Of a stretch of 64,000 nt of DNA, positions 1 through 64,000 are shown one piece after another. This DNA comes from Clostridium sp. BJN0013 (GTDB lineage Bacteria; Bacillota; Clostridia; Clostridiales; Clostridiaceae). A program made the position numbers and the translations under genes. The stretch's first letter is position 1, and each line of letters starts with the position of its first letter. The stretch spans positions 124,001 through 188,000 of the forward strand of contig NZ_CP162495.1 in the NCBI RefSeq assembly GCF_040939125.1. The letters run 5' to 3'. Below the pieces are notes generated by a model. That model did not search any database. It saw only the letters and a list, made by a program, of their open reading frames with translations, and was not told the origin of the DNA.

Positions 1-3000
1 TGAATGCCATACCCGGCTTCTTTCATTTGTTCCATGCTCATAGAGGTTAAGCGGAAGCTGCCGCGCGGTGTTGTGATTTTCTCCCCGGTCAAAAATTCGT
101 CCGGGGTCAGTTCTTTTTGCCGCTCTTGCAAAAACTCTGGTACTTGCCGATAGCCGAAACTGTCAACATAATGGGCGGCGTCCTGCCCGTTCTGATAAAG
201 CACCACCACGTCGGAAACGGAAAGACTATGTCCCTTAAAATCTTTCGGGTGGTCGATATTGAAACGGATATAAATATCTTCAAGGGAAGTTCCCTGTGTA
301 AGGGGCGCGGAATAGATAAGGTCATAGTTCGCCGGGTCAACCATGTTTCCCGCCGCTTGCAGACGGTCATAAGGCTCAAAGCGCAAATTCCGCGTTTCGT
401 CGCCATGCTTTAACTGATAAATGGAATAAGTATCTTTGTCCTGCTCGGCTTCCTGCGTCGGCTGTTCAACGTCGTCGGTTTGCTGCTGTGCTTGCGGCGG
501 TTCCTGCGGTTTTGCCTTTTCTGCCCGGATATGCGCTCTCTGTAATTCCGTAGGCTTTTCCCCGGTGAGGGGCTGAATGGCTTTTATATAATTTGCAGCA
601 AAATAGGCATTATCGGTAAGCTGCCGCTGCCATGCTTCGGCGTTGGGTGACCAACGAAAACCGTTGTTTTTAAGCTCTGTCCGCGTCGCTTCGCCCGGCT
701 TTTCCTCAAAAAAGATTTGCAGACGGTTGACTTCGGTATTGGCTTCTACCTTACCGCCCGCAAACTCCCAACCAACATAGCCGACGGTCTGTTTCTGCGA
801 TAAATCCTTTATACGGTTTTTCAAGCGTCGTATCTCTGCGCTGTTATTTGATAACGCCCATGTAGGATAGGGCTTGCCCTCAAGATGATAACCTTGCGCC
901 ATACTCGCTTTCAGTTTTTCAATGTTTTCCGGCGACAAATGAGGGCAGCCGTCAAGGGTTTTGTTCTTGCGGTAATAGGCGTTTACGGCTTTCATGGTTT
1001 CCTGTGATTGCTCCAAGCCCACAAGTTTGCTTTCCAACTTCTGAACGGCTTGCGGGTCGTCCGCGCTGATACCGCCCATGCCCGTACTGCGGATTTTGTC
1101 AAGCAATCCCTGTATTTCCTGCCATTCACCCCAATTTCTATCACGGGCGGCGTTCTGTTTTTCTTTCTGTCTAACGGGGAAATTACTGCCCCCCGCAATC
1201 AGGATAGAGGGAACGCGGGCGTCAATAGAAAATCGGCTATTCATGTTTGCTGCAAGTTTCCGGGAATAGGTATCAAGCAAGCTGTCGATTTTCTCATGGT
1301 ATATAGGGTCAACTCGCTTTTTCTGCCGTTCTGCAAGCGCGGCGACTTCCTCTACATACTGCCGGTATTCAGCCGTTGCGCTGCCCGGTTTATAATCATA
1401 AAAGCTGTTTGCGTCTTTTGCGCGGCGGGCGGCTGTTTCGTTGATAGAGTAAAACTGAACGACGGGCTGTGTTTGTTGCTCCGCCGCAGGTTGCGGCTCA
1501 TCGCTGCGTTGTTCAACCTTGTTTTGGGGCTGTCCGGTCTGTGGCGGCTCCGGTGTAATTTTTTGCTCCTGTTCCTCGGATTTTTCCGACATTGCTTGTT
1601 CCATATGCTGCTCCTTTTGGATTTCCGCAAAATGCCCGTCAATGGTGTCAATCAGCGTCGCGGCGGTACTGCGGATTGTTTCAAGAGAGCTTTTCAGTTC
1701 CGCAAGCTCACGCCCGCTGCTCCACCCGGCAACATATCCGAAAGAGTAGTCCGACGTATCAAGCCCGTAATACTGGCATACGGTATAAGCGACGCTTTCC
1801 GCTTGTACCTCGCGGGTACGACGGTCTGGACGTTCCGGCGCGTCCCGGTCGGTGTCATGTAGGGTTGCATGGGCGATTTCGTGAATGGCGGTTTTGATGT
1901 TCTGTAATTCACTCATGCCCTCATTGATTACAATGCGGCGTTCTTCATAATTGCAGCGGCCTTTGGTGCTGTCGTCCATACTCTCAAAGGTAATGTCAAA
2001 GGGAGAAGTTTTTTCAAGAGCCGCGAAAAAGTCTTTGTATTGCTTCACGTCGCCCATCAGCTCATTAACGGAAATATCGGACAATTCTTTACCCTCTGTT
2101 TGTGATACATCAAAAACAGATACCACCTTAAACGCAGGGATTTTGATTTCCTGTTCTTCGGTCACGGGCTTCCCGTCCTTATCAATAACGGGCTTGCGCG
2201 TTTCGGGGTCGATTTTTTCCATTTGCTTTTTAACGGTGAAGGGCGCGGGCGCAAGTATTTTGATTGCCTTTTCACCGGGTTTCACATGGCGGTCAAATTC
2301 CTTTTCCCATTGTCTGAATCCTTTTACAAGATTGCCGCCCTGCATGGCGATAAGCAGCGTATTGTTGAAGCTGTAATTATGAAATTTTGACATGGTACGC
2401 AGATATTCGACGTACCGTTCACTCTCAAACACGCCTGCGATACCCTGCTCCAAGCGGTCGGTTATCTCTTTCATTTTGTCGGCCGGATTTTCAGAAGTAA
2501 GGATTATCGGCATGACCGGGCGCAGCTCGGCGGGCAGCGTTGCCGCCATAGCGTCAAAATCCTCTTTTGCCGGGTTGCTGCGTTCTGCCCGTGGGAAACT
2601 CATAATACGGTATTCTTCCGGCACGTCGCGTCCGTCGTACCACTCCGTAAAGGTGTTTTTGTTGTTATAAATATAGCCCTGCTCGGTAAATCTGCCGCCC
2701 TCATTGATAGTAGCGTCGCGCCCATATTCTTCATACATGAGATACTTTTTTGCTTCTTCGGGCAGCTCCAAGCCGTCCAGCTCGTCAATAAGGTAATAGC
2801 CGTAATCTTCCTCGCTTTGGACGGTGGGATAAATCCAATAGCAATCAAGATTTTGTGCAAGGTTGATAAGGTCTTTGAGATTTCCGGCATACTCGCCATG
2901 CGTGACCGCCGCCGCAAATTTTTCCTTATCCTCGTCGCGCTGCATTTCAAGCAGCTTGCCTAAGTAGTTCAGTTCGTCTATACTGCCGCTTTGGATAACG

Positions 3001-3206
3001 GCAAGTGGCACATCAAAAGGGCAATCCTCGGTATTGGCAAAGCCATTGATAAAAAAATCCTGCGGGTTGTCTGCGGTAATACCGACGCGCCCCATAACGT
3101 CGTGAATCTGCTCCGCTGTGGCAGGCATGGAAAGCCACACGCCACCTGTTTCGCCCGTATCAAAACGGGTGCGGCTGTCTATTAAGACTGAAAATTGTTC
3201 GTTCAT
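1..3206 (-). CDS. ArdA-ArdC-YodL multidomain anti-restriction protein (3' end outside window)
   Basis: The reading frame is open from an ATG at 3206 to the window edge, giving at least 1,068 residues. An ATG four bases earlier (3210) gives only a 16-codon dead end. The start at 3206 follows a GGAG with 7-nt spacing. Residues 1 to about 215 look like ArdA, the DNA-mimic inhibitor of type I restriction (TGGVWLSMPATAEQI near the start). Residues about 225 to 520 look like the ArdC single-strand-DNA-binding domain plus zinc metalloprotease: HEIAH near residue 442 and QAESVAY as likely third ligand. A Q/E/P-rich linker, a region with GFRWSPNAEAW, and a YodL-like domain (from about 920, YSIYQLKHGDETRNL) follow. 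Its role is probably to protect the element on entry into a new host. Fusion of ArdA and ArdC in one chain is known in Tn1549-like elements, as far as I recall. Domain assignment is by eye. Confidence 0.8.
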   Translation of the reverse strand, partial: MNEQFSVLIDSRTRFDTGETGGVWLSMPATAEQIHDVMGRVGITADNPQDFFINGFANTEDCPFDVPLAVIQSGSIDELNYLGKLLEMQRDEDKEKFAAAVTHGEYAGNLKDLINLAQNLDCYWIYPTVQSEEDYGYYLIDELDGLELPEEAKKYLMYEEYGRDATINEGGRFTEQGYIYNNKNTFTEWYDGRDVPEEYRIMSFPRAERSNPAKEDFDAMAATLPAELRPVMPIILTSENPADKMKEITDRLEQGIAGVFESERYVEYLRTMSKFHNYSFNNTLLIAMQGGNLVKGFRQWEKEFDRHVKPGEKAIKILAPAPFTVKKQMEKIDPETRKPVIDKDGKPVTEEQEIKIPAFKVVSVFDVSQTEGKELSDISVNELMGDVKQYKDFFAALEKTSPFDITFESMDDSTKGRCNYEERRIVINEGMSELQNIKTAIHEIAHATLHDTDRDAPERPDRRTREVQAESVAYTVCQYYGLDTSDYSFGYVAGWSSGRELAELKSSLETIRSTAATLIDTIDGHFAEIQKEQHMEQAMSEKSEEQEQKITPEPPQTGQPQNKVEQRSDEPQPAAEQQTQPVVQFYSINETAARRAKDANSFYDYKPGSATAEYRQYVEEVAALAERQKKRVDPIYHEKIDSLLDTYSRKLAANMNSRFSIDARVPSILIAGGSNFPVRQKEKQNAARDRNWGEWQEIQGLLDKIRSTGMGGISADDPQAVQKLESKLVGLEQSQETMKAVNAYYRKNKTLDGCPHLSPENIEKLKASMAQGYHLEGKPYPTWALSNNSAEIRRLKNRIKDLSQKQTVGYVGWEFAGGKVEANTEVNRLQIFFEEKPGEATRTELKNNGFRWSPNAEAWQRQLTDNAYFAANYIKAIQPLTGEKPTELQRAHIRAEKAKPQEPPQAQQQTDDVEQPTQEAEQDKDTYSIYQLKHGDETRNLRFEPYDRLQAAGNMVDPANYDLIYSAPLTQGTSLEDIYIRFNIDHPKDFKGHSLSVSDVVVLYQNGQDAAHYVDSFGYRQVPEFLQERQKELTPDEFLTGEKITTPRGSFRLTSMSMEQMKEAGYGI

Positions 3207-3331
3207 ACATTAGCTCCTTTCGTTTCGGTTTCATAGAGGGTTTGGGAAACTTCCCAACAAGCAAAATTCCCGCCGTTCTCTGTGAGAAAAGGCGGGGATT
3301 TGACGGAAAGGGTACCCCTTTCCTATGCTTG

Positions 3332-5446
3332 CTACGAAAGTTCTTTGTCCCTCTGAATTGTAATGCGGTAGTTGACATATTTCCCGCCTGTGTCGGCTAA
3401 AAGCACCGTTCCGTCATAGGTTTTGCCTGTTTTTGGAGAATACAGCTTTTTCACTTTCACCCTGCCGTTTTTCAAAAGCTCGGCGGCAATCTTCGGCGTA
3501 AAGGCGGTTTTTCGTTCCTCAAAGAAGCGGTCATTTTTCCACATGACAAAGGCGCAATCCTTGTTTTCGCAGTAGTAATTTTTCTTGCCCTCATAGACAT
3601 TGCCGCCGCAACGGGGGCATTTGCCGATAACGGGCTTTTCATTCTTGAAACGCTCCTTGTCCGTATCGGAAAGGGACGGATAGGCTTTCACAAGTTCCCG
3701 CGCCATTTCTTCAATGCCGCGCATAAAACTGTCCGGGTCGGCGGCTCCCTTTGCAATCTGCGTCAAGGAATTTTCCCACTCGGCGGTAAGCTGCGGAGAG
3801 GTCAGGCTATCCGGCAGCACATAAACAAGATTGCTCCCGTCTTTGGTGGGAATTAGCTGCTTACCTTTGCGCTGAACAAAGCCGGATTTTACTAACTTTT
3901 CAATAACGGCGGCGCGGGTGGCGGGTGTACCGAGCCCGCGGCGTTCCGTGTCCGGGTCGGTGTTCTCATTCCCGGCGCGTTCCATAGCGGAAAGTAAGGT
4001 TGCTTCATTGTGGGGTTTCGGCGGCGTTGTGTCATGGACTGTTACCTTTGCGGCGGGTCGGTCAAAGGTCTGTCCCTCGGTAAAAGGCGGCGCGTCAAGC
4101 TCCAATACCTCGTTGTCGTCCTCCGGGTCGGGCTTCGCTTTCAGCGTTGCCCGGTAACGGTGTTCAAGCTCTTTCCACCCGGCACAAAGTACCGTCTTGC
4201 CCTTTGCGATAAACTCCTTGTCAGCGCACCCAAAAACCGCCGTAACCGCTTCATAAATGTGCGGCTCGACGGCGGCAAAGAGCAGACGCGCCCCGGCAAG
4301 GATAAGGATATTTCTTTCGCTTTCCGGCAGTTCGGCAAGGTCGGTTTTTGCAAGCTCGGTTTTTGCAAGCTCGGCGGTGGGGATAATGGCGTGGTGGTCT
4401 GATACCTTTTTGCTGTCAAGCAGACGGGAAATGTCCGGCGTGAAGTTCACGCCCTGCATGAAAGGCAGCTTGCCGCAAAGCAGGGTGGCAATGCCCGCCG
4501 CCGTACCGCCCATGTCGTCGGTCAGAAATGCGCTGTCCGTTCGTGGATAAGTCAAAAGCCGTTTTTCATATAGGCTCTGTGCAAGGTCAAGGGTCTGTTT
4601 CGCGGTATAGCCATGAATACGGTTTGCTTCCCGCTGCAAACTCGTAAGGTCAAATAACCTCGGCGGGGCGACGGTTTTCTTTTCGCGGGTCAGAGAAAGG
4701 CAAACGGCCTGTGACACTTCGCAAGCCGTTTTGAGTGCTTCCGCTTCCTCGGCAGAGCGGATCCTCGCGCTTACCGATTCCGCACCGCCCATATCAAGCC
4801 GCACATGGTAGTATTTTTCTTTCTGAAAGCCCGTTATCGCTGCGTCCCGGTCTACAAGCATTTTCAGCGTTGGGGTCTGTACCCGTCCCACATTCAAGGT
4901 CTTGCTGTACAAGCAAGAGAAAAGTCGGGTGGCGTTGATACCGATAAGCCAATCCGCTTTTGCCCTGCATAGCGCAGACGCAAAGAGGGGGTCATACTCC
5001 CGCCCGTTTTTGAGCGTGTCAAAACCTTTTTTGATTGCTGCGTCCTCCATAGAGGAAATCCAAAGACGGCGCATGTTTTTTTTGCACCCTGCCACATGGT
5101 AGACGAAACGGAAAATTAGTTCACCCTCGCGCCCTGCGTCGCAAGCGTTGATAACCTCGGAAACGTCGGGGCGGCACATGAGGTCTTTTAGGATTTTGAA
5201 TTGCTTTCGCTTGTCGGCCGCAACGGTGTATTTCCATTCCTGCGGCAGAATGGGTAAGGTTTCATAGCTCCATTTTTTGTACTGCTCCCCATAGGCGGCG
5301 GCTTCGGAAAGCCCCACTAAATGCCCGACGCACCAAGAAACAAGATAGCCCCCGCCCTCGATATACCCGTCCTTTTTTTCCTTTGCACCAAGAACGGCAG
5401 CGATAGTCTGGGCGACGCTGGGTTTTTCTGCAATGACTAACTTCAT
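3332..5446 (-). CDS. topB: DNA topoisomerase III (type IA), conjugative-element type
   Basis: This is a 704-residue type IA topoisomerase that relaxes or decatenates DNA by cutting one strand. It begins with the Toprim signature KLVIAEKPSVAQ, has DAGREGELIFR near residue 120, and the active-site region RLLTYPRTDS near residue 300. It ends with a four-cysteine zinc ribbon (CPRCGGNVYEG...CENKDC) near residue 630. I chose the ATG at 5446 because it follows a GAGGAAAATT ribosome site; a longer open frame to 5524 only reads back through the terminator of the gene upstream. Topoisomerases of this size are standard cargo of Tn1549-type elements, where they are thought to help plasmid-like replication or transfer. 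It lies between the Ard protein and two small AT-rich genes. Confidence 0.95.
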   Translation of the reverse strand: MKLVIAEKPSVAQTIAAVLGAKEKKDGYIEGGGYLVSWCVGHLVGLSEAAAYGEQYKKWSYETLPILPQEWKYTVAADKRKQFKILKDLMCRPDVSEVINACDAGREGELIFRFVYHVAGCKKNMRRLWISSMEDAAIKKGFDTLKNGREYDPLFASALCRAKADWLIGINATRLFSCLYSKTLNVGRVQTPTLKMLVDRDAAITGFQKEKYYHVRLDMGGAESVSARIRSAEEAEALKTACEVSQAVCLSLTREKKTVAPPRLFDLTSLQREANRIHGYTAKQTLDLAQSLYEKRLLTYPRTDSAFLTDDMGGTAAGIATLLCGKLPFMQGVNFTPDISRLLDSKKVSDHHAIIPTAELAKTELAKTDLAELPESERNILILAGARLLFAAVEPHIYEAVTAVFGCADKEFIAKGKTVLCAGWKELEHRYRATLKAKPDPEDDNEVLELDAPPFTEGQTFDRPAAKVTVHDTTPPKPHNEATLLSAMERAGNENTDPDTERRGLGTPATRAAVIEKLVKSGFVQRKGKQLIPTKDGSNLVYVLPDSLTSPQLTAEWENSLTQIAKGAADPDSFMRGIEEMARELVKAYPSLSDTDKERFKNEKPVIGKCPRCGGNVYEGKKNYYCENKDCAFVMWKNDRFFEERKTAFTPKIAAELLKNGRVKVKKLYSPKTGKTYDGTVLLADTGGKYVNYRITIQRDKELS

Positions 5447-5467
5447 ATAATTTTCCTCCTTTTGGGC

Positions 5468-5501
5468 ATAGAAAAAGAGCAACCAGATTTTGATTGCTCT
5501 T
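5468..5501 (-). terminator. Intrinsic terminator ahead of topB
   Basis: Read on the minus strand, AGAGCAA and TTGCTCT form a stem followed by TTTTT, just after the stop of the 81-residue gene and just before the topB ribosome site. It ends the AT-rich cargo unit. The bases after it (ATGCCCAAAAGGAGG) closely match those after the terminator at 9543-9573. Confidence 0.75.
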
Positions 5502-5530
5502 TCCATATTACATTGATATTCCATTAAAGA

Positions 5531-5776
5531 TTATCTGTCTTTTTCCGCACATTTCAAAATATATTCACGAATGCTCATATCTATAGGAATGATATTGTCG
5601 GGGTCATTATCTCCATAGACTGTAACGCTTCCTTTGTCACGTCCTACATGAATGTATACATCAAAATCATAATGGTAATTTCCTTTTGCTATTTCTTTCG
5701 CAAATTCCTTAGAAGCAATATACACAAGTGTTGTACTTGTATCATTGAATAGCTTCAGTTTTTCATTAGTTGTCAT
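5531..5776 (-). CDS. Hypothetical protein, 81 aa, AT-rich ICE cargo
   Basis: I do not recognise this protein. It is small, soluble-looking and acidic, with no membrane segment or signal peptide. Its middle (DFDVYIHVGRDKGSVTVYGD) reads like alternating beta strands. It is 20 nt downstream of the 161-residue gene and both are clearly more AT-rich than the flanking conjugation genes, so the pair probably arrived together as cargo. A terminator follows directly. Two-gene cargo units at this position are sometimes defence or toxin-immunity pairs, but nothing in the sequence shows that here. Confidence 0.6.
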   Translation of the reverse strand: MTTNEKLKLFNDTSTTLVYIASKEFAKEIAKGNYHYDFDVYIHVGRDKGSVTVYGDNDPDNIIPIDMSIREYILKCAEKDR

Positions 5777-5796
5777 ACAAATAAACCTCTCTTTTC

Positions 5797-6282
5797 TTAA
5801 AGTGTTTTCATTATTTGTTCAATGTTTATGTAATCAAAAATATTGTTAAAAGTTGAATAATCCACATAAAAACTTTTTCTTAGATGGTCTTTCTCAATAC
5901 CTTTTAAACATTCTCGAATAGCTTCTTTTATTTCTGTATCAATGGGGTTGGAAACATAGAAATGAGTTCCATTTGCATGAATATCTTGGATAAAATGTTT
6001 TTGCTTGCTGTCTGCATAATATATCTTATCTAAAGAACGATATATATCAAACCATACATCATGTTTTGATACTGAGATTTTTATAAAACCAACAATTTGA
6101 TTATATCTCCATAAACAATGAGGAAAGCATATAGCCGATATACCCGATTTTGCACTGTCATCAGTGTGTCCGCTATTGATAAATGTATTATACAAATTAG
6201 TTTTTTTATTATTCCAACGTTTATTAAATTCTTTTTCGCTCATAGAGTAAATCGGTATTTCAAATAAAGTTTTCTGTTCCAT
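5797..6282 (-). CDS. Hypothetical protein, 161 aa, AT-rich ICE cargo
   Basis: Unrecognised. The start is supported by GGAAGTGGGATT just upstream. The protein is rich in aromatic residues and Lys/Asn, with no obvious transmembrane segment. A central stretch (WRYNQIVGFIKISVSKHDV) suggests a beta sheet. It is the first gene of a two-gene AT-rich cargo unit inserted between the DUF4366 module and topB. Base composition resembles the clostridial host rather than the ICE backbone, which fits a later acquisition. Confidence 0.6.
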   Translation of the reverse strand: MEQKTLFEIPIYSMSEKEFNKRWNNKKTNLYNTFINSGHTDDSAKSGISAICFPHCLWRYNQIVGFIKISVSKHDVWFDIYRSLDKIYYADSKQKHFIQDIHANGTHFYVSNPIDTEIKEAIRECLKGIEKDHLRKSFYVDYSTFNNIFDYINIEQIMKTL

Positions 6283-6331
6283 AATCCCACTTCCTTTCTA
6301 ACCTTATCTTACCATAGTAATATAAGTAAGT

Positions 6332-6508
6332 CTATTTGGATTGTTTATTTGTAAGTATTTTAATACAGTACCCGACACAAGAATTTTGCTCCTTATAAGG
6401 GCAGCTTTCACAAGCCGGGGAATGAGAAACGGGCGGAGTATTTTCACGCCGCCCGTTTGGTTTTTTGGTCATCATCTTTTCATAAACACTGTCAGTAAAC
6501 CATGTCAT
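6332..6508 (-). CDS. Small Cys-rich ICE protein, 58 aa
   Basis: The ATG overlaps the stop codon of the DUF4366 gene (ATGA), which indicates translational coupling. The 58-residue product has four cysteines in its C-terminal half (CESCPYKEQNSCVGYC), a spacing that suggests a small metal site or disulfides. I do not know its function. Its conserved place after DUF4366 in this type of element suggests a role in conjugation, but this is inference. Confidence 0.65.
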   Translation of the reverse strand: MTWFTDSVYEKMMTKKPNGRRENTPPVSHSPACESCPYKEQNSCVGYCIKILTNKQSK

Positions 6509-7143
6509 GGGGTGTCCTCCCCGTTGTCCTCACTTTCTTCCGTTTCGGGCTGTTCGTCCTCGTCGTATTCGTCAAAGTCAAAATCTTCAAGGTCAGTATC
6601 GCCCTTGACAGCTTGCTTCGGCTTTAAAATCTTAAAATAATAGAACGCGCCGCCAATCCCGGCAAAGAGCAGCAGCACCATGAGCAGTATACCGCCCGTA
6701 TTGCTTTTTCCCTCTTTGGGCTGTTCCGGCTCCGGCTGCGGTGTCGGTTCGGGGGTAGGCTCTGTGGTGACTTCTGAATCTTGCGGTAGCTTATCTTCGT
6801 CTATGAGAGCCAGTAAGTCGGATTCGTCTACTTGATTGAGGAAATGGACGGTGTTTTCGCCCTGTGCTGCGTTGTCAATAATGATGTAAAAGTAATTGCC
6901 GCCTTTGCTTTTTACAACGATAAACTGCTTATCCTCGGCAGCGTCGCCCTCTATGTTGTCCACAAGGCTTATGTTGCCCTCTGGAGTAAGGGGCTGCGGC
7001 TCGGCGGTTTCTACAATTACGTTGCTGTCGTCAGTAGGAATGTTCTCACCACCGCTCGCATAGGCGGTAACAGAAAAGCCGCCCATAAGTACAAGAGCGG
7101 CGCAAAGGGCTGTCAGCGTTCTAAAAATTCTCTTATTCTTCAT
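6505..7143 (-). CDS. DUF4366 surface/membrane protein of the conjugation module
   Basis: A 212-residue protein with an N-terminal signal peptide (basic KNKR, a hydrophobic run, then TAYASGG as likely cleavage region). It has an extracellular domain, a Pro/Glu/Thr-rich spacer (TEPTPEPTPQPEPEQP), one C-terminal transmembrane helix (GGILLMVLLLFAGIGGAFYY) and an acidic cytoplasmic tail of Asp/Glu. I chose the ATG at 7143 because it begins the signal peptide. It overlaps the end of the DUF4315 gene and its own stop overlaps the next start, so three genes are coupled. The DUF4315-DUF4366 pair is a fixed part of Tn1549-like transfer regions; the molecular role is unknown. Confidence 0.85.
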   Translation of the reverse strand: MKNKRIFRTLTALCAALVLMGGFSVTAYASGGENIPTDDSNVIVETAEPQPLTPEGNISLVDNIEGDAAEDKQFIVVKSKGGNYFYIIIDNAAQGENTVHFLNQVDESDLLALIDEDKLPQDSEVTTEPTPEPTPQPEPEQPKEGKSNTGGILLMVLLLFAGIGGAFYYFKILKPKQAVKGDTDLEDFDFDEYDEDEQPETEESEDNGEDTP

Positions 7144-7390
7144 TCTCGGTGTCCTCCTGTTTGTCATAGTCTGCGGGAACGGCAGCAATGCCGGGGATAG
7201 GCTCGCCGGAAAGCATAGCAGTAAGCTCCTGCGGGGTCATGCGCATAGAGCGCACAAGCTGAACAATTTGCAGATTTTCAGCTTCCGTTTTTTGCGATTC
7301 AAGCCCTTTCAGCTTATTTTGATACTCTGTGATTTTCTCACGGGTCTTTTGGATTTCCCGGTCGATACGGTCAATTTTGGTATTTGCCAT
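7133..7390 (-). CDS. DUF4315 family coiled-coil protein
   Basis: An 85-residue protein. Residues 5 to 45 form a strongly charged coiled coil (IDREIQKTREKITEYQNKL), and the C-terminal part is acidic. No membrane segment. The start has a good GAGT-type ribosome site. It sits between the CHAP hydrolase and DUF4366, the usual place for this family in Tn1549-type elements. Function is not known; a scaffold for the transfer machinery is plausible. Confidence 0.85.
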   Translation of the reverse strand: MANTKIDRIDREIQKTREKITEYQNKLKGLESQKTEAENLQIVQLVRSMRMTPQELTAMLSGEPIPGIAAVPADYDKQEDTENEE

Positions 7391-7421
7391 TGTGTGATAC
7401 TCCTTTCAATTTCAAAAATTG

Positions 7422-9479
7422 TCAGTTCCAATTCATCAGCCCATAGCCTTTGATACAGGCATAGTCAAGGGAATAGCTCTTGATTTTGCAGGCGTCGCCG
7501 GAATTGCCCTCAACGGTGTAAACGCGGCTTCCGTCTGTGCCGATAACAAGCCCTACATGGTCTGCGCTCCCGTCTGAATCCCAATCGAAAAAGATAGCGT
7601 CACCGGGGGCTATGTTGCTGTAATTTCGGTCGCCCCATTGTTTGTGAGAGGTAAACCACGGAATCCCCTGCGACTGGCAAGCTGCAAAGCGCGGCTCGGA
7701 TAAGCCCGCCTGCCCGTAGCACCAAGATACAAAACAAGCGCACCATTCGACGCGGCTGTTGAAGCCGTACCAGCTCCAATAGGGAGAACCGCCCACGTTG
7801 CCGACTTGCGATTTTGCAAGGTCTACAAGCTGCGGATTGCCGGGACGTGTGCCATTTACAAAATGAACGCCGCTTAAATCCTCGGACGGGCTTCCGTCTG
7901 GAGAGCCGCCGCCAAAAATCAAGGACTTATTGCCGCTTGTTTCAAGATACACGCGGTACATTTCAAGCTGCTCTGCCGTTAAAAGCTCCGGCACAAAAGA
8001 GGATATAGGCTTATTTGTCAGCTTGATATTGAGAATGTAATAGTTGTAGGGTACTTCAACGGTGTAAGTGTCTGTGTGGCTGTTCCCGTCTGCGTCCGTC
8101 CATGTATCGGTGCGGGTTTCTGTCCGATAGCGTACCTCCATGGTTTCGGTCAGCGTCAGCGTATACTGCCTGTCAAAAACGCGCTGCAATTCTGCCTGTG
8201 CGCTTTGTGGAGTGTAGCTCTGCAAAAGAGCGGTCAGATAGGAAGCCAGTTCATGCGGGTTATGCCCGATATTATCAAGGTCATAGCGGTATTCGTCATA
8301 GCCGGGGTTGTCACGCTCGATATTATCTATCCTGTTTTGCAGCTCATTTTCCTTTGCTGCGTAGCTGTTTTCCACTGCCACAAGGTCGCTGTCCTCCGAC
8401 GTGTACGATGTACCAAGTATGCCGTTCAGTGTGCCGGAGAACATAGTGGAACAAGAGGACAGCCCCGTAAAAATCATAATAAACAGCAGCAGCGCGGCAA
8501 TAGCAATTATCACGCCTGCCGGGTGCCGTGCTACAAATGCCACCGTGTTCCTTGTCTGCTCGGCGGTTTTCTTTGCCGCCTTGCGGATATTTTTCGCAGT
8601 GTTTACGCCGCCCGTTTTCGCTGCCTTTGCATACTGCCGCTTAATTTGCTGCTTCTGCCAAAGGCGGGAAACAGGATTGCTTTTAAGCTGCGGGTTGTCG
8701 TGCAGCGTCTTACGATACTGAAAATCCACGTTTGCCTTAAACGCCGCTTTTTCCGCTTTTGCTGCCGCCCGGTAAGGTTTCAGCTTGTGGCTGCGGTAGC
8801 CCTGCCGTATTTTCCGCGCCCCGTATTTTGCGCCGTACTCCGCTAATTCCTCGGTTTTGTGCGCTCCCTCAACGCCGGAATTGTCCTTTTCAACGGAATG
8901 TATCTTGTTGTGAATAAAAATACCCACTTCCTGCGCGGGGCGGGGCAACGGGTTTTTGTTGGAATTTCCGGGCATGGGCTTTTCCCGTTCCTCAAAGTGC
9001 AGACGGGTTTTGCCTTTGCCTGTGGCTTCATCAGAGGTGCGCTCCGTAACAAGTTTCTTTTTCTTCGGAATAGTCGCCTTTGCCGCGTCCAAGCGGTCAG
9101 CCGTTTTGTCGGATTTCTTGATATACCTTTCAAGCTCCGGGGTATGAAGTTCCTCGTCGGTAAATTGCAGACGGGACGATTTCGTTTGTGCGGCGGCTTC
9201 CCGCTGCGCCCTCTGTACCGCCTTTTTTGACGCTTTGCGGGTATGCGCCGCGTCTATGCGGTGAAAAAGCTGCGCGGTGGCTCCCGTGTCCTGCCTATGG
9301 GAAAGTCCGGGCGCAGGGAGTAAATGGGCGGTGTCAGAAGATACCGGGTCAAGCTGCGCTGCGTCCTGTTTGGCTTGCTGTTCTGGCGTTTTCTGAAAAT
9401 CCGCATCCTGCTCCCGTTTGCTTACACGCTCGGTTTCGCCTGTTGTTTCGTTTTGTTTCATCAGCCCATCGTGGGTCAT
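7422..9479 (-). CDS. CD1108-type conjugation protein with C-terminal CHAP/NlpC-P60-like amidase domain
   Basis: A large bitopic protein of about 685 residues. The first 320 residues are highly charged and cytoplasmic. One transmembrane helix (VIIAIAALLLFIMIFTGLSS) follows, then an extracellular part. The last 130 residues are a cysteine-peptidase fold: catalytic Cys in EWCACFVSWC, His in GSADHVGLVIG, and a final acidic/Asn residue in TVEGNS. It should cut peptidoglycan so that the mating channel can cross the wall, like VirB1/TcpG lysins. The start is unclear: the frame is open to 9557, but a strong AAGGAGGTG at 9529-9537 has no ATG, GTG or TTG at proper spacing. The ATG at 9479 is the conservative choice. 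Confidence 0.85.
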   Translation of the reverse strand: MTHDGLMKQNETTGETERVSKREQDADFQKTPEQQAKQDAAQLDPVSSDTAHLLPAPGLSHRQDTGATAQLFHRIDAAHTRKASKKAVQRAQREAAAQTKSSRLQFTDEELHTPELERYIKKSDKTADRLDAAKATIPKKKKLVTERTSDEATGKGKTRLHFEEREKPMPGNSNKNPLPRPAQEVGIFIHNKIHSVEKDNSGVEGAHKTEELAEYGAKYGARKIRQGYRSHKLKPYRAAAKAEKAAFKANVDFQYRKTLHDNPQLKSNPVSRLWQKQQIKRQYAKAAKTGGVNTAKNIRKAAKKTAEQTRNTVAFVARHPAGVIIAIAALLLFIMIFTGLSSCSTMFSGTLNGILGTSYTSEDSDLVAVENSYAAKENELQNRIDNIERDNPGYDEYRYDLDNIGHNPHELASYLTALLQSYTPQSAQAELQRVFDRQYTLTLTETMEVRYRTETRTDTWTDADGNSHTDTYTVEVPYNYYILNIKLTNKPISSFVPELLTAEQLEMYRVYLETSGNKSLIFGGGSPDGSPSEDLSGVHFVNGTRPGNPQLVDLAKSQVGNVGGSPYWSWYGFNSRVEWCACFVSWCYGQAGLSEPRFAACQSQGIPWFTSHKQWGDRNYSNIAPGDAIFFDWDSDGSADHVGLVIGTDGSRVYTVEGNSGDACKIKSYSLDYACIKGYGLMNWN

Positions 9480-9542
9480 TTTCTGCGTAATTTTGTCACG
9501 GGGCTTTAGTGGATTTTTGATATATAACACCTCCTTTTTGGC

Positions 9543-9573
9543 ATAAAAAAACGCCACTCGAAAGTGACGTTTA
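9543..9573 (-). terminator. Intrinsic terminator after the AlbA_2 gene
   Basis: On the minus strand AACGTCAC and GTGGCGTT pair (one wobble) around TTTCGA and are followed by seven T. It lies between the AlbA_2 cargo gene and the ribosome site of the CHAP protein. Confidence 0.75.
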
Positions 9574-9586
9574 GATTGTAGTTGAT

Positions 9587-10747
9587 TTAGTTTTCTACTT
9601 CAAAACAGCCGGATTTACTAAATCCAAAAGCATTTGATAACGAGTCAAAAACGGGTTCTAATGCTGTACGAATTGGAATGTCTTCTGTACATATTCCGTC
9701 TAAAGAGTTTACAATATTTCTATCGAGAGGTAATGAAGATTCCCCCCACCCAGCAGAAGCAATATAATCTTTTCCGTTAAGGATAGTAGCGAAAATGTGC
9801 CACGGCTTCGGTATACCTAATTTGTCCAAAAGACTACCATACTCGGACAACGCCTTGATTATGGTTCCTTGTGTTTCTAACCAATTATAAACCTCTTTAC
9901 TTCTGTAATTTGAAATAAGTCTTATTTCTACTGCTTCGACTATACCGCTATGAAACACTTGTGTATAGGAGTTTATAGCTTTGGTCTTATATTCGCTCGC
10001 GTAAATGCAATAGCCATCAGCATTGTAACGGTAATCCCACCCGCTCCCAGAGATAGGCCGAAATAATCTATTGCCACTTAGCTTTTCCAAATCAACTCTA
10101 TTTCCGAGTTCAAAGCCCCATTCGGGAACGATATGAAATACGATTTTTGCGTCATTTCCTAAATCACCGACACATTCATTTGCTAATATCATTGAAATTC
10201 TATCCTTACGGAATTGACGGATTTTATCTTGTAATCCATTTGCGTATAGAAATTCCTTGCGCAAATCGTCAATATCCATGTATGTAATTCCATTGGCATA
10301 GCGCATGAAAAATTCATCCTTGCTTCCGTCCCAATAACTGTGGGGACGAGCATAGCTTTTGGGAACAGAAATAACTATTGCAATGTTGCTATCATCTAAT
10401 TCAACAGGTACACATTCCACACCATGTAAGTGCGGTCTAATACGAGATAAAACGAGTTGCCGAAAAGAGGATAACCAATTATCAAACTCGTTTAAGGAAA
10501 ATCCTGCCCCACTTAATTTGGTGGGTAACCTGTTTTCGTCCTCCTGCATACCTACGATGATAGTACCTCCGTTTGTATTTGCAAAAGCGGCAAGTTCTTT
10601 CATAAATTTGTCCTTGTTCTTGTCTGTCATTTTACCGTCTGCAAACGAATAATCTTTGTATTCTAATTCCTTGTTCTCAAATACCTTGTTGTCAATAAGC
10701 TCTTGCAAATGCTGTTTACCTATTTTCTTCATATCGAATAGTGGCAT
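9587..10747 (-). CDS. Schlafen-type AlbA_2 domain protein, ICE cargo
   Basis: A 386-residue protein whose first 150 residues match the AlbA_2 (Schlafen/divergent AAA_4) domain. The pattern is ENKELEYKDYSF, then KFMKELAAFANTNGGTIIVG, then the short acidic loop after it. The rest (about 170 to 386) is unrecognised. AlbA_2 proteins bind nucleic acid, are often annotated as transcriptional regulators, and several occur in anti-phage or nuclease systems. The gene has its own terminator, is more AT-rich than the conserved transfer genes around it, and sits where this element type carries variable cargo. A defence function is possible but unproven. Confidence 0.75.
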   Translation of the reverse strand: MPLFDMKKIGKQHLQELIDNKVFENKELEYKDYSFADGKMTDKNKDKFMKELAAFANTNGGTIIVGMQEDENRLPTKLSGAGFSLNEFDNWLSSFRQLVLSRIRPHLHGVECVPVELDDSNIAIVISVPKSYARPHSYWDGSKDEFFMRYANGITYMDIDDLRKEFLYANGLQDKIRQFRKDRISMILANECVGDLGNDAKIVFHIVPEWGFELGNRVDLEKLSGNRLFRPISGSGWDYRYNADGYCIYASEYKTKAINSYTQVFHSGIVEAVEIRLISNYRSKEVYNWLETQGTIIKALSEYGSLLDKLGIPKPWHIFATILNGKDYIASAGWGESSLPLDRNIVNSLDGICTEDIPIRTALEPVFDSLSNAFGFSKSGCFEVEN

Positions 10748-10821
10748 ATAAAACGGCCTCCTTGCTTTGTTTTTTACTATTATATCACATAAGCAACATT
10801 GGAAAGCAGCTATGATTTTAA

Positions 10822-11766
10822 TTATTCACCTCCAATCCGCGCCCTTGCAAGGGTGCAATACTCGGCATTGAGTTCAATCCCGATATAGTGACGGTCAAGG
10901 GTTTTCGCTGCAAGCCCCGTTGTGCCGCTTCCAAAGAACGGGTCAAGGACAATGCCGCCTTTCGGACAGCCCGCCAAAATGCACGTTTCCGCTAACTTCG
11001 GGGGAAAGGCAGCAAAATGACCGCCCTTGTAGGGTACGGTATTGATAAGCCAAACGTCACGCTTGTTGCGTATCGTGGGGATAAATGCGTCGTCATAATA
11101 GCCGCCTTTTCTTGCCCTGTTGATACCCTGCACCTTGCCCTGTCCGGGTACTTCCCCGGCATATTTGTGATTTGCGCCGCGCCCGGATTTGTACCGCGCC
11201 GCCGTTGTAGGGGCTATGGGTTCGGCAATGGCGGCGGCGTCATAGAAATACTTCTTTGACTTCGTAAGTAAAAAAACGTGTTCATGGCAGCGGCTCGGAC
11301 GGTCTTTGACACTTTCGGGCATGGGGTTGTTTTTCTGCCAAATAATATCGCTGCGTAAATACCACCCGTCAGAGCGCAGGGCAAAAGCAAGCAGCCACGG
11401 AATACCAATTAAGTCCTTTTGCTTGCAGCCTGTCGTTTGACGGGCAAGGGATAGTGATTGTCCGTTTCTGCCTTTGGGATTTTTCAGGTCGGAGTAGCCG
11501 CCCTTGCTGCCTGTTCCGCAATAGGTGTCTGCAATGTTCAGCCAGAACGTACCGTCTGAACGGAGTACCCGGCGCAATTCCCGGAAAACCGCAACAAGCC
11601 TTTCAATGTACTGTTCTGGCGTGTCCTCGCGTCCAATCTGAGCGTCAATCCCATAATCCCGCAAGGCATAATAGGGCGGTGACGTTACGGCACAATGGAC
11701 GCTTTCGCCGGGAAGCTCTTTTAAGGCAGGCAGCACGTCCCGGTTGATAATTGCGTCTGTTTTCAT
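10822..11766 (-). CDS. Site-specific DNA methyltransferase (N4-cytosine/N6-adenine type)
   Basis: A 314-residue enzyme that should transfer a methyl group from SAM to an exocyclic amino group in DNA. The catalytic motif IV is VTSPPYYALRDYG near residue 30 and the SAM-binding FxGxG motif is LDPFFGSGTTG near residue 285, so the order of motifs is that of the beta class. A target-recognition region lies between. No restriction partner is adjacent, so it is an orphan. Its start overlaps the end of virB4 by four bases. In a mobile element such an enzyme most likely masks host restriction sites, working alongside the Ard protein. The recognition sequence cannot be read from the protein. Confidence 0.9.
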   Translation of the reverse strand: MKTDAIINRDVLPALKELPGESVHCAVTSPPYYALRDYGIDAQIGREDTPEQYIERLVAVFRELRRVLRSDGTFWLNIADTYCGTGSKGGYSDLKNPKGRNGQSLSLARQTTGCKQKDLIGIPWLLAFALRSDGWYLRSDIIWQKNNPMPESVKDRPSRCHEHVFLLTKSKKYFYDAAAIAEPIAPTTAARYKSGRGANHKYAGEVPGQGKVQGINRARKGGYYDDAFIPTIRNKRDVWLINTVPYKGGHFAAFPPKLAETCILAGCPKGGIVLDPFFGSGTTGLAAKTLDRHYIGIELNAEYCTLARARIGGE

Positions 11767-14162
11767 GCGCCCCTCACTTCCTCCGGCTTTGTCGTCATTA
11801 CCAGGTACAGCTCGGTATTCTGTGGGAAGCGGTCTACAAAGGGTAATACCACGTTGCCGTAAAAAATAAGCCCCTCGCCTGCTTCGGTATGGGTAACGTA
11901 TTTCATTTGCTGCGGAGAAATGTTAAGCTGCTTTGCAAGGATAGCCCGGTCGCCGGCGGCTTGATTGAGCATAAGAAAAAAATCGCTGTTTTCAAAGATG
12001 TTTTCTACTTCGCGGCTGCTCAAAAGGTCTTTGACATTTTGTGTGATTGCCGTCGGTATGCCGCCCCATTTTCTAAAACGCTTCCAAATTTCCACGCTGT
12101 AAGCGGCAGTCTGTTCCTCTTTTAAAAGTAAATGAAATTCGTCCATGTAATAGCGCGTTGCCTTATGCTCGGCGCGGTTGACAGTCACTCGGTTCCATAC
12201 CTGGTCTTGTACAATGAGCATACCTAACTTTTTTAGCTGCTTTCCAAGCTGCTTAATATCAAAGCAGACAAGGCGGTTTGAAAGCTCCACGTTAGTACGG
12301 TGGTTAAAGACATTCAAGCTGCCGGAAACATAAAGCTCCAATGCCGACGCGATACGCGCCGCTTCCGGCTCCGGTTTCTTCAAAAGCTCGTCGTAAAGGT
12401 CGCCCAAAATAGGCATTTTTTCCGGGTCGGGGTCAGCAAGAAACGGACGGTAAACGTTGCGGACAGCCCGGTCAATGACTGTTTTGTCCACGGGCTGCAA
12501 GCCCTCTTTCCCACCAATGACCAGCTCACAAAGGGAAAGGATAAAGTCGCTTTTCAGAGCAAGGGGGCTGTCGTCCTCGCTGTAATTCAAGTTAATATCC
12601 ATAGGGTTGACGTACTGTGTGCTTGTGGGCGAAATGCGGATAACCTGTCCGTGAAGTCTTTGCACAAGGGGATAATACTCGGCTTCCGGGTCGCAGATAA
12701 TAATATCGTCGTCGGTAACGAGAAAAGCATTTGTGATTTCCCGCTTTGCCGCAAAAGATTTACCGCTTCCCGGCGTTCCCAAGATAAGCCCGTTCGGGTT
12801 TTTCAGTTTCTTTCGGTCACATAAAATCATGTTGTTGGAAAGTGCGTTCAGTCCATAATAAAGTGCTGCGCCCTCTTGAAAAAGCTCCTGTGTGATGAAC
12901 GGGATAAAAATTGCGGTACTGCTCGTTGTCAAGCCCCTTTGAATAGGGATAAGATTTTCCCCAATAGGGACGCTTGATAGAAAGCCCGCTTCCTGCAAGT
13001 AGTCAAGACGGGTCAAAGCGCAGTTGTATTTTTGCGCGATACCCTTAACGGCGAACACGTCATTTTCAAGTTTGCGCTTCGTGTCTGCCATGTTCGCCAC
13101 AAGGAACGTAAGTAAAAACATGCGCTCATTCCTGCTCTGTAAATCCTGCAAGAGATTTTTCGCTTCGCTGCCGAATGTGGCAAGGTCGGACGGGATAATA
13201 TCCATGTCATACCCGCTGCGGACAGCCTTTTTCTGTTCCTCAATTTTCATTTTGTCAAGGTCGGTAATTTTGCGCTTAATGGTCTTGATTGCTTCGCTCT
13301 GGTCGATACTGCGGATATGCAGATTGACGATAACGCCCGTTTCAAGGTCGAGAATATCCGCAAGCATACGGTCATTGAGTTCTGGCGCAAGGATTTCAAG
13401 GAAGCTCGCCGCACCGATTTTCTTACCCATGCGGAATATGCGCCCTTCGCCAAAACGGAAAGAGGACGGAGCGATAAAGTCCTTTGTAGACAGCCCGGAC
13501 GGGGCAAGCCAAGAATAATCAAAGGAAAAAGGTTCTCCCTCCGGGTGGAATACGCCATGCAGCATTTTCAGTCGTTCATAGCCCGTCATGGGGTGAGCGG
13601 ATACGCCAAGCACCTTAAAATTGTTGAGTACGTCGGTTTCAATACGGGCAAGCCGCGCCTTTGCTGTGGCAAGGTTATCCGCTTCAATGGAAAAGGTAAT
13701 CGCCTTGTGCTTGACAATCCCGTTATTGCCTTTTTCAAGCTGATTTTTTAGCATAGCCGCGTACTCGGCGCGAATGGAGTTGAAAGCGTCCTCCTGCGGG
13801 GGAATGTCGATAGCCTTTTCTGCTTCGATTCGCTGCGTCCCTTGATTGATAAAGGAAAGCTGCACCGATACGGAAGCGTCAAAGTAATTTAGAAAATCGC
13901 ACCAGTTTTCAAAAATGGCGGTCTTGTCGTCTGCCTGTGCAAGCTGATAGTTAATATCTTCAAACACAATGCTCTTGCTGTATTTCTTTTCCGTTACCCG
14001 GCAAATCCCGTTCGGGTACATGGTAAGATAGGGAATGGTTTGCTGCGCCGTATGCGCTTTTCCGTCACCCTTTGCCTTTTGGATAATGGTGGCAATCTGT
14101 TTTTTCTCGGCGCGGGTCAGCTTGCGCTTATTTCCTGTGGATTTTGTTTTTGCCGTTGACAA
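11763..14162 (-). CDS. virB4: VirB4/TraE-family type IV secretion ATPase
   Basis: A 799-residue ATPase that powers assembly of and transport through the conjugation channel. The Walker A motif is GTPGSGKSFAAKRE near residue 455 and a Walker B-like segment (KATRYYMDEFHLLLK) lies near 690. I chose a TTG start at 14162 because AGGAGG lies 9 nt upstream and the product then begins like other members (STAKTKSTGNKRKLTRAEKK). The open frame extends 61 codons further, but these overlap prgI and look unnatural. The gene overlaps prgI by 35 bases and the methyltransferase by four, showing a tight operon. Cytoplasmic face of the membrane. Confidence 0.93.
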   Translation of the reverse strand: MSTAKTKSTGNKRKLTRAEKKQIATIIQKAKGDGKAHTAQQTIPYLTMYPNGICRVTEKKYSKSIVFEDINYQLAQADDKTAIFENWCDFLNYFDASVSVQLSFINQGTQRIEAEKAIDIPPQEDAFNSIRAEYAAMLKNQLEKGNNGIVKHKAITFSIEADNLATAKARLARIETDVLNNFKVLGVSAHPMTGYERLKMLHGVFHPEGEPFSFDYSWLAPSGLSTKDFIAPSSFRFGEGRIFRMGKKIGAASFLEILAPELNDRMLADILDLETGVIVNLHIRSIDQSEAIKTIKRKITDLDKMKIEEQKKAVRSGYDMDIIPSDLATFGSEAKNLLQDLQSRNERMFLLTFLVANMADTKRKLENDVFAVKGIAQKYNCALTRLDYLQEAGFLSSVPIGENLIPIQRGLTTSSTAIFIPFITQELFQEGAALYYGLNALSNNMILCDRKKLKNPNGLILGTPGSGKSFAAKREITNAFLVTDDDIIICDPEAEYYPLVQRLHGQVIRISPTSTQYVNPMDINLNYSEDDSPLALKSDFILSLCELVIGGKEGLQPVDKTVIDRAVRNVYRPFLADPDPEKMPILGDLYDELLKKPEPEAARIASALELYVSGSLNVFNHRTNVELSNRLVCFDIKQLGKQLKKLGMLIVQDQVWNRVTVNRAEHKATRYYMDEFHLLLKEEQTAAYSVEIWKRFRKWGGIPTAITQNVKDLLSSREVENIFENSDFFLMLNQAAGDRAILAKQLNISPQQMKYVTHTEAGEGLIFYGNVVLPFVDRFPQNTELYLVMTTKPEEVRGA

Positions 14163-14514
14163 TAGCCAATACCTCCTTTTCAAGTTTTCTCTGCCGTTCC
14201 AAAACGGCGTAAAAGTTTTCCGTCTGATACGGGCGTTCTTTGGGTCGGATAAATTTTGTCTGAATGATGTTTTTTGCCACGACTTCAAGGGGTTGCCCGT
14301 GTTTCTCATACATGGCAATGAGGAAGCAGGGCAACATGACAACAATCATTACAAACGCCGCAAAGCTCGTTCCTGTGCTGTCTTTGAGTAAAAAGAAAAG
14401 CGGCAGTCCGATTAGGAGCGCCGCCGAAAAGCAGATAATTTGCCGCTTCGTCAGGTTGAGAGCGACTTTTGTTTTAATACGGGATAGGTCTTTGGGTACG
14501 GGTACATACGCCAT
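14128..14514 (-). CDS. prgI: PrgI family conjugation protein
   Basis: A 128-residue membrane protein with two adjacent hydrophobic helices (residues about 28 to 70, IICFSAALLIGLPLFFLL and a second after a short turn). The N-terminal start is the family type (AYVPVPKDLSRIKTK). The C-terminal half is basic and faces the cytoplasm. PrgI homologues act like VirB3 and associate with VirB4, whose gene follows with an overlap. A good AGGAGGTA ribosome site precedes the ATG. Confidence 0.9.
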   Translation of the reverse strand: MAYVPVPKDLSRIKTKVALNLTKRQIICFSAALLIGLPLFFLLKDSTGTSFAAFVMIVVMLPCFLIAMYEKHGQPLEVVAKNIIQTKFIRPKERPYQTENFYAVLERQRKLEKEVLAIVNGKNKIHRK

Positions 14515-14540
14515 AAAATACCTCCTTTCGGGTCAGCCTG

Positions 14541-15410
14541 CTAATGGGCTGAGAAAATTGATTTTGCAAGTGCGCCGGATTTGAACAGGGAAAAGCAGAG
14601 GATAACGGTATAGGCTGCAAGGGAAAATATCGCGCTGTGCAGATTGTCCGCTATTATCATGTCGTTTACCAAAACCGCATAAATGCCGACGCATATCATA
14701 ATTAAAAAGCCTTGAAAGCCAAGAGCAAACAGGCTTTTAAGGTAGTTGTTTCCTATCTGCCCCCACTCCCGGTTTGTCATGGTTGCAAACGGAATCGGGG
14801 ATACGGAACAATAAAGGTAAATTTCTATCATACGCCCGTACAGGATTACCGTTATCAGCACCGACATGATTTTCATGCAAAGGCTGACAAGCGACGTTTC
14901 CATAACGAGCAACAGCAGTTCGGGGATTTCCATAGTGTCAAGCCCGGATTGCATGGACGAAAGCGCGGCGGCAACATCAATATTTGTGTTGCCGCCGATT
15001 ACGCCCGCCGTACCCGATACGACGTGCTGCGCCATATCGAACACCGCCATAGTGATAGTAAAGGTATTGGTAACGAGAAACACCGCTACCCACGCCTTAA
15101 AAAACCACTTAAAGAACATAAACGTATCTATGTCGTGCATGTTGTTCTTTTCCGTTACCATGCTGATAAGCTCGTAGCATAGAACGTAGGTTATCACAAG
15201 CCCCGCAATGGGTACGATTACATTTTCCGAAAGGGTCTGAATCATGGAAAAAATATTCGCGTTCCAAGCCTGCGGGGTCTTGCCTACCTCGGCGGCGATT
15301 GTACCGACTTTTTCATTTACGTCCCCGAACATAGTTGACAGATTCCCGTTAATGGCTCCGATAAGGATTTCCTTTATCCATTCGTTAATCGCGTCAAGTA
15401 TGCTCTGCAT
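14541..15410 (-). CDS. VirB6/TrbL-like polytopic conjugation membrane protein
   Basis: A 289-residue protein with about six hydrophobic segments after an amphipathic N-terminus (MQSILDAINEWIKEILIGAI). The membrane segments begin near residue 58 (VIVPIAGLVITYVLCYELI) and continue to the C-terminus. This matches the CD0411-like/TrbL-like protein of Tn1549 elements, thought to form the inner-membrane channel like VirB6. It lies between Maff2 and PrgI, all on the same strand with short gaps, so it belongs to the transfer operon. Confidence 0.85.
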   Translation of the reverse strand: MQSILDAINEWIKEILIGAINGNLSTMFGDVNEKVGTIAAEVGKTPQAWNANIFSMIQTLSENVIVPIAGLVITYVLCYELISMVTEKNNMHDIDTFMFFKWFFKAWVAVFLVTNTFTITMAVFDMAQHVVSGTAGVIGGNTNIDVAAALSSMQSGLDTMEIPELLLLVMETSLVSLCMKIMSVLITVILYGRMIEIYLYCSVSPIPFATMTNREWGQIGNNYLKSLFALGFQGFLIMICVGIYAVLVNDMIIADNLHSAIFSLAAYTVILCFSLFKSGALAKSIFSAH

Positions 15411-15426
15411 AGGCGTTTACCCGCCC

Positions 15427-15642
15427 TTAACCGAACAGGCCGGAGAGCAAAGGCACAAGGGTTGCACCAATCAAAGCAACGCCGCCGCCCGCCATGAGCT
15501 GCTTCATACCTTGCGATTTTGCACCGGGATTGTCGTTGCCGTAGCCCTCCAAAAGATTGATAACACCCCAAATTCCCAAGCCCGCGCCCAACGCGATTAC
15601 AAGGGTTTGCAAAACGCCTACTGCCGAATTAAAAAATGCCAT
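15427..15642 (-). CDS. Maff2 family small membrane protein
   Basis: A 71-residue protein that starts MAFFNSAVGVLQTLV and has two hydrophobic helices separated by a polar turn (EGYGNDNPGAKSQG). This size and the MAFF start define the Maff2 family of Tn1549-type elements; a VirB2 (pilin)-like role has been suggested by analogy. The start at 15642 is preceded by AGAGAGGTC. A longer open frame to 15831 reads through the terminator-like hairpin upstream and is rejected. Confidence 0.88.
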   Translation of the reverse strand: MAFFNSAVGVLQTLVIALGAGLGIWGVINLLEGYGNDNPGAKSQGMKQLMAGGGVALIGATLVPLLSGLFG

Positions 15643-15703
15643 AAATGACCTCTCTTTCTGCCGCTTTTGCGGCTCACATATTTTTTGATTTCGTTTTCGG
15701 GTA

Positions 15704-15733
15704 CAAAAAAGCGATAGTCCATAGACTACCGCA
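15704..15733 (-). terminator. Hairpin with U-tract between virD4 and Maff2
   Basis: GCGGTAGTC and GACTATCGC pair over nine positions (one wobble) around TATG and are followed by TTTTTT. It is placed inside the transfer operon, so it may be an attenuator or an mRNA-level control rather than a full stop. A second GC-rich hairpin (CCGCC/GGCGG) lies just upstream. Confidence 0.7.
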
Positions 15734-15836
15734 AGAGAAAATACCGCCGCGTAATGGCGGCTATCGTTATGAAATTGTAGTAGGAGCGCGTGCCATGTAG
15801 CCCATGTTTGCAGTTTTAATTGTAATACCACCTCCT

Positions 15837-17624
15837 TTATGGCTCTGCGTCCTCCTGCAAATCGGCTTCGTCGATTTCGTAGTAGTCAAAAACCTCGTCC
15901 GGCTTTACGATTGCAGGGCGGCGTCTTAAATGCTTTTCCATGTCAAAAGCGTTTTTCGCGTCTGCGTCGGAAAGGTATTGATAGTTCGGGTGCCGGGTTA
16001 TATCGTACTTATCAGAGAAAAACGGGCGTACACCGCGTAGCTGTAAAATACACTTTCCTCCGTCCATAACGGCGATTTCGTCTTGCGTCATAAGCTCCTT
16101 TCCCAATTTCTGATAATTCAGTCCGTGGGAAACTTCCCGCCCTCTGTTTTCGGACGTGTTGAAGCTGTCTATCGTTTCCTTTCCTAAGATTTCCGATATT
16201 TCTTTCAAGGTGGTTTTCTCTTTACCGCCCAAGAAAAGCGTAGTGTCGCAGTTGCCGATTATGGTATCGGCGTTATCCTTGTAAATGGCTTTTAGCTGTG
16301 ACTGGCTTTGCAAAATAATAGAAGCCGATATTTCCCGGCTTCGTATGGTGGCTATGAGCTTTTCAAACTTTGGTATCTGCCCGATATTCGCAAATTCATC
16401 TAACAGGCAGCGAACATGAACGGGCAGCCGCCCGCCGTAAACGTCGTCGGCTTTGTCGCATAGCAGATTGAAAAGCTGTGTGTAAAGAATGGAAACAACA
16501 AAGTTAAAGGTGTCGTCAGTGTCGGAGATAATGACGAAAAGGGCCGTTTTGCGGTCGCCTATGGTGTCAAGCTCCATTTCGTCGGTTTCCATTAGCTCCC
16601 GCAGTTCCCGTATGTCAAATGGGGCTAACCTTGCGCCGCAGGAAATGAGGATCGATTTTGCGGTTTTGCCTGCCGCAAGTTTATATTTCTTGTACTGCTT
16701 TAAGGCAAAGTGTTCCGGGTCTTTCTGCTCCAAACGCTCAAACATGAGGTCAACTGGATTTTGAAAATCCTCGTCGTCCTCACGGGCTTCCGACGCATTT
16801 ATCATTTCAAGCAGGGTTGTAAAGTTCTTTTCATTCTCCGGGGCTTCATACCAGATATAGCCGATTAAGGCGGTGTAATAGAGCTTTTCCGCTTTCACCC
16901 AAAAATCCTCTGCCGATTTCTCCCCGTCGCCTTTCGTGTTGGCGATTATGGTATTTACCAATTTCAAAATGTCCTTTTCACTCCGCAGATAGGCAAAGGG
17001 GTTGTACCGCATGGATTTCTTGAAATTGATTGTATTAAGCACCTTGATTTTGTACCCGCCCCGTTGTAAGAGCTTGCCGCACTCGATTAAAACCGTTCCT
17101 TTGGGGTCGGTTACAACGTAGCTGCTGTGCATTTGCATAAGGTTAGGCTTGACGAAAAAACGGGTTTTTCCGCTGCCGCTGCCGCCGATTACAAGCACGT
17201 TTTTATTTCGTGCGTACTTCGGCTGCTTCGGGCGGCTGCTCATCATCAGCCGTTCGGTCTGGGTCAGAATGACGTTGTTTTCAAATACCGGGTCAACATA
17301 GGGCTTTATATCTGCTGCACCGCCCCAACGGGCAGAACCGTATTCTATTCCCTTGCGGTACTTTTTTGCGTTCCTGCCTTTGATGTATACGGCAAGCCGG
17401 ATTATTGCCGCTACCGCAATGCCAACAAGTAAATCCAACGGGTCAAAACTCGGCAAGGCATTTGCAAAGGCAGCGGCGAAACCGTCCCCGATAGAAAGCA
17501 GCTTGCCGGAGAGGTCAGCTCCCGGTGCAAGCCGGAAAGCCTGTGCTGCTTTATCAAAGAGATACACAAAGAGCAGATAAGGCATGTTGGGGATAATCAG
17601 CTTTTTCCAGTTGATATTGCTCAT
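15837..17624 (-). CDS. virD4: VirD4/TraG-family type IV coupling protein
   Basis: A 595-residue coupling ATPase that brings relaxase-bound DNA to the channel. Two N-terminal hydrophobic segments (near 12 to 28 and 65 to 85) anchor it. Walker A is GGSGSGKTRFFVKPN near residue 145 and Walker B is CLLDEFANIGQIPKFE near 405. The C-terminus is acidic. The start at 17624 overlaps the stop of the PcfB gene by four bases (translational coupling), and the PcfB-VirD4 order is typical, since PcfB-type proteins act as cofactors of the coupling step. Confidence 0.95.
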   Translation of the reverse strand: MSNINWKKLIIPNMPYLLFVYLFDKAAQAFRLAPGADLSGKLLSIGDGFAAAFANALPSFDPLDLLVGIAVAAIIRLAVYIKGRNAKKYRKGIEYGSARWGGAADIKPYVDPVFENNVILTQTERLMMSSRPKQPKYARNKNVLVIGGSGSGKTRFFVKPNLMQMHSSYVVTDPKGTVLIECGKLLQRGGYKIKVLNTINFKKSMRYNPFAYLRSEKDILKLVNTIIANTKGDGEKSAEDFWVKAEKLYYTALIGYIWYEAPENEKNFTTLLEMINASEAREDDEDFQNPVDLMFERLEQKDPEHFALKQYKKYKLAAGKTAKSILISCGARLAPFDIRELRELMETDEMELDTIGDRKTALFVIISDTDDTFNFVVSILYTQLFNLLCDKADDVYGGRLPVHVRCLLDEFANIGQIPKFEKLIATIRSREISASIILQSQSQLKAIYKDNADTIIGNCDTTLFLGGKEKTTLKEISEILGKETIDSFNTSENRGREVSHGLNYQKLGKELMTQDEIAVMDGGKCILQLRGVRPFFSDKYDITRHPNYQYLSDADAKNAFDMEKHLRRRPAIVKPDEVFDYYEIDEADLQEDAEP

Positions 17625-18103
17625 AGCTCAATCCCCCTGTCCTTTTTGTTCATCTTGACGCGCTCGGAGTTCCTTGCCGCCGCCTTTTCTTTCATGGTGG
17701 AAAGCAGCTTGCGGATAGAGGGTTTTTTATGCTCGGTCAGCTTTTTTGCGGAAAACTCCTTAAAGGCTGCGGTCAGTGCGTCGGCGTCCCGTCCCTTGAA
17801 AAACACAAGGTAACGGGGCGGGCTTTCGGTATTGTCCTTTTTCAAGGCAAAGTCAATCCCGTACTTTTTCGCGGTACCCTCAAAGGCTTTGATATTCCCG
17901 TCTGTGATTTCAATGTTGGAAACGCCCGCATTCTGCTTTACAAGCTGCTTTAGGGTCTGCTTGCCGTGGGGCGTCGCCTGTTTTTCAAGCTGCTTTTTCA
18001 TCTGCAAAAGCATGAATTTCATAGCTTTTTGCAGCAGCTTTGCAGATAGCTTTGTTGCCTTTATGGATATGGCAATGGTCTTTTCGTTTACTTCATCTTG
18101 CAT
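17621..18103 (-). CDS. pcfB: PcfB/DUF3801 family conjugation accessory protein
   Basis: A 160-residue protein rich in lysine and helix-forming residues, with the DUF3801 pattern: N-terminal helices (TKLSAKLLQKAMKFMLLQMK), a middle beta region ending in PPRYLVFFKGRDADALT, and a basic C-terminus. In pCF10 PcfB works with the relaxase and the coupling protein PcfC in substrate recruitment. Here it directly precedes virD4 with a four-base overlap, which supports the same job. No membrane segment. Confidence 0.88.
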   Translation of the reverse strand: MQDEVNEKTIAISIKATKLSAKLLQKAMKFMLLQMKKQLEKQATPHGKQTLKQLVKQNAGVSNIEITDGNIKAFEGTAKKYGIDFALKKDNTESPPRYLVFFKGRDADALTAAFKEFSAKKLTEHKKPSIRKLLSTMKEKAAARNSERVKMNKKDRGIEL

Positions 18104-18144
18104 TTACCGTCCTCCTTTCACGGTATGGCGGCGGTTTTGGGTAT

Positions 18145-18357
18145 TTATATCCGCACCCGCAGCCCGTTCAAATCCTCGGTGCGGATACCCACAAGATACC
18201 AGTTTTCAGCCATTTCAATGCGGGTCGGTTTCCATTTGCCGCCTGTGAAAATCTCGAAACATTCTCCGCAATGCAGCCCGCCGTAATAATCGGCAAGGTC
18301 AAAGCGAATGTCGTAACGGTCGGTCTGCTCGTCAAAAATCAATGCTCCCTGTTTCAT
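18145..18357 (-). CDS. DUF5348 family protein
   Basis: A 70-residue acidic protein of beta-rich appearance (YDIRFDLADYYGGLHCGECFEIF, split by a turn; then WYLVGI). It matches the DUF5348 family, which is found next to repA or pcfB in Tn1549-type elements. Function unknown. Good GGAGT ribosome site; it lies 14 bases after the repA stop. Confidence 0.8.
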   Translation of the reverse strand: MKQGALIFDEQTDRYDIRFDLADYYGGLHCGECFEIFTGGKWKPTRIEMAENWYLVGIRTEDLNGLRVRI

Positions 18358-18371
18358 AGTGGATACTCCTT

Positions 18372-19274
18372 TCAGATTTTGCCGCTTGCCATGTCGTGAG
18401 CGACAAGGGCGGTATAGTAGCTGTCAATGGTGGTCGGGGCGTTAAACAAAACTGCCCGTAGATACTGCTTGATGTTGCGTATTTTGGTGGTGTTCTCCCG
18501 CATACAGTCAAAGACAAATTGAATGTGACTGCTGTTCAGCTTCAAAAACTTAGATTTCACAAGCTCGGCGGGATAATCGTCCCCGGCAATGCGGATTGTC
18601 TTTCTTGCGGTGCATATGGTTTCAAGCATGAGGTCAACAATCTCATTCAGACGGTCATTGTCAATGTTAGGGTCTTGCAGAAGATAATCGTACTCGATAT
18701 TGTCCTGTATGATTTCCCGGTATATCTCAATCGCGCTTTGGGTGGACGCTTCCTTTCCGTTCCTTTCCCCGTAAGGCAGGGGACTTAGGGAATGGATAGG
18801 AATAGAATCGGTACTTGATAAATCCGTATTTGATTTATCTTTTTTTAGTAAGTCAGTTCTTTGTATCTCTTTATTTAATTGCGTTGGATTTTCCAACGTA
18901 GGGTTATCCTGCGTAGGTTTTTCCAGTGTTGGATTATCCAATATTGGATTTTCCAATGTAGGTAAATCCGATATAGGCGGCTGCGGCTGCTCGTAAATCA
19001 CATAATCCGCGCCCCGCAAGCGACCTTTTTCGTCGCGCTCCCTTGACCGCATGATATATCCGGCACGTTCAAGCTCCCGCACCGCTTCGCGTATTGCGTC
19101 AATTTTTTCCCGGTTGATATGGGATAGCCCTGCAAGGGTATAGTCCCAATCCTCCGGCAGGGATAGCATTTGAGATAGCATCCCCTTTGCTTTAAGGGTT
19201 AAATCCTTGTTTCGCAAGTGGTGGTTGCTCATAACGGTATAACCCTTGTTTCGTTCTACTCGGAAAACTGCCAT
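18372..19274 (-). CDS. repA: RepA_N-type replication initiator
   Basis: A 300-residue protein whose first 110 residues form the replication-initiator winged-helix domain (FRVERNKGYTVMSNHHLRNK, then LKAKGMLSQMLSLPEDWDYT). The middle holds an unusual run of short repeats of the form NPTLEKPT/DNPTLEN (about residues 105 to 135), encoded by imperfect tandem 15 to 18-nt repeats. The C-terminal domain is charged. ICEs of this type can replicate as circles after excision, and this protein is the likely initiator. It is the first gene of the backbone transfer module and follows a terminator for the gene upstream. Confidence 0.9.
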   Translation of the reverse strand: MAVFRVERNKGYTVMSNHHLRNKDLTLKAKGMLSQMLSLPEDWDYTLAGLSHINREKIDAIREAVRELERAGYIMRSRERDEKGRLRGADYVIYEQPQPPISDLPTLENPILDNPTLEKPTQDNPTLENPTQLNKEIQRTDLLKKDKSNTDLSSTDSIPIHSLSPLPYGERNGKEASTQSAIEIYREIIQDNIEYDYLLQDPNIDNDRLNEIVDLMLETICTARKTIRIAGDDYPAELVKSKFLKLNSSHIQFVFDCMRENTTKIRNIKQYLRAVLFNAPTTIDSYYTALVAHDMASGKI

Positions 19275-19424
19275 TGCTTCATCAACTCCTTTGCTGTAGA
19301 TTTGTCACGCAGTTAAAGGTCGATTTTGAGGGAAAAGGTATATTACCCTTGCCACGTCAGAAACGCACCTGCAAAGCCGCGTAAATCAAGGCTATTTTTG
19401 CCCCTACTGCGTAACATGAGAGCA

Positions 19425-19474
19425 TAAAAAAAACGGCGTTCCTATCTTCCCAAAAGAGAATTAGTAAACGCCGC
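19425..19474 (-). terminator. Intrinsic terminator after the 119-aa ICE gene
   Basis: CGGCGTT and AACGCCG enclose a 26-base loop and are followed by eight T on the minus strand, just after the stop of the 119-residue gene. The bases 19275 to 19424 between it and repA hold no gene that I can see and probably contain the repA promoter. Confidence 0.75.
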
Positions 19475-19485
19475 TATGTGCATGG

Positions 19486-19845
19486 TTATTTTGTTTCCGT
19501 TATATAGTCCTTAATAATCTCGCCAAAGTCTGCCATAAAAGAAAAGATAAAGTATTCCAAAACGGCGGGGTCTGCGTCCATAGGGTCGGCTTCCTCGGAA
19601 AACTGTAAGCCCATAAGTCCGTAAAACGTTTTGATAATCTTGAATAGTTTTCCCCGGTCGGCAGGCGTGTTCATGGAAACGAGAATGTCCGTAAGGCGGT
19701 TGATAGTTTCCATGTCGCCGCCCGTTGTCACCCATACCATTTCTGCGAATGGCTGCGTGATAGCTCCGGCAACAAGATTGATTTTATCCTTGTTGATTGC
19801 GCCGGACGGGAGTATAATAACTTTATTAGATAATATGTTTTTCAT
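19486..19845 (-). CDS. Hypothetical ICE-end protein, 119 aa
   Basis: A soluble helical protein of 119 residues with no recognised motif. It begins MKNILSNKVIILPSG and has an acidic C-terminal half (EEADPMDADPAVLEY). A good AAAGGAGGACACA ribosome site precedes the ATG. It is the outermost gene at this end of the element, about 185 bases from the recombination site, and has its own terminator. Genes in this place often regulate excision or replication, but I cannot show that here. Confidence 0.7.
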   Translation of the reverse strand: MKNILSNKVIILPSGAINKDKINLVAGAITQPFAEMVWVTTGGDMETINRLTDILVSMNTPADRGKLFKIIKTFYGLMGLQFSEEADPMDADPAVLEYFIFSFMADFGEIIKDYITETK

Positions 19846-19864
19846 TGTGTCCTCCTTTTCTCAA

Positions 19865-19893
19865 TGGTGCCCGTGGTGCCCAAATGGTGCTCG
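19865..19893 (+). repeat. Three direct repeats TGGTGCCCG-type, left of the att core
   Basis: Copies TGGTGCCCG (19865), TGGTGCCCA (19874) and TGGTGCTCG (19885) lie within 30 bases. Two more copies (20140, 20171) lie to the right of the tRNA fragment. The layout around a tRNA core is that of arm-type binding sites of a tyrosine integrase. Inference. Confidence 0.6.
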
Positions 19894-20030
19894 GACGTGA
19901 AAAATAGTGTTGTAAGAAGTTGTGGACACAAATAACATGAAATGAAAAAAGCCCGTATTTTCAGGCTTTACGGGGTACAAATGACGAGAAGATATGTGGA
20001 GATATAAAGGGTTTTTGCTCTTTCACGCCC

Positions 20031-20086
20031 CTCGAAATCAGGTAGTCCTCACGGGCTCGTGGGTTCGAATCCCACCGCTTCCGCCA
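20031..20086 (+). other. Displaced 3' half of a tRNA-Ser(CGA) gene: ICE attachment site
   Basis: From the anticodon loop (CTCGAAA, anticodon CGA) to the CCA end the sequence is a normal tRNA-Ser. It has the 3' anticodon strand TCAGG, a long variable arm, T arm GTGGGTTCGAATCCCAC and acceptor strand CGCTTCC-G-CCA. The 5' half is missing: the bases before the loop (CACGCCC) cannot pair with TCAGG. A tRNA cut in the anticodon loop is the classic footprint of a tyrosine-recombinase element. The restored full tRNA should lie beyond the other end of the ICE. Confidence 0.85.
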
Positions 20087-20094
20087 AAAACAAT

Positions 20095-20128
20095 CCCGCG
20101 TAAATCAAGTGTTTACGCGGGTTTTCTT
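20095..20128 (+). terminator. tRNA-Ser terminator
   Basis: CCCGCGTAAA and TTTACGCGGG form a perfect 10-bp stem followed by TTTTCTT, eight bases after the CCA of the tRNA fragment. Confidence 0.85.
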
Positions 20129-20139
20129 ATGCCTTTTTG

Positions 20140-20179
20140 TGGTGCCCGGTTTTGCTGATAACAGCTCAAATGGTGCCCG
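20140..20179 (+). repeat. Two direct repeats TGGTGCCCG, right of the att core
   Basis: Exact copies at 20140-20148 and 20171-20179. They match the repeats on the ICE side, so arm-like sites flank the tRNA core on both sides. Confidence 0.6.
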
Positions 20180-20213
20180 GAAATCCTAAAAACATATGAA
20201 AAGCAGCGTGGAG

Positions 20214-20478
20214 CTATAAAAAGATACGTCCGTCATATTTGTCTCTCAATGTTTTTGTAGCCCCAATAAGTTTATTTTTCTTATCTTTTGTACAAGATGT
20301 TCCAAGGGTTATCATCCAGCAGTAAGCTATACAAATGCATAAATATAAGGTTCTTGCATACTGGATATTACGTGTCCAGGTACCTTCTAAATTGAACCCA
20401 CCAAATTTAAAATCTTTAAACATTTCTTCTATATCAAATCTTTTTTTATATTCTCTAATTGCAAAGGTCTGTTCTAAA
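20214..20478 (-). pseudogene. IS4-family transposase, C-terminal remnant
   Basis: On the minus strand the frame reads YLEQTFAIREYKKRF, then IEEMFKDFKFGGFNLEGT and on to a stop at 20214. This is the end of the DDE domain of IS4-type transposases (catalytic Glu in DIEEMFKDFK). Only about 88 residues remain. It is truncated on the right by prophage DNA, and its left end runs up to the repeats at the att site. Confidence 0.75.
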
Positions 20479-20500
20479 TAAGTTAAAGGAGGAGAGTAAA

Positions 20501-20888
20501 ATGGCTTTAAAGATAATAATTACAAGAAAATCAGATGATATTATTACTAACATAGTAGATACAGCAACGATAGTAGAAAATGGATTAAAAGTAATAGATT
20601 CAACAGGGAATATATTATAGGATGTATTGGAGCATGTAACCAATATAACAATGTAGAAACCCCAGATACAATAATTCCTCAAAAAAATATACTACAGCAG
20701 AAGGGTTTGTTGTTAATCCAGATTATAAACCTTATATTCCTATAGAAGATCAGGTTTATAATTTAGGGCAACAATTAGCACAAGAGAAGTTATCTAATAT
20801 CCAAAAAGATAACGTAATAAATGGCTTAGGTCAACAGGTGGCAGATTTAAAACTACAAATCATACAAATTCGAGGAAGTACAAATTAA
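20501..20888 (+). pseudogene. Broken prophage tail-associated protein
   Basis: A well-formed start (AAAGGAGGAGAGTAAAATG) gives 39 residues beginning MALKIIITRKSDDIITNI and stops at 20620. The sense then continues in another frame with NVETPDTI, GFVVNPDYKPYIP and a coiled-coil end, to a stop at 20888 that overlaps the next start (TAATG). It is therefore a frameshifted gene of the tail/lysis region of a clostridial prophage, just upstream of an XkdX-like gene. Confidence 0.65.
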
Positions 20889-21043
20889 TGAATATAAATT
20901 TTACATCTTGGCAAATGGCTTTCAATTATAATTGGGTGGATGCTACAGCATTAAAGATAGCCGTAAAAACAGATGTTAATTTATTTGGAGAAATAACTCC
21001 CGAAGAATACAAACAAATCACTAATATAGCTTACGTATCATAA
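20888..21043 (+). CDS. xkdX: XkdX-family phage protein, 51 aa
   Basis: A 51-residue protein starting MNINFTSWQMAFNYNWVDAT and ending with ITPEEYKQITNIAYVS. This short pattern (a Trp near the N-terminus, a Tyr-Lys-xx-Ile-Thr end) is that of XkdX, a small protein of unknown role between tail and lysis genes in Firmicute phages. It overlaps the preceding relic by one base. Confidence 0.7.
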   Translation: MNINFTSWQMAFNYNWVDATALKIAVKTDVNLFGEITPEEYKQITNIAYVS

Positions 21044-21175
21044 TAAAATATGAAGGCAAAATAGGAGCTAGAGATAGCTTTTTTGTTTTGTCTGGAATGA
21101 TTTTAGTAACCTTTATTTGATTTGTTAGTATTATAATAGTACATAAACAAAAGATAATAAAGAGGAGGAATTCTT

Positions 21176-21283
21176 ATGTCATGCGGACATCATAGAGGTT
21201 GTGGCAATAGAAATGTAATAGTAATAATAATAATACTATTGTTATTATGTTCTGGACATGGATGGGGAAATCGTATCTGCTAA
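21176..21283 (+). CDS. Small Cys/His membrane peptide, 35 aa
   Basis: AGAGGAGGAATTCTT precedes the ATG. The product has a Cys/His-rich start (MSCGHHRGCGNRN), one very hydrophobic helix (VIVIIIILLLLC) and a short Gly-rich tail. Similar tiny membrane peptides are common in clostridia. It lies between XkdX and the holin-like gene, so it may belong to the prophage, but its function is unknown. Confidence 0.55.
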   Translation: MSCGHHRGCGNRNVIVIIIILLLLCSGHGWGNRIC

Positions 21284-21359
21284 GGTATGGATATTAAGAG
21301 TTTTGGAGAAATCCAGAGCTCTTTTTTAGTGCTTAAAAATACTTACAAGGAGGCTTGGA

Positions 21360-21584
21360 ATGGAAAATGAAATATTTAAGTTAGCAGTTAACCAGGGAAT
21401 ATGGGCAGCACTTTTTATAGTGTTGCTCTTTTATATTCTGAAAAAACAGGAACAACGTGACAAGAAGGCAGAAGGTAGGGAATCCAAATATCAAGACATT
21501 ATAAGTAAACTTACAGATAAATTTAATATTTTGGAGGATGTCAAAAAAGATGTGGCAGAAGTAAAGGAAAAAATATTTAAATAG
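21360..21584 (+). CDS. bhlA: BhlA/UviB holin-like protein
   Basis: A 74-residue protein with one N-terminal transmembrane helix (IWAALFIVLLFYIL) followed by a long charged coiled coil. This is the architecture of the BhlA/UviB family of bacteriocin- or phage-associated holins. The ribosome site ACAAGGAGG is good. The endolysin start lies 13 bases downstream, the expected lysis-cassette order. Confidence 0.85.
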   Translation: MENEIFKLAVNQGIWAALFIVLLFYILKKQEQRDKKAEGRESKYQDIISKLTDKFNILEDVKKDVAEVKEKIFK

Positions 21585-21597
21585 GAGGAAAAATCGT

Positions 21598-21625
21598 ATG
21601 ATTAAAGGAGTAGATATAAGTAATC
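21598..21625 (+). pseudogene. Endolysin (GH25-type lysozyme) 5' stump, cut by a group II intron
   Basis: ATAGGAGGAAAAATCGT precedes an ATG that encodes MIKGVDISN, the start of GH25-type phage lysozymes (KGxDVSxxxG). Nine codons later the sequence switches to a group II intron 5' end (GTGCGAC). The rest of the enzyme is missing in this window, apart from a possible ten-residue tail just before 22850. Confidence 0.7.
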
Positions 21626-22850
21626 GTGCGACTCGTTGCTACTTGAAAAGAGTAGCCTAATTAGCTGATTAAATTTAGAGATTAGAACTGTTATTGCGAA
21701 AAATCAAACGATAGGGTAACGCCTAGAAGGGTTTTCTCTAATATTCTGATTAGCGTTTTGGTGAGTAAACACCAGAGGGTTAAAAGTTCGGTGAAGACGG
21801 CTGAGAGTTCACCGTAAGATATAGAAACGTATCACGAAATGCGAACCAGAGGTGGTCGAGTGAATGGATAGGTCGGGAGTCTATAAAATATCTATGGTTA
21901 GGATGTTCTAAAAAGGAACTGACGAAATCTGGAATATAAGGGTCTAGATTATGAATACTTAGAAATGGGTATAACACAAATGTGTGGTAAGTGTGGACGA
22001 GTAAGATTGGTTACTATGAAAATCCATATAGTGTTAAAGGCACTATAAGACTTACAGGCTCAAACAGATGACCTAAAGATACATGAAAAGATAGCAATAA
22101 TGGAACAAGGAAAGCAGTTAATGTATGACTTATCTTAATCTAAGTGAGAGTGGTGGTATGAAGCAGTGAAGTTTCTGTAATGGAAATAGAGTAATAGCCA
22201 CTAGACAAATTGTTATTTGAAAACTAAATACTGAATAATTCAAGGTTCTGGTGTGACTAAGAGATATGAAATCCTCAGAAGGGAGAGTAATAGACTTGAA
22301 GGAAGGCTTATTAAAGAAGAAACAGAAACTAAGAAACAATGAATACTATGACATGCAGGACATATTTGATAGTCTGTATAAACAAAGTTGTAAAGATAAT
22401 AGATTTACTAATCTAATGCAGTATATTGTCTTTGAACAAAATATTTTGCTAGCTTATAGGAATATCAAGCAAAATAAGGGTTCTGTCACTGCAGGGACAG
22501 ATGGATTAAACATTGAATTTATTGAAAGTATGGGTATTGAAAAGTATATCAAATACATTCAAGGTAAATTTGAAAATTATAATCCTAAAAGTGTAAGACG
22601 TATAGAAATCTCTAAGAAGAACGGTAAAACTAGGCCTTTGGGGATAACTTGTATAGATGATAGAATAATACAGTAATGTATTAAACAAATTTTAGAACCA
22701 ATATGTGAAGCCAAATTCTATAAACATAGTTATGGATTTAGACCTAATAGGTCTACAGACCAGGCTATAACTGAACTCCAGAAGAACTGGGAAAGGCCAA
22801 CGGATGGTGTATTAAGAGCTGAGACTTGGAGTGTGTTTTTGAATAACTAA
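21626..22850 (+). mobile_element. Truncated group II intron with reverse-transcriptase remnant
   Basis: The 5' boundary is GTGCGAC with domain I-like sequence after it. About 640 bases of structured RNA precede the ORF at 22266. The ORF has the N-terminal RT region (RT-0 and RT-1: LAYRNIKQNKGSVTAGTDG, then KKNGKTRPLGI). An in-frame TAA replaces Gln at 22674, after which the sense continues in the same frame (FYKHSYGFRPNRSTDQA) to about 22800. Everything beyond, including YADD, maturase, domain V and the 3' splice site, is deleted. The intron cannot splice or move on its own. Confidence 0.8.
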
Positions 22851-22864
22851 GGAGGTAAAATGGC

Positions 22865-23008
22865 ATGGATGACTTACTAAAAAACAAACTTAAAGATGAT
22901 TTAAAGGATTTACAAGAAATTTTAACTCATGATAAAGTTTCTATTGTTCAATTGAATTTTACATTAGGTAGGATTTCATTATTAAGGGAATTGATTACGG
23001 ATAACTAG
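22865..23008 (+). CDS. Small prophage protein, 47 aa
   Basis: AAGGAGGTAAAATGGC leads into an ATG and a 47-residue charged helical protein (MDDLLKNKLKDDLKDLQEIL). No recognised domain. It sits between the intron relic and a holin-like gene and probably belongs to the prophage lysis region. Confidence 0.5.
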   Translation: MDDLLKNKLKDDLKDLQEILTHDKVSIVQLNFTLGRISLLRELITDN

Positions 23009-23060
23009 GAAGGAAGCTGAAAGGCTCCTTTTTAAATTATAAATTATGGAGGAATGTAAA

Positions 23061-23444
23061 ATGGTAAATATAAATGATATTGTAGCAATAGGTGGAGTTT
23101 TAGTCGGTGTAATTGGAGTTATATTTGGATTAGTACCATATCTAAAGAAAAAAGGTATTAATACTGGGGAAGTTTTGTATACTACAGGAAATGTTTTAGA
23201 AGCTACAGAACCACTTATACAAGTGGCCAAAACAATTCCAGAATTAAGAGCCGGTGCAACCCTGGTGGATTTAATTCAAGATAAAGCTATATCTGCCGCA
23301 AAGATAGCTGAGCAATTAGGAGGTAAATTAAAGGATAATGAGGGAAAATTTAATTATGCCCGAAATACTGTATATTCAATACTTAAGGAGATTAACGTGG
23401 ATCCAACAGACAACCAGAAAAAGTTAATCGATGATTTTATCTAG
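23061..23444 (+). CDS. Phage holin, LLH-like
   Basis: A 127-residue protein with one N-terminal hydrophobic helix (VAIGGVLVGVIGVIFGLVPYL). A helical domain follows, ending in ARNTVYSILKEINVDPTDN, a pattern like LLH-family holins of clostridial and lactobacillus phages. The start at 23061 is set by GGAGGAATGTAAA; an in-frame ATG at 23046 would overlap the ribosome site. It could instead be a tail-associated protein. Confidence 0.55.
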   Translation: MVNINDIVAIGGVLVGVIGVIFGLVPYLKKKGINTGEVLYTTGNVLEATEPLIQVAKTIPELRAGATLVDLIQDKAISAAKIAEQLGGKLKDNEGKFNYARNTVYSILKEINVDPTDNQKKLIDDFI

Positions 23445-23450
23445 GAGGGT

Positions 23451-23678
23451 GTGAACGACCTTGGACATACTGCTTCTACAGAGTCGGAAAAGGATACACA
23501 GATTGCAAAGATACAACAAGATTTAGCAGTAGCACAAGCTGAAAATACTCAATTGAAGCAGACTATTGCTAGTATATAGAGCGCTGCAGGTGCTGTGCAG
23601 AATACGAATATCTCTACAGCTGTTGTAAATGCAGAAGATAAAATAACACAGAATACTTCTATTGCTCAAACTGAGTAG
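23451..23678 (+). pseudogene. Coiled-coil prophage protein, nonsense-broken
   Basis: The frame reads TESEKDTQIAKIQQDLAVAQ and so on as a clear coiled coil, stops at a TAG at 23577, and continues in the same frame (SAAGAVQNTN...) to a TAG at 23676. A related coiled-coil fragment with a similar downstream terminator is at 34869-35217. Confidence 0.5.
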
Positions 23679-23835
23679 TAACAGTTCAAGAAATATTCAA
23701 TGTCTCTTAATATTTCACACAGAAAAATATTAAGATAACATTGGAATAACACAGACATTATATATAGTTGTCACAATATACGATTATAATGTATTATACC
23801 TGTGTATAATAAATATTTGAGGTTTGGGAGCGACT

Positions 23836-23871
23836 AAATATAGTAGTCTTAATAGGCTACTATATTTTTTT
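23836..23871 (+). terminator. Prophage lysis-module terminator
   Basis: ATATAGTAG and CTACTATAT pair and are followed by a T-run. The terminator at 35188-35217 has the same plan with compensating base changes (TAGTGGCC/GGCCACTA). Confidence 0.8.
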
Positions 23872-23883
23872 GCTTACAGCTTA

Positions 23884-23900
23884 TTTACACATATTGTAAA
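23884..23900. promoter_or_regulatory. Palindrome TTTACA-N5-TGTAAA (copy 1)
   Basis: A perfect 6-5-6 inverted repeat. A second perfect copy is at 25198-25214, and the sequence to its right (about 60 bases) is also similar between the two places. It looks like an operator for a dimeric regulator or part of a repeated promoter. Inference. Confidence 0.4.
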
Positions 23901-24369
23901 ATAATATATCTTATATTTGTAAGGCTAATATCCTTATTTAATTCTTTACAACCGATATAATTCAATTTTTTTTCGAATCCACACTCCAAATAGTATGATT
24001 GATTAATGATCATACTATTTTTTTGACAGTATGTATCTTAATATTATATCGGATGCCATTACTAACTATAAATGAGCATGAGAAAGTTAGGGGATGGTAT
24101 GAAGGGTTCTAATGTAAGTGAAGTGCAAGTTGGTAGGAGGAAGTTTAGTGAGTTGATTATAGCTAATTATTAGGAAGAGAGGAGAGTAAGCCTAGAGTAG
24201 TGTAAAAGCTATTCTAGGGGTTATTTTTATTTTTTTGTGTAATATCGTACACATATTTTTATTTGTTTGTATACGATATGTATATATGTTTTTGCTTATT
24301 TGTATAATATATTATACATGTTTTTATTTTTTGTATATAATATGTATACATTGTGATATAATATATGTA
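23901..24369. other. Gene-poor spacer between prophage remnant and toxin-antitoxin locus
   Basis: It holds a terminator at 23989-24024 (AGTATGAT/ATCATACT then seven T) and a possible 33-codon ORF at 24072-24173 (MSMRKLGDGMKGSNV...) without a clear ribosome site. A further hairpin with a T-run lies at 24192-24230 (CCTAGA/TCTAGG). The stretch 24240-24360 is AT-rich with repeated ATACGATATGTATA-like motifs. I see no convincing gene. Confidence 0.5.
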
Positions 24370-24456
24370 TAAAAAGCCGTTTCGGTTTATATTTAGGAAA
24401 AGATTTTTAGTTAACTAAATGCACTCTCGCAAAGTGCATTTAGTTTTTTGAGTCTT
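24370..24456 (+). ncRNA. Candidate antisense RNA antitoxin (type I)
   Basis: An extended -10 (TGTGATATAAT near 24355) points to a transcript starting near 24370. It begins AAAAGCCGTTTCGGTTTATA and ends at a strong hairpin (CTAAATGCACT/AGTGCATTTAG then TTTTTT) near 24453. The hairpin is bidirectional and overlaps the 3' end of the convergent small membrane-protein gene, so the two RNAs would be complementary over their last 30 to 50 bases. This is the layout of TxpA/RatA and of the C. difficile type I systems. Predicted only. Confidence 0.5.
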
Positions 24457-24619
24457 TATCTTCAGCAGTTATAGAAATTTCATTTTCAGTCATCTTGCCA
24501 ACTGAAGACTTACCTTTGATTTCAAGTCTATCTTTTAAATATGTTCCTACAATCACCATAGCTGTTAAGCATGATGATGTAATACATATAGATATTACTA
24601 TGATCACAGTATCACTCAT
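24440..24619 (-). CDS. Candidate type I toxin: small membrane protein, 59 aa
   Basis: The 59-residue product has one N-terminal transmembrane helix (TVIIVISICITSSCLTAMVIVG) and a charged Lys/Glu tail, the plan of TxpA-like toxins that damage the membrane. The ribosome site is unusually strong (GGAGGGGGTGAC). The mRNA has a leader of about 95 nt that contains a matching anti-SD (GTCACCC/TCC). The stop lies inside the bidirectional terminator shared with the + strand RNA. It is about 1 kb from the CRISPR array, as found for type I modules in Clostridioides difficile. No homologue was checked; it could also be an ordinary small membrane protein. Confidence 0.55.
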   Translation of the reverse strand: MSDTVIIVISICITSSCLTAMVIVGTYLKDRLEIKGKSSVGKMTENEISITAEDKDSKN

Positions 24620-24730
24620 ATTGTCACCCCCTCCGCTGTCAGATTAACCGAAACGACCTCTTTGAAAGAGATGAAACACTGGAGGGTGACTAACTAAAAA
24701 CATATTCATTCTCTTAATGATATTATAGCA
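24620..24730 (-). promoter_or_regulatory. Promoter and SD-sequestering leader of the candidate toxin
   Basis: On the minus strand an extended -10 (ATGCTATAAT, about 24722-24730) precedes a leader in which GTCACCCTCC (24681-24690) can pair with the SD region GGAGGGGGTGAC (24623-24634), apart from a two-G bulge. Translation would be blocked until the leader is processed, as in other type I toxin mRNAs. Confidence 0.55.
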
Positions 24731-24826
24731 TAATTATTTTTTTATATAAAATTGGAATATTGAGCAGGAATATACATATTATTGTAGAAGTACTTATATG
24801 TAATAATTGAAAGGGGAGAGAAATAA

Positions 24827-25009
24827 ATGAAAGTCACAGGAATAATTCTTATTATTGTAGGAATTGCTGGAATAATAGTGGGTTGTGTTGTGCGCGGCAA
24901 CATAGGAATAGCTGCTATAATAGGAGCTTTAGCAGGCTTAATATCAGGAATAGGATTTATTTTGGCAGACAAAAAGATTGAATTATTATCGAATAATAAG
25001 AGTTCTTAA
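24827..25009 (+). CDS. Small two-helix membrane protein, 60 aa
   Basis: GAAAGGGGAGAGAAATAA precedes the ATG. Two hydrophobic helices (ITGIIL-like residues 4 to 23 and 30 to 46, with GxxxG spacing) are joined by VRGN and followed by a polar tail (DKKIELLSNNKSS). No specific function is visible. Its place between the toxin-antitoxin candidate and the CRISPR array is notable. Confidence 0.6.
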   Translation: MKVTGIILIIVGIAGIIVGCVVRGNIGIAAIIGALAGLISGIGFILADKKIELLSNNKSS

Positions 25010-25059
25010 TTTATTCTATACTGGCGGAAAGAGATCAAATATATAATTACTCCTAAAAA

Positions 25060-25390
25060 AGATAAAAGCCCTGGACTAATCCCAGGGCTTTTATTCATGA
25101 TAAAACTAATTTAGTGAGATAAGCATTTTCATGAGCATTAATCATTATATCCAATTCACTACATTTAAAACAAAAGAGATCTTTATGTCTAAAGCTATTT
25201 ACATATATTGTAAAGTGGTATACTATATATTTATAACATTAATCTCCTAAGTTTATTATTCTTTATAACCTAAAACAATAAAAGCTCTGGAAATACCAGA
25301 GCTTTTGTTAATGATAAAATTGATTTAGTGAAATTAAAGTATTCTTATGACATTAAGCATTATACCCAACTCCAAACATTTTATATTTAT
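25060..25390. repeat. Imperfect tandem duplication with covarying terminator hairpins
   Basis: Unit 1 (25060-25170) and unit 2 (25277-25388) align at roughly three quarters identity by eye. Each starts with a terminator-like hairpin, AAAAGCCCTGG/CCAGGGCTTTT in the first and AAAAGCTCTGG/CCAGAGCTTTT in the second, so the stem change is compensated. On the minus strand unit 1 could encode the end of a small protein (CFKCSELDIMINAHENAYL), faintly like Spo0E-type phosphatases; unit 2 is broken. The palindrome at 25198-25214 lies between the units. Confidence 0.55.
25198..25214. promoter_or_regulatory. Palindrome TTTACA-N5-TGTAAA (copy 2)
   Basis: Perfect inverted repeat with TATAT as the spacer; the sequence GGTATACTATA follows at promoter-like distance. 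Compare 23884-23900. Confidence 0.4.
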
Positions 25391-25399
25391 TTTTCAAAT

Positions 25400-25587
25400 A
25401 TCCTTTAGTATTTTTCCAACCTCAAATAAGTAAAATATCATGTAAACTGTTGATATGTAATGATTCCAAGGTGTTTTTATTCTTATAAATACATAAAATA
25501 AAATCGCTTGGAAAAATTTTTATAAAATCCTTTATCTTCAATGCTTAAAGAGATATAATAAGAATAAGAAATGGCTATCTTACATTA
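25400..25587 (+). promoter_or_regulatory. Likely CRISPR leader
   Basis: An AT-rich, gene-free stretch directly before the first repeat. The degenerate repeat lies at the far (right) end of the array, which places the leader here and transcription on the + strand. The bases just before the first repeat include AGAGATATAATAAGAATAAG, a possible -10. Confidence 0.6.
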
Positions 25588-26996
25588 GTTGAACCTTAAC
25601 ATGGGATGTATTTAAATTAAAACTGATGACGAAATGTTTAATAAGTTAAACTTGTTGAACCTTAACATGGGATGTATTTAAATAATGTTATATTCTTCAT
25701 CTCGTTATCGTTCCAGCTTGTTGAACCTTAACATGGGATGTATTTAAATACTTAATTGTACCTTCAAAGGGCAAGCTATACTGTGTTGAACCTTAACATG
25801 GGATGTATTTAAATGAAAGATTCTAAAACATTGGCTTTATCGCCTACTATGTTGAACCTTAACATGGGATGTATTTAAATGTTTGAAAAAGCTAAAGAAA
25901 TCATCCAAGCATATAAGTTGAACCTTAACATGGGATGTATTTAAATTTCCATTAAAACCCGTACCTATAGGATAAAATCTTAGTTGAACCTTAACATGGG
26001 ATGTATTTAAATATGTTAATTGTATATTATTATAGACAAAAATATTTTGTTGAACCTTAACATGGGATGTATTTAAATTATCCATAAAGTTTATAACGTG
26101 TATCTCAAAGCCCTGTTGAACCTTAACATGGGATGTATTTAAATTTGTCTTTATCTTTTATTAAATTTGATAAGCTTGAGTTGAACCTTAACATGGGATG
26201 TATTTAAATTTTTTGGCAAAGATATTTAAGCTTATCAATGAACTTGTTGAACCTTAACATGGGATGTATTTAAATATTGCAAAAGGGGCCTAGGAAAGAA
26301 GAAGGAAGCACGTTGAACCTTAACATGGGATGTATTTAAATTAATCTGCAGTCTTTTGTGGCGTATATGTCCCATGTGTTGAACCTTAACATGGGATGTA
26401 TTTAAATTAGTAGTTTCTTTGCCTTTTGCCCAATCCATATCTTGTTGAACCTTAACATGGGATGTATTTAAATTTTACTACACGTTTTTTACTCATATTA
26501 TTTTCTTTGTTGAACCTTAACATGGGATGTATTTAAATATGGGAAAAGGACAAGAAAACAGGAGAAAGACTACGTTGAACCTTAACATGGGATGTATTTA
26601 AATTAGGCATTTAAAGGAATAATAACTTTTTATTAATCTGTTGAACCTTAACATGGGATGTATTTAAATAAAATATTTTTAGTTGCTGCTGCTCCATCCC
26701 ATTTAAGTTGAACCTTAACATGGGATGTATTTAAATCTTGACTTCTTTGATTTTATAGTACTTTAGACCATGTTGAACCTTAACATGGGATGTATTTAAA
26801 TAGTTCTTTGTTTGCCTTTTCTAGCTCCTGTGTCTTCGTTGAACCTTAACATGGGATGTATTTAAATTTTAAATTCCGTCCATTTTCTTCATTGGTTTTA
26901 TGTTGAACCTTAACATGGGATGTATTTAAATCTTTTAAAAGAAGGAAAAGTAATTACTGAGGATTAGTTGAACATTAACAAGAGTTGTATTTAAAT
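25588..26996 (+). CRISPR. CRISPR array: 22 repeats of 30 nt, 21 spacers
   Basis: The repeat begins GTTGAACCTT and ends GTATTTAAAT, 30 nt in all. The first 21 copies are identical by eye. The last (26967-26996) is degenerate (GTTGAACATTAACAAGAG start) and marks the leader-distal end. Repeat starts are 64 to 67 nt apart, so spacers are 34 to 37 nt. The repeat resembles type I-B repeats of other Clostridium species. No cas gene lies within the window on either side, so the array relies on a cas locus elsewhere. I saw no spacer that clearly matches other parts of this window. Confidence 0.98.
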
Positions 26997-27036
26997 TTTT
27001 TATAAAGTCTCCCAATAAAAAAGAGAGCTAATGCTC

Positions 27037-27222
27037 TCAAATCTTTTTCCACGTATCATAGAACCATTCTATTCTCTTTCTACCGAATTGTCTTGCCACA
27101 TCTTCTTTAACCCTTTTGTCATAGATATTTAAGTTTGGAGTATATATAGCTGTTGCCTCAAATACTTTCTCATACAGCAGATCGAACAATTCGTTATTAA
27201 ACATATCCATACCCGTATACAT
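27037..27222 (-). CDS. Hypothetical protein, 61 aa
   Basis: AAAGGGGGTACAGTTTT precedes the ATG. The 61-residue product is soluble, rich in aromatic and charged residues, and ends FGRKRIEWFYDTWKKI. No family recognised. A terminator hairpin (GAGAGCATTAGCTCTC then TTTTTT, 27016-27037) follows the stop and also closes the space to the CRISPR array. It lies 27 bases after the alpha/beta hydrolase and is probably in its operon. Confidence 0.6.
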   Translation of the reverse strand: MYTGMDMFNNELFDLLYEKVFEATAIYTPNLNIYDKRVKEDVARQFGRKRIEWFYDTWKKI

Positions 27223-27249
27223 AAAACTGTACCCCCTTTTTATTTCATT

Positions 27250-27795
27250 CTAGCTATTATTCAATTCAACCTCTTCTAACAGTTTTTGAAATAAATTGAA
27301 GCCTTCGCTCCAATCATCTATATTGGATTCACTGTTTATATGACCTTTTCTGCCAACAGATATTGTTTCAAAGCCCCACTGTTTACCTTTCTGTATACAA
27401 AACATAGGAGAAGAATACGGATCATTTTCGCTGTATACCAACATTCCCGGCACTTCTAAGTTAACTTCAGGCAAAGACCCAAAAGAAGCTAAAGACTTTG
27501 GAAATTGTTTGTCATTAGGATCTGGCGGAGCCACCAAGAAGACTGCATTCAAATATTTTCGTATTTTAGGTATGGCTTTTACGGTGAGTAAGCAACCAAG
27601 ACTATGAGCAATCAATACTGTACCGCATTGATTGTCTCTTTCAAGGTTTTCTGTCAAGTTTTTTTCCCATTCATTATACACTGGATAATTCCATTCCTCC
27701 TGATTTACCCTTTCAAAACCATACCTTTTTTCCCAAATGCTCTGCCAATGCTCTGTTCCGGAATTATTAAGGCCAGGAACTAACTTTATATTCAT
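27250..27795 (-). CDS. RBBP9/YdeN family alpha/beta hydrolase
   Basis: A 181-residue serine hydrolase. The nucleophile elbow is IAHSLGC near residue 66, the acid lies in ENDPYSS near 131, and the histidine in GRKGHINSES near 156, the arrangement of RBBP9/YdeN-type enzymes, whose substrates are mostly unknown. The N-terminus has the family pattern LVPGLNNSGTEHWQS. I chose the ATG at 27795 because GAGGTGG lies just upstream; a GTG at 27804 overlaps that site. Cytoplasmic. Confidence 0.85.
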   Translation of the reverse strand: MNIKLVPGLNNSGTEHWQSIWEKRYGFERVNQEEWNYPVYNEWEKNLTENLERDNQCGTVLIAHSLGCLLTVKAIPKIRKYLNAVFLVAPPDPNDKQFPKSLASFGSLPEVNLEVPGMLVYSENDPYSSPMFCIQKGKQWGFETISVGRKGHINSESNIDDWSEGFNLFQKLLEEVELNNS

Positions 27796-28045
27796 TATTA
27801 CCACCTCATCTATTTTATTTAAATAGTTTAAACCATCCAGAATATCTGTATTCCTTCTGTTAATTATTATTAATAGAGAATTAAGTAGCTTACTGTGTTG
27901 ACTTAACTTAATGGTAATTATATCATATTAAAATGGTTCCAGGGCATTACCTTTTACTATGTTTACCCATCCTGTAAGTATACTTTCTAATGTTAAGGAG
28001 ATAATAAATTTTGTAAAAACAATATTACTTATAGGAGGGAAAATT

Positions 28046-28417
28046 ATGCCATCAACAATGAATATGCCAGTAGTATCACTTATGCCAGGGGGACATCCAA
28101 ATCAATCTTGCATAGATGCATGTGCAAAATGTGCTCAAATATGCGAGGAGTGTTTCAATCTCTGTTTACAAGAAGCTGATGCAAAGGCAAGGATGAATTG
28201 TATAAAAACTCTTCAAGACTGTGCTGAAATTTGTTCAACAGCAGCATGTTATATGTCTAGAGAAAGTGGAAATGAAAAAGATATATGTAATCTTTGTGCT
28301 ACTATTTGTGATAGATGTGCTTCTGAATGTGATATGTTTAAGGATCGGCATTGTCAAACTTGTGCAGAAACTTGTAGAATGTGTGCGGATGAATGTAGAA
28401 AAATGGTAAGCATGTAA
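28046..28417 (+). CDS. csp: Four-helix-bundle copper-binding protein (Csp-like, DUF326)
   Basis: A 123-residue protein with many Cys in CxxxC/CxxC steps along predicted helices: CIDACAKCAQICEECFNLC, then CIKTLQDCAEIC and CNLCATICDRCASEC, then CQTCAETCRMCADEC. This is the pattern of copper storage proteins of the Csp family, in which thiols line the core of a four-helix bundle and bind Cu(I). There is no Tat or Sec signal, so it is cytoplasmic (Csp3-like). The start at 28046 follows AGGAGGGAAAATT. A terminator (GCCTGTA/TGCAGGC, then T-run) lies near 28540-28575. It stands alone. Confidence 0.88.
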   Translation: MPSTMNMPVVSLMPGGHPNQSCIDACAKCAQICEECFNLCLQEADAKARMNCIKTLQDCAEICSTAACYMSRESGNEKDICNLCATICDRCASECDMFKDRHCQTCAETCRMCADECRKMVSM

Positions 28418-28851
28418 TAGTTTCATAGAATCTCTAGAAATGTTTTAGGAACCTATCCTTAAATAAGTTATTGTATTATATACGATAACCAAAGAAAAAG
28501 TCATACATAGAAGAATCTATAAATAAAGTATGATAATAAGCCTGTACCCTCCAAGATGCAGGCTTCATTTTTTTACTCATAGTTACCCAAGTGCAACCGT
28601 GTAAACCCCAACAATTCGTTAAAATACCTGCATATTCTACAATTTTTATGCTAAAAACTACTCTGTATTATATCTTAAATTGGAGAATAGCATATGACTG
28701 TTAGATGAGTATAATAGGAATATTCCGACAAAACACTACGGATATAATTTAAACTTAGCCTCTCACATTTAGTTTAGAATCATAAAGAGTAATTATAGAT
28801 TTTTAGCAGACAATAATTATAATAAAGTCACATAAAGAAAAGGTGAAAAAT

Positions 28852-30274
28852 ATGAGTCAAGGCTTAATCTCATTGTTTATACCTATAATAGTTATCATTT
28901 TAGCTATGACTACAAAGAGAATTATATCCGTACTTGAGTAGGTATCTTAGCTGGAGGTATATTACTTGGCGGAGGAAATATAATTAATGGGTGTATTTTA
29001 GCTATTGAGCATTTAGTTAAAGTAACAGCTAATGAAGAAAGTGTATATATTATAATATTCTTATTTCTATTCGGAGCTTTTGGTGAAATAATGAAGCTGT
29101 CAGGTGGAATAAAAGGATTTTCAGAATTAGCTAATAAATACGTTAAAACAGAAAAGGGTGCTTTAGGTACTGTATGGTTGGTTACAATTTTTACCTTTAT
29201 CGATTGCTGTTTTCATGCAATATCTACAGGAACAGTAGGCAAGGCATTAATAGAAAAAGTTAAAGGAAGTAAAGATAGGCTAGCAGTAGTGCTTAACGTA
29301 ACGTCCTGCTTACTAATCATTTTAATTCCTTTTGGAACTACTTATGTTGGCTATATAATTGGAGTTATAAACTCTTCACTTAATAAATCAGGTTTAAAAA
29401 TGTCAGCCTATAATCTTTATCTCAAGAGTATTCCCTTTAACTTTTATGCTATAGTTATGATATTTGTAAGTATTGGGATTACACTTTTTAACCTAAAATT
29501 TGATTCAGTAGTTAATAAAATGTCCAATGTAAAAGAAAGTGTGGAAGAAGGTCATGGGCATGAAGCGCATGAGCAATGTGAGTTTGAAGAAAAAGCACCA
29601 CCTAGACCACTTAATCTAATATTTCCATTAGTATTTCTTATTGCAACTACTTTCTTTTTCTTTTGGTATACTGGAAAAGGAAAAGGTAAAGGATTTGCAG
29701 GAGCAATAATGAATGCAGAATTTGAAAAATCCATTTTACTTTCAGGTGTAATTACTATTGTGTCACTACAATATTTTACTTAATTCAAAAGGTACCCATA
29801 GAAGAAATCGAAGGTCATTTTCTTTCAGGTGGAAATGAAATGATGCCACCTATAATTGTTTTAGTTCTAAGCTGGGGATTATCTAATATTATGGAAAGTT
29901 TGGGTTTTGTAAAATTTATTACTAATGCTATTGGACCAAAAGTACATGCTATACTGATACCTGTCGTAATATTCTTAATAGGATGTGCGGCATCATACTT
30001 TATGGGTTCTGCTTGGGGTACATGGGCATTACTTATGCCGATAGCTATACCATTAGCAGTAACTACAAATTCAAATCTGCCTTTAGTTATAGGAGCTGTG
30101 CTGGCTGGTGGTTCATTAGGAGATAATGCCTCACCACTTGGAGAAACAGCAATACTTTCATCTACCATATCAGATGTTCCTCTTATGAAACATGTTAAGA
30201 CAATTTTACCATATAGCATTGGTTCCGTAGTAGTTTCATCAATTTTATTTATATCATTTGCCCTTGTCCTTTAA
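28852..30274 (+). pseudogene. NhaC-family Na+/H+ antiporter, two frameshifts
   Basis: The gene starts with AAAGGTGAAAAAT and MSQGLISLFIPIIVIIL, breaks at about 28937, and continues in a second frame (GILAGGILLGGGNI...FGEIMKLSGG...STGTVGKALIEK). It breaks again near 29780 and ends in a third frame (GGNEMMPPIIVLVLSWGL...GSAWGTWALLMPIAIP...GGSLGDNASPLGET). The last motifs are those of NhaC-type antiporters, with many hydrophobic helices and a His-rich loop (EEGHGHEAHEQCEFEE). Two frameshifts suggest a dead gene, though sequencing error cannot be excluded. A terminator follows at 30291-30333. Confidence 0.8.
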
Positions 30275-30290
30275 AACCATAAGCAAAACT

Positions 30291-30333
30291 CCTATCAGCC
30301 TACATAAAAGATCAATAGGAGCCTCTTTATGCA
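30291..30333 (+). terminator. Terminator after the antiporter relic
   Basis: CTCCTAT and ATAGGAG enclose a 21-base loop, followed by CCTCTTT. Confidence 0.6.
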
Positions 30334-30654
30334 AATTCTATTATTAATAACTAGTTTTATCTAAAACATTCGTGAAGTTATTCGTAAACAAGTTAAAATT
30401 AATCAATTGTTTATATCACAATATATTACACTTATGATGCAAGTCAAAAAATATAGTAGAGAAGAGAGTCTAATATTCCCCTTCTTCATATTTAATGAAA
30501 GAGAAATATATGCATAAATATTGTAAAATGCATGGAACAGTTAAGCACCAACAATAAAAATAAAGTTTTTATTGTTGGCGCTTTTGTTGGCAGAATTATA
30601 TTTTTTATTTGGCGGGAGAAAATGGCGGGCTTTTAGGTGCAAAATGAAAAGCTC

Positions 30655-30807
30655 TCACTCTTTCGGTGGAAACTTTTTGTTTAAATTATTTATAGCTTGT
30701 TCCTGCATACCAGGTAATACATGAGAATAAGTATCTAAAGTTGTTTTTATACTGGAATGTCCAAGTCTTTTGCTTACAATTTTAGGATTAGTATTTTGTG
30801 AAAGTAA
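30655..30807 (-). pseudogene. Phage tyrosine integrase, C-terminal remnant
   Basis: On the minus strand the last 50 codons of a tyrosine recombinase are readable: SQNTNPKIVSKRLGHSSIK, then TTLDTYSHVLPGMQEQA and a stop. LGHSSI and the Tyr of DTYSHV are the conserved box II parts. The rest of the gene is missing to the right. It is probably the integrase end of one of the prophages whose lysis genes are nearby. Confidence 0.8.
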
Positions 30808-31151
30808 GTATGAATAATTTTATTCAATTTATGTTAAAATAGATTTCCCCAAAAGAAGAAACTAATATTATACTCTTCTGAAAAGGAATTGCTCAACTAT
30901 GTTATTTTACTAGTTTTTAAGTAAACACATCTAAAACTGATATAGGGGGAGCTTAAGAGTATCCATAATATTCAAACATTGTTTAATAGATTTTAAGTAC
31001 CTTATTGTGGCTATGTAGGGATGAAAATTATTTATCTTTAATAATGTAATTAGAAACCGTTCCTTTGATAGATTTATAAATATTATTTATTAATTTTTCG
31101 TATTCTGCGTCGTTAAGGCTACATGATATGTTTGGAGTATACCCGATTTGG
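30808..31151. other. Spacer between integrase remnant and IS3 element
   Basis: Mostly AT-rich and gene-free. On the minus strand at about 31038-31150 a frame ends PNISCSLNDAEYEKLINNIY and so on to a stop, apparently the C-terminus of a small gene cut by the IS3 left end. Nothing else is supported. Confidence 0.4.
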
Positions 31152-31206
31152 TAGACACATAAAAAAGACTGTATAATAAACACATGGGAAAGGATGTGTC
31201 TAACAA

Positions 31207-31500
31207 ATGGGTAAAAGAAGAGAGTTTTCTGTAGAATATAAAAAAGAAATAATAAAATTAATTACAGAACAAGGTAGAAAAGTGACTCACGTAGCAAGGG
31301 AAATCGGTGTTAGTGAATCAGCAGTTAGAAAATGGGTAAAGGAATATGGAACGCATGGGGATAACGCATTTCCTGGTAAAGGAAAGCTCCGATCAGAGGA
31401 TGAAAAGTTAAGATTACTTAAAAAGAAAATGGCCGATTTAGAGGAGGAAAATGCCATATTAAAAAAAGCTATACGCATCTTCACAAAGCCCGAGAAATAA
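31207..31500 (+). CDS. IS3-family transposase OrfA
   Basis: A 97-residue DNA-binding protein with an N-terminal helix-turn-helix (THVAREIGVSESAVRKWVKE) and a C-terminal leucine zipper-like coiled coil (KLRLLKKKMADLEEENAILK). A run of seven A near 31458 (ATTAAAAAAAGC) is a likely -1 slippage site. After slipping the frame continues through HKAREIRYKF into OrfB, giving the OrfAB fusion transposase typical of IS3 elements. Confidence 0.9.
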   Translation: MGKRREFSVEYKKEIIKLITEQGRKVTHVAREIGVSESAVRKWVKEYGTHGDNAFPGKGKLRSEDEKLRLLKKKMADLEEENAILKKAIRIFTKPEK

Positions 31501-31538
31501 GATATAAATTCATTTGTGACAATAGTTCCGAATTTCAT

Positions 31539-32087
31539 GTGGAGAAGATGTGTGAGGTACTGGATATTAAGAGGAGCTCTTACTACGCTTGGTTAAAAAG
31601 GCCTATTGCTAAAAGAAAAAAAGATAATGCTTTGCTTGCTATCGAGATAAAGAGAGTACATAAACAATCAAGTGAAACCTATGGTGCTAGAAGGATTACA
31701 GCGCAGCTTAAGAAAGATGGAGTAACTTGTGGGAAAAATAGAGTTTCAAGACTAATGAAAGAAAATAATATATCAAGCAAGCTAAAAAGAAAATATAAGG
31801 CAACCACCTATTCGGAACATAATTTTAATGTGGCTTCAAATTTATTAGAACAAAACTTTAAAGCTGAAGCGCCGAACAAGGTCTATGTGGGAGATATAAC
31901 ATATATAGGTACTGATGAAGGGTGGCTTTATCTAGCCACTGTCGTGGATTTGTTTAATAGAGAAGTAGTTGGATGGTCAATGGATTCCACTATGACTAGA
32001 AAACTCGTTATAGATGCATTTAATGCTGCTGTAGATAAAGAAAATCCGGAGGATGGGCTAATCTTTCACTCAGATAGAGGTGTACAG
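31539..32087 (+). CDS. IS3-family transposase OrfB, exon 1 (split by group II intron)
   Basis: The rve-type integrase domain is readable up to the second catalytic Asp: YVGDITYIGTDEGWLYLATV holds the first D and LIFHSDRGVQ the second. Then the group II intron begins. Exon 2 (34210-34497) continues YASYDYQNLL without loss of frame. If the intron splices, a full DDE transposase is made; if not, the frame stops 7 codons into the intron (32108). Confidence 0.88.
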
Positions 32088-34209
32088 GTGCGACAAGAAG
32101 TCGCGTAATACATTGTCGTAAGACTGCCCCATCCATTCGGGGTAACTCTATCGTGACTAGCGTGAATGGTAACGTTTGGGTTAGAAAGCTCACGAGACAA
32201 TGTGGAAGTTCGAGTAGCCTAAGCTGGGACAACTGCTAGAGTAAGAATGCTATGGAGAACGTAAAGTGAATCATTGTAGGAATCGTTACGCTGGAGAAAG
32301 CGAAATAGGCTGAAACGCTTTGACCAAAATGGTAAGGAGTCGAGCAAAGGCCAACTGTTAAACCAATGCGAATGGATAAAGAACTCCCGGTTTAAAGATG
32401 ACTCCTAAGGCATTTACAATTATGTATTATGTGGAACTTGGTAAACCCTATATGTTCCTCCATCGAGAGGTATCTAACCGTAAGGGGCGAAATGACATAG
32501 AGGGCAGAAGAAAAGGATAAAAAGCGAATGCTGATTTTGTAATGAAAACAGATAAGGGTTCAAAATTTGCCCTAATTCGAAAGAGTGCAGACTTATCCTA
32601 TGGTATTTCTTAGCAGGAAAGGAGTATATATTTATGAATTTTAGTAATTCAACGACGGATAAAACCGAGAGACTAAAAGACACGAAATCACTTGAATTTC
32701 AATGGGAAACAATTGACTGGAAACAAGTTGAATTCGATGTTAATAGACTACAAACCCGAATCGCTAAGGCAACAAAAAAAGGGGACAATAATAAAGCCAA
32801 AAGATTACAATACTTATTAACCCACTCTTTTTCAGCTAAGGCTTATGCTGTAAGAAAAGTAACAACAAATAAAGGGAAGAATACGTCTGGAGTAGACAAA
32901 AAACTATGGTCTACCTCTGCTTCGAAGATGAAAGCTGTGCTTTCACTTACTGACAAAAACTATAAAGCAAAACCTTTAAGACGAGTATACATCGAAAAGA
33001 AAGGTAAAAAACAGAAACGTCCATTAGGTATACCAACAATGTATGATAGAGCAATGCAAACATTATATGCACTAGCGCTTGAGCCAATCGCAGAAACAAA
33101 AGGTGATTCCATTTCCTTTGGATTCCGCCGTGGACGAAGTGCAAAAGATGCCTGTGAGCAGATATTTTGTGTATTAGCTAGAAAGTGTTCTCCGACATGG
33201 ATACTTGAAGGCGATATTAAAGGTTGCTTTGATAACATTAACCATGAATGGTTACAAAACAATATACCAATGGATAAAATTATTATGAAGCAGTTCCTAA
33301 AATCGGGATATATATATGAAGAAAAGCTGTTCCCAACGGAAACAGGGTCGCCACAAGGCGGTGCAATCTCAAGTATATATGCAAATATGACATTAGATGG
33401 ACTCGAAAAAGTGATTCAAGATAAATATCATAGAAATTCAAAAGGTAAAATAGAAAATCATTACAGAGCCAAAACTAAAGTGAACTTGATTCGGTATGCT
33501 GATGATTTTGTTATTACTGCAAACTCAAAAGAAATTGCTGAAGAACTTAAAACTACTGTTAGTCAATTCCTCCAATCAAGAGGTCTAACACTATCAGAAG
33601 AAAAGACTACAATCACACATATCGACAAAGGGTTTGACTTTCTTGGCTGGACATTTAAGAAATACAGTGGGAAATTAATAGTTAAACCTTCTAAAAGTTC
33701 TATTAAAAACATAATTAGGAGATGTTCCACAATAATCCTTAAGGAGGGGAAAGCTAGCACCCAATCTGACTTAATAAGAAGGCTTAATCAAGTCATAAGA
33801 GGTTGGACAAATTATCACAAACACGTGGTTGCTAGTAAAGCCTTTTCAAATATTAACAACACCCTTTATCACTTACTACAGCAATGGGCAAAACATAGAC
33901 ACCCAAATAAGAACAAATGGTGGAGACTAAATAAATACTGGCATGAAAAAGGTTGGAAAAGATGGCTTTTCAAGACGGACGAGTACAGTCTAATTAATTT
34001 GAGACGGATTAAAATCGTCAGATATCCAAAATTGCAGATCATAAAAACACCTTTCTTAGACAAGGACTATTTTGATAAAAGAAAGATAAAACTGCATACA
34101 TTTGTTGCTGCCTGAAAGGGTGAAGAAATGCTTGAGCCGTATGAGCGGGAAACTCTCACGTACGGTTCTTAGATGAGGGAAAGGGAGCAGTCTCTTTTTC
34201 TTAATCGAT
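32088..34209 (+). mobile_element. Complete group II intron inside the IS3 transposase gene
   Basis: The 5' end is GTGCGAC right after GTACAG. The 3' end is ATCGAT followed by TATGCTTCG. Joining the two exons restores the codons for V-Q-Y-A-S of the conserved transposase motif, which fixes both boundaries. Domain V is at 34134-34168 (GAGCCGTATGAGCGGGAAAC and a matching 3' strand). Domain IV holds a full reverse transcriptase. The intron therefore looks competent for splicing and retrohoming. Confidence 0.93.
32634..34115 (+). CDS. ltrA: Group II intron reverse transcriptase/maturase
   Basis: A 493-residue intron-encoded protein with AAGGAGTATATATTT before the ATG. RT blocks are clear: KRPLGIPTMYDRAMQ, FGFRRGRSAKDAC, ILEGDIKGCFDNINHEWL, GSPQGGAISSI and the catalytic LIRYADDFVIT near residue 285. 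The thumb/maturase domain X follows (residues about 360 to 460: IRRLNQVIRGWTNYHKHVV). After it a basic tail with WWRLNKYWHEKGWKRW may be the DNA-binding region, but I see no complete HNH endonuclease. It helps the intron splice and copies it into new sites. Confidence 0.95.
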   Translation: MNFSNSTTDKTERLKDTKSLEFQWETIDWKQVEFDVNRLQTRIAKATKKGDNNKAKRLQYLLTHSFSAKAYAVRKVTTNKGKNTSGVDKKLWSTSASKMKAVLSLTDKNYKAKPLRRVYIEKKGKKQKRPLGIPTMYDRAMQTLYALALEPIAETKGDSISFGFRRGRSAKDACEQIFCVLARKCSPTWILEGDIKGCFDNINHEWLQNNIPMDKIIMKQFLKSGYIYEEKLFPTETGSPQGGAISSIYANMTLDGLEKVIQDKYHRNSKGKIENHYRAKTKVNLIRYADDFVITANSKEIAEELKTTVSQFLQSRGLTLSEEKTTITHIDKGFDFLGWTFKKYSGKLIVKPSKSSIKNIIRRCSTIILKEGKASTQSDLIRRLNQVIRGWTNYHKHVVASKAFSNINNTLYHLLQQWAKHRHPNKNKWWRLNKYWHEKGWKRWLFKTDEYSLINLRRIKIVRYPKLQIIKTPFLDKDYFDKRKIKLHTFVAA

Positions 34210-34497
34210 TATGCTTCGTATGACTATCAGAATTTATTAAGAGAAAAAGGCTTTCTCCAAAGTATGAGTGCCAAAGGCTGTTGCTATGACAATGCTTGTG
34301 CTGAGACGTTTTTTGCATCGTTAAAAAAGGATAAGCTATATAGACGAAAATTTAAAACCAGAGATGAAGCTAGAATGGTTATTGTTGAATATATAGAGCT
34401 ATTCTATAATGCAAAGAGGTTACATTCAACCTTGGGATATAATTCACCAAAAGAATATAAAAAGGACTATTACCTTAAATTAAAATTAGCCTCTTAA
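34210..34497 (+). CDS. IS3-family transposase OrfB, exon 2
   Basis: It continues YASYDYQNLLREKGF and then SMSAKGCCYDNACAETFFAS, in which the last catalytic Glu lies (ACAETFF). The end is the usual IS3 tail (YNAKRLHSTLGYNSPKEY). Alone it is not a gene; it needs splicing to exon 1. Confidence 0.88.
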   Translation, partial: YASYDYQNLLREKGFLQSMSAKGCCYDNACAETFFASLKKDKLYRRKFKTRDEARMVIVEYIELFYNAKRLHSTLGYNSPKEYKKDYYLKLKLAS

Positions 34498-34868
34498 TCA
34501 GCTATATATTGGGTAGGTGACTACCTGCTATAGCTTGCTAACATTTCAATTAATTACAATATTAAACATAGAAATATTTAATCTAAAATATTAAGAAAAC
34601 GAAAGAAAGTCGTACATTTCATGTGTCTATTTTATTCAGAACACTCCAGTTTTTTACAAGTTGTTTTTGAATCATTTTTTTAAGTTTCTGTCTTTTTTAA
34701 TGCTTTCTTAAATATTCATATTAACCTCCTATAATTTTATTATAGCATAAATGTAATAAAGGGTATTAAAAGGTAAAATAGCCACTGTCAAAAAGTTTCA
34801 GGCAAAAATATTTACATAAATCCCATATTTTAAACGTACTATTTTCAACGTTTTTAAAGCTTTATTAT
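34498..34868. other. IS3 right end and decayed spacer
   Basis: It holds the IS3 right inverted repeat (34621-34629). To its right is a minus-strand AGGAGGTTAATATGAATATT start followed at once by stops, so a dead gene start. No other feature is visible. Confidence 0.4.
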
Positions 34869-35217
34869 ATGCTTGATAAACTAGGCATAGAAATGGATGG
34901 TAATGTAAAGGCTATAGTTTCCGGGGTAATTGAAAGCAAAGTATATGAACTCGAAAGCCAGGAAGAAAAAAAGCCAGCACATCGAACTGCGGCTCAAACT
35001 CAAATATTACAGCTTCAAATTCAAGCTTCACAACTCCAAAGCGACAAGATACAATTATAACAGGAAAATGAAAAATTGAAGAGAAAGATTGCCGATATAC
35101 AGAGTACTGTGGCTTATGCAAGATGCAGCAACTACGGAAAATATGACAAAAGGTAAAAGTGACTTAAATGGTACAGAAGTAGTTTATTAGTGGCCTTAGT
35201 AGGCCACTATATTTTTA
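34869..35217 (+). pseudogene. Second prophage lysis-module remnant with terminator
   Basis: The frame LDKLGIEMDGNVKAIVSGVI leads into a Gln-rich coiled coil and stops at 35058. A further coiled-coil stretch (ENEKLKRKIADIQ) follows after the stop. A terminator at 35188-35217 (TAGTGGCC/GGCCACTA, T-run) has the same design as the one at 23836-23871, so this is a relic of the same kind of phage end. Confidence 0.5.
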
Positions 35218-35356
35218 CCTAAGATTGTAAAGAGTGCTTAATTGCACTTTTTATAATTGGGAATGTACAACAATACTTTTGTAAGAAATATTCGTACAGT
35301 TATATTATCTTTTTATTTAGTTTCTTTATTATAAATGATTTAAATACTTCTAAACT

Positions 35357-35761
35357 TTATATTTGATGCATCATATGGTGCATAAGTGACATTTCAATAA
35401 TTTTACTTAAATATTCTCTTGCTTGACTTATTGACATGCTGCAGTTTGTTAATGTCTTTAACATACCAGGATGGTGCATCTCAAACATTCTTACAATTTC
35501 TTGTGTATCTGATTTTATTTTTTCAATATCTTTTTTTGATATGTCCATCATATCTGGTATTTCCTGTTTCATATCTGATTTCTTCTTCTCAGGTGGTATT
35601 GTGTTTCCTTTATTAATTTTGTTTTCTTCAAATTTTTCTTTCTCTTTAAACAAAGGTTTAGGTTCCTTGCGCATTACAGGTGGATATATATTTCTATTAA
35701 CCATTATACAATAGCAACACATTGGTATCGTTTCTAATGGTGGGTAGATGTATTTATACAT
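35357..35761 (-). CDS. Hypothetical protein with Met/His-rich C-terminus, 134 aa
   Basis: GGAGGTTTTT precedes the ATG. The N-terminus carries two similar short motifs (YKYIYPPLETIP and NRNIYPPVM) and three Cys (CCYC). The middle is very charged. The C-terminus is rich in Met and His (MFEMHHPGM, MSLMHHMMHQI), a possible metal-binding tail. No family recognised; the Tyr/Pro/Cys motifs recall spore-coat-type proteins but this is a guess. The upstream and downstream regions hold only relics. Confidence 0.6.
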   Translation of the reverse strand: MYKYIYPPLETIPMCCYCIMVNRNIYPPVMRKEPKPLFKEKEKFEENKINKGNTIPPEKKKSDMKQEIPDMMDISKKDIEKIKSDTQEIVRMFEMHHPGMLKTLTNCSMSISQAREYLSKIIEMSLMHHMMHQI

Positions 35762-36652
35762 AAAAACCTCCAACAAAATTTTTCTTATAATAGTATACTA
35801 TTCAAAAAACTGTTATTTGGAATGTTTACATTTGGATTTTTTCCAATGCAGTTTTTAACCTTAAAAGCAAATTTATCTATTCTAATTCTACTAGAGGTTT
35901 TTCTGAGGGACTTTATTTTTAAAAAAATTCAAATGTATTTTCAAGCTATTTGATATCTCCATTATATAATTAATAGTGTTTTTTAAAACACAAGAAAATC
36001 TAATGGTTATGGAAGTAACTCGATGGTCAGTATGATGAATATTAGTCATAGAGCTCTTTTAAAATGGGGGTATTCCCATATTTTACCTTCTTTAGATGTA
36101 AGTGTTATTGGATATTGGTTGTGGCGCGGTGGAGCAAATCTTCTATTATTTCTAAAGCGTTGTCCCAAGGGAAAAGTATGTGGCGTTGACTATATTTCAA
36201 TAAGATGATATGTTGTTAGTAAGTTAGTTTATTCTAATTTACTAACACATTAATAACCTTCTACTCAAATACTACCATTGCTAATATTCTCATTTTTTTC
36301 AGAATTAAAGTAATATCCGTATTGGATAGTGAAAATAATAATAAGTATGAAGTTGTAAAAAGCTAATGCTTCATTTTGCTGGGAAATAAATAGTGGTCGT
36401 GATATTGAAAAACTATTTTTACATATTCAATACGTTAGTGAATGGAATTATTTTAACTACTCGTTTGCGTTGGGTTATACTAGGATTATTAAGTCTTATA
36501 TCGGGTTTTAATAAAAATTTTGCTACAAGAGTTATTTATGTAAAATCATTAAAAAAATTTGATCTATAAATATTTAAAGGATATTTTTAAATTGCTTTTT
36601 CAAAAATAATCACATTATAGAAAATCAGAACAGGACATGGTATACTTTTCTT
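35762..36652. other. Decayed region with methyltransferase remnant
   Basis: At 36020-36208 a frame reads ALLKWGYSHILPSLDVS, then GGANLLLFLKRCPKGKVCGVDY. A SAM-methyltransferase motif I (VLDIGCGGGAN) is recoverable across a frameshift near 36130. It is therefore a broken class I methyltransferase. 36210-36650 carries scattered sense fragments but no gene. Confidence 0.55.
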
Positions 36653-36728
36653 ATGGTAAGGTATTATATAGGATGTCTTGTAGTATATGATTTTTGGGGA
36701 TTGGAAAAGAAGTATGTATTAGTTAAAT

Positions 36729-36796
36729 TATCAAGTGATTCTGAGGTTCAGGTGGAGTTTATTTATAAGAAATACTTTTTTCCATATGAACCTTCA
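36729..36796 (+). repeat. Dispersed structured repeat, copy D left half
   Basis: It starts TATCAAGTGATTCTGAGGTT and contains the first hairpin of the family (GGTTCAGGTGGAG with TTCCATATGAACC). It matches copies at 46111, 48103 and 63486. The copy is interrupted by transposase sequence; the right half is at 36981-37027. Confidence 0.75.
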
Positions 36797-36966
36797 GTTC
36801 AGCCTCCGACATTACAGGAAGCTATACTTATGATAGCTAAATTGGTTGGATTTCTTGGTCGTAAAAGCGATGGCCAGGCGTAAAGGTTATATGGTGTGGT
36901 TTAATGCATCTTAATGATATTGCACAAGATTGGCTTGCAGCTCGTTTGCCAATTTCTTACCAATAA
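36797..36966 (+). pseudogene. IS4-family transposase C-terminal remnant
   Basis: PTLQEAILMIAKLVGFLGRK followed by SDGQA and, after a frameshift near 36880, GVKVIWCGLMHLNDIAQDW. This is the very end of IS4/Tn5-type transposases. It lies between the two halves of repeat copy D. Confidence 0.75.
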
Positions 36967-36980
36967 TGTGTGCAATGTAT

Positions 36981-37027
36981 AGTTGAAGAAGCTGGGGGTG
37001 TTAACTAATTGCTGCCTTCGAATAAAA
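36981..37027 (+). repeat. Dispersed structured repeat, copy D right half
   Basis: GTTGAAGAAGCTGGGGGTGT and TAACTAATTGCTGCCTTCG are nearly identical to the end of copy A (46225-46262). Confidence 0.75.
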
Positions 37028-37250
37028 ATAAATATTAAGAATTTGGCAATTTGTTCAAATGGAATAATTTTTAATATATTAATAAAATTAAAACGTCAAA
37101 GTACTCTAAAAATTGAAGAGGATGTTGAAAAATAAAAGGGGAAAGGAGTATGCTAAAACTAAAAACATTGCAAAATTTAATGTTGTAGATAGAATTAGAT
37201 AGGATTGATAAAGTTTTATAAGGTTTTGGCAAAAGGTAAATAATGTTATT

Positions 37251-39815
37251 ATGGATTATAATTTATACCAGTCAATTATAGAAAATTCATTTCTGGCATT
37301 TGCTTATCATAAAGTTATCCTTGACCAAGAAAATCGCCCTTATAATTATCTATTTCTTGAGATAAATCCTGCGTTTCAGAAGATGATTGGGCTTAAAGCT
37401 TCTGATATTATTGGCAAACAGGTGACGGAGGTAATTCCAGGAATTAAAGATGAAGATTTTAATTATGTGGGTATTTGTGGTGATATTGCTGTAAATGGAG
37501 GGACACGGGAATTTGAAAGATATGTATCATGTTTGAAGGGAGGGTATAAGATTAAGATTTATTCCCCTAAAAAATATTATTTTTGGATAAATATGATTAG
37601 TATTGAAGAGAAACATGTGAAAGCAGACCGGTATAAAATATTTCCAGAAATATTAAAAGAAAATGAGCTTTATTGGATTATAGATAATCTTCCATTTTCA
37701 CTTAGTATCTTAAGTCTTGAAGGAACAATACTTTATGTTAATAGAAAAGGATTAGAACTTTTTGAACTGGATAAGAGAGATATACCAGATAGAGGCGAAA
37801 CTTTTTTTATTTGGGCAAATCCAGAAGATAAAAAACAATGGGTAAAGATTGTAAGAGAAAAAAAAGTTGTAAATAATTTTGAAACAAAACTTAAGACTAA
37901 AAGTGGAAAATATTTTTGGGCTATGGTCAGTGGAATAATTATAAAATATAAAAATAATTTGTATATTCTATTTACTCAATATGATATTACTCAGCGCAAA
38001 AGGATGGAAGCTGTCTTAAGAAGAAGTGAGGAAGAATATAGGTTGTTTTTTGATAATGCAGCTGAAGCTATTGTAGTTTTTCAAGATGGACATTTAAAAG
38101 TATGTAATAAAGTGGCATCAGAAATATCTGGATATACAATGGAGGAGCTTTTGTCAATTTGTTTTTTAAAGATAATTTATCCACTTGATAGGAAACCAGT
38201 TAAAAAAAATTATGTTAAACATTTAAAAAGCAAAAATGATGATTATACTTATAGCTATAGATTGTTACGAAAAGACTGTAATATTCGTTGGATAGAAATG
38301 AAATCTATTAAAATTAAGTGGCATGGAAAATTAGCTACATTAAATTTTATAAATGATATTACAGAACGTAAACAGGTAGAAAATGCATTAAGGTTAAGTG
38401 AGGAAAAGTATAGAATTATAGCAGAATTTGCTTCTGATGTAATATGGGTTTTTAATTATATTAAATACAAATTTGTATATATTAGTCCTGCTGTGTTTCA
38501 TATGAGAGGATTTACTACGGAAGAGGCTATGAATCAAAGTCTTGAGGATGCCGTAACCCCCGAATTTTCGCATATATTAAGGAAAATACTTTCTCAAAGA
38601 ATTAAGGCATTTTTAAAAAATCCTGAATATTCCAATACTTATATCGATGAATTACGTCAACCTTGTAAAAATGGAGAGATCATATGGACTGAAATGTCTA
38701 CAAAATTTAGATATAATTCTCAAAAAGAAATCGAAATTGTGGGAGTTAGTCGCAATATTGATGAGAGAAAAAAAGCAGAACAGCAGGTATTACATTTAAG
38801 TTATTACGATCAACTTACAGGACTGTATAATCGGCGGTTTTATGAGGAAGAGTTAAAAAGACTGGATAAAAGTGAAAATTATCCTATTACATTAGCTCTC
38901 GCTGATGTTAATGGGCTTAAACTCACCAATGATGCATTTGGACATCTTGTGGGGGACAAACTCCTTATTAGAATTTCACAAATTCTGAAAAAGGAATGTA
39001 GTTCTAATGATATTATCGCCAGAGTTGGTGGAGATGAGTTTGTTATTTTATTTCCTAAAACAGATCTAAAAACATCAGAAATGATTATTAAACGTATTAG
39101 AGAAAGTATGTCATTTGAAAGAGTACATAATAGCATTCTTTCTGTATCTTTTGGACTAGCTTCAAAAAATACAGAAGACCAGGATATTACTGATATTTTT
39201 ATTGAGGCAGAAAACAATATGTATAGATATAAATTGTCTGAAAGCAATAGCATGCGTAATGAAACAATTAAAATTATAACTAATACATTGTATCAAAAAT
39301 GTGAAATAGAACGCCAACATAGTAATAATGTCAGTAAAACTTGTGAAGCAATTGCAAGAGCCATGGGAATGAATGAAAATGATATTGCAGAACTTGCTAC
39401 TGCAGGCCTGCTGCATGATATAGGGAAAATAGGGATTGATAGTAATATACTAAATAAATGTGATAAGTTGACTAAAGAAGAATGGTTGGATGTAAAACGT
39501 CATGCGGAAATTGGATTTCAAATTTTAAAATCCTCAAGTGAGTTTTCAAATATCTCAAAGTATGTTCTCTGTCATCATGAAAGGTTAGATGGCAATGGAT
39601 ATCCTAGAGGATTAAAGGGAGATGAAATTCCACTTCAAGCAAAAATCATAAGTATAGCGGATGCATATGATGCCATGACAAGCCAGAGAAATTACCGTGA
39701 TAGTTTAGGAAAAAATGACGCTATTTGTGAAATTAAGAAAAATGTAGGTTCACAGTTTGATCATAAAATTGCAAGAATATTTGTAGAGAAAGTTTTAAAG
39801 GAAAAATGGGATTAA
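37251..39815 (+). CDS. PAS-PAS-PAS-PAS-GGDEF-HD-GYP cyclic-di-GMP hybrid protein
   Basis: An 854-residue soluble sensor. Four PAS-type units occupy about residues 1-115, 135-255, 258-375 and 378-505 (each ends with the ITxRKxxE-type linker such as QYDITQRKRMEAVLRRSEEE). The GGDEF domain (about 515-680) keeps RVGGDEFVI near residue 595, so it may make c-di-GMP. The HD-GYP domain (about 690-850) keeps LLHDIGKIG and HHERLDGNGYPRGLKG, so it may degrade it. There is no membrane segment, so the signal is cytoplasmic (redox, ligand or light via PAS). It stands alone between relics. The start is weakly supported: no good ribosome site precedes 37251. Confidence 0.9.
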   Translation: MDYNLYQSIIENSFLAFAYHKVILDQENRPYNYLFLEINPAFQKMIGLKASDIIGKQVTEVIPGIKDEDFNYVGICGDIAVNGGTREFERYVSCLKGGYKIKIYSPKKYYFWINMISIEEKHVKADRYKIFPEILKENELYWIIDNLPFSLSILSLEGTILYVNRKGLELFELDKRDIPDRGETFFIWANPEDKKQWVKIVREKKVVNNFETKLKTKSGKYFWAMVSGIIIKYKNNLYILFTQYDITQRKRMEAVLRRSEEEYRLFFDNAAEAIVVFQDGHLKVCNKVASEISGYTMEELLSICFLKIIYPLDRKPVKKNYVKHLKSKNDDYTYSYRLLRKDCNIRWIEMKSIKIKWHGKLATLNFINDITERKQVENALRLSEEKYRIIAEFASDVIWVFNYIKYKFVYISPAVFHMRGFTTEEAMNQSLEDAVTPEFSHILRKILSQRIKAFLKNPEYSNTYIDELRQPCKNGEIIWTEMSTKFRYNSQKEIEIVGVSRNIDERKKAEQQVLHLSYYDQLTGLYNRRFYEEELKRLDKSENYPITLALADVNGLKLTNDAFGHLVGDKLLIRISQILKKECSSNDIIARVGGDEFVILFPKTDLKTSEMIIKRIRESMSFERVHNSILSVSFGLASKNTEDQDITDIFIEAENNMYRYKLSESNSMRNETIKIITNTLYQKCEIERQHSNNVSKTCEAIARAMGMNENDIAELATAGLLHDIGKIGIDSNILNKCDKLTKEEWLDVKRHAEIGFQILKSSSEFSNISKYVLCHHERLDGNGYPRGLKGDEIPLQAKIISIADAYDAMTSQRNYRDSLGKNDAICEIKKNVGSQFDHKIARIFVEKVLKEKWD

Positions 39816-39959
39816 CTCCTCATAAAAGTTATATAATACATCAGGGCAAATGCATGAATAAATAAACTGTAAAGAAATCTGAAATCATGGGTTTAAGACT
39901 TTCTTTAATTAATTATTATAGTATGATAATTCATATAAATTATATGAGGTATGAATGCT

Positions 39960-40463
39960 ATGATAAAAAATAAAATGATAGATTATTTTGGAATTATAAC
40001 AGATAGAGACAAAAAGCAAAAATTAAACATAATCTAACAGATATATTATTTATAGCTGTAGTTGGTACGTTGGCAAACTGCGATAGTTGGGTTGCCGTAG
40101 AAGATTTTGCAAATAACAGGAGCAGCTTTTTCAAAAAATATCTTACTTTGCCGTATAGGATACCTTTTCATGGTACCATGCAAAGAGTTTTTGAATGGAT
40201 TGATCCAAAGGAATTCCAGAACTTTTAAAGCTTCTGCATATAAGTGGGTGCATTGTGGTACTTGATGTAATTTTTGATGAGGATTCTAATAGGAGCAGGA
40301 AAAAAATGGCCCTGAAAATTTATCACTACTTAGAAAATTTGCACTTAATATACTCAGAAATATAGAAACTGAAAAAACAATGAGTGATTCAAGAAAAAGA
40401 GCAAAGGCAATGACAGACGAAGCTTTTATTGATCTAGTTGTAAAACACACATTTTTAGCTTAA
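39960..40463 (+). pseudogene. ISAs1-family transposase remnant
   Basis: It begins MIKNKMIDYFGIITDRDKKQK, shifts frame, and continues LTDILFIAVVGTLANCDSW, then VAVEDFANNRSSFFKKYL up to VFEWIDPKEFQNF, the N-terminal domain of ISAs1 transposases. After a large deletion the C-terminus is found (GPENLSLLRKFALNILR) to the stop at 40463. The gene is dead. Confidence 0.8.
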
Positions 40464-40639
40464 TAAAATTGAGCCTGTTTTTGATGTCACGGGATATATC
40501 CTGAAATAAGGAGTATCTGGTTATTTGAAAATATTTTCTTTTGAGTTATGTTGAAAATTGTGAAAATTTAATATACTTGACACTTATTTTTTAATATAAA
40601 TTTCTTAAATAATAAAATATTACTTTTCATGCGTTTGTC

Positions 40640-40895
40640 CTGTATAATACATTGTTTGACAAAGATAAAAATGTGTGTTAAAACTAAGTTAAGAAAATTA
40701 TATTATTTTCTAATATATGCATTGTATTTGCTTGTATTAAAGTTACTTGGGGATACAAGGCTTGTTGATTACCTAACCGTAAGGTATTTTCCAGCGGAAA
40801 GGCGTGCATGTGGCATGTTTTAATTTTAGTTTTGTTTTTGCTAAGCTGCTCCCTTTCTGAATGAGTTTCAGGAAGGGAGTTTTTATTTAATGTAA
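40640..40895 (+). promoter_or_regulatory. Structured leader and terminator upstream of hydG
   Basis: A -10 like TGTATAAT near 40642 is followed by about 150 bases with potential stems: GCTTGTAT/ATACAAG around 40733-40763, and TACCT/AGGTA around 40771-40787. It ends in a strong terminator (CTCCCTT/AAGGGAG with a long stem, then TTTTTATTT, about 40850-40890) some 80 bases before the hydG start. A terminator between a structured leader and a gene is the plan of a riboswitch or attenuator. I could not match it to a known class; it might equally be a free small RNA. Confidence 0.45.
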
Positions 40896-40972
40896 GCGAA
40901 TAATAATAGAAATTATAGATATAAATATTCAAAGGAATACTTGATAAAATTATTTTAGAAAGGGGTAAAAAT

Positions 40973-42400
40973 ATGTATAATGTAAAATCCATGGATTCTA
41001 ATGAATTCATTGACGATGGAGAGGTTTTAGAATCAATTAATGAAGCCAAAAAGTTTGTTAAAGACAAAAATGAAATTAACAGGATTTTATTTAAGGCAAA
41101 AAAGTATAGAGGACTTACTCATAGAGAAGCGGCTGTTTTACTGGAGATTGATGATGATGAAACTCTTGAGAAAATGTATAAGATTGCAAAAGAGGTTAAG
41201 GAAAAAATTTATGGCAGGAGGATTGTATTATTTGCACCACTTTATTTATCAAGTTATTGCGTAAATAATTGTAAATATTGTGGCTATAGGTGTGCAAATA
41301 AAATTGGCAGACATCAGCTTTCACAAGATGAATTGAGGGAAGAGGTTAAGGCGTTGGAAACTATGGGACATAAAAGGCTCCTTCTTGAAGCAGGTGAGGA
41401 TGATGAAAAATGTCCAATTGAATATATTTTAGAGTGTATAAAGACTATTTATAATGAAAAATTTGAAAATGGTGCTATTAGGAGGGTAAATGTAGATATT
41501 GCTGCTACAACTGAAGAAAACTATAAAAAATTAAAGGATGCAGGAATAGGAACGTATATTTTATTTCAGGAAACATATCACAAACCTACCTACCTTGATA
41601 TGCATTCTGGACCAAAGCATAATTATGAGTGGCATACAGAAGCAATGGATAGGGCAATGGGAGGAGGTGGTATTGATGATGTAGGCATTGGTCCCCTATA
41701 TGGTTTATATGATTACCACTATGAAACAGTAGCTCTTTTAATGCATGCTGAGCATTTGGAAGCAGTTCATGGTGTTGGACCACATACAATTTCTTTCCCT
41801 AGACTTTTACCTGCAGAAGGCGTAGATTATAGTAATTTTCCCCATTTGGTAAAAGATAGAGATTTTAAAAAAGTAGTGGCAACTATTCGTCTGGCAGTTC
41901 CTTATACAGGAATGATTCTTTCTACTAGGGAAAGTATTGACTTCCGTAAGGAACTTTTAGAAGTAGGTATTTCCCAGATGAGTGCAGGTTCTTGTGTAGG
42001 GGTAGGAGGATATGCTAAAAGAAAAACTGTAGATGAATATGGAGTGGAGGAAAAACCTCAGTTTAATTTAGCAGATCATAGAAAACCTATTGATGTAATT
42101 AAGGGACTTGTAAAAGATGGGTATGTTCCAAGTTATTGTACAGCCTGTTATCGTGCAGGTAGAACGGGAGATAGGTTTATGCCTCTAGCCAAGTCTGGCA
42201 ACATAGGCAATTATTGTCTTCCAAATGCATTGTTAACCTTTGAGGAATATTTGAAAGATTATGCTGATGAGGAATTAAAAGATATGGGGCAAAAAATGAT
42301 TGATAATGAAATTAAAAATGTTCCAAATGAAAAGCAGCGTGAAAAAGCTATAAATTATCTTAGTCGTATTAGAAATGGTGAAAGAGACTTGAGATTTTAA
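40973..42400 (+). CDS. hydG: [FeFe]-hydrogenase H-cluster radical SAM maturase HydG
   Basis: A 475-residue tyrosine lyase that cleaves tyrosine to p-cresol and, via dehydroglycine, supplies CO and cyanide bound to iron for the H-cluster. The radical-SAM motif is CVNNCKYC near residue 96. The second cluster ligands lie in the C-terminal CTACYRAGRTGDRF and the Cys of NYCLPNALLTFEEY, which distinguishes HydG from the related ThiH. Length is normal. Ribosome site AAAGGGGTAAAAAT. HydE, HydF and the hydrogenase are not adjacent. A structured leader lies upstream. Confidence 0.95.
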   Translation: MYNVKSMDSNEFIDDGEVLESINEAKKFVKDKNEINRILFKAKKYRGLTHREAAVLLEIDDDETLEKMYKIAKEVKEKIYGRRIVLFAPLYLSSYCVNNCKYCGYRCANKIGRHQLSQDELREEVKALETMGHKRLLLEAGEDDEKCPIEYILECIKTIYNEKFENGAIRRVNVDIAATTEENYKKLKDAGIGTYILFQETYHKPTYLDMHSGPKHNYEWHTEAMDRAMGGGGIDDVGIGPLYGLYDYHYETVALLMHAEHLEAVHGVGPHTISFPRLLPAEGVDYSNFPHLVKDRDFKKVVATIRLAVPYTGMILSTRESIDFRKELLEVGISQMSAGSCVGVGGYAKRKTVDEYGVEEKPQFNLADHRKPIDVIKGLVKDGYVPSYCTACYRAGRTGDRFMPLAKSGNIGNYCLPNALLTFEEYLKDYADEELKDMGQKMIDNEIKNVPNEKQREKAINYLSRIRNGERDLRF

Positions 42401-43975
42401 AACAATTAAATATGCTCTTAATTAGTAATAAATTGAAAACAAATAATATTCCGGTTTTTATTTTTAATATTTAAAGATTGATTTTATAAAAATAAATAGT
42501 ATAATATTGGTTGTTCTGTTAAAGCATTTAGTTCTAAATTAAATACCTAACAGTACTTACGCAGAATGATTTAATCATAGAAAAATCAATAGCTTGAATA
42601 TTAAACTACTATGTAAAAAGTTGTTGCTATAGGAATTACCATAATTTAATCATATAGTTAAAGATTATATTTGTAGTATATTTTAGACAGGGATATATTT
42701 TGGAAAATAGCAATAATTTCTTTAATAACATTTCTGTTAACAAATATGGAATTCATGATTTAATTATGGATTTAGTATACAAATTTAATTTTCATAAATT
42801 TTTATTTTCACAAAACAGCACCATTATATTTGTAACTTTTTGTATGGAAATAATTCTTCTGCTACATATATTGCACAAAAACTTCTATGGATATCCCATG
42901 ATTCATTAACGAGATTATTACCATTAGTTTTTATAAATAATAACAATGTCATTATTTTATTTATCCAGTGTATACAGTCACAAACGGCTAAACTTCGCTT
43001 ACAAATTTGGATTACAGGTCGAATATATCACATTCGATACCTGATATTTCTCAAAAGCATTATTAACTTTACTAAAAAAATGTAACTACCATTACGTGTG
43101 CATGCTTAAAAACAACCGTAAGGTAATTTACAAAAATAAGTTTAATTTTAATGTAAAAACTGTAAGTATGCTTTTCAATAAAAAGCAGTACAGATTTTAT
43201 CCAGCTACAGGTCTTTATATCAAAGCTATAAGGGCTGATTTATCTGGTATCGGAACGTTACAGGTTAGCACTTGTCAAAAACGGCTATGGTGCACCTATA
43301 AAAAATACCAGATTTATTATAACTGATATGCTTGATACACCTGCACAGGATATTGTAAAAAATACTTATGTCGTTGAGATATAGAAGTATTTTTTAGAGA
43401 CATTAAGCAATTTTTAAATTTTGAAAGGGTTCAAGTAAGAAGTCTTGAAAAGTTAGAGGGATATTTTTCTTTAGTATTTATATCCTTCATCTTTGTGCAG
43501 ATACTACAATCAAAAAATAATCTTAACACAATTGGTGAAACTATCTGCTTCTTATAAGAATTTGTTCAAATAAAAATTAATAATGTTCTCTATATTATTA
43601 ATTTAGCATCAAAAGATTCTAAAAGTAAACAGGTAAATGATGTTACAAATCCTATAGCAACAATCATCTGGAATAAATTAAGTGCTTTAACCCTTGATTT
43701 TTCAGTCTTTTTTTGTGTTGCGTAAGTACTGTAGGTAAATAGGTATAGGTATCTAAAATTTGTAATGAGGCTTAAATAGACTATATAATCCATATAAAGG
43801 TATTATAATTAAATATTGCCATAAAAGCATAGAAGAGGTAAAAATTTTTCGTTGACTGATAAATAAAAGGATGTTATAATATGACCTGTTACGAATAATA
43901 AACACATTTACTAAAAAGATAGTAAATGTAATATCATTTGAAACATTATAACGTATTTTCATGAGTAAACTTTGT
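42401..43975. other. Intergenic region with a decayed transposase
   Basis: From about 42690 to 43385 scattered frames read like a DDE transposase of IS4/IS701 type: KFLFSQNSTIIFVTFC, then SATYIAQK, later GIGTLQVSTCQKRLW, and finally ITDMLDTPAQDIV, with several frameshifts. The remaining sequence is AT-rich with no supported gene. Confidence 0.5.
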
Positions 43976-44065
43976 GGAGAGATGTCCGAGTGGTTGAAGG
44001 AGCACGCCTGGAAAGCGTGTGTAGGGGAAACTCTACCGGGGGTTCGAATCCCCCTCTCTCCGCCA
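43976..44065 (+). tRNA. tRNA-Ser (anticodon GGA)
   Basis: A 90-nt class II tRNA: acceptor GGAGAGA/TCTCTCC, D arm, anticodon loop CTGGAAA between GCACGC-type stems, long variable arm (GTAGGGGAAACTCTAC), T loop GTTCGAATC, discriminator G and encoded CCA. Anticodon GGA reads UCC and UCU. It is the tRNA that the two T-boxes upstream of the serine operon should sense (specifier UCC, discriminator pairing). Confidence 0.97.
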
Positions 44066-44075
44066 TTTTAACTTT

Positions 44076-44343
44076 GTCGTGCTAGATGGGGAGTTAGCGG
44101 TGCCCTGTAACCTGCAATCCGCTATAGCAGGGTTGAATTCCTAGCTTAGACTTTAAAATGTGAGGTCTGCCCCATAAAAGTGGCGTTGAGAGCTTGGTCC
44201 CACGCAACAAAAACTCATGAACCCCGTCAGGTCCGGAAGGAAGCAGCGGTAAGTGAATATTTTTGTGTGCCGTGGATAAACCTGGTTTGAGTTAACTGTA
44301 TGGGTAACGCTTGTGTTTTATTAGACGAAGCAAGGTGCACGAC
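44076..44343 (+). ncRNA. ffs: Signal recognition particle RNA, large Bacillus type
   Basis: The conserved domain IV is present (GTCAGGTCCGGAAGGAAGCA, then GCGGTAAG), and the two ends pair (GTCGTGC at the start with GCACGAC at the end), giving a 268-nt RNA with an Alu domain. It forms the SRP with Ffh and lies just upstream of dnaX, its usual clostridial place. Confidence 0.95.
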
Positions 44344-44418
44344 TTTAATAATTGCATTTAAAGATACCATGAAGGTGTCTTTTTTATTATATAAAATTAT
44401 ATATAAGAAGGTGACAAT

Positions 44419-46080
44419 ATGTCCTATACTGCCCTATATAGGGAGTGGAGACCTAAAAAATTTTCAGATGTAGTAGGTCAAGATCATATAACTGTTACAT
44501 TAAAAAATCAAATATTAAATAATAGAGTAGCTCATGCCTATCTATTTTCGGGAACAAGGGGGACGGGAAAAACTTCAATGGCAAAAATATTGGCAAAGGC
44601 AGTAAATTGTTTAAATGTTCAACAGGGAGAACCTTGTAATGAGTGTGAAATGTGTAAAAAGATAAATCAAGGCATTTCAATGGATGTGATTGAGATGGAT
44701 ACAGCATCTAAAAGAAGGCTTGAAGATATAAAAGATGTAATAGAAAATGTAAAATATCCACCTCAGGAAGGTAAATACAAAGTATATATCATGGACGAAG
44801 TACATATGCTTACTCAAGAAGCTGTAAATGCATTCTTGAAAACTCTAGAAGAACCCCCCTTAAATGTAATTTTTATACTTGCAACTACAGATCCACAAAA
44901 ACTTCCCGTAACTATACTTTCTAGATGTCAGAAATTTGATTTTAAAAGGATAAAAAGTGTAGAAATATTTAATAGACTTAGAGCTATAGTTAAAGAGGAG
45001 GGGATCTTTGCAGATGATAGAAGTTTAAATCTGATATCTAGGATATGTGATGGAGCTATGAGAGATGCATTAAGTGTGCTGGATCAGGCTATATCTATGG
45101 GAAGTGGAAAAGTTGAATATAATAGTGTTATTGATATGTTGGGTTTAGTTACAAATGAAAATTTATTCCGCCTTACAGATAGTATAATAGAAAAGAATAT
45201 AGAATTGTCTATGAAAGTAATTGATGATATGATTTCAAGTGGAAAAGATATATATAATTTTATTAAAGAAATGATAGTACATTTAAGAAATTTATTAATG
45301 GTGAAAATTTCTAATAATCCAGAAGAGGTTTTAGATATATCAGAAGAAAATATAGAACTTTTAAAAGAACAGACCCAGAAAATACGTGTAGAGGAAATAA
45401 TGAGGTATATAAATATATTTCAAGATGCTCAGGAGCAATCTAAGTGGGTTAAGCAAAGTAGAATTTATTTGGAACTTGCAGTAATAAAAATGTGTAAGAT
45501 AGAATATGATACTTCCAAAGAAATAATGCTTTCTAGGTTAAATAAATTGGAAGAGGCCTTTAAACAAGGGGGAATGAAAGTTTATCATGAAAAAATACCG
45601 TCTAAGGAATTAGAGACAACTGGGAGAGTAATTAAGAAAAATAATATGATTGAAGAAATCAAAGATTACGATAATACAGAAAAAAATTTGATAAATAAGG
45701 AAACACAATCTATAATAGAAGAGAATGTATATTCAAAAATCACATTAGACATAGCAAAAAAAAGATGGAAAGATATACTTGAATTATTTAAAAGCAGACA
45801 TCATATGGTATTATTTGCAGCACTTACTACAGGTAAAATAGTAAAATGTGAAAAAGGGGTAATAACCATAGAGTATAGTAAGGATTATGCCTTTCATAAG
45901 CAAAGATTAGAAAAACAAGAAAATATAAAAATAGTAGAGCAAATATTTTCAGAAATACTAAAGGAAAAGGTTACAGTTAAATATTCTATAGAAAGTGATG
46001 CGCAGGATAATAGTCCTTCAAGAGAACAGCTGTTAAAGGATACTTTTGGAGATGATATAATAGAAATACTTGATGAATAA
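44419..46080 (+). CDS. dnaX: DNA polymerase III subunit gamma/tau
   Basis: A 553-residue clamp-loader ATPase. It has the start SYTALYREWRPKKFSDVVGQ, Walker A GTRGTGKTSMAKI near residue 45, zinc-binding Cys (CLNVQQGEPCNECEMC) near 64-79, Walker B VYIMDEVHML near 118, and the SRC arginine-finger motif (TILSRCQKFDFKR). The C-terminal 200 residues are the less conserved tau part. It heads the cluster dnaX-ybaB-recR. Ribosome site GAAGGTGACAAT. Confidence 0.97.
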   Translation: MSYTALYREWRPKKFSDVVGQDHITVTLKNQILNNRVAHAYLFSGTRGTGKTSMAKILAKAVNCLNVQQGEPCNECEMCKKINQGISMDVIEMDTASKRRLEDIKDVIENVKYPPQEGKYKVYIMDEVHMLTQEAVNAFLKTLEEPPLNVIFILATTDPQKLPVTILSRCQKFDFKRIKSVEIFNRLRAIVKEEGIFADDRSLNLISRICDGAMRDALSVLDQAISMGSGKVEYNSVIDMLGLVTNENLFRLTDSIIEKNIELSMKVIDDMISSGKDIYNFIKEMIVHLRNLLMVKISNNPEEVLDISEENIELLKEQTQKIRVEEIMRYINIFQDAQEQSKWVKQSRIYLELAVIKMCKIEYDTSKEIMLSRLNKLEEAFKQGGMKVYHEKIPSKELETTGRVIKKNNMIEEIKDYDNTEKNLINKETQSIIEENVYSKITLDIAKKRWKDILELFKSRHHMVLFAALTTGKIVKCEKGVITIEYSKDYAFHKQRLEKQENIKIVEQIFSEILKEKVTVKYSIESDAQDNSPSREQLLKDTFGDDIIEILDE

Positions 46081-46110
46081 TATATGATGCAAAACTATAA
46101 ACAGGATTTT

Positions 46111-46260
46111 ATTAGGTGATTCAGAGGTTTAGATGAAGTTTACTCATAAGTAATGCTTTTCTCCATCTGAACCTTAGGAGAGCTTATAAAGGTCACAGCA
46201 GTGTTCATCCCCTACTTTAAAGGAGTTGAGGGTGTTAACTAATTGCTGCCTTCGGATAAA
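46111..46260 (+). repeat. Dispersed structured repeat, copy A
   Basis: Located between dnaX and ybaB. The first stem is GGTTTAGATGAAG with CTCCATCTGAACC (one G-U pair and one mismatch), then a variable middle, then GAGGGTGTTAACTAATTGCT and GCCTTCGGATAAA as a conserved end. Confidence 0.8.
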
Positions 46261-46309
46261 AATATGATATAATTAAATGGATATTAGTTAATTGAGGAGG
46301 AAATAGGCT

Positions 46310-46654
46310 ATGGCAAGAGGAGGATTCCCTAACTTTGGTGGCGGGGGAAATATGAATAATTTAATGAAACAGGCTCAAAAGTTTCAAAAACAAATGGAGG
46401 ATATGCAATCAGAGCTTGAAAATAAAGAGTTTTCTGCTACTGCCGGTGGAGAAGCCATAACAGTAGTAGTAAATGGAAAGAAGCAAATAGTAAGTATAAA
46501 GATTAAACCAGAGGCTGTTGATCCAGAAGATGTAGAAATGCTTGAAGATCTGGTTTTAACTGCATGTAATCAGGCATTAAAAAATGCAGAAGATCAAACT
46601 GCTGCTGAAATGAAAAAGCTAACTGGTGGACTTAATATTCCAGGAATGTTTTAA
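46310..46654 (+). CDS. ybaB: YbaB/EbfC family nucleoid-associated protein
   Basis: A 114-residue DNA-binding protein of the YbaB/EbfC fold. It has a Gly-rich start ([20 protein letters not shown]), the helix [20 protein letters not shown], the beta strand [19 protein letters not shown], and the end [12 protein letters not shown]. It forms dimers and binds DNA near recombination/replication genes. The order dnaX-ybaB-recR is conserved in most bacteria. Ribosome site GAGGAGGAAATAGGCT. Confidence 0.95.
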
Positions 46655-46703
46655 AATTTACGACCCCATCTTAAAAGATGGGGCTTTATATTGAGGTGAT
46701 ATT

Positions 46704-47300
46704 ATGGATTTTTATCCTGTTGCTATCGAAAAGTTAATAGAAGAATTTGCAAAGCTTCCAGGAATAGGACATAAAACAGCTCAGAGACTTACATTACATG
46801 TATTGAATTTACCAGCAGATGAAGTGAGAGAATTTGCTAAGGCATTAGTTAAAGCAAGAGATACTATAAAATATTGTTCTATTTGTGGAAATTTTACAGA
46901 TTCTGATCCTTGTGCCATATGTTCAAATCCTAATAGAGATAAAAGTATAATCTGTGTAATTGAAGAATCTAAAGATATAATGTCCATGGAGAAAATAAAA
47001 GAATATAATGGAGTTTACCATGTATTACATGGCAATATATCGCCTATGGCAGGAAGAGGACCTGAAGATATAAAACTTAAAGAACTTATAAGAAGAATAA
47101 ATGGTGATGTAAATGAAGTTATAGTCGCTACTAACCCGAATGTAGAGGGAGAGGCTACAGCTATGTATATATCTAAAATATTAAAGCATCTCGGAGTAAA
47201 AGTCACTAGAATAGCTCATGGTATTCCTGTAGGGGGCAATTTAGAGTATACAGATGAAGTTACATTATTAAAGGCACTAGAAGGCAGAACAGAAATATGA
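46704..47300 (+). CDS. recR: Recombination mediator RecR
   Basis: A 198-residue protein of the RecFOR pathway. It has the helix-hairpin-helix region [20 protein letters not shown], a four-Cys zinc finger ([17 protein letters not shown]), a Toprim domain ([16 protein letters not shown], then [20 protein letters not shown]) and the C-terminal Walker-like [15 protein letters not shown]. Normal length. It follows ybaB by 49 bases; a small hairpin with GACCCCATC/GATGGGGC lies between and may end ybaB transcripts. Confidence 0.97.
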
Positions 47301-47375
47301 GTAAAATTTGTATATTACACATAATTTATGTTAATTATTAAAGTAATATACAAATTTCAGGAGGTTTCATGTTCT

Positions 47376-47663
47376 ATGAATAAATATAATGTAGTTAAGT
47401 ATTTACTGAGAAAAGGTTCAAAATATACACCAAAACAAAAAAAGTTATTAAAGGATATAGAAATGGCCAGACAAGAATTGGAGAGGTGTAGAATATACTT
47501 TGATGCTGTGAAAGATCCTCATTTGGTGGATTATGCCATATATATGGAAGAAGCAGCAAAAGCAAAATATATGTATCTATTAAATGAAATGAAAAAAAAT
47601 AAAATAAAATTGAATTATAAAAATATATCTAAGAATGTAGATAATAATAGAAAATTATCTTAA
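47376..47663 (+). CDS. DUF2508 (YaaL-type) protein
   Basis: A 95-residue basic protein with a helical hairpin: KQKKLLKDIEMARQELERC, then FDAVKDPHLVDYAIYMEEAA. This is the DUF2508/YaaL family, which follows recR in many Firmicutes and precedes bofA. Function unknown. I chose the ATG at 47376 because GGAGG lies 11 nt upstream and the product then has the family start. Confidence 0.85.
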   Translation: MNKYNVVKYLLRKGSKYTPKQKKLLKDIEMARQELERCRIYFDAVKDPHLVDYAIYMEEAAKAKYMYLLNEMKKNKIKLNYKNISKNVDNNRKLS

Positions 47664-47791
47664 AAAATAAGAAATTTAGACTTATTTCTTTTGTATTAAT
47701 ATTTTTTTACTGTTAGAATATAAATTAAGTAGTAATTATAGTTAAGTGTATAATTATACTAATAGTGGGTTATATGGGAGGAATAAGTATT

Positions 47792-48049
47792 ATGGTTGAA
47801 TATATAGGGTATTTTTTAATTGCTATAGTGGGGTTATATGTTATTGTAAAAGTATTTTCATGGCCTATAAAAATATTATTTAAACTTATTATAAATGCAG
47901 TACTTGGTGTGGTGCTTTTAATAATTGTAAACTTAATAGGAAGCTATTTTGGATTTAGTATAGGAATTAATGCCGTTACTGCACTTATTGCAGGCTTTCT
48001 TGGGATACCGGGAGTAATATTTCTTATAATATTTAAATTATTTTTTTAG
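47792..48049 (+). CDS. bofA: Pro-sigma-K processing inhibitor BofA family protein
   Basis: An 85-residue protein with three hydrophobic helices (YFLIAIVGLYVIVKVF; LIINAVLGVVLLIIVNLIG; the C-terminal GIPGVIFLIIFKLFF) and the conserved IGINAVTALIAGFLGIPG. In Bacillus BofA restrains SpoIVFB so that sigma K appears at the right time in sporulation; clostridial homologues sit at the same place after recR. It suggests a spore former. Start at 47792 follows GGGAGGAATAAG. Confidence 0.9.
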   Translation: MVEYIGYFLIAIVGLYVIVKVFSWPIKILFKLIINAVLGVVLLIIVNLIGSYFGFSIGINAVTALIAGFLGIPGVIFLIIFKLFF

Positions 48050-48102
48050 AAATTTTAATGTATGAGACTTCATTTTTTTATTTTAAGGATGAAGTTTTTT
48101 TA

Positions 48103-48254
48103 TTATCAAGTGATTCTTAGGTTCAGGTGGAGTTTGCTTGTAAGGAATACCTTTCTCCATCTGAACTTTAGAAGAACTTATCCAGGGGCGTAGCAGTGCT
48201 TATCCTCCACTTTGAAGAAGATGGGGACGTTAGCAATGGTAGCCTTCGGATAAA
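48103..48254 (+). repeat. Dispersed structured repeat, copy B
   Basis: Between bofA and sfsA. It starts TATCAAGTGATTCTTAGGTT. The first stem AGGTTCAGGTGGAG with CTCCATCTGAACTT has 14 pairs, two of them G-U. The end reads GATGGGGACGTTAGC and GTAGCCTTCGGATAAA. Confidence 0.82.
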
Positions 48255-48357
48255 GACTTATTCATAAAAATATAACAAAAATAAATTACATGTTACATAT
48301 GAGAATCTGGTATGATCTAAATGTATAAATAAATTTAGTTCTACTGGAGTTGATAGG

Positions 48358-49050
48358 TTGATATTTCATAAAAATATAGTAAAGGCTGAATTTATTAGAA
48401 GACCTAATAGATTTCAAGCTTATGTTAAGTTGAATGACTCAGAGATAATGGTTCATGTTCCTAATACGGGAAGATGTAGAGAGATACTTGTCCCAAGAGC
48501 AACAATACTGTTAAGAGAAGAAAATGGCATAAATAGAAAAACAAAATATGATTTAATAGCAGGATATAAAGGAAATAAATTAATAAATATAGATTCACAG
48601 ATTCCAAATAAAGTTGTAGAAGAAGCTCTAAATAGTGGAAACATAAGTTATTTCAAGAAATATAAAGAAGTAGAAAGAGAAAAGACTTTTGGAAACAGCA
48701 GATTCGATTTTAAACTTTCGGGAAATGGAAGTGAAAAATGTTATATTGAAGTAAAGGGAGTTACTTTAGAGAAAAAAGGAGTGGCCATGTTTCCAGATGC
48801 ACCTACAGAGAGAGGTAGAAAACATTTATTAGAATTGGTAGAAGTAAAAAAATCTGGGATGGATGCAGCAGTATTATTTTTAATTCAAATGAAAGAAGTT
48901 AGATATTTTAGACCTTATGATGAAATGGATAAAAAGTTTGGGGAAGCTTTAAGATATGCAAAGGACAATTATGTTCAAATAGTTGCTTATGATTGTGATG
49001 TAGGTGAAAATTTTATAATTTTAAAAGATGAAATAAAGGTACAATTATAA
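48358..49050 (+). CDS. sfsA: DNA/RNA nuclease SfsA
   Basis: A 230-residue SfsA protein: RRPNRFQAYVKLND and VHVPNTGRCREIL form the N-terminal OB-like part. FDFKLSG, CYIEVKGVTLEKKGVAMFPD and APTERGRKHLLELVE form the PD-(D/E)xK-like nuclease core. It was first described in E. coli as a sugar-fermentation stimulator and later as a nuclease. The start is TTG at 48358, with GGAG 8 nt upstream; no ATG fits. Confidence 0.95.
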   Translation: MIFHKNIVKAEFIRRPNRFQAYVKLNDSEIMVHVPNTGRCREILVPRATILLREENGINRKTKYDLIAGYKGNKLINIDSQIPNKVVEEALNSGNISYFKKYKEVEREKTFGNSRFDFKLSGNGSEKCYIEVKGVTLEKKGVAMFPDAPTERGRKHLLELVEVKKSGMDAAVLFLIQMKEVRYFRPYDEMDKKFGEALRYAKDNYVQIVAYDCDVGENFIILKDEIKVQL

Positions 49051-49191
49051 TAAATTGTATAATATATATTAAATTTATTTTTAATTTTGTATATGTAGTT
49101 TATAATATTAATATATTAATGTTTAAAATATGACATGTAAAAATTTTATTAAAATCAAAGGGGGTGTAGCTGCTTTTGTAGCAGCTTGTTT

Positions 49192-49710
49192 ATGAAATTT
49201 GTATACTGTCCGATATGTGGAAGAAAATTAGAAGAAAAATACAGCTGGGACGAAGGAGGAGTTCCGTACTGTCCTGAAGACAAGATAATGTATTTTGATA
49301 CTCCTAGACCCTGTGTAATGGTGGCGGTGGTAAAGGGAAATTATATATTATTGTTAAAGCAAAGTTATATATTTAAAAATTGTAAGGTTTTATTATCAGG
49401 ATATGTTACAAATGGTGAAAATGTAGAACAAACTGTTCATAGAGAAGTATTTGAGGAAGCTGGACTTAAAATAAAGGATTTAAAATATTTAGGGAGTGAA
49501 TATGTATTTAACAATAAAAAAGAGTTGTTAATGCTTACATTTATGGCCAATTATGGAAGCGGATATATAAAAAAATCTGCTGAGGTGGAAGATGCTAACT
49601 GGATTCATATAAAAGATGCTTTAAATGAAATGCAAGATGATGAAGTTGGTAAAAGAATAGTAAAAAAAGTTTTAAAAGAAATAGAGTATACTGAAGAATT
49701 AATAAAGTAA
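49192..49710 (+). CDS. NUDIX hydrolase with N-terminal zinc ribbon (NudC-like)
   Basis: A 172-residue pyrophosphohydrolase. Residues 1-30 hold CPICGRKL and YCPEDK (zinc ribbon). The NUDIX box is GYVTNGENVEQTVHREVFEE followed by AGL, complete in Gx5Ex7REVxEE form. The layout recalls NAD diphosphatases and mRNA-decapping NudC, though the protein is shorter. The ribosome site GGGGGTG is 29 nt upstream of the ATG, with a hairpin (AGCTGC/GCAGCT) between them that would bring the two close together. Confidence 0.88.
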   Translation: MKFVYCPICGRKLEEKYSWDEGGVPYCPEDKIMYFDTPRPCVMVAVVKGNYILLLKQSYIFKNCKVLLSGYVTNGENVEQTVHREVFEEAGLKIKDLKYLGSEYVFNNKKELLMLTFMANYGSGYIKKSAEVEDANWIHIKDALNEMQDDEVGKRIVKKVLKEIEYTEELIK

Positions 49711-49766
49711 GTGTTGTTAATACTGCAATAGGCTAATAGGTTAAAGAACAAAAAGGGGGAGAAAAT

Positions 49767-50450
49767 ATGGCTAAATATATACCTGAAATAAAAGGTATCC
49801 CTATAAGGCATATGGTTAAGGTACCTGAGGTTATTAGAGAAACAAGTGGTATAAGAATATTTGGTAAAAGGTTAAAATCTTTTTTGTTTACTACAGATGT
49901 AGCAGTTATAAAAAATAGTAATGCAGATGCAGTTATTGCAGTATATCCATTTACACCTCAGCCTCTCATAACTCAAGCAATTCTTTTATCTGCAGATATA
50001 CCTGTATTTTGTGGAGTTGGCGGGGGAGCTGTAGCAGGAAGAAGAGTTGTAAACTTAGCTTTAGATGCAGAATTTAAAGGGGCTATGGGAGTTGTTTTAA
50101 ATAGTCCTACTCCAAATGAAGTTATAAGACAGGTAAGAGATACTATAGATATACCTATAATAGTAACAATAGTGTCAGAGTATGAAAATGTAAAAGAAAG
50201 AGTGGAATCGGGAGTTACTATAATAAATGTATCAGGTGCTAAAGAAACTCCTAAAATAGTAAAAAAGGTTAGAGATGAATATCCTAGTTTTCCTATAATA
50301 GCTACAGGAGGTCCAACAGAAGAAAGTATAAAAAATACTATCCTGGCAGGTGCCAATGCAATAGCATTTACTCCACCTACATCAGCTGAAATTTTAAGCA
50401 AGATTATGGTTAAAAATAGAGAAATATATGCGAAAAAAAATCAGGAGTAA
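49767..50450 (+). CDS. TIM-barrel protein of unknown function
   Basis: A 227-residue protein with alternating beta/alpha units and Gly-rich phosphate-binding-type loops (FCGVGGGAVAGRR, IIATGGPTEESIKN, AGANAIAFTPP). This is the look of a small (beta/alpha)8 barrel like ThiG or PdxS-type folds. Members are annotated only as hydrolase-like in clostridia, as far as I know. No catalytic residues can be assigned. Good AAAAGGGGGAGAAAAT ribosome site; probably single gene. Confidence 0.6.
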   Translation: MAKYIPEIKGIPIRHMVKVPEVIRETSGIRIFGKRLKSFLFTTDVAVIKNSNADAVIAVYPFTPQPLITQAILLSADIPVFCGVGGGAVAGRRVVNLALDAEFKGAMGVVLNSPTPNEVIRQVRDTIDIPIIVTIVSEYENVKERVESGVTIINVSGAKETPKIVKKVRDEYPSFPIIATGGPTEESIKNTILAGANAIAFTPPTSAEILSKIMVKNREIYAKKNQE

Positions 50451-50548
50451 AGAACTTAATTAGAATAGAAGTATATTATATTTTAGAGAGGAATAATTTC
50501 TTTTATATTTTATAATTTAGTAAATGTAAAAGTTAAGGTTGTTATGCT

Positions 50549-51331
50549 ATGAAAGGTATTTTATATTATTTTAGTGGTACTGGAAATACTAAATGGGTGG
50601 CAGATAGATTTAAAAAAAATTTTAAGTTTTATAATGTAGACATAGATTTAATAGATATACAACATATAGAAGATAAAGGATTAAAAAAATGTGATTTTGT
50701 AATTATAGGTTCACCAGTTCATGTGGGATTTCCACCCAAAATTGTAAGAGATTTTTTGAATAGACTTGATTCCTTAAAGAAAAACAAAAAAGTTATAATA
50801 TATTGTACACAAGCAGCTGAATCGTCTTCTGCATGTTGTTTTATAGCAAAATGTTTAAAGAAAAAAGGATATATTATTTCCGCACAGATTAGCGTAAAAA
50901 TGCCAAATAACTATTATTTTTTTATAGGTAAAAAACCTACGAAAAATGAAATTGAAAATTTATTGATTAAAGCTGATAAAAAAGTTAAAAATGTAATAGA
51001 AAATTTTATAAAAAATAAAAATACTAATGAAAACACTTTTTTTATTAGGCTTCAATTAAACAAAATAGCTTATGATATATTTAAAAGTATGGTTCCTAAA
51101 TTATCTAAGAATATATATTCTACAAAAGAATGTAATAAGTGCGGATTATGCCTGAGAAATTGTCCGCAGGGAAATATAACATTTGAAGGAGGATATGCAA
51201 TTTTTCATAGTAAATGTATTTTATGTCTTAGATGTATACATATATGCCCCATAAATGCCATAAGATATAAAAATAAAAAAATAGATCAAACCCAAAAAAA
51301 TATAATGAAAGTATTAAATTTAAATAAATAA
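50549..51331 (+). CDS. EFR1-type flavodoxin-ferredoxin fusion
   Basis: A 260-residue redox protein. The N-terminal half is flavodoxin-like with the FMN-phosphate loop FSGTGNTKWVADRF near residue 8 and IIGSPVHVGFPPK near 52. The C-terminal 80 residues hold two 4Fe-4S motifs (CNKCGLCLRNCPQGNI; CILCLRCIHICPINAI). It is the EFR1 (ferredoxin) family, which moves electrons in anaerobes; partners are unknown. Confidence 0.9.
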   Translation: MKGILYYFSGTGNTKWVADRFKKNFKFYNVDIDLIDIQHIEDKGLKKCDFVIIGSPVHVGFPPKIVRDFLNRLDSLKKNKKVIIYCTQAAESSSACCFIAKCLKKKGYIISAQISVKMPNNYYFFIGKKPTKNEIENLLIKADKKVKNVIENFIKNKNTNENTFFIRLQLNKIAYDIFKSMVPKLSKNIYSTKECNKCGLCLRNCPQGNITFEGGYAIFHSKCILCLRCIHICPINAIRYKNKKIDQTQKNIMKVLNLNK

Positions 51332-51383
51332 AATTTTAGATTCAGACAATACTAAAGTTATAATGTTTTTGGGAGTGAATTGA

Positions 51384-51569
51384 ATGTTTTCGTCACAAGA
51401 TAAAATGATCATTGCAGAGAATTGTAAAGAATATAGGGCTAGAAGTTATATGTTAAGTCTACAGGCTAGTTATGTTGCAAATGATTGCAGTAATTGTATG
51501 AATTTTTCTAACAACAAATGTACGAAAAATCTATTTAATAAAATTGGAAAAATGATAAGTATTAATTAA
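51384..51569 (+). CDS. Small Cys-containing clostridial protein, 61 aa
   Basis: TTGGGAGTGAATTGA precedes the ATG. The product has five Cys, four of them in CSNCMNFSNNKC and an earlier AENCKEYR, so it may bind metal. No family recognised. It lies between EFR1 and the serine-operon promoter and may be transcribed alone or with EFR1. Confidence 0.6.
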   Translation: MFSSQDKMIIAENCKEYRARSYMLSLQASYVANDCSNCMNFSNNKCTKNLFNKIGKMISIN

Positions 51570-51597
51570 AAATTATGTTTTATTTTAAAAATAAGTA

Positions 51598-51626
51598 TTG
51601 ACATATATAAGAATACAACATATAAT
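51598..51626 (+). promoter_or_regulatory. Sigma-A promoter of the serine operon
   Basis: TTGACA (51598) and TATAAT (51621) are both consensus and separated by exactly 17 bases. It precedes the first T-box. Confidence 0.9.
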
Positions 51627-51659
51627 AGATAACAAATCTTAAGACCTAATGAATTAAAT

Positions 51660-51879
51660 ATTATTCTATGAAGAGAATAGTAACATAAGTTTAGGTAAAA
51701 GAGAATCAGTGGCTGGTGGAAGCTGATACCTATACTTTTGTGAATCCATCTTGGAGAGTTACTGCGATGAGTAGTACGGAAAATCCGTTATTTTAATGAG
51801 AGGGTTATATTTTTATATAATCAATAAGGGTGGTAACGCGAGCCAATCGTCCCTAAGAGGATTTGATTGGCTTTTTTAT
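51660..51879 (+). promoter_or_regulatory. T-box leader 1, serine specific
   Basis: Stem I features (GAAGAGAATAGTAAC; AGAGAATCAGTGGCTGG), a specifier codon TCC at 51745-51747 (in GTGAATCCATCTTGGAG), and the antiterminator T-box AAGGGTGGTAACGCG with bulge UGGU at 51831. It ends in a terminator (AGCCAATC/GATTGGCT, then TTTTTT). Uncharged tRNA-Ser with anticodon GGA and discriminator G fits both contacts (U-G at the last one). Readthrough occurs when serine is short. Confidence 0.95.
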
Positions 51880-51895
51880 ATTAAAATTAAATATT

Positions 51896-52116
51896 ATCCT
51901 ATGAAGAGAATAGTAATATAAGTTCAGGTAAAAGAGAATCAGTGGCTGGTGTAAACTGATACCTAATTTTTGTGAATCCGCCTTGGAGGATTATTATGAT
52001 GAATAATACGGAAAACCGTTATTTAAATTGAGAGAATTATACATGAAAGTATAATTAATAAGGGTGGCAACGCGAGTCAATCGTCCCTAGAGGGGGCTAT
52101 TGACTCTTTTGTTTTA
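51896..52116 (+). promoter_or_regulatory. T-box leader 2, serine specific
   Basis: A second full T-box directly after the first. It has the same stem I pattern, specifier TCC at 51977-51979, T-box AAGGGTGGCAACGCG with bulge UGGC at 52065 (perfect match to GCCA), and a terminator GAGTCAAT/ATTGACTC then TTTTG. The tandem arrangement means two antitermination events are needed for expression. Confidence 0.95.
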
Positions 52117-52181
52117 TACCTGATTTATATATTAATTATAATATTTATTTAAGTAATTATGTAAATTTTGGAGGTACAAGT

Positions 52182-53252
52182 ATGCATAAAAAATTATTTA
52201 TTCCAGGGCCTGTAGAAGTAAAAGAAGATGTGTTGGAAAAAATGTCCCAGCCTATGATAGGGCATAGAAGCAAAGAAGCTTCTGCATTGCAAAAGAGAAT
52301 TAGTGATAAATTAAGAATTTTATTTAATACGAAAGAAGAGATATTATTATCCACCAGTTCAGGAAGTGGACTTATGGAAGGGGCCGTAAGAACCTGTACA
52401 GCAAAAAGAGCAGCAGTTTTTTCAATAGGTGCATTTGGAAAAAGATGGTATGAAATGGCTAAAAATAATAATGTGCCAGCTGATTTGTATGAAGTGGAAT
52501 GGGGAAAAGCTTTAGATATAGAAAAAATTCATGAAGTATTAGATTCTAATAAATATGATGTAATTTGTATAACTCATAATGAAACTTCAACTGGAGTAAT
52601 GAATCCTGTAGAGGAAATATCTGAAGTTGTAAAGAAATATCCAGAGGTTGTATGGTGTTTAGATACAGTTAGTTCTATGGGAGGTACTAAAATAGAAGTG
52701 GATAAACTTGGTGTGGATGTATGTTTAACATCCAGTCAGAAAGCTTTAGGGCTTCCTCCAGGAATATCAGCTTGTTCCTTTTCAAAAAAAGCGGTAGAGA
52801 GAGCAAAAAAAGTAGAATTCAGAGGGTATTATTTGGATTTACTTTTACTCTATGATTATATACAGAAAAAAAATTACCAGTATCCCTCAACTCCTTCTAT
52901 TTCACATATGTTTGCTATGGATTACCAGCTGGATAAAATACTAGAAGAAGGATTGGAAAATAGATATAAAAGACATTTAGAGATGGCTGAGTATGTTAGA
53001 GACTGGGCTAGAGAATATTTTGAATTATTTGCTGATGAAAGGTATCTTTCGAATACTCTTACTAATATAAAAAATGTTAGAAACATAAGTGTAGCTGACT
53101 TAAATAGAGAATTAGGTGAAAGAGGATTTCAGATTTCTAATGGTTATGGAAAGTTAAAAGAAAAAACATTTAGAATAGCTCATATGGCTGATTGCAATAT
53201 TTCAGATATAAAGGAACTTTTAGAAAATATTAATTATATATTAAAATTGTAG
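52182..53252 (+). CDS. Class V aminotransferase (phosphoserine/serine-glyoxylate type)
   Basis: A 356-residue PLP enzyme. The N-terminus FIPGPVEVKEDVLEKM and GHRSKEASALQ are typical of the alanine-glyoxylate/serine-pyruvate branch. The PLP lysine is in SSQKALGLPPGISA near residue 187, and the Asp contacting the ring is in WCLDTVSSMGG near 163. Its place before serA and behind serine T-boxes indicates that it does the SerC step (3-phosphohydroxypyruvate to phosphoserine). Good GGAGGTACAAGT ribosome site. Confidence 0.88.
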   Translation: MHKKLFIPGPVEVKEDVLEKMSQPMIGHRSKEASALQKRISDKLRILFNTKEEILLSTSSGSGLMEGAVRTCTAKRAAVFSIGAFGKRWYEMAKNNNVPADLYEVEWGKALDIEKIHEVLDSNKYDVICITHNETSTGVMNPVEEISEVVKKYPEVVWCLDTVSSMGGTKIEVDKLGVDVCLTSSQKALGLPPGISACSFSKKAVERAKKVEFRGYYLDLLLLYDYIQKKNYQYPSTPSISHMFAMDYQLDKILEEGLENRYKRHLEMAEYVRDWAREYFELFADERYLSNTLTNIKNVRNISVADLNRELGERGFQISNGYGKLKEKTFRIAHMADCNISDIKELLENINYILKL

Positions 53253-53270
53253 ATTTGGGAGGTCTTAATA

Positions 53271-54203
53271 ATGATAAAAATATTAGTTAGTGATGGAATG
53301 GATAAAGAGGCTTTAAATAAACTTGTAGAGGATGGTTATGAAGTTCTAGATAAACACTTTGATGAAGAGGAATTAAAAGATAAGATAAAAGATTTTGATA
53401 TAATAGTGGTAAGATCTGCTACTAAAATAAGAAGACCACTTATAGATGCAGCTAAAGACGGAAATTTAAAACTTATAATAAGAGGAGGAGTAGGAGTGGA
53501 TAACATTGATGTAGATTATGCACTTCAAAATGGAATAGCAGTTAAGAATACTCCAAATGCTAGTGCTGCTTCAGTTGCAGAGTTGACACTCGCTCATATG
53601 TTTGCCATATCAAGATATGTAAATATTTCTAATGTAACTATGAGAAATAGTGAATGGCATAAAAGTCAATATAAAGGAGTAGAATTATATGGTAAAACTT
53701 TAGGAATTATAGGTTTTGGAAGAATTGCAAAAGAAGTTGCAAAAAGGGCAAGCGCATTAGGTATGAAAATAATATATACTGATAAACTTGGAATGGCAAA
53801 GGGGTATAATAATTATGAGTTTTGTGAGTTTAAAGATTTGTTAAAAAGAGCAGATTATATAACGCTCCACATTCCATTTAATAAAAATCAAAAAGCTTTA
53901 ATAGGAGAAGAAGAATTTAATATTATGAAGGATGGAGTATATATAATAAATTGTGCAAGAGGCGGAATAATAGATGAGAGGGCTTTAATAAATGCATTGA
54001 ATTGTGGTAAAGTTGCAGGTGCTGGAATAGATGTATTTGAAAATGAACCTAACCCTTGTGAGGAGCTTCTGAATAATGATAGAGTATCGGCAACACCTCA
54101 TATAGGAGCATCAACTTGTGAAGCTCAAAAGAGAATAGGCATGGAAATAGTAAATATAGTTGAACAATATTATCTTGATAAGAATTTAATTAATGTATGT
54201 TAA
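53271..54203 (+). CDS. serA: D-3-phosphoglycerate dehydrogenase, short form
   Basis: A 310-residue NAD-dependent dehydrogenase. The Rossmann loop is LGIIGFGRIAKEVAKRA near residue 145, the substrate-binding segment RGGVGVDNIDVDYA near 75, the catalytic Arg in NCARGGIIDERAL near 230, Glu in DVFENEPN and His in TPHIGASTCEAQ near 278. It lacks the C-terminal ACT domain, so no allosteric feedback by serine is expected and control falls on the T-boxes. It follows the aminotransferase by 18 bases. Confidence 0.94.
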   Translation: MIKILVSDGMDKEALNKLVEDGYEVLDKHFDEEELKDKIKDFDIIVVRSATKIRRPLIDAAKDGNLKLIIRGGVGVDNIDVDYALQNGIAVKNTPNASAASVAELTLAHMFAISRYVNISNVTMRNSEWHKSQYKGVELYGKTLGIIGFGRIAKEVAKRASALGMKIIYTDKLGMAKGYNNYEFCEFKDLLKRADYITLHIPFNKNQKALIGEEEFNIMKDGVYIINCARGGIIDERALINALNCGKVAGAGIDVFENEPNPCEELLNNDRVSATPHIGASTCEAQKRIGMEIVNIVEQYYLDKNLINVC

Positions 54204-54225
54204 TATACTATAAAAGGAGAAAGAG

Positions 54226-55473
54226 ATGATAACTTTAAAGGCATTTAAAGCACTAAGACCTAGAGAAGATATAGTTCAAAAGGTTGCTGAACTTCCCTAT
54301 GATGTTATGAATAGCAAAGAGGCAAAAGAAATTGCAAAAGATAATAAATATTCTTTTCTACATGTAGATAAAGCAGAAATTGATTTAGATGAAAATATAA
54401 ATTTATATGATAGGGAAGTTTATATAAAAGCTAATGAAAATTTACAAAATATGATAGATAACAAGATATTAATACAAGATAAAAAAGAAAATCTATATAT
54501 TTATAGATTAATTATGAATGGAAAAAGTCAGGTTGGTATAGTAGCATGTACATCTATAGATGACTACATTAATAATAAAATAAAAAAACATGAGTATACG
54601 AGAAAAGATAAGGAACAAGATAGAATAAATCATGTAGATTTTTGTAATGCAAATACTGGGCCTATATTTTTAACTTACAAATATAATGATAAAATTGATG
54701 AACTGGTAAACACTTGGATACAAAAAGATCCCATTTATGATTTTACAGCAGAGGATGGAGTTAAAAATACTGTATGGGTTATAGATGATAATAAAACAAT
54801 AAATGATATTTGTAGTTTATTTAAAGATGTAGATAGTTTGTATATAGCAGATGGACATCATAGGGCAGCTTCAGCAGTGAAAGTCGGACTTAAAAGAAGA
54901 GAAGAAAATCCAAATTATTCAGGAAATGAGGAGTTTAATTTTTTCCTATCGGTAATTTTTCCACACTCACACTTAAATATTATAGATTACAATAGAATCG
55001 TTAAAGATTTAAATGGTCTTTCTAATGAAGAATATATGAATAAAGTTTTAGAGAATTTTAATATAAATATATGTGAGGAACAAGGACCCTATAAACCTTC
55101 TTCTAAACATAATTATGGAATGTATTTAAATGGCAGGTGGTATAGACTTACTGCTAAAGAAGGAATTTATGATCCTCTTGATCCTGTTGGAAGATTAGAT
55201 GTATCTATTCTTCAAAATAATTTATTAGCTCCAATTTTAGGCATAAAGGATCCACGTACAGATAATAGAATTGATTTTGTAGGTGGAATAAGAGGACTCA
55301 AGGAGTTAGAAAGTAGAATAGACGAGAAAAACACAGGTGTTGCATTTTCCATGTATCCTACTACATTAGAAGATTTAATGAATATTGCAGATGCTGGGAA
55401 AGTAATGCCTCCTAAATCTACTTGGTTTGAACCAAAACTTAGAAGTGGTCTGTTCATTCACAAGTTAAAATAG
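54226..55473 (+). CDS. DUF1015 family protein of the serine operon
   Basis: A 415-residue protein matching DUF1015. It starts FKALRPREDIVQKVAELPYD and contains YIADGHHRAASA near residue 210, a motif that resembles the DGHHR of ParB-like serine kinases (SerK, SbnI). It follows serA by 22 bases in a T-box-controlled operon, and no serB-type phosphatase is present here. A role in the phosphoserine-serine step is therefore a fair inference but not shown. Ribosome site AAAGGAGAAAGAG. Confidence 0.88.
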   Translation: MITLKAFKALRPREDIVQKVAELPYDVMNSKEAKEIAKDNKYSFLHVDKAEIDLDENINLYDREVYIKANENLQNMIDNKILIQDKKENLYIYRLIMNGKSQVGIVACTSIDDYINNKIKKHEYTRKDKEQDRINHVDFCNANTGPIFLTYKYNDKIDELVNTWIQKDPIYDFTAEDGVKNTVWVIDDNKTINDICSLFKDVDSLYIADGHHRAASAVKVGLKRREENPNYSGNEEFNFFLSVIFPHSHLNIIDYNRIVKDLNGLSNEEYMNKVLENFNINICEEQGPYKPSSKHNYGMYLNGRWYRLTAKEGIYDPLDPVGRLDVSILQNNLLAPILGIKDPRTDNRIDFVGGIRGLKELESRIDEKNTGVAFSMYPTTLEDLMNIADAGKVMPPKSTWFEPKLRSGLFIHKLK

Positions 55474-55589
55474 TTGCTTAATTATTGTATTTAACATATA
55501 GATGTAAAGATATAAAAATTTATTTTAAAATAAATCTTTATATCTTTTAGTGTTTTTTGTAATATATCTAATGTAAGTCAATAAATTTT

Positions 55590-55695
55590 TAAGTTTGATA
55601 CAAGACTTTAAGTATCAGAACAAGGGTCTTGGTAGTATCAATTACACACACTTCGAAGAAGATGGGGATGTTAGCCAACTTGACCTCTTATATAA
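55590..55695 (+). repeat. Dispersed structured repeat, divergent copy E
   Basis: The first stem has a new sequence (CAAGAC/GTCTTG), but the second half keeps CTTCGAAGAAGATGGGGATG and TTAGC, as in copies B and D. The final GCCTTCGGATAAA has decayed. It lies downstream of the serine operon. Confidence 0.5.
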
Positions 55696-55895
55696 ACATA
55701 TCCTTGTGTATCTTTATGTAAAAAATATAGAAATAAATAAAATATATGAGATATAATAAGATAATCTTATAATTTTGCCGTGAAAGTGAATTTTTATATG
55801 TAAGGCTATGATATAATAACCTTCGTCGTGTCAGCAGTACCTAAAAACAAGTAAATCAACAAATTTAATTAATATAAAGAAATAATAAAAAAGTA

Positions 55896-55924
55896 TTGAC
55901 AAAGGGAAAATGAGATGATATACT
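55896..55924 (+). promoter_or_regulatory. rRNA operon promoter
   Basis: TTGACA (55896) and TATACT (55919) with a 17-base spacer, about 180 bases before mature 16S rRNA. Confidence 0.85.
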
Positions 55925-55968
55925 ATAAAAGCTGTCTGGGAAAACAGGCGGCAGTAAAGATTAGATAT

Positions 55969-55991
55969 GATCCTTGAAAATTAAACAGAAT
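55969..55991 (+). other. 16S processing stalk, 5' strand
   Basis: GATCCTTGAAAATTAAACAG and the next three bases are complementary to 57680-57702 beyond the 3' end of 16S, forming the RNase III stem of the precursor. Confidence 0.85.
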
Positions 55992-56101
55992 GAAGAACAT
56001 AGGTAAACTTATTTATTAAAGAATAAACCAGCAATTCTTTTGAGCTGCGAGAGCAGTAGAGGAAGTAATTTCGTAAAGTAAGAAATGAGTCAAAAACTTT
56101 T

Positions 56102-61012
<4,911 letters not shown>

Positions 61013-61069
61013 AATAATATTTACTGTGCAATTTTGAGGGGATAAAACTCCTGAACAAAAGAATAGAAA

Positions 61070-61186
61070 TCTGGTGGCAATAACGTGGAGGCAACACCCC
61101 TTACCATTTCGAACAGGAAGGTTAAGTTCCACAGTGCCCATGGTACTGCAGGGGAGGCCCTGTGGGAGAGCAGGTCGCTGCCGGAT
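61070..61186 (+). rRNA. rrf: 5S ribosomal RNA
   Basis: About 117 nt starting TCTGGTGGCAATAACGTGGA, with the conserved CCATTTCGAACAGGAAGGTT and closing strand GCTGCCGGAT pairing with the start. Confidence 0.95.
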
Positions 61187-61193
61187 ATGTTTT

Positions 61194-61269
61194 GGTTCAC
61201 TAGCTCAGTTGGTAGAGCACATGACTTTTAATCATGTTGTCCGGGGTTCGATTCCCCGGTGAGCCACCA
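61194..61269 (+). tRNA. tRNA-Lys (anticodon TTT)
   Basis: A 76-nt tRNA with acceptor GGTTCAC/GTGAGCC, anticodon loop CTTTTAA, T loop GTTCGATTC and encoded CCA, eight bases after 5S. It is cotranscribed with the rRNA genes; a T-rich hairpin (GAAGCATAT/ATATGCTTC, 61278-61301) follows as terminator. Confidence 0.97.
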
Positions 61270-61456
61270 ATAGGGAAAGGAAGCATATTATTGATATGCT
61301 TCCTTATTTATTTAAAAAATAAATATTATATTTAAAATCCATTATTATATTCCAATAATAGAAAAACTTTCATTGTAGTTATGTTATAATTAAAGTAATC
61401 CATAATTATTAGATGAAACACAATTAAATTATTAATATATTTGATTGGAGGTAAAT

Positions 61457-62488
61457 ATGAAGGATTTAGACTTTTTTAGAACAATATGTGAAGCTCATGC
61501 GCCAAGTGGAAGAGAAGATTGGCTGTATTCTATTATAGAGGATAATTTTAAGGAATTTGGAGAGACAACTATAACTAAATTAAATAACATGTATATACAT
61601 AAGAGAGGTACAACTTCTAGTAAATTAATGATAATGTCTCATGCAGATGAAGTCTTTTTGATGGTAAAAGAAATTTCTAAGGATGGATTTATAAAATTTG
61701 AAGGATTTGGAATAGATGCAAAAAGTCTTGTTTCTCAAGAAGTTATCATTCATGGAAGAGAAAATATATCTGGAATTGTAGCATTAAAATATAATTATAA
61801 TGATAAAGAGAAAAACAAAGTTTCCATGGAAAATTTATATATAGAAACTGGACTTAGTAGAGAAAGATTAAAAGACATAGTTGGATTAGGAGATTATATT
61901 ACATTGGATAGAAAGATGGTACGGCTTTTGAATAATAATGTAAGTTGTAAATCAATAGATAATAGAGCTAGCATTTTTGCTATGTATATTTGTGCAGAAG
62001 AACTTAAAAATGTAAATTCAGATCTGGGTGTCTATTTTGTATGTTCATGTCAGGAAGAAGTAGGGCATAGGGGAGCCAAAATGGTAAGTTATGATATTAA
62101 ACCCGATATAGGTATAGCGCTTGATGTAACCTTCGACAGTGGAATGTTAGGAGATAGCAATAGAGAAAACAAGCTAGGGAAAGGGCCAGTTATATGCATA
62201 GGACCTAATATACATACTAAAATTAGAAATAGATTAATACAAACAGCAGATAAGTACAATATCCCTTATCAGGTTGAAGTAGAACCAGGAAATACAGGAA
62301 CAGATGCTTGGGATATTCAAACTTCCGTAGGTGGAATAGCTACAATTCTTATATCCATTCCTATAAGATATATGCATACTTCTGTAGAAGTAGTTAATTT
62401 AGAAGATATAAGAAATACAGGAAGACTGTTAGCAAGATTTATTCAGGAATTAAAAGAGAGTGAATTGGAGGGACTATTTTGTTTTTAG
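61457..62488 (+). CDS. M42 family metallopeptidase (intact)
   Basis: A 343-residue TET-type aminopeptidase/glucanase-family enzyme. All metal and catalytic motifs are there: SHADE (His and Asp), SIDNRAS (bridging Asp), CQEEVGHRG (catalytic Glu and metal Glu), ALDVTFDSG (Asp) and RYMHTSVEV (His). Such enzymes form dodecamers that trim peptides from the N-terminus in the cytoplasm. The start at 61457 follows GGAGGTAAAT; an in-frame TTG at 61445 would overlap that site. It overlaps the next gene by 10 bases. Confidence 0.93.
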   Translation: MKDLDFFRTICEAHAPSGREDWLYSIIEDNFKEFGETTITKLNNMYIHKRGTTSSKLMIMSHADEVFLMVKEISKDGFIKFEGFGIDAKSLVSQEVIIHGRENISGIVALKYNYNDKEKNKVSMENLYIETGLSRERLKDIVGLGDYITLDRKMVRLLNNNVSCKSIDNRASIFAMYICAEELKNVNSDLGVYFVCSCQEEVGHRGAKMVSYDIKPDIGIALDVTFDSGMLGDSNRENKLGKGPVICIGPNIHTKIRNRLIQTADKYNIPYQVEVEPGNTGTDAWDIQTSVGGIATILISIPIRYMHTSVEVVNLEDIRNTGRLLARFIQELKESELEGLFCF

Positions 62489-63495
62489 AAAAACTTTGTA
62501 ATTCTATAGGGCCTTCAGGATATGAAGATCAGATTAGAAATGTAATAAAAGATGAACTAAGTACTTTTAATGACAATATACTTGTAGATAGAATGGGAAA
62601 TATTATAGTTAATAAGGATAAACAAGATAATTCTTCACCTAAAATAATGGTGATTTCTCATATGGATGAAGCAGGGCTTATAATAACTGCATATAATAAA
62701 GATGGAACATTAAAATTTTCAACATTAGGAGATATAGATAAAAATTCACTTCCCTGTAAAACTGTTTTAATTGGAAATAAAAAAATACCTGGAGTTATTG
62801 GAATAAAGCCAATACATGTTCAGAGTAAGAAGGAAAGAAATGAAGACATATCCTATGAAAGTATGTGTATAGATATAGGTGCTTTTTCTGAAGATGAATG
62901 CAGGAAGGTTGTATCATTAGGTGATTTTGTAATATTTAATAGTGAATTTTCTAGTTTTGGAGATAATCTTTTAAAAGGAAAAGCTCTAGATAATAGAATA
63001 GGATGTTCTGTACTTTTAGAGTTATTAAAAGAAGATTTAAATTGTAATTTGTATGGTGTATTTAATGTTCAAGGAAATATAGATCAAAGAGGTATTTATG
63101 CAGCTGCTTACAATGTTGATCCAGATTTAGTTATAATTTTAGATACCATAAATAGTATAGATTATATGGAAATTCCTAGTTATTTCAGAACAAGTAAATT
63201 AAGAGAAGGTCCTGTGATACCTTTTAAAGGGGGACAATGTATATTTGATAGAGACATTGTAGAATCTATAAGGAATAAGGCAGATGATATAGGTATACCA
63301 TATCAAAAAATTGGGAATACCCAGGGAGAAGGAGAACTTAAAGCAGCTTATCTCACTACTAGTAATTGTAAAACAGCATCAATATTATTACCATGCAGAT
63401 ATATGAATTCTAATATTTCTGTATGTAGTTTAGCCGATTATGATAACACTTTAATCTTGTTAAAAAGTTATTTAGAGGACTATAGTATCAAGTAA
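62479..63495 (+). CDS. M42 family paralogue lacking catalytic residues
   Basis: A 338-residue M42 fold protein with a TTG start (GGAGGGACTATTTTG). It keeps SHMDEAG and ALDNRIG, but the QEExGxRG motif has become QGNIDQRG (both Glu lost), and the last His of RYMHTxxE has become Asn (RYMNSNISV). It should therefore not be an active peptidase of the usual kind. It overlaps the intact gene and probably joins the same mixed complex as a structural or regulatory subunit. It is not decayed: the frame is full length. Confidence 0.85.
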   Translation: MFLEKLCNSIGPSGYEDQIRNVIKDELSTFNDNILVDRMGNIIVNKDKQDNSSPKIMVISHMDEAGLIITAYNKDGTLKFSTLGDIDKNSLPCKTVLIGNKKIPGVIGIKPIHVQSKKERNEDISYESMCIDIGAFSEDECRKVVSLGDFVIFNSEFSSFGDNLLKGKALDNRIGCSVLLELLKEDLNCNLYGVFNVQGNIDQRGIYAAAYNVDPDLVIILDTINSIDYMEIPSYFRTSKLREGPVIPFKGGQCIFDRDIVESIRNKADDIGIPYQKIGNTQGEGELKAAYLTTSNCKTASILLPCRYMNSNISVCSLADYDNTLILLKSYLEDYSIK

Positions 63496-63637
63496 TTCAG
63501 AGGTTCAGGAGGAGTTTGTTCATAAGGAATATTTTTCTTTATTTGAACCTTAGAAGAAATTATAAAGTGGAATAGATTCTCCACTTTGAAGAAGTTTGAA
63601 AAAGCTGGGGTTTAGCTGACTGTCTCCTTCGGACAAA
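63486..63637 (+). repeat. Dispersed structured repeat, copy C
   Basis: It starts GTATCAAGTAATTCAGAGGT inside the last codons of the second M42 gene and runs into the space before the third. The first stem keeps GGTTCA/TGAACC, and there is an internal CCACTTT (AAAGTGG/CCACTTT stem). The end is GCTGGGGTTTAGCTGAC and CTCCTTCGGACAAA. Confidence 0.8.
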
Positions 63638-63665
63638 TATTTAGAATATATAAGGGGTGAAAATT

Positions 63666-64000
63666 ATGGATAAGCTTTTGTTAAAATTAATTAATTCTTT
63701 TGGGATTAGTGGCAAAGAAGATGAAATTAGACAAGTGATAAAAGAGAATTTAAAGGAATCTGATCATGATATACATGAAGATAATATAGGTAATATATTA
63801 GTGAAAGTGGGAACTGGTAAAAGTAAAGTTATGATATGTTCTAATATGGATTCAGTGGGATTTATAGTTAATGATATAGAAGAAAATGGAATGATAAAAG
63901 TAGATAATATAGGGGAGTTCAATGTTCAGGATATATCACATAGTTTTATAAGATTTCATAACGGCACATTAGGTAAAGTATGTACATGCTCAAAGGGTGT
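63666..64000 (+). CDS. Third M42 family paralogue (partial, runs off window)
   Basis: Ribosome site AAGGGGTGAAAATT, then 111 codons starting MDKLLLKLINSFGISGKEDE. The family fold is clear (INSFGISGKE; ENGMIKVDNIG), but the first metal motif is CSNMDSVG instead of SHMDEVG: the His ligand is Asn and the Glu is Ser. This copy thus also appears impaired, as far as its first third shows. Confidence 0.82.
   Translation, partial: MDKLLLKLINSFGISGKEDEIRQVIKENLKESDHDIHEDNIGNILVKVGTGKSKVMICSNMDSVGFIVNDIEENGMIKVDNIGEFNVQDISHSFIRFHNGTLGKVCTCSKG

Follow-up and report, generated by a model that had tools for sequence, protein, structure and literature searches.

A mobile two-hairpin repeat inserted beside ATAAA in Clostridium sp. 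BJN0013 and in other genomes of the phylum Bacillota

Repeat copies in the 64-kb window

The window, i.e., the whole 64,000-nucleotide stretch of the Clostridium sp. BJN0013 genome (G000) analysed here, contains a dispersed repeat for which an earlier note had described four or five copies sharing one plan. This repeat family is real, as a covariance model (R1) based on 42 G000 copies, including copies A, B and C, matches copies A to D and, weakly, copy E, all on the plus strand, and the shared frame TATCAAGTGATTC...GCCTTCGGATAAA was confirmed. Copy A (46111-46255, plus strand; 150 bits with R1 at 46108-46262) is full length and is flanked by dnaX and ebfC-like genes, the gene names being those of the earlier note. 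It is bounded on its 3' side by ATAAA (46256-46260, plus strand), a motif that is also present in the empty site as the target and reads TTTAT on the other strand. The site of copy A is without the repeat in all ten congeners in which the orthologous site was aligned (10/10); in G002 and G005 some other extra sequence lies slightly upstream of it, and the one in G002, ending in TTCGGATAAA, is perhaps a decayed copy. Copy B (48105-48249, plus strand; 186 bits at 48102-48256), which is near-consensus and lies 3' of a bofA-like gene, is likewise bounded by ATAAA (48250-48254, plus strand), and its site is also occupied in G003 and G004, by diverged copies. Copy C (63487-63633, plus strand; 114 bits at 63484-63639) is full length, partly decayed and located between two genes, with ACAAA at its boundary (63634-63638). 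These three copies span 145-147 bp and, compared with dinucleotide shuffles, fold with z-scores of -2.9 (A), -4.9 (B) and -1.6 (C), the value for copy C alone not being significant.

Copy D is interrupted. Its 5' hairpin half (36730-36794, plus strand; 58 bits at 36727-36856) is 86.6% identical to copy B by blastn, its 3' end (36983-37021, plus strand; 38 bits at 36960-37028) is 89% identical to copy A and directly followed by ATAAA (37022-37026), and its middle is replaced by a degraded transposase tail (36795-36982, plus strand) recognised from its translation and from comparison with L364, the label "IS4" for this tail being the earlier note's name rather than the outcome of a profile search. 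L364 is a repeat copy elsewhere in G004 carrying, at the same loop as copy D, an insert whose end repeats match the right end of the tail in copy D. As the pieces in copy D and L364 are insertions within the repeat, the IS4-like element was rejected as the mobiliser that the earlier note had envisaged. Copy E (55574-55698, plus strand; 37 bits, E=5e-5, with a 27-bp blastn piece), upstream of a 16S rRNA gene, is recognisable in its 3' half only and, since the broader model R2 does not recover it at E<=0.1, is at best a probable decayed copy.

Abundance and distribution

The figure of four or five copies holds for the window only, as 21 copies were found in a 400-kb sample of G000, from which about 215 copies per genome are extrapolated (95% range 133-329); the genome holds at least 40 scored matches. 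The single orientation shared with neighbouring genes is equally local: 64 placed chromosomal copies, pooled from similarity-picked copies, the 400-kb sample and the window, are divided into 31 on the plus and 33 on the minus strand, and 32 of the 52 copies with neighbours readable by a crude ORF caller have the orientation of the downstream gene (p=0.13). Replication-strand bias is not significant either (66/119, p=0.27, with the origin taken at coordinate 0). The copies lie mostly in intergenic positions: for 54 out of 56, the overlap with any predicted ORF is 60 bp or less.

A covariance-model search across genomes, as proposed beforehand, detected family members in 36 out of 398 genomes taken from throughout Bacillota (G000 included). 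Hits occur in 29 of the 267 genera sampled phylum-wide and, among Clostridiaceae genera, in 19 out of 46, with relatives in Bacillaceae and other classes of the phylum. At least 102 matches were obtained in each of C. ljungdahlii and C. magnum, 43 scored repeats in G004, 57 in G006 and at least four in each of G107 and G153, these being the best 4 of 116 and 55 candidates, respectively. Hundreds of copies lie between the genes of industrially used clostridia, such as C. ljungdahlii and C. magnum, and no such family was found in Rfam: no Rfam 15 match at gathering scores overlaps the element in the window, and searches of 4 and of 17 loci with a limit of E<=1 gave no credible match to it, the lone overlapping one (E=0.8, minus strand) being read as chance. 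No description or printed sequence of the repeat was noticed among the best-ranked open-licence literature.

Regarding extrachromosomal records, copy B, L291 and L406 have no match among plasmids, and copy B, L295, L403 and L434 have none among phages. L403 gave one 29-bp match to a Clostridiaceae plasmid, while L434 matched four plasmid records, namely one from Pseudalkalibacillus (99% covered, in three places), two partially from Peribacillus and one from Klebsiella over 63 bp. Viral contigs yielded 21 exact core matches, of which three (L442, L443 and L454) appeared element-like by eye and 18 did not. R2 has no match in 80 RecR loci.

Conserved fold

The repeat is non-coding, mostly about 120-220 bp in size, and supports a conserved fold of two long hairpins, on which optional side domains can be present. 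In the sequence-only alignment A3 (27 copies), 87% of the cells are paired, against 35-48% when the alignment is slid, and both sides are altered in 100 cells, the mean of the shuffled alignments being 36; in A5 (21 rows from 19 loci), which was fitted to the model, 91% are paired against 39-48%. Compensatory covariation is strong in both A3 and A5, which supports selection on structure, as put forward from the window copies, and it was retained once more copies were aligned. On the plus strand, G-U outnumbers A-C by 67 to 35 in A3 and by 41 to 9 in A5.

Insertion sites and mobility

Junctions were compared at 20 loci, i.e., copies A and B and 18 others, with two close relatives. At 11 of these 20 loci, a clean empty site was found, where the flanks, once joined directly 5' of ATAAA, differ from the ortholog by 0-8 edits over 44 nt (by none in both relatives for L018), against 11-16 edits for the same test at filled or unreadable sites. 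The junction predicted before ATAAA fits all readable empty sites (11/11), some orthologs carrying substitutions. The insertion point is directly 5' of ATAAA, equivalent to a position 3' of TTTAT when the opposite strand is read, and the repeat is a mobile element with species-specific insertions, in agreement with the MITE/REP-like reading of the earlier note, which had proposed looking for empty sites in relatives. The ATAAA motif forms the 3' end in 39 of 42 aligned copies and the 3' boundary in 15 of the 19 A5 loci. At the 5' end, ATCAA is found in the window group and ATAAA in several other groups; the 5' flanks of the 42 aligned copies have no conserved motif, with T at -1 in 24 of them. 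Terminal inverted repeats are absent (ATCAAGTGATTC at one end versus TTTATCCGAAGG read inward from the other), which sets the repeat apart from classical DDE MITEs, and no target duplication above 2 bp was found at the compared loci, a 2-bp AT duplication being indistinguishable. In G004, a tnpB-like gene is interrupted, at ATAAG, by a copy 96% identical to copy B.

At L033, G000 and G004 both carry the repeat and have rare variants of it in common, whereas it is precisely missing in G003, even though G003 and G004 are sisters (96.2%, versus 90.5-90.7% to G000). This absence is best read as a loss, although it is a single case and could also have arisen by recombination with an empty allele.

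Proposed single-strand transposition in trans

The repeat is tentatively viewed as a small non-autonomous mobile element with a two-hairpin fold, moved as a single strand by an HUH-type transposase acting in trans, a reading with a rough probability of 0.45; among the modes considered, single-strand transposition of the IS200/IS605 type in trans fits the junctions best. The two hairpins would bring both element ends side by side, because one internal strand, (C/G)TTATCC, is predicted to pair both with AAG or AAC close to the 5' end and with the GGAT that forms part of the 3' end; TTAT within this strand would be complementary to ATAA of the target. As the least certain part, the single strand would be cut and pasted by an enzyme of the IS200/IS605/RAYT style, for which the 3' end of the repeat would act as the transposon left end. 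Under canonical IS200/IS605 polarity, folding would be expected of the minus strand, so the G-U excess on the plus strand counts against IS200/IS605, from which the repeat also differs by its long hairpins and optional side domains. On the other hand, non-autonomous IS200/IS605 elements and group A IStrons likewise carry terminal hairpins, lack inverted repeats and any clear duplication, and insert next to TTTAT, insertion of the IStrons downstream of TTGAT, ATTAT or TTTAT being described in PMC4227781.

As for the enzyme, G000 has 15 matches to PF01797 (Y1). In the loci fetched, a part of all matches, there was neither a transposase gene between repeat-like ends nor a partner IS sharing the ends of the repeat; the IS200/IS605 mobilisation suggested earlier is a partial fit, the junctions agreeing with it. 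A few Y1, RAYT or TnpB loci do have a repeat nearby, namely L205 (one gene with L307), L321, L262, L268 and L274, but they appear to be single neighbours or insertions. The IS200 copies of G000 were rejected as partner, their ends and left flanks being unrelated to the repeat; for TnpB in G000, comparison of its two copies places the end of the element short of the start of the repeat, and their proximity is probably fortuitous. No PF01797 match was found in four repeat-bearing genomes (G004, G006, G107 and G153), where later loss is possible; in G006, a faint RAYT-like remnant (E=5e-7) is all that was detected. The presence of RAYT is weakly associated with the repeat (p=0.08), RAYT-like genes being present in 43 out of 70 Clostridiaceae genomes with the repeat, compared with 65 genomes out of 136. 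One overlap at a RAYT gene (L205) looked decisive, but a copy lies near only 2 of 30 RAYT loci, the other 28 being without one. Like REP/REPIN sequences with their RAYT, the repeat is palindromic, small, intergenic and numerous; REPs are, however, 20-40 bp long (PMC3733652) with a GT[AG]G 5' foot (PMC6006769), as opposed to about 150 bp with two long hairpins.

Relation to bcr1 and other explanations

The closest known element appears to be bcr1 of the Bacillus cereus group, which the repeat resembles by published description rather than by sequence comparison. bcr1 is reported as restricted to that group, whereas the present repeat occurs in Clostridium and in other genera across the phylum; copies of bcr1 are also reported on plasmids. 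It has a length of 147-167 bp and a conserved structure according to PMC2267715, and up to 130 copies and a mobility linked to TTTAT according to PMC6542083. The repeat is similarly interspersed, about 150 bp long, present in tens of copies (21 per 400 kb) and bounded by TTTAT, read as ATAAA, on its 3' side. The statement that no named class fits holds as regards Rfam but had overlooked bcr1 and its tie to TTTAT (PMC6542083). That the repeat is itself a branch of the bcr1 family, moving by the possible site-specific-recombination-like route described in PMC6542083 for repeats of B. cereus, is conceivable, if rather unlikely: the two are alike in size, in number of copies and in their association with TTTAT (PMC6542083), and relatives occur in Bacillaceae and other classes, but five queries from different subfamilies match no plasmid of an uncounted set from the B. 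cereus group (E limits 1e-5 to 1e-2). If bcr1 belongs here, a repeat reported as specific to a single species group would represent one lineage within a family that extends over several classes. The covariance model together with the empty-site rule make the mover of bcr1-type repeats testable in non-pathogenic hosts.

A lower probability is attributed to the bolder alternative of a SINE-like retro-element, whose plus-strand transcript would be the mobile form, its 3' AUAAA annealing to nicked TTTAT and priming a reverse transcriptase encoded elsewhere, e.g., a group II intron protein, with the RNA fold as what is selected. The plus-strand location of the fold and of the G-U bias, the conserved 3' ATAAA serving as element end and target at once, the modularity of peripheral hairpins as in RNAs, the group II introns of the window, one with a maturase-like ORF, and the four repeat-bearing genomes without a Y1 match all suit it. 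The precise absence at L033, best read as a loss, is unexpected of a retro-element, and so are the intact 5' ends of the copies compared, where truncation is expected, the latter argument being weak because copies were picked for full-length similarity. It is somewhat more doubtful still that the repeat forms a phylum-wide bacterial counterpart of SINEs, i.e., a structured, non-coding RNA of about 120-220 nt with an RNA intermediate, priming by its own 3' AUAAA at nicked TTTAT and an enzyme from unrelated elements.

HEARO/IscB omega-RNA elements are likewise mobile, contain a structured RNA and lie next to a short motif. An omega-RNA-only version, the RNA of which would guide an IscB-type nuclease with ATAAA as 3' target-adjacent motif, is very improbable here: IscB geometry agrees with the strand of the RNA and with ATAAA lying on the 3' side, but PF14239 is present in only 3 of 70 repeat-bearing genomes, none of the 20 loci from the PF14239 search carries the repeat, whereby IscB was rejected as mobiliser, and no Rfam HEARO match was found. 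Finally, an RNA with a regulatory function in the host, or a 3'-UTR element, multiplied by ordinary duplication, which the intergenic position would accommodate, is largely refuted as origin by the lack of clear orientation preference, by species-specific insertions at one motif and by the copy sitting inside a tnpB-like gene.

Copies, anatomy and covariation

Covariance model matches bear out the proposal of the earlier note that copies A (46111), B (48105), C (63487) and the split D (36730-37021) are true members of one family, while copy E (55574 region), viewed there as a probable member, gave a match too, but a weak one. In a similarity search, copy B matched its own genome (4.10 Mb) at least 40 times, with 287 first-look candidates; a model search at E≤0.01 gave 21 copies in twenty 20-kb samples spread along the chromosome, from which about 215 copies per genome are extrapolated (95% range 133-329). 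By eye, copy A lies directly upstream of the conserved TATAAT-like box that belongs to the ebfC-like gene, the promoter context of which it may, judging from the sequence, alter.

The own-genome alignment comprises 42 copies, i.e., similarity matches to B, two near neighbours in the same loci, and A, B and C, and is biased to the best-preserved copies because these were chosen mainly by similarity to B. The consensus starts with ATCAAG and ends in GG followed by ATAAA. Hairpin 1 pairs AAGT-GA-TTCT-AGGTTCAGGTGGAG with CTCCATCTGAACCT-AGAA-GA-ACTT, and the base of hairpin 2 pairs ATCC-AGGnGC with GCnTTC-GGAT, beyond which come a four-base helix and then an apical CTCCCA/TGGGAG helix. With own-genome copies alone, RNAalifold gave just 9 pairs, one with a double change, so that the case for structure stands on wider copy sets. 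The Clostridiaceae set consists of 27 copies aligned with MAFFT by sequence alone, namely one from each of 20 loci in 14 other Clostridiaceae genomes (leaving aside the second tandem copy of locus L304) and 7 from the own genome, and includes rows with a visibly misaligned left arm (L287-L289, L293). Scored against a structure drawn by hand from copy B, 87.1% of its cells are paired vs 35-48% with the partner slid, in agreement with the selection on structure initially suspected. Sixteen of 40 pairs are changed on both sides, a number reached by 65 of 500 shuffles, and cells changed on both sides number 100 vs a shuffled mean of 36 (0/500 shuffles as high). The middle helix of hairpin 2 reads, by eye, TGCT/AGCA, CCGT/ACGG, CTCT/AGAG or CTGT/ACAG. 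In the phylum-wide alignment, 91.3% of cells are paired and 21/40 pairs doubly changed, the alignment having been fitted to the model and including two minor extra rows.

Modular variants

Among 15 stretches fetched from six genomes (G002, G004, G006, G007, G008, G009), in which the match to B stopped at position 113-119, 14 have an apical loop of hairpin 2 that is longer by some 50-55 bases; the remaining one, L093 (reread as L364), has an IS-like insert instead. The same loop holds nearly 70 extra bases at loci L358 and L359 and about 165 at L368. Another type of hairpin, about 55 nt long, adjoins hairpin 1 at L074 and L369, as well as in the copies that relatives have at the L021 site and that G004 has at site B. 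At two unrelated places, the apical loop is occupied by IS-like inserts whose end repeats match, i.e., a degraded transposase tail in copy D (36795-36982) and a roughly 240-bp piece in G004 (L364:3381-3625); their presence at the same loop of both copies suggests a preferred target.

Insertion sites

Flank queries from 20 own-genome loci yielded usable orthologs for 18 (all but L009 and L010) in G003 or G004, the genomes nearest to the own one (90.5-90.7% identity in the RecR region), and sites A and B bring the loci compared to 20. The mobility envisaged in the earlier note is borne out by empty sites readable at 11 of them (A, L011, L014, L016, L018, L020, L024, L026, L027, L031, L033), four others being filled in both relatives (B, L012, L021, L023) and five unreadable (L013, L019, L025, L028, L032). 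When the left flank was joined to the right flank from ATAAA, the 11 empty sites differed by 0-8 edits over 44 nt in at least one relative, no more than both flanks carry singly, vs 11-16 edits for filled or unreadable orthologs. As flanks joined directly before ATAAA fit the empty sites, the 5' ATCAAG belongs to the element and ATAAA to the target; a 2-bp target duplication (AT) would give the same picture. The own genome and G004 both carry the repeat at L033, whereas its sister genome G003 shows a precise absence there, G003 and G004 being the sister pair.

Mechanism

Trans-mobilised single-strand DNA transposition is our main, still tentative reading (probability about 45%). The junctions match those of an IS200/IS605-type insertion 3' of TTTAT. 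Guide-target pairing is known in that family, and would be resembled by the internal strand (C/G)TTATCC, predicted to pair with both element ends and possibly with the target ATAA as well. For group A IStrons, the reported target motifs are TTGAT, ATTAT or TTTAT (PMC4227781). Against such movement count the absence of a partner element in the loci fetched, of replication-strand bias, and of any match to the Y1 transposase profile PF01797 in four repeat-bearing genomes (G004, G006, G107, G153), as well as an excess of G-U on the + strand, i.e., 67 to 35 in the Clostridiaceae alignment and 41 to 9 in the phylum-wide one (binomial p=0.002 and 6e-6, with cells not independent and the count tilted somewhat towards G-U by drawing the structure for the + strand). 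Given this excess and the lack of Y1 matches, movement through RNA is also conceivable.

Distribution and known elements

Copy B matched 70/206 Clostridiaceae genomes (19/46 genera) and, in a search of its own genus, 10 of 13 genomes, own included, one of them (G012) by a single weak match. The broader structured model matched 36 of 398 genomes sampled evenly from the phylum (29/267 genera); apart from the own genome, these comprise a single member of its family and 34 genomes marked as the same phylum but not as the same class. Fifteen of 19 phylum-wide loci fetched end in ATAAA, and many phylum-wide copies start ATAAA-, ATCAA- or ATTAA-like. Among 30 genomes tested, 22, B. spizizenii included, had no match; the named carriers were Clostridium ljungdahlii ERI-2 and C. 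magnum DSM 2767 (at least 102 matches each), Heyndrickxia acidiproducens (11), Bacillus sp. FJAT-47783 (7), Niallia nealsonii (5), C. bornimense (4), C. celatum (1) and Metabacillus halosaccharovorans (1). The repeat is also present on one Pseudalkalibacillus plasmid. Outside Bacillota, 63 bp of a Klebsiella grimontii plasmid (L464:3001-3063) match hairpin 1 at 78%.

Rfam searches gave no credible match, in line, as far as Rfam goes, with the first impression that no named class fits. The closest known element is bcr1 of the B. cereus group, alike in size, copy number, mobility and TTTAT motif as described for it (PMC6542083, PMC2267715). As bcr1 was compared by description only and no plasmid of the B. 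cereus group was hit by any of the queries, taken from five members of different subfamilies, the family is filed as bcr1-like rather than as bcr1 itself.

Other features

In G005, the 3' end of a RAYT-like gene (L205:1468-2055) overlaps a repeat copy (2037-2229); a second such gene (L370:2083-2673, minus strand) has a copy about 85 bp upstream. Elsewhere in the own genome, the end of a TnpB gene is followed by a RAGATH-18 RNA identified with Rfam (L009:2501-2810), an arrangement as expected for the RAGATH-18-guided TnpBs reported in PMC11061315. Two tandem T-box leaders (51659-52091) lie upstream of an ORF starting at 52182, and a CRISPR array (25588-26996) has 22 repeats matching Rfam CRISPR-DR3.
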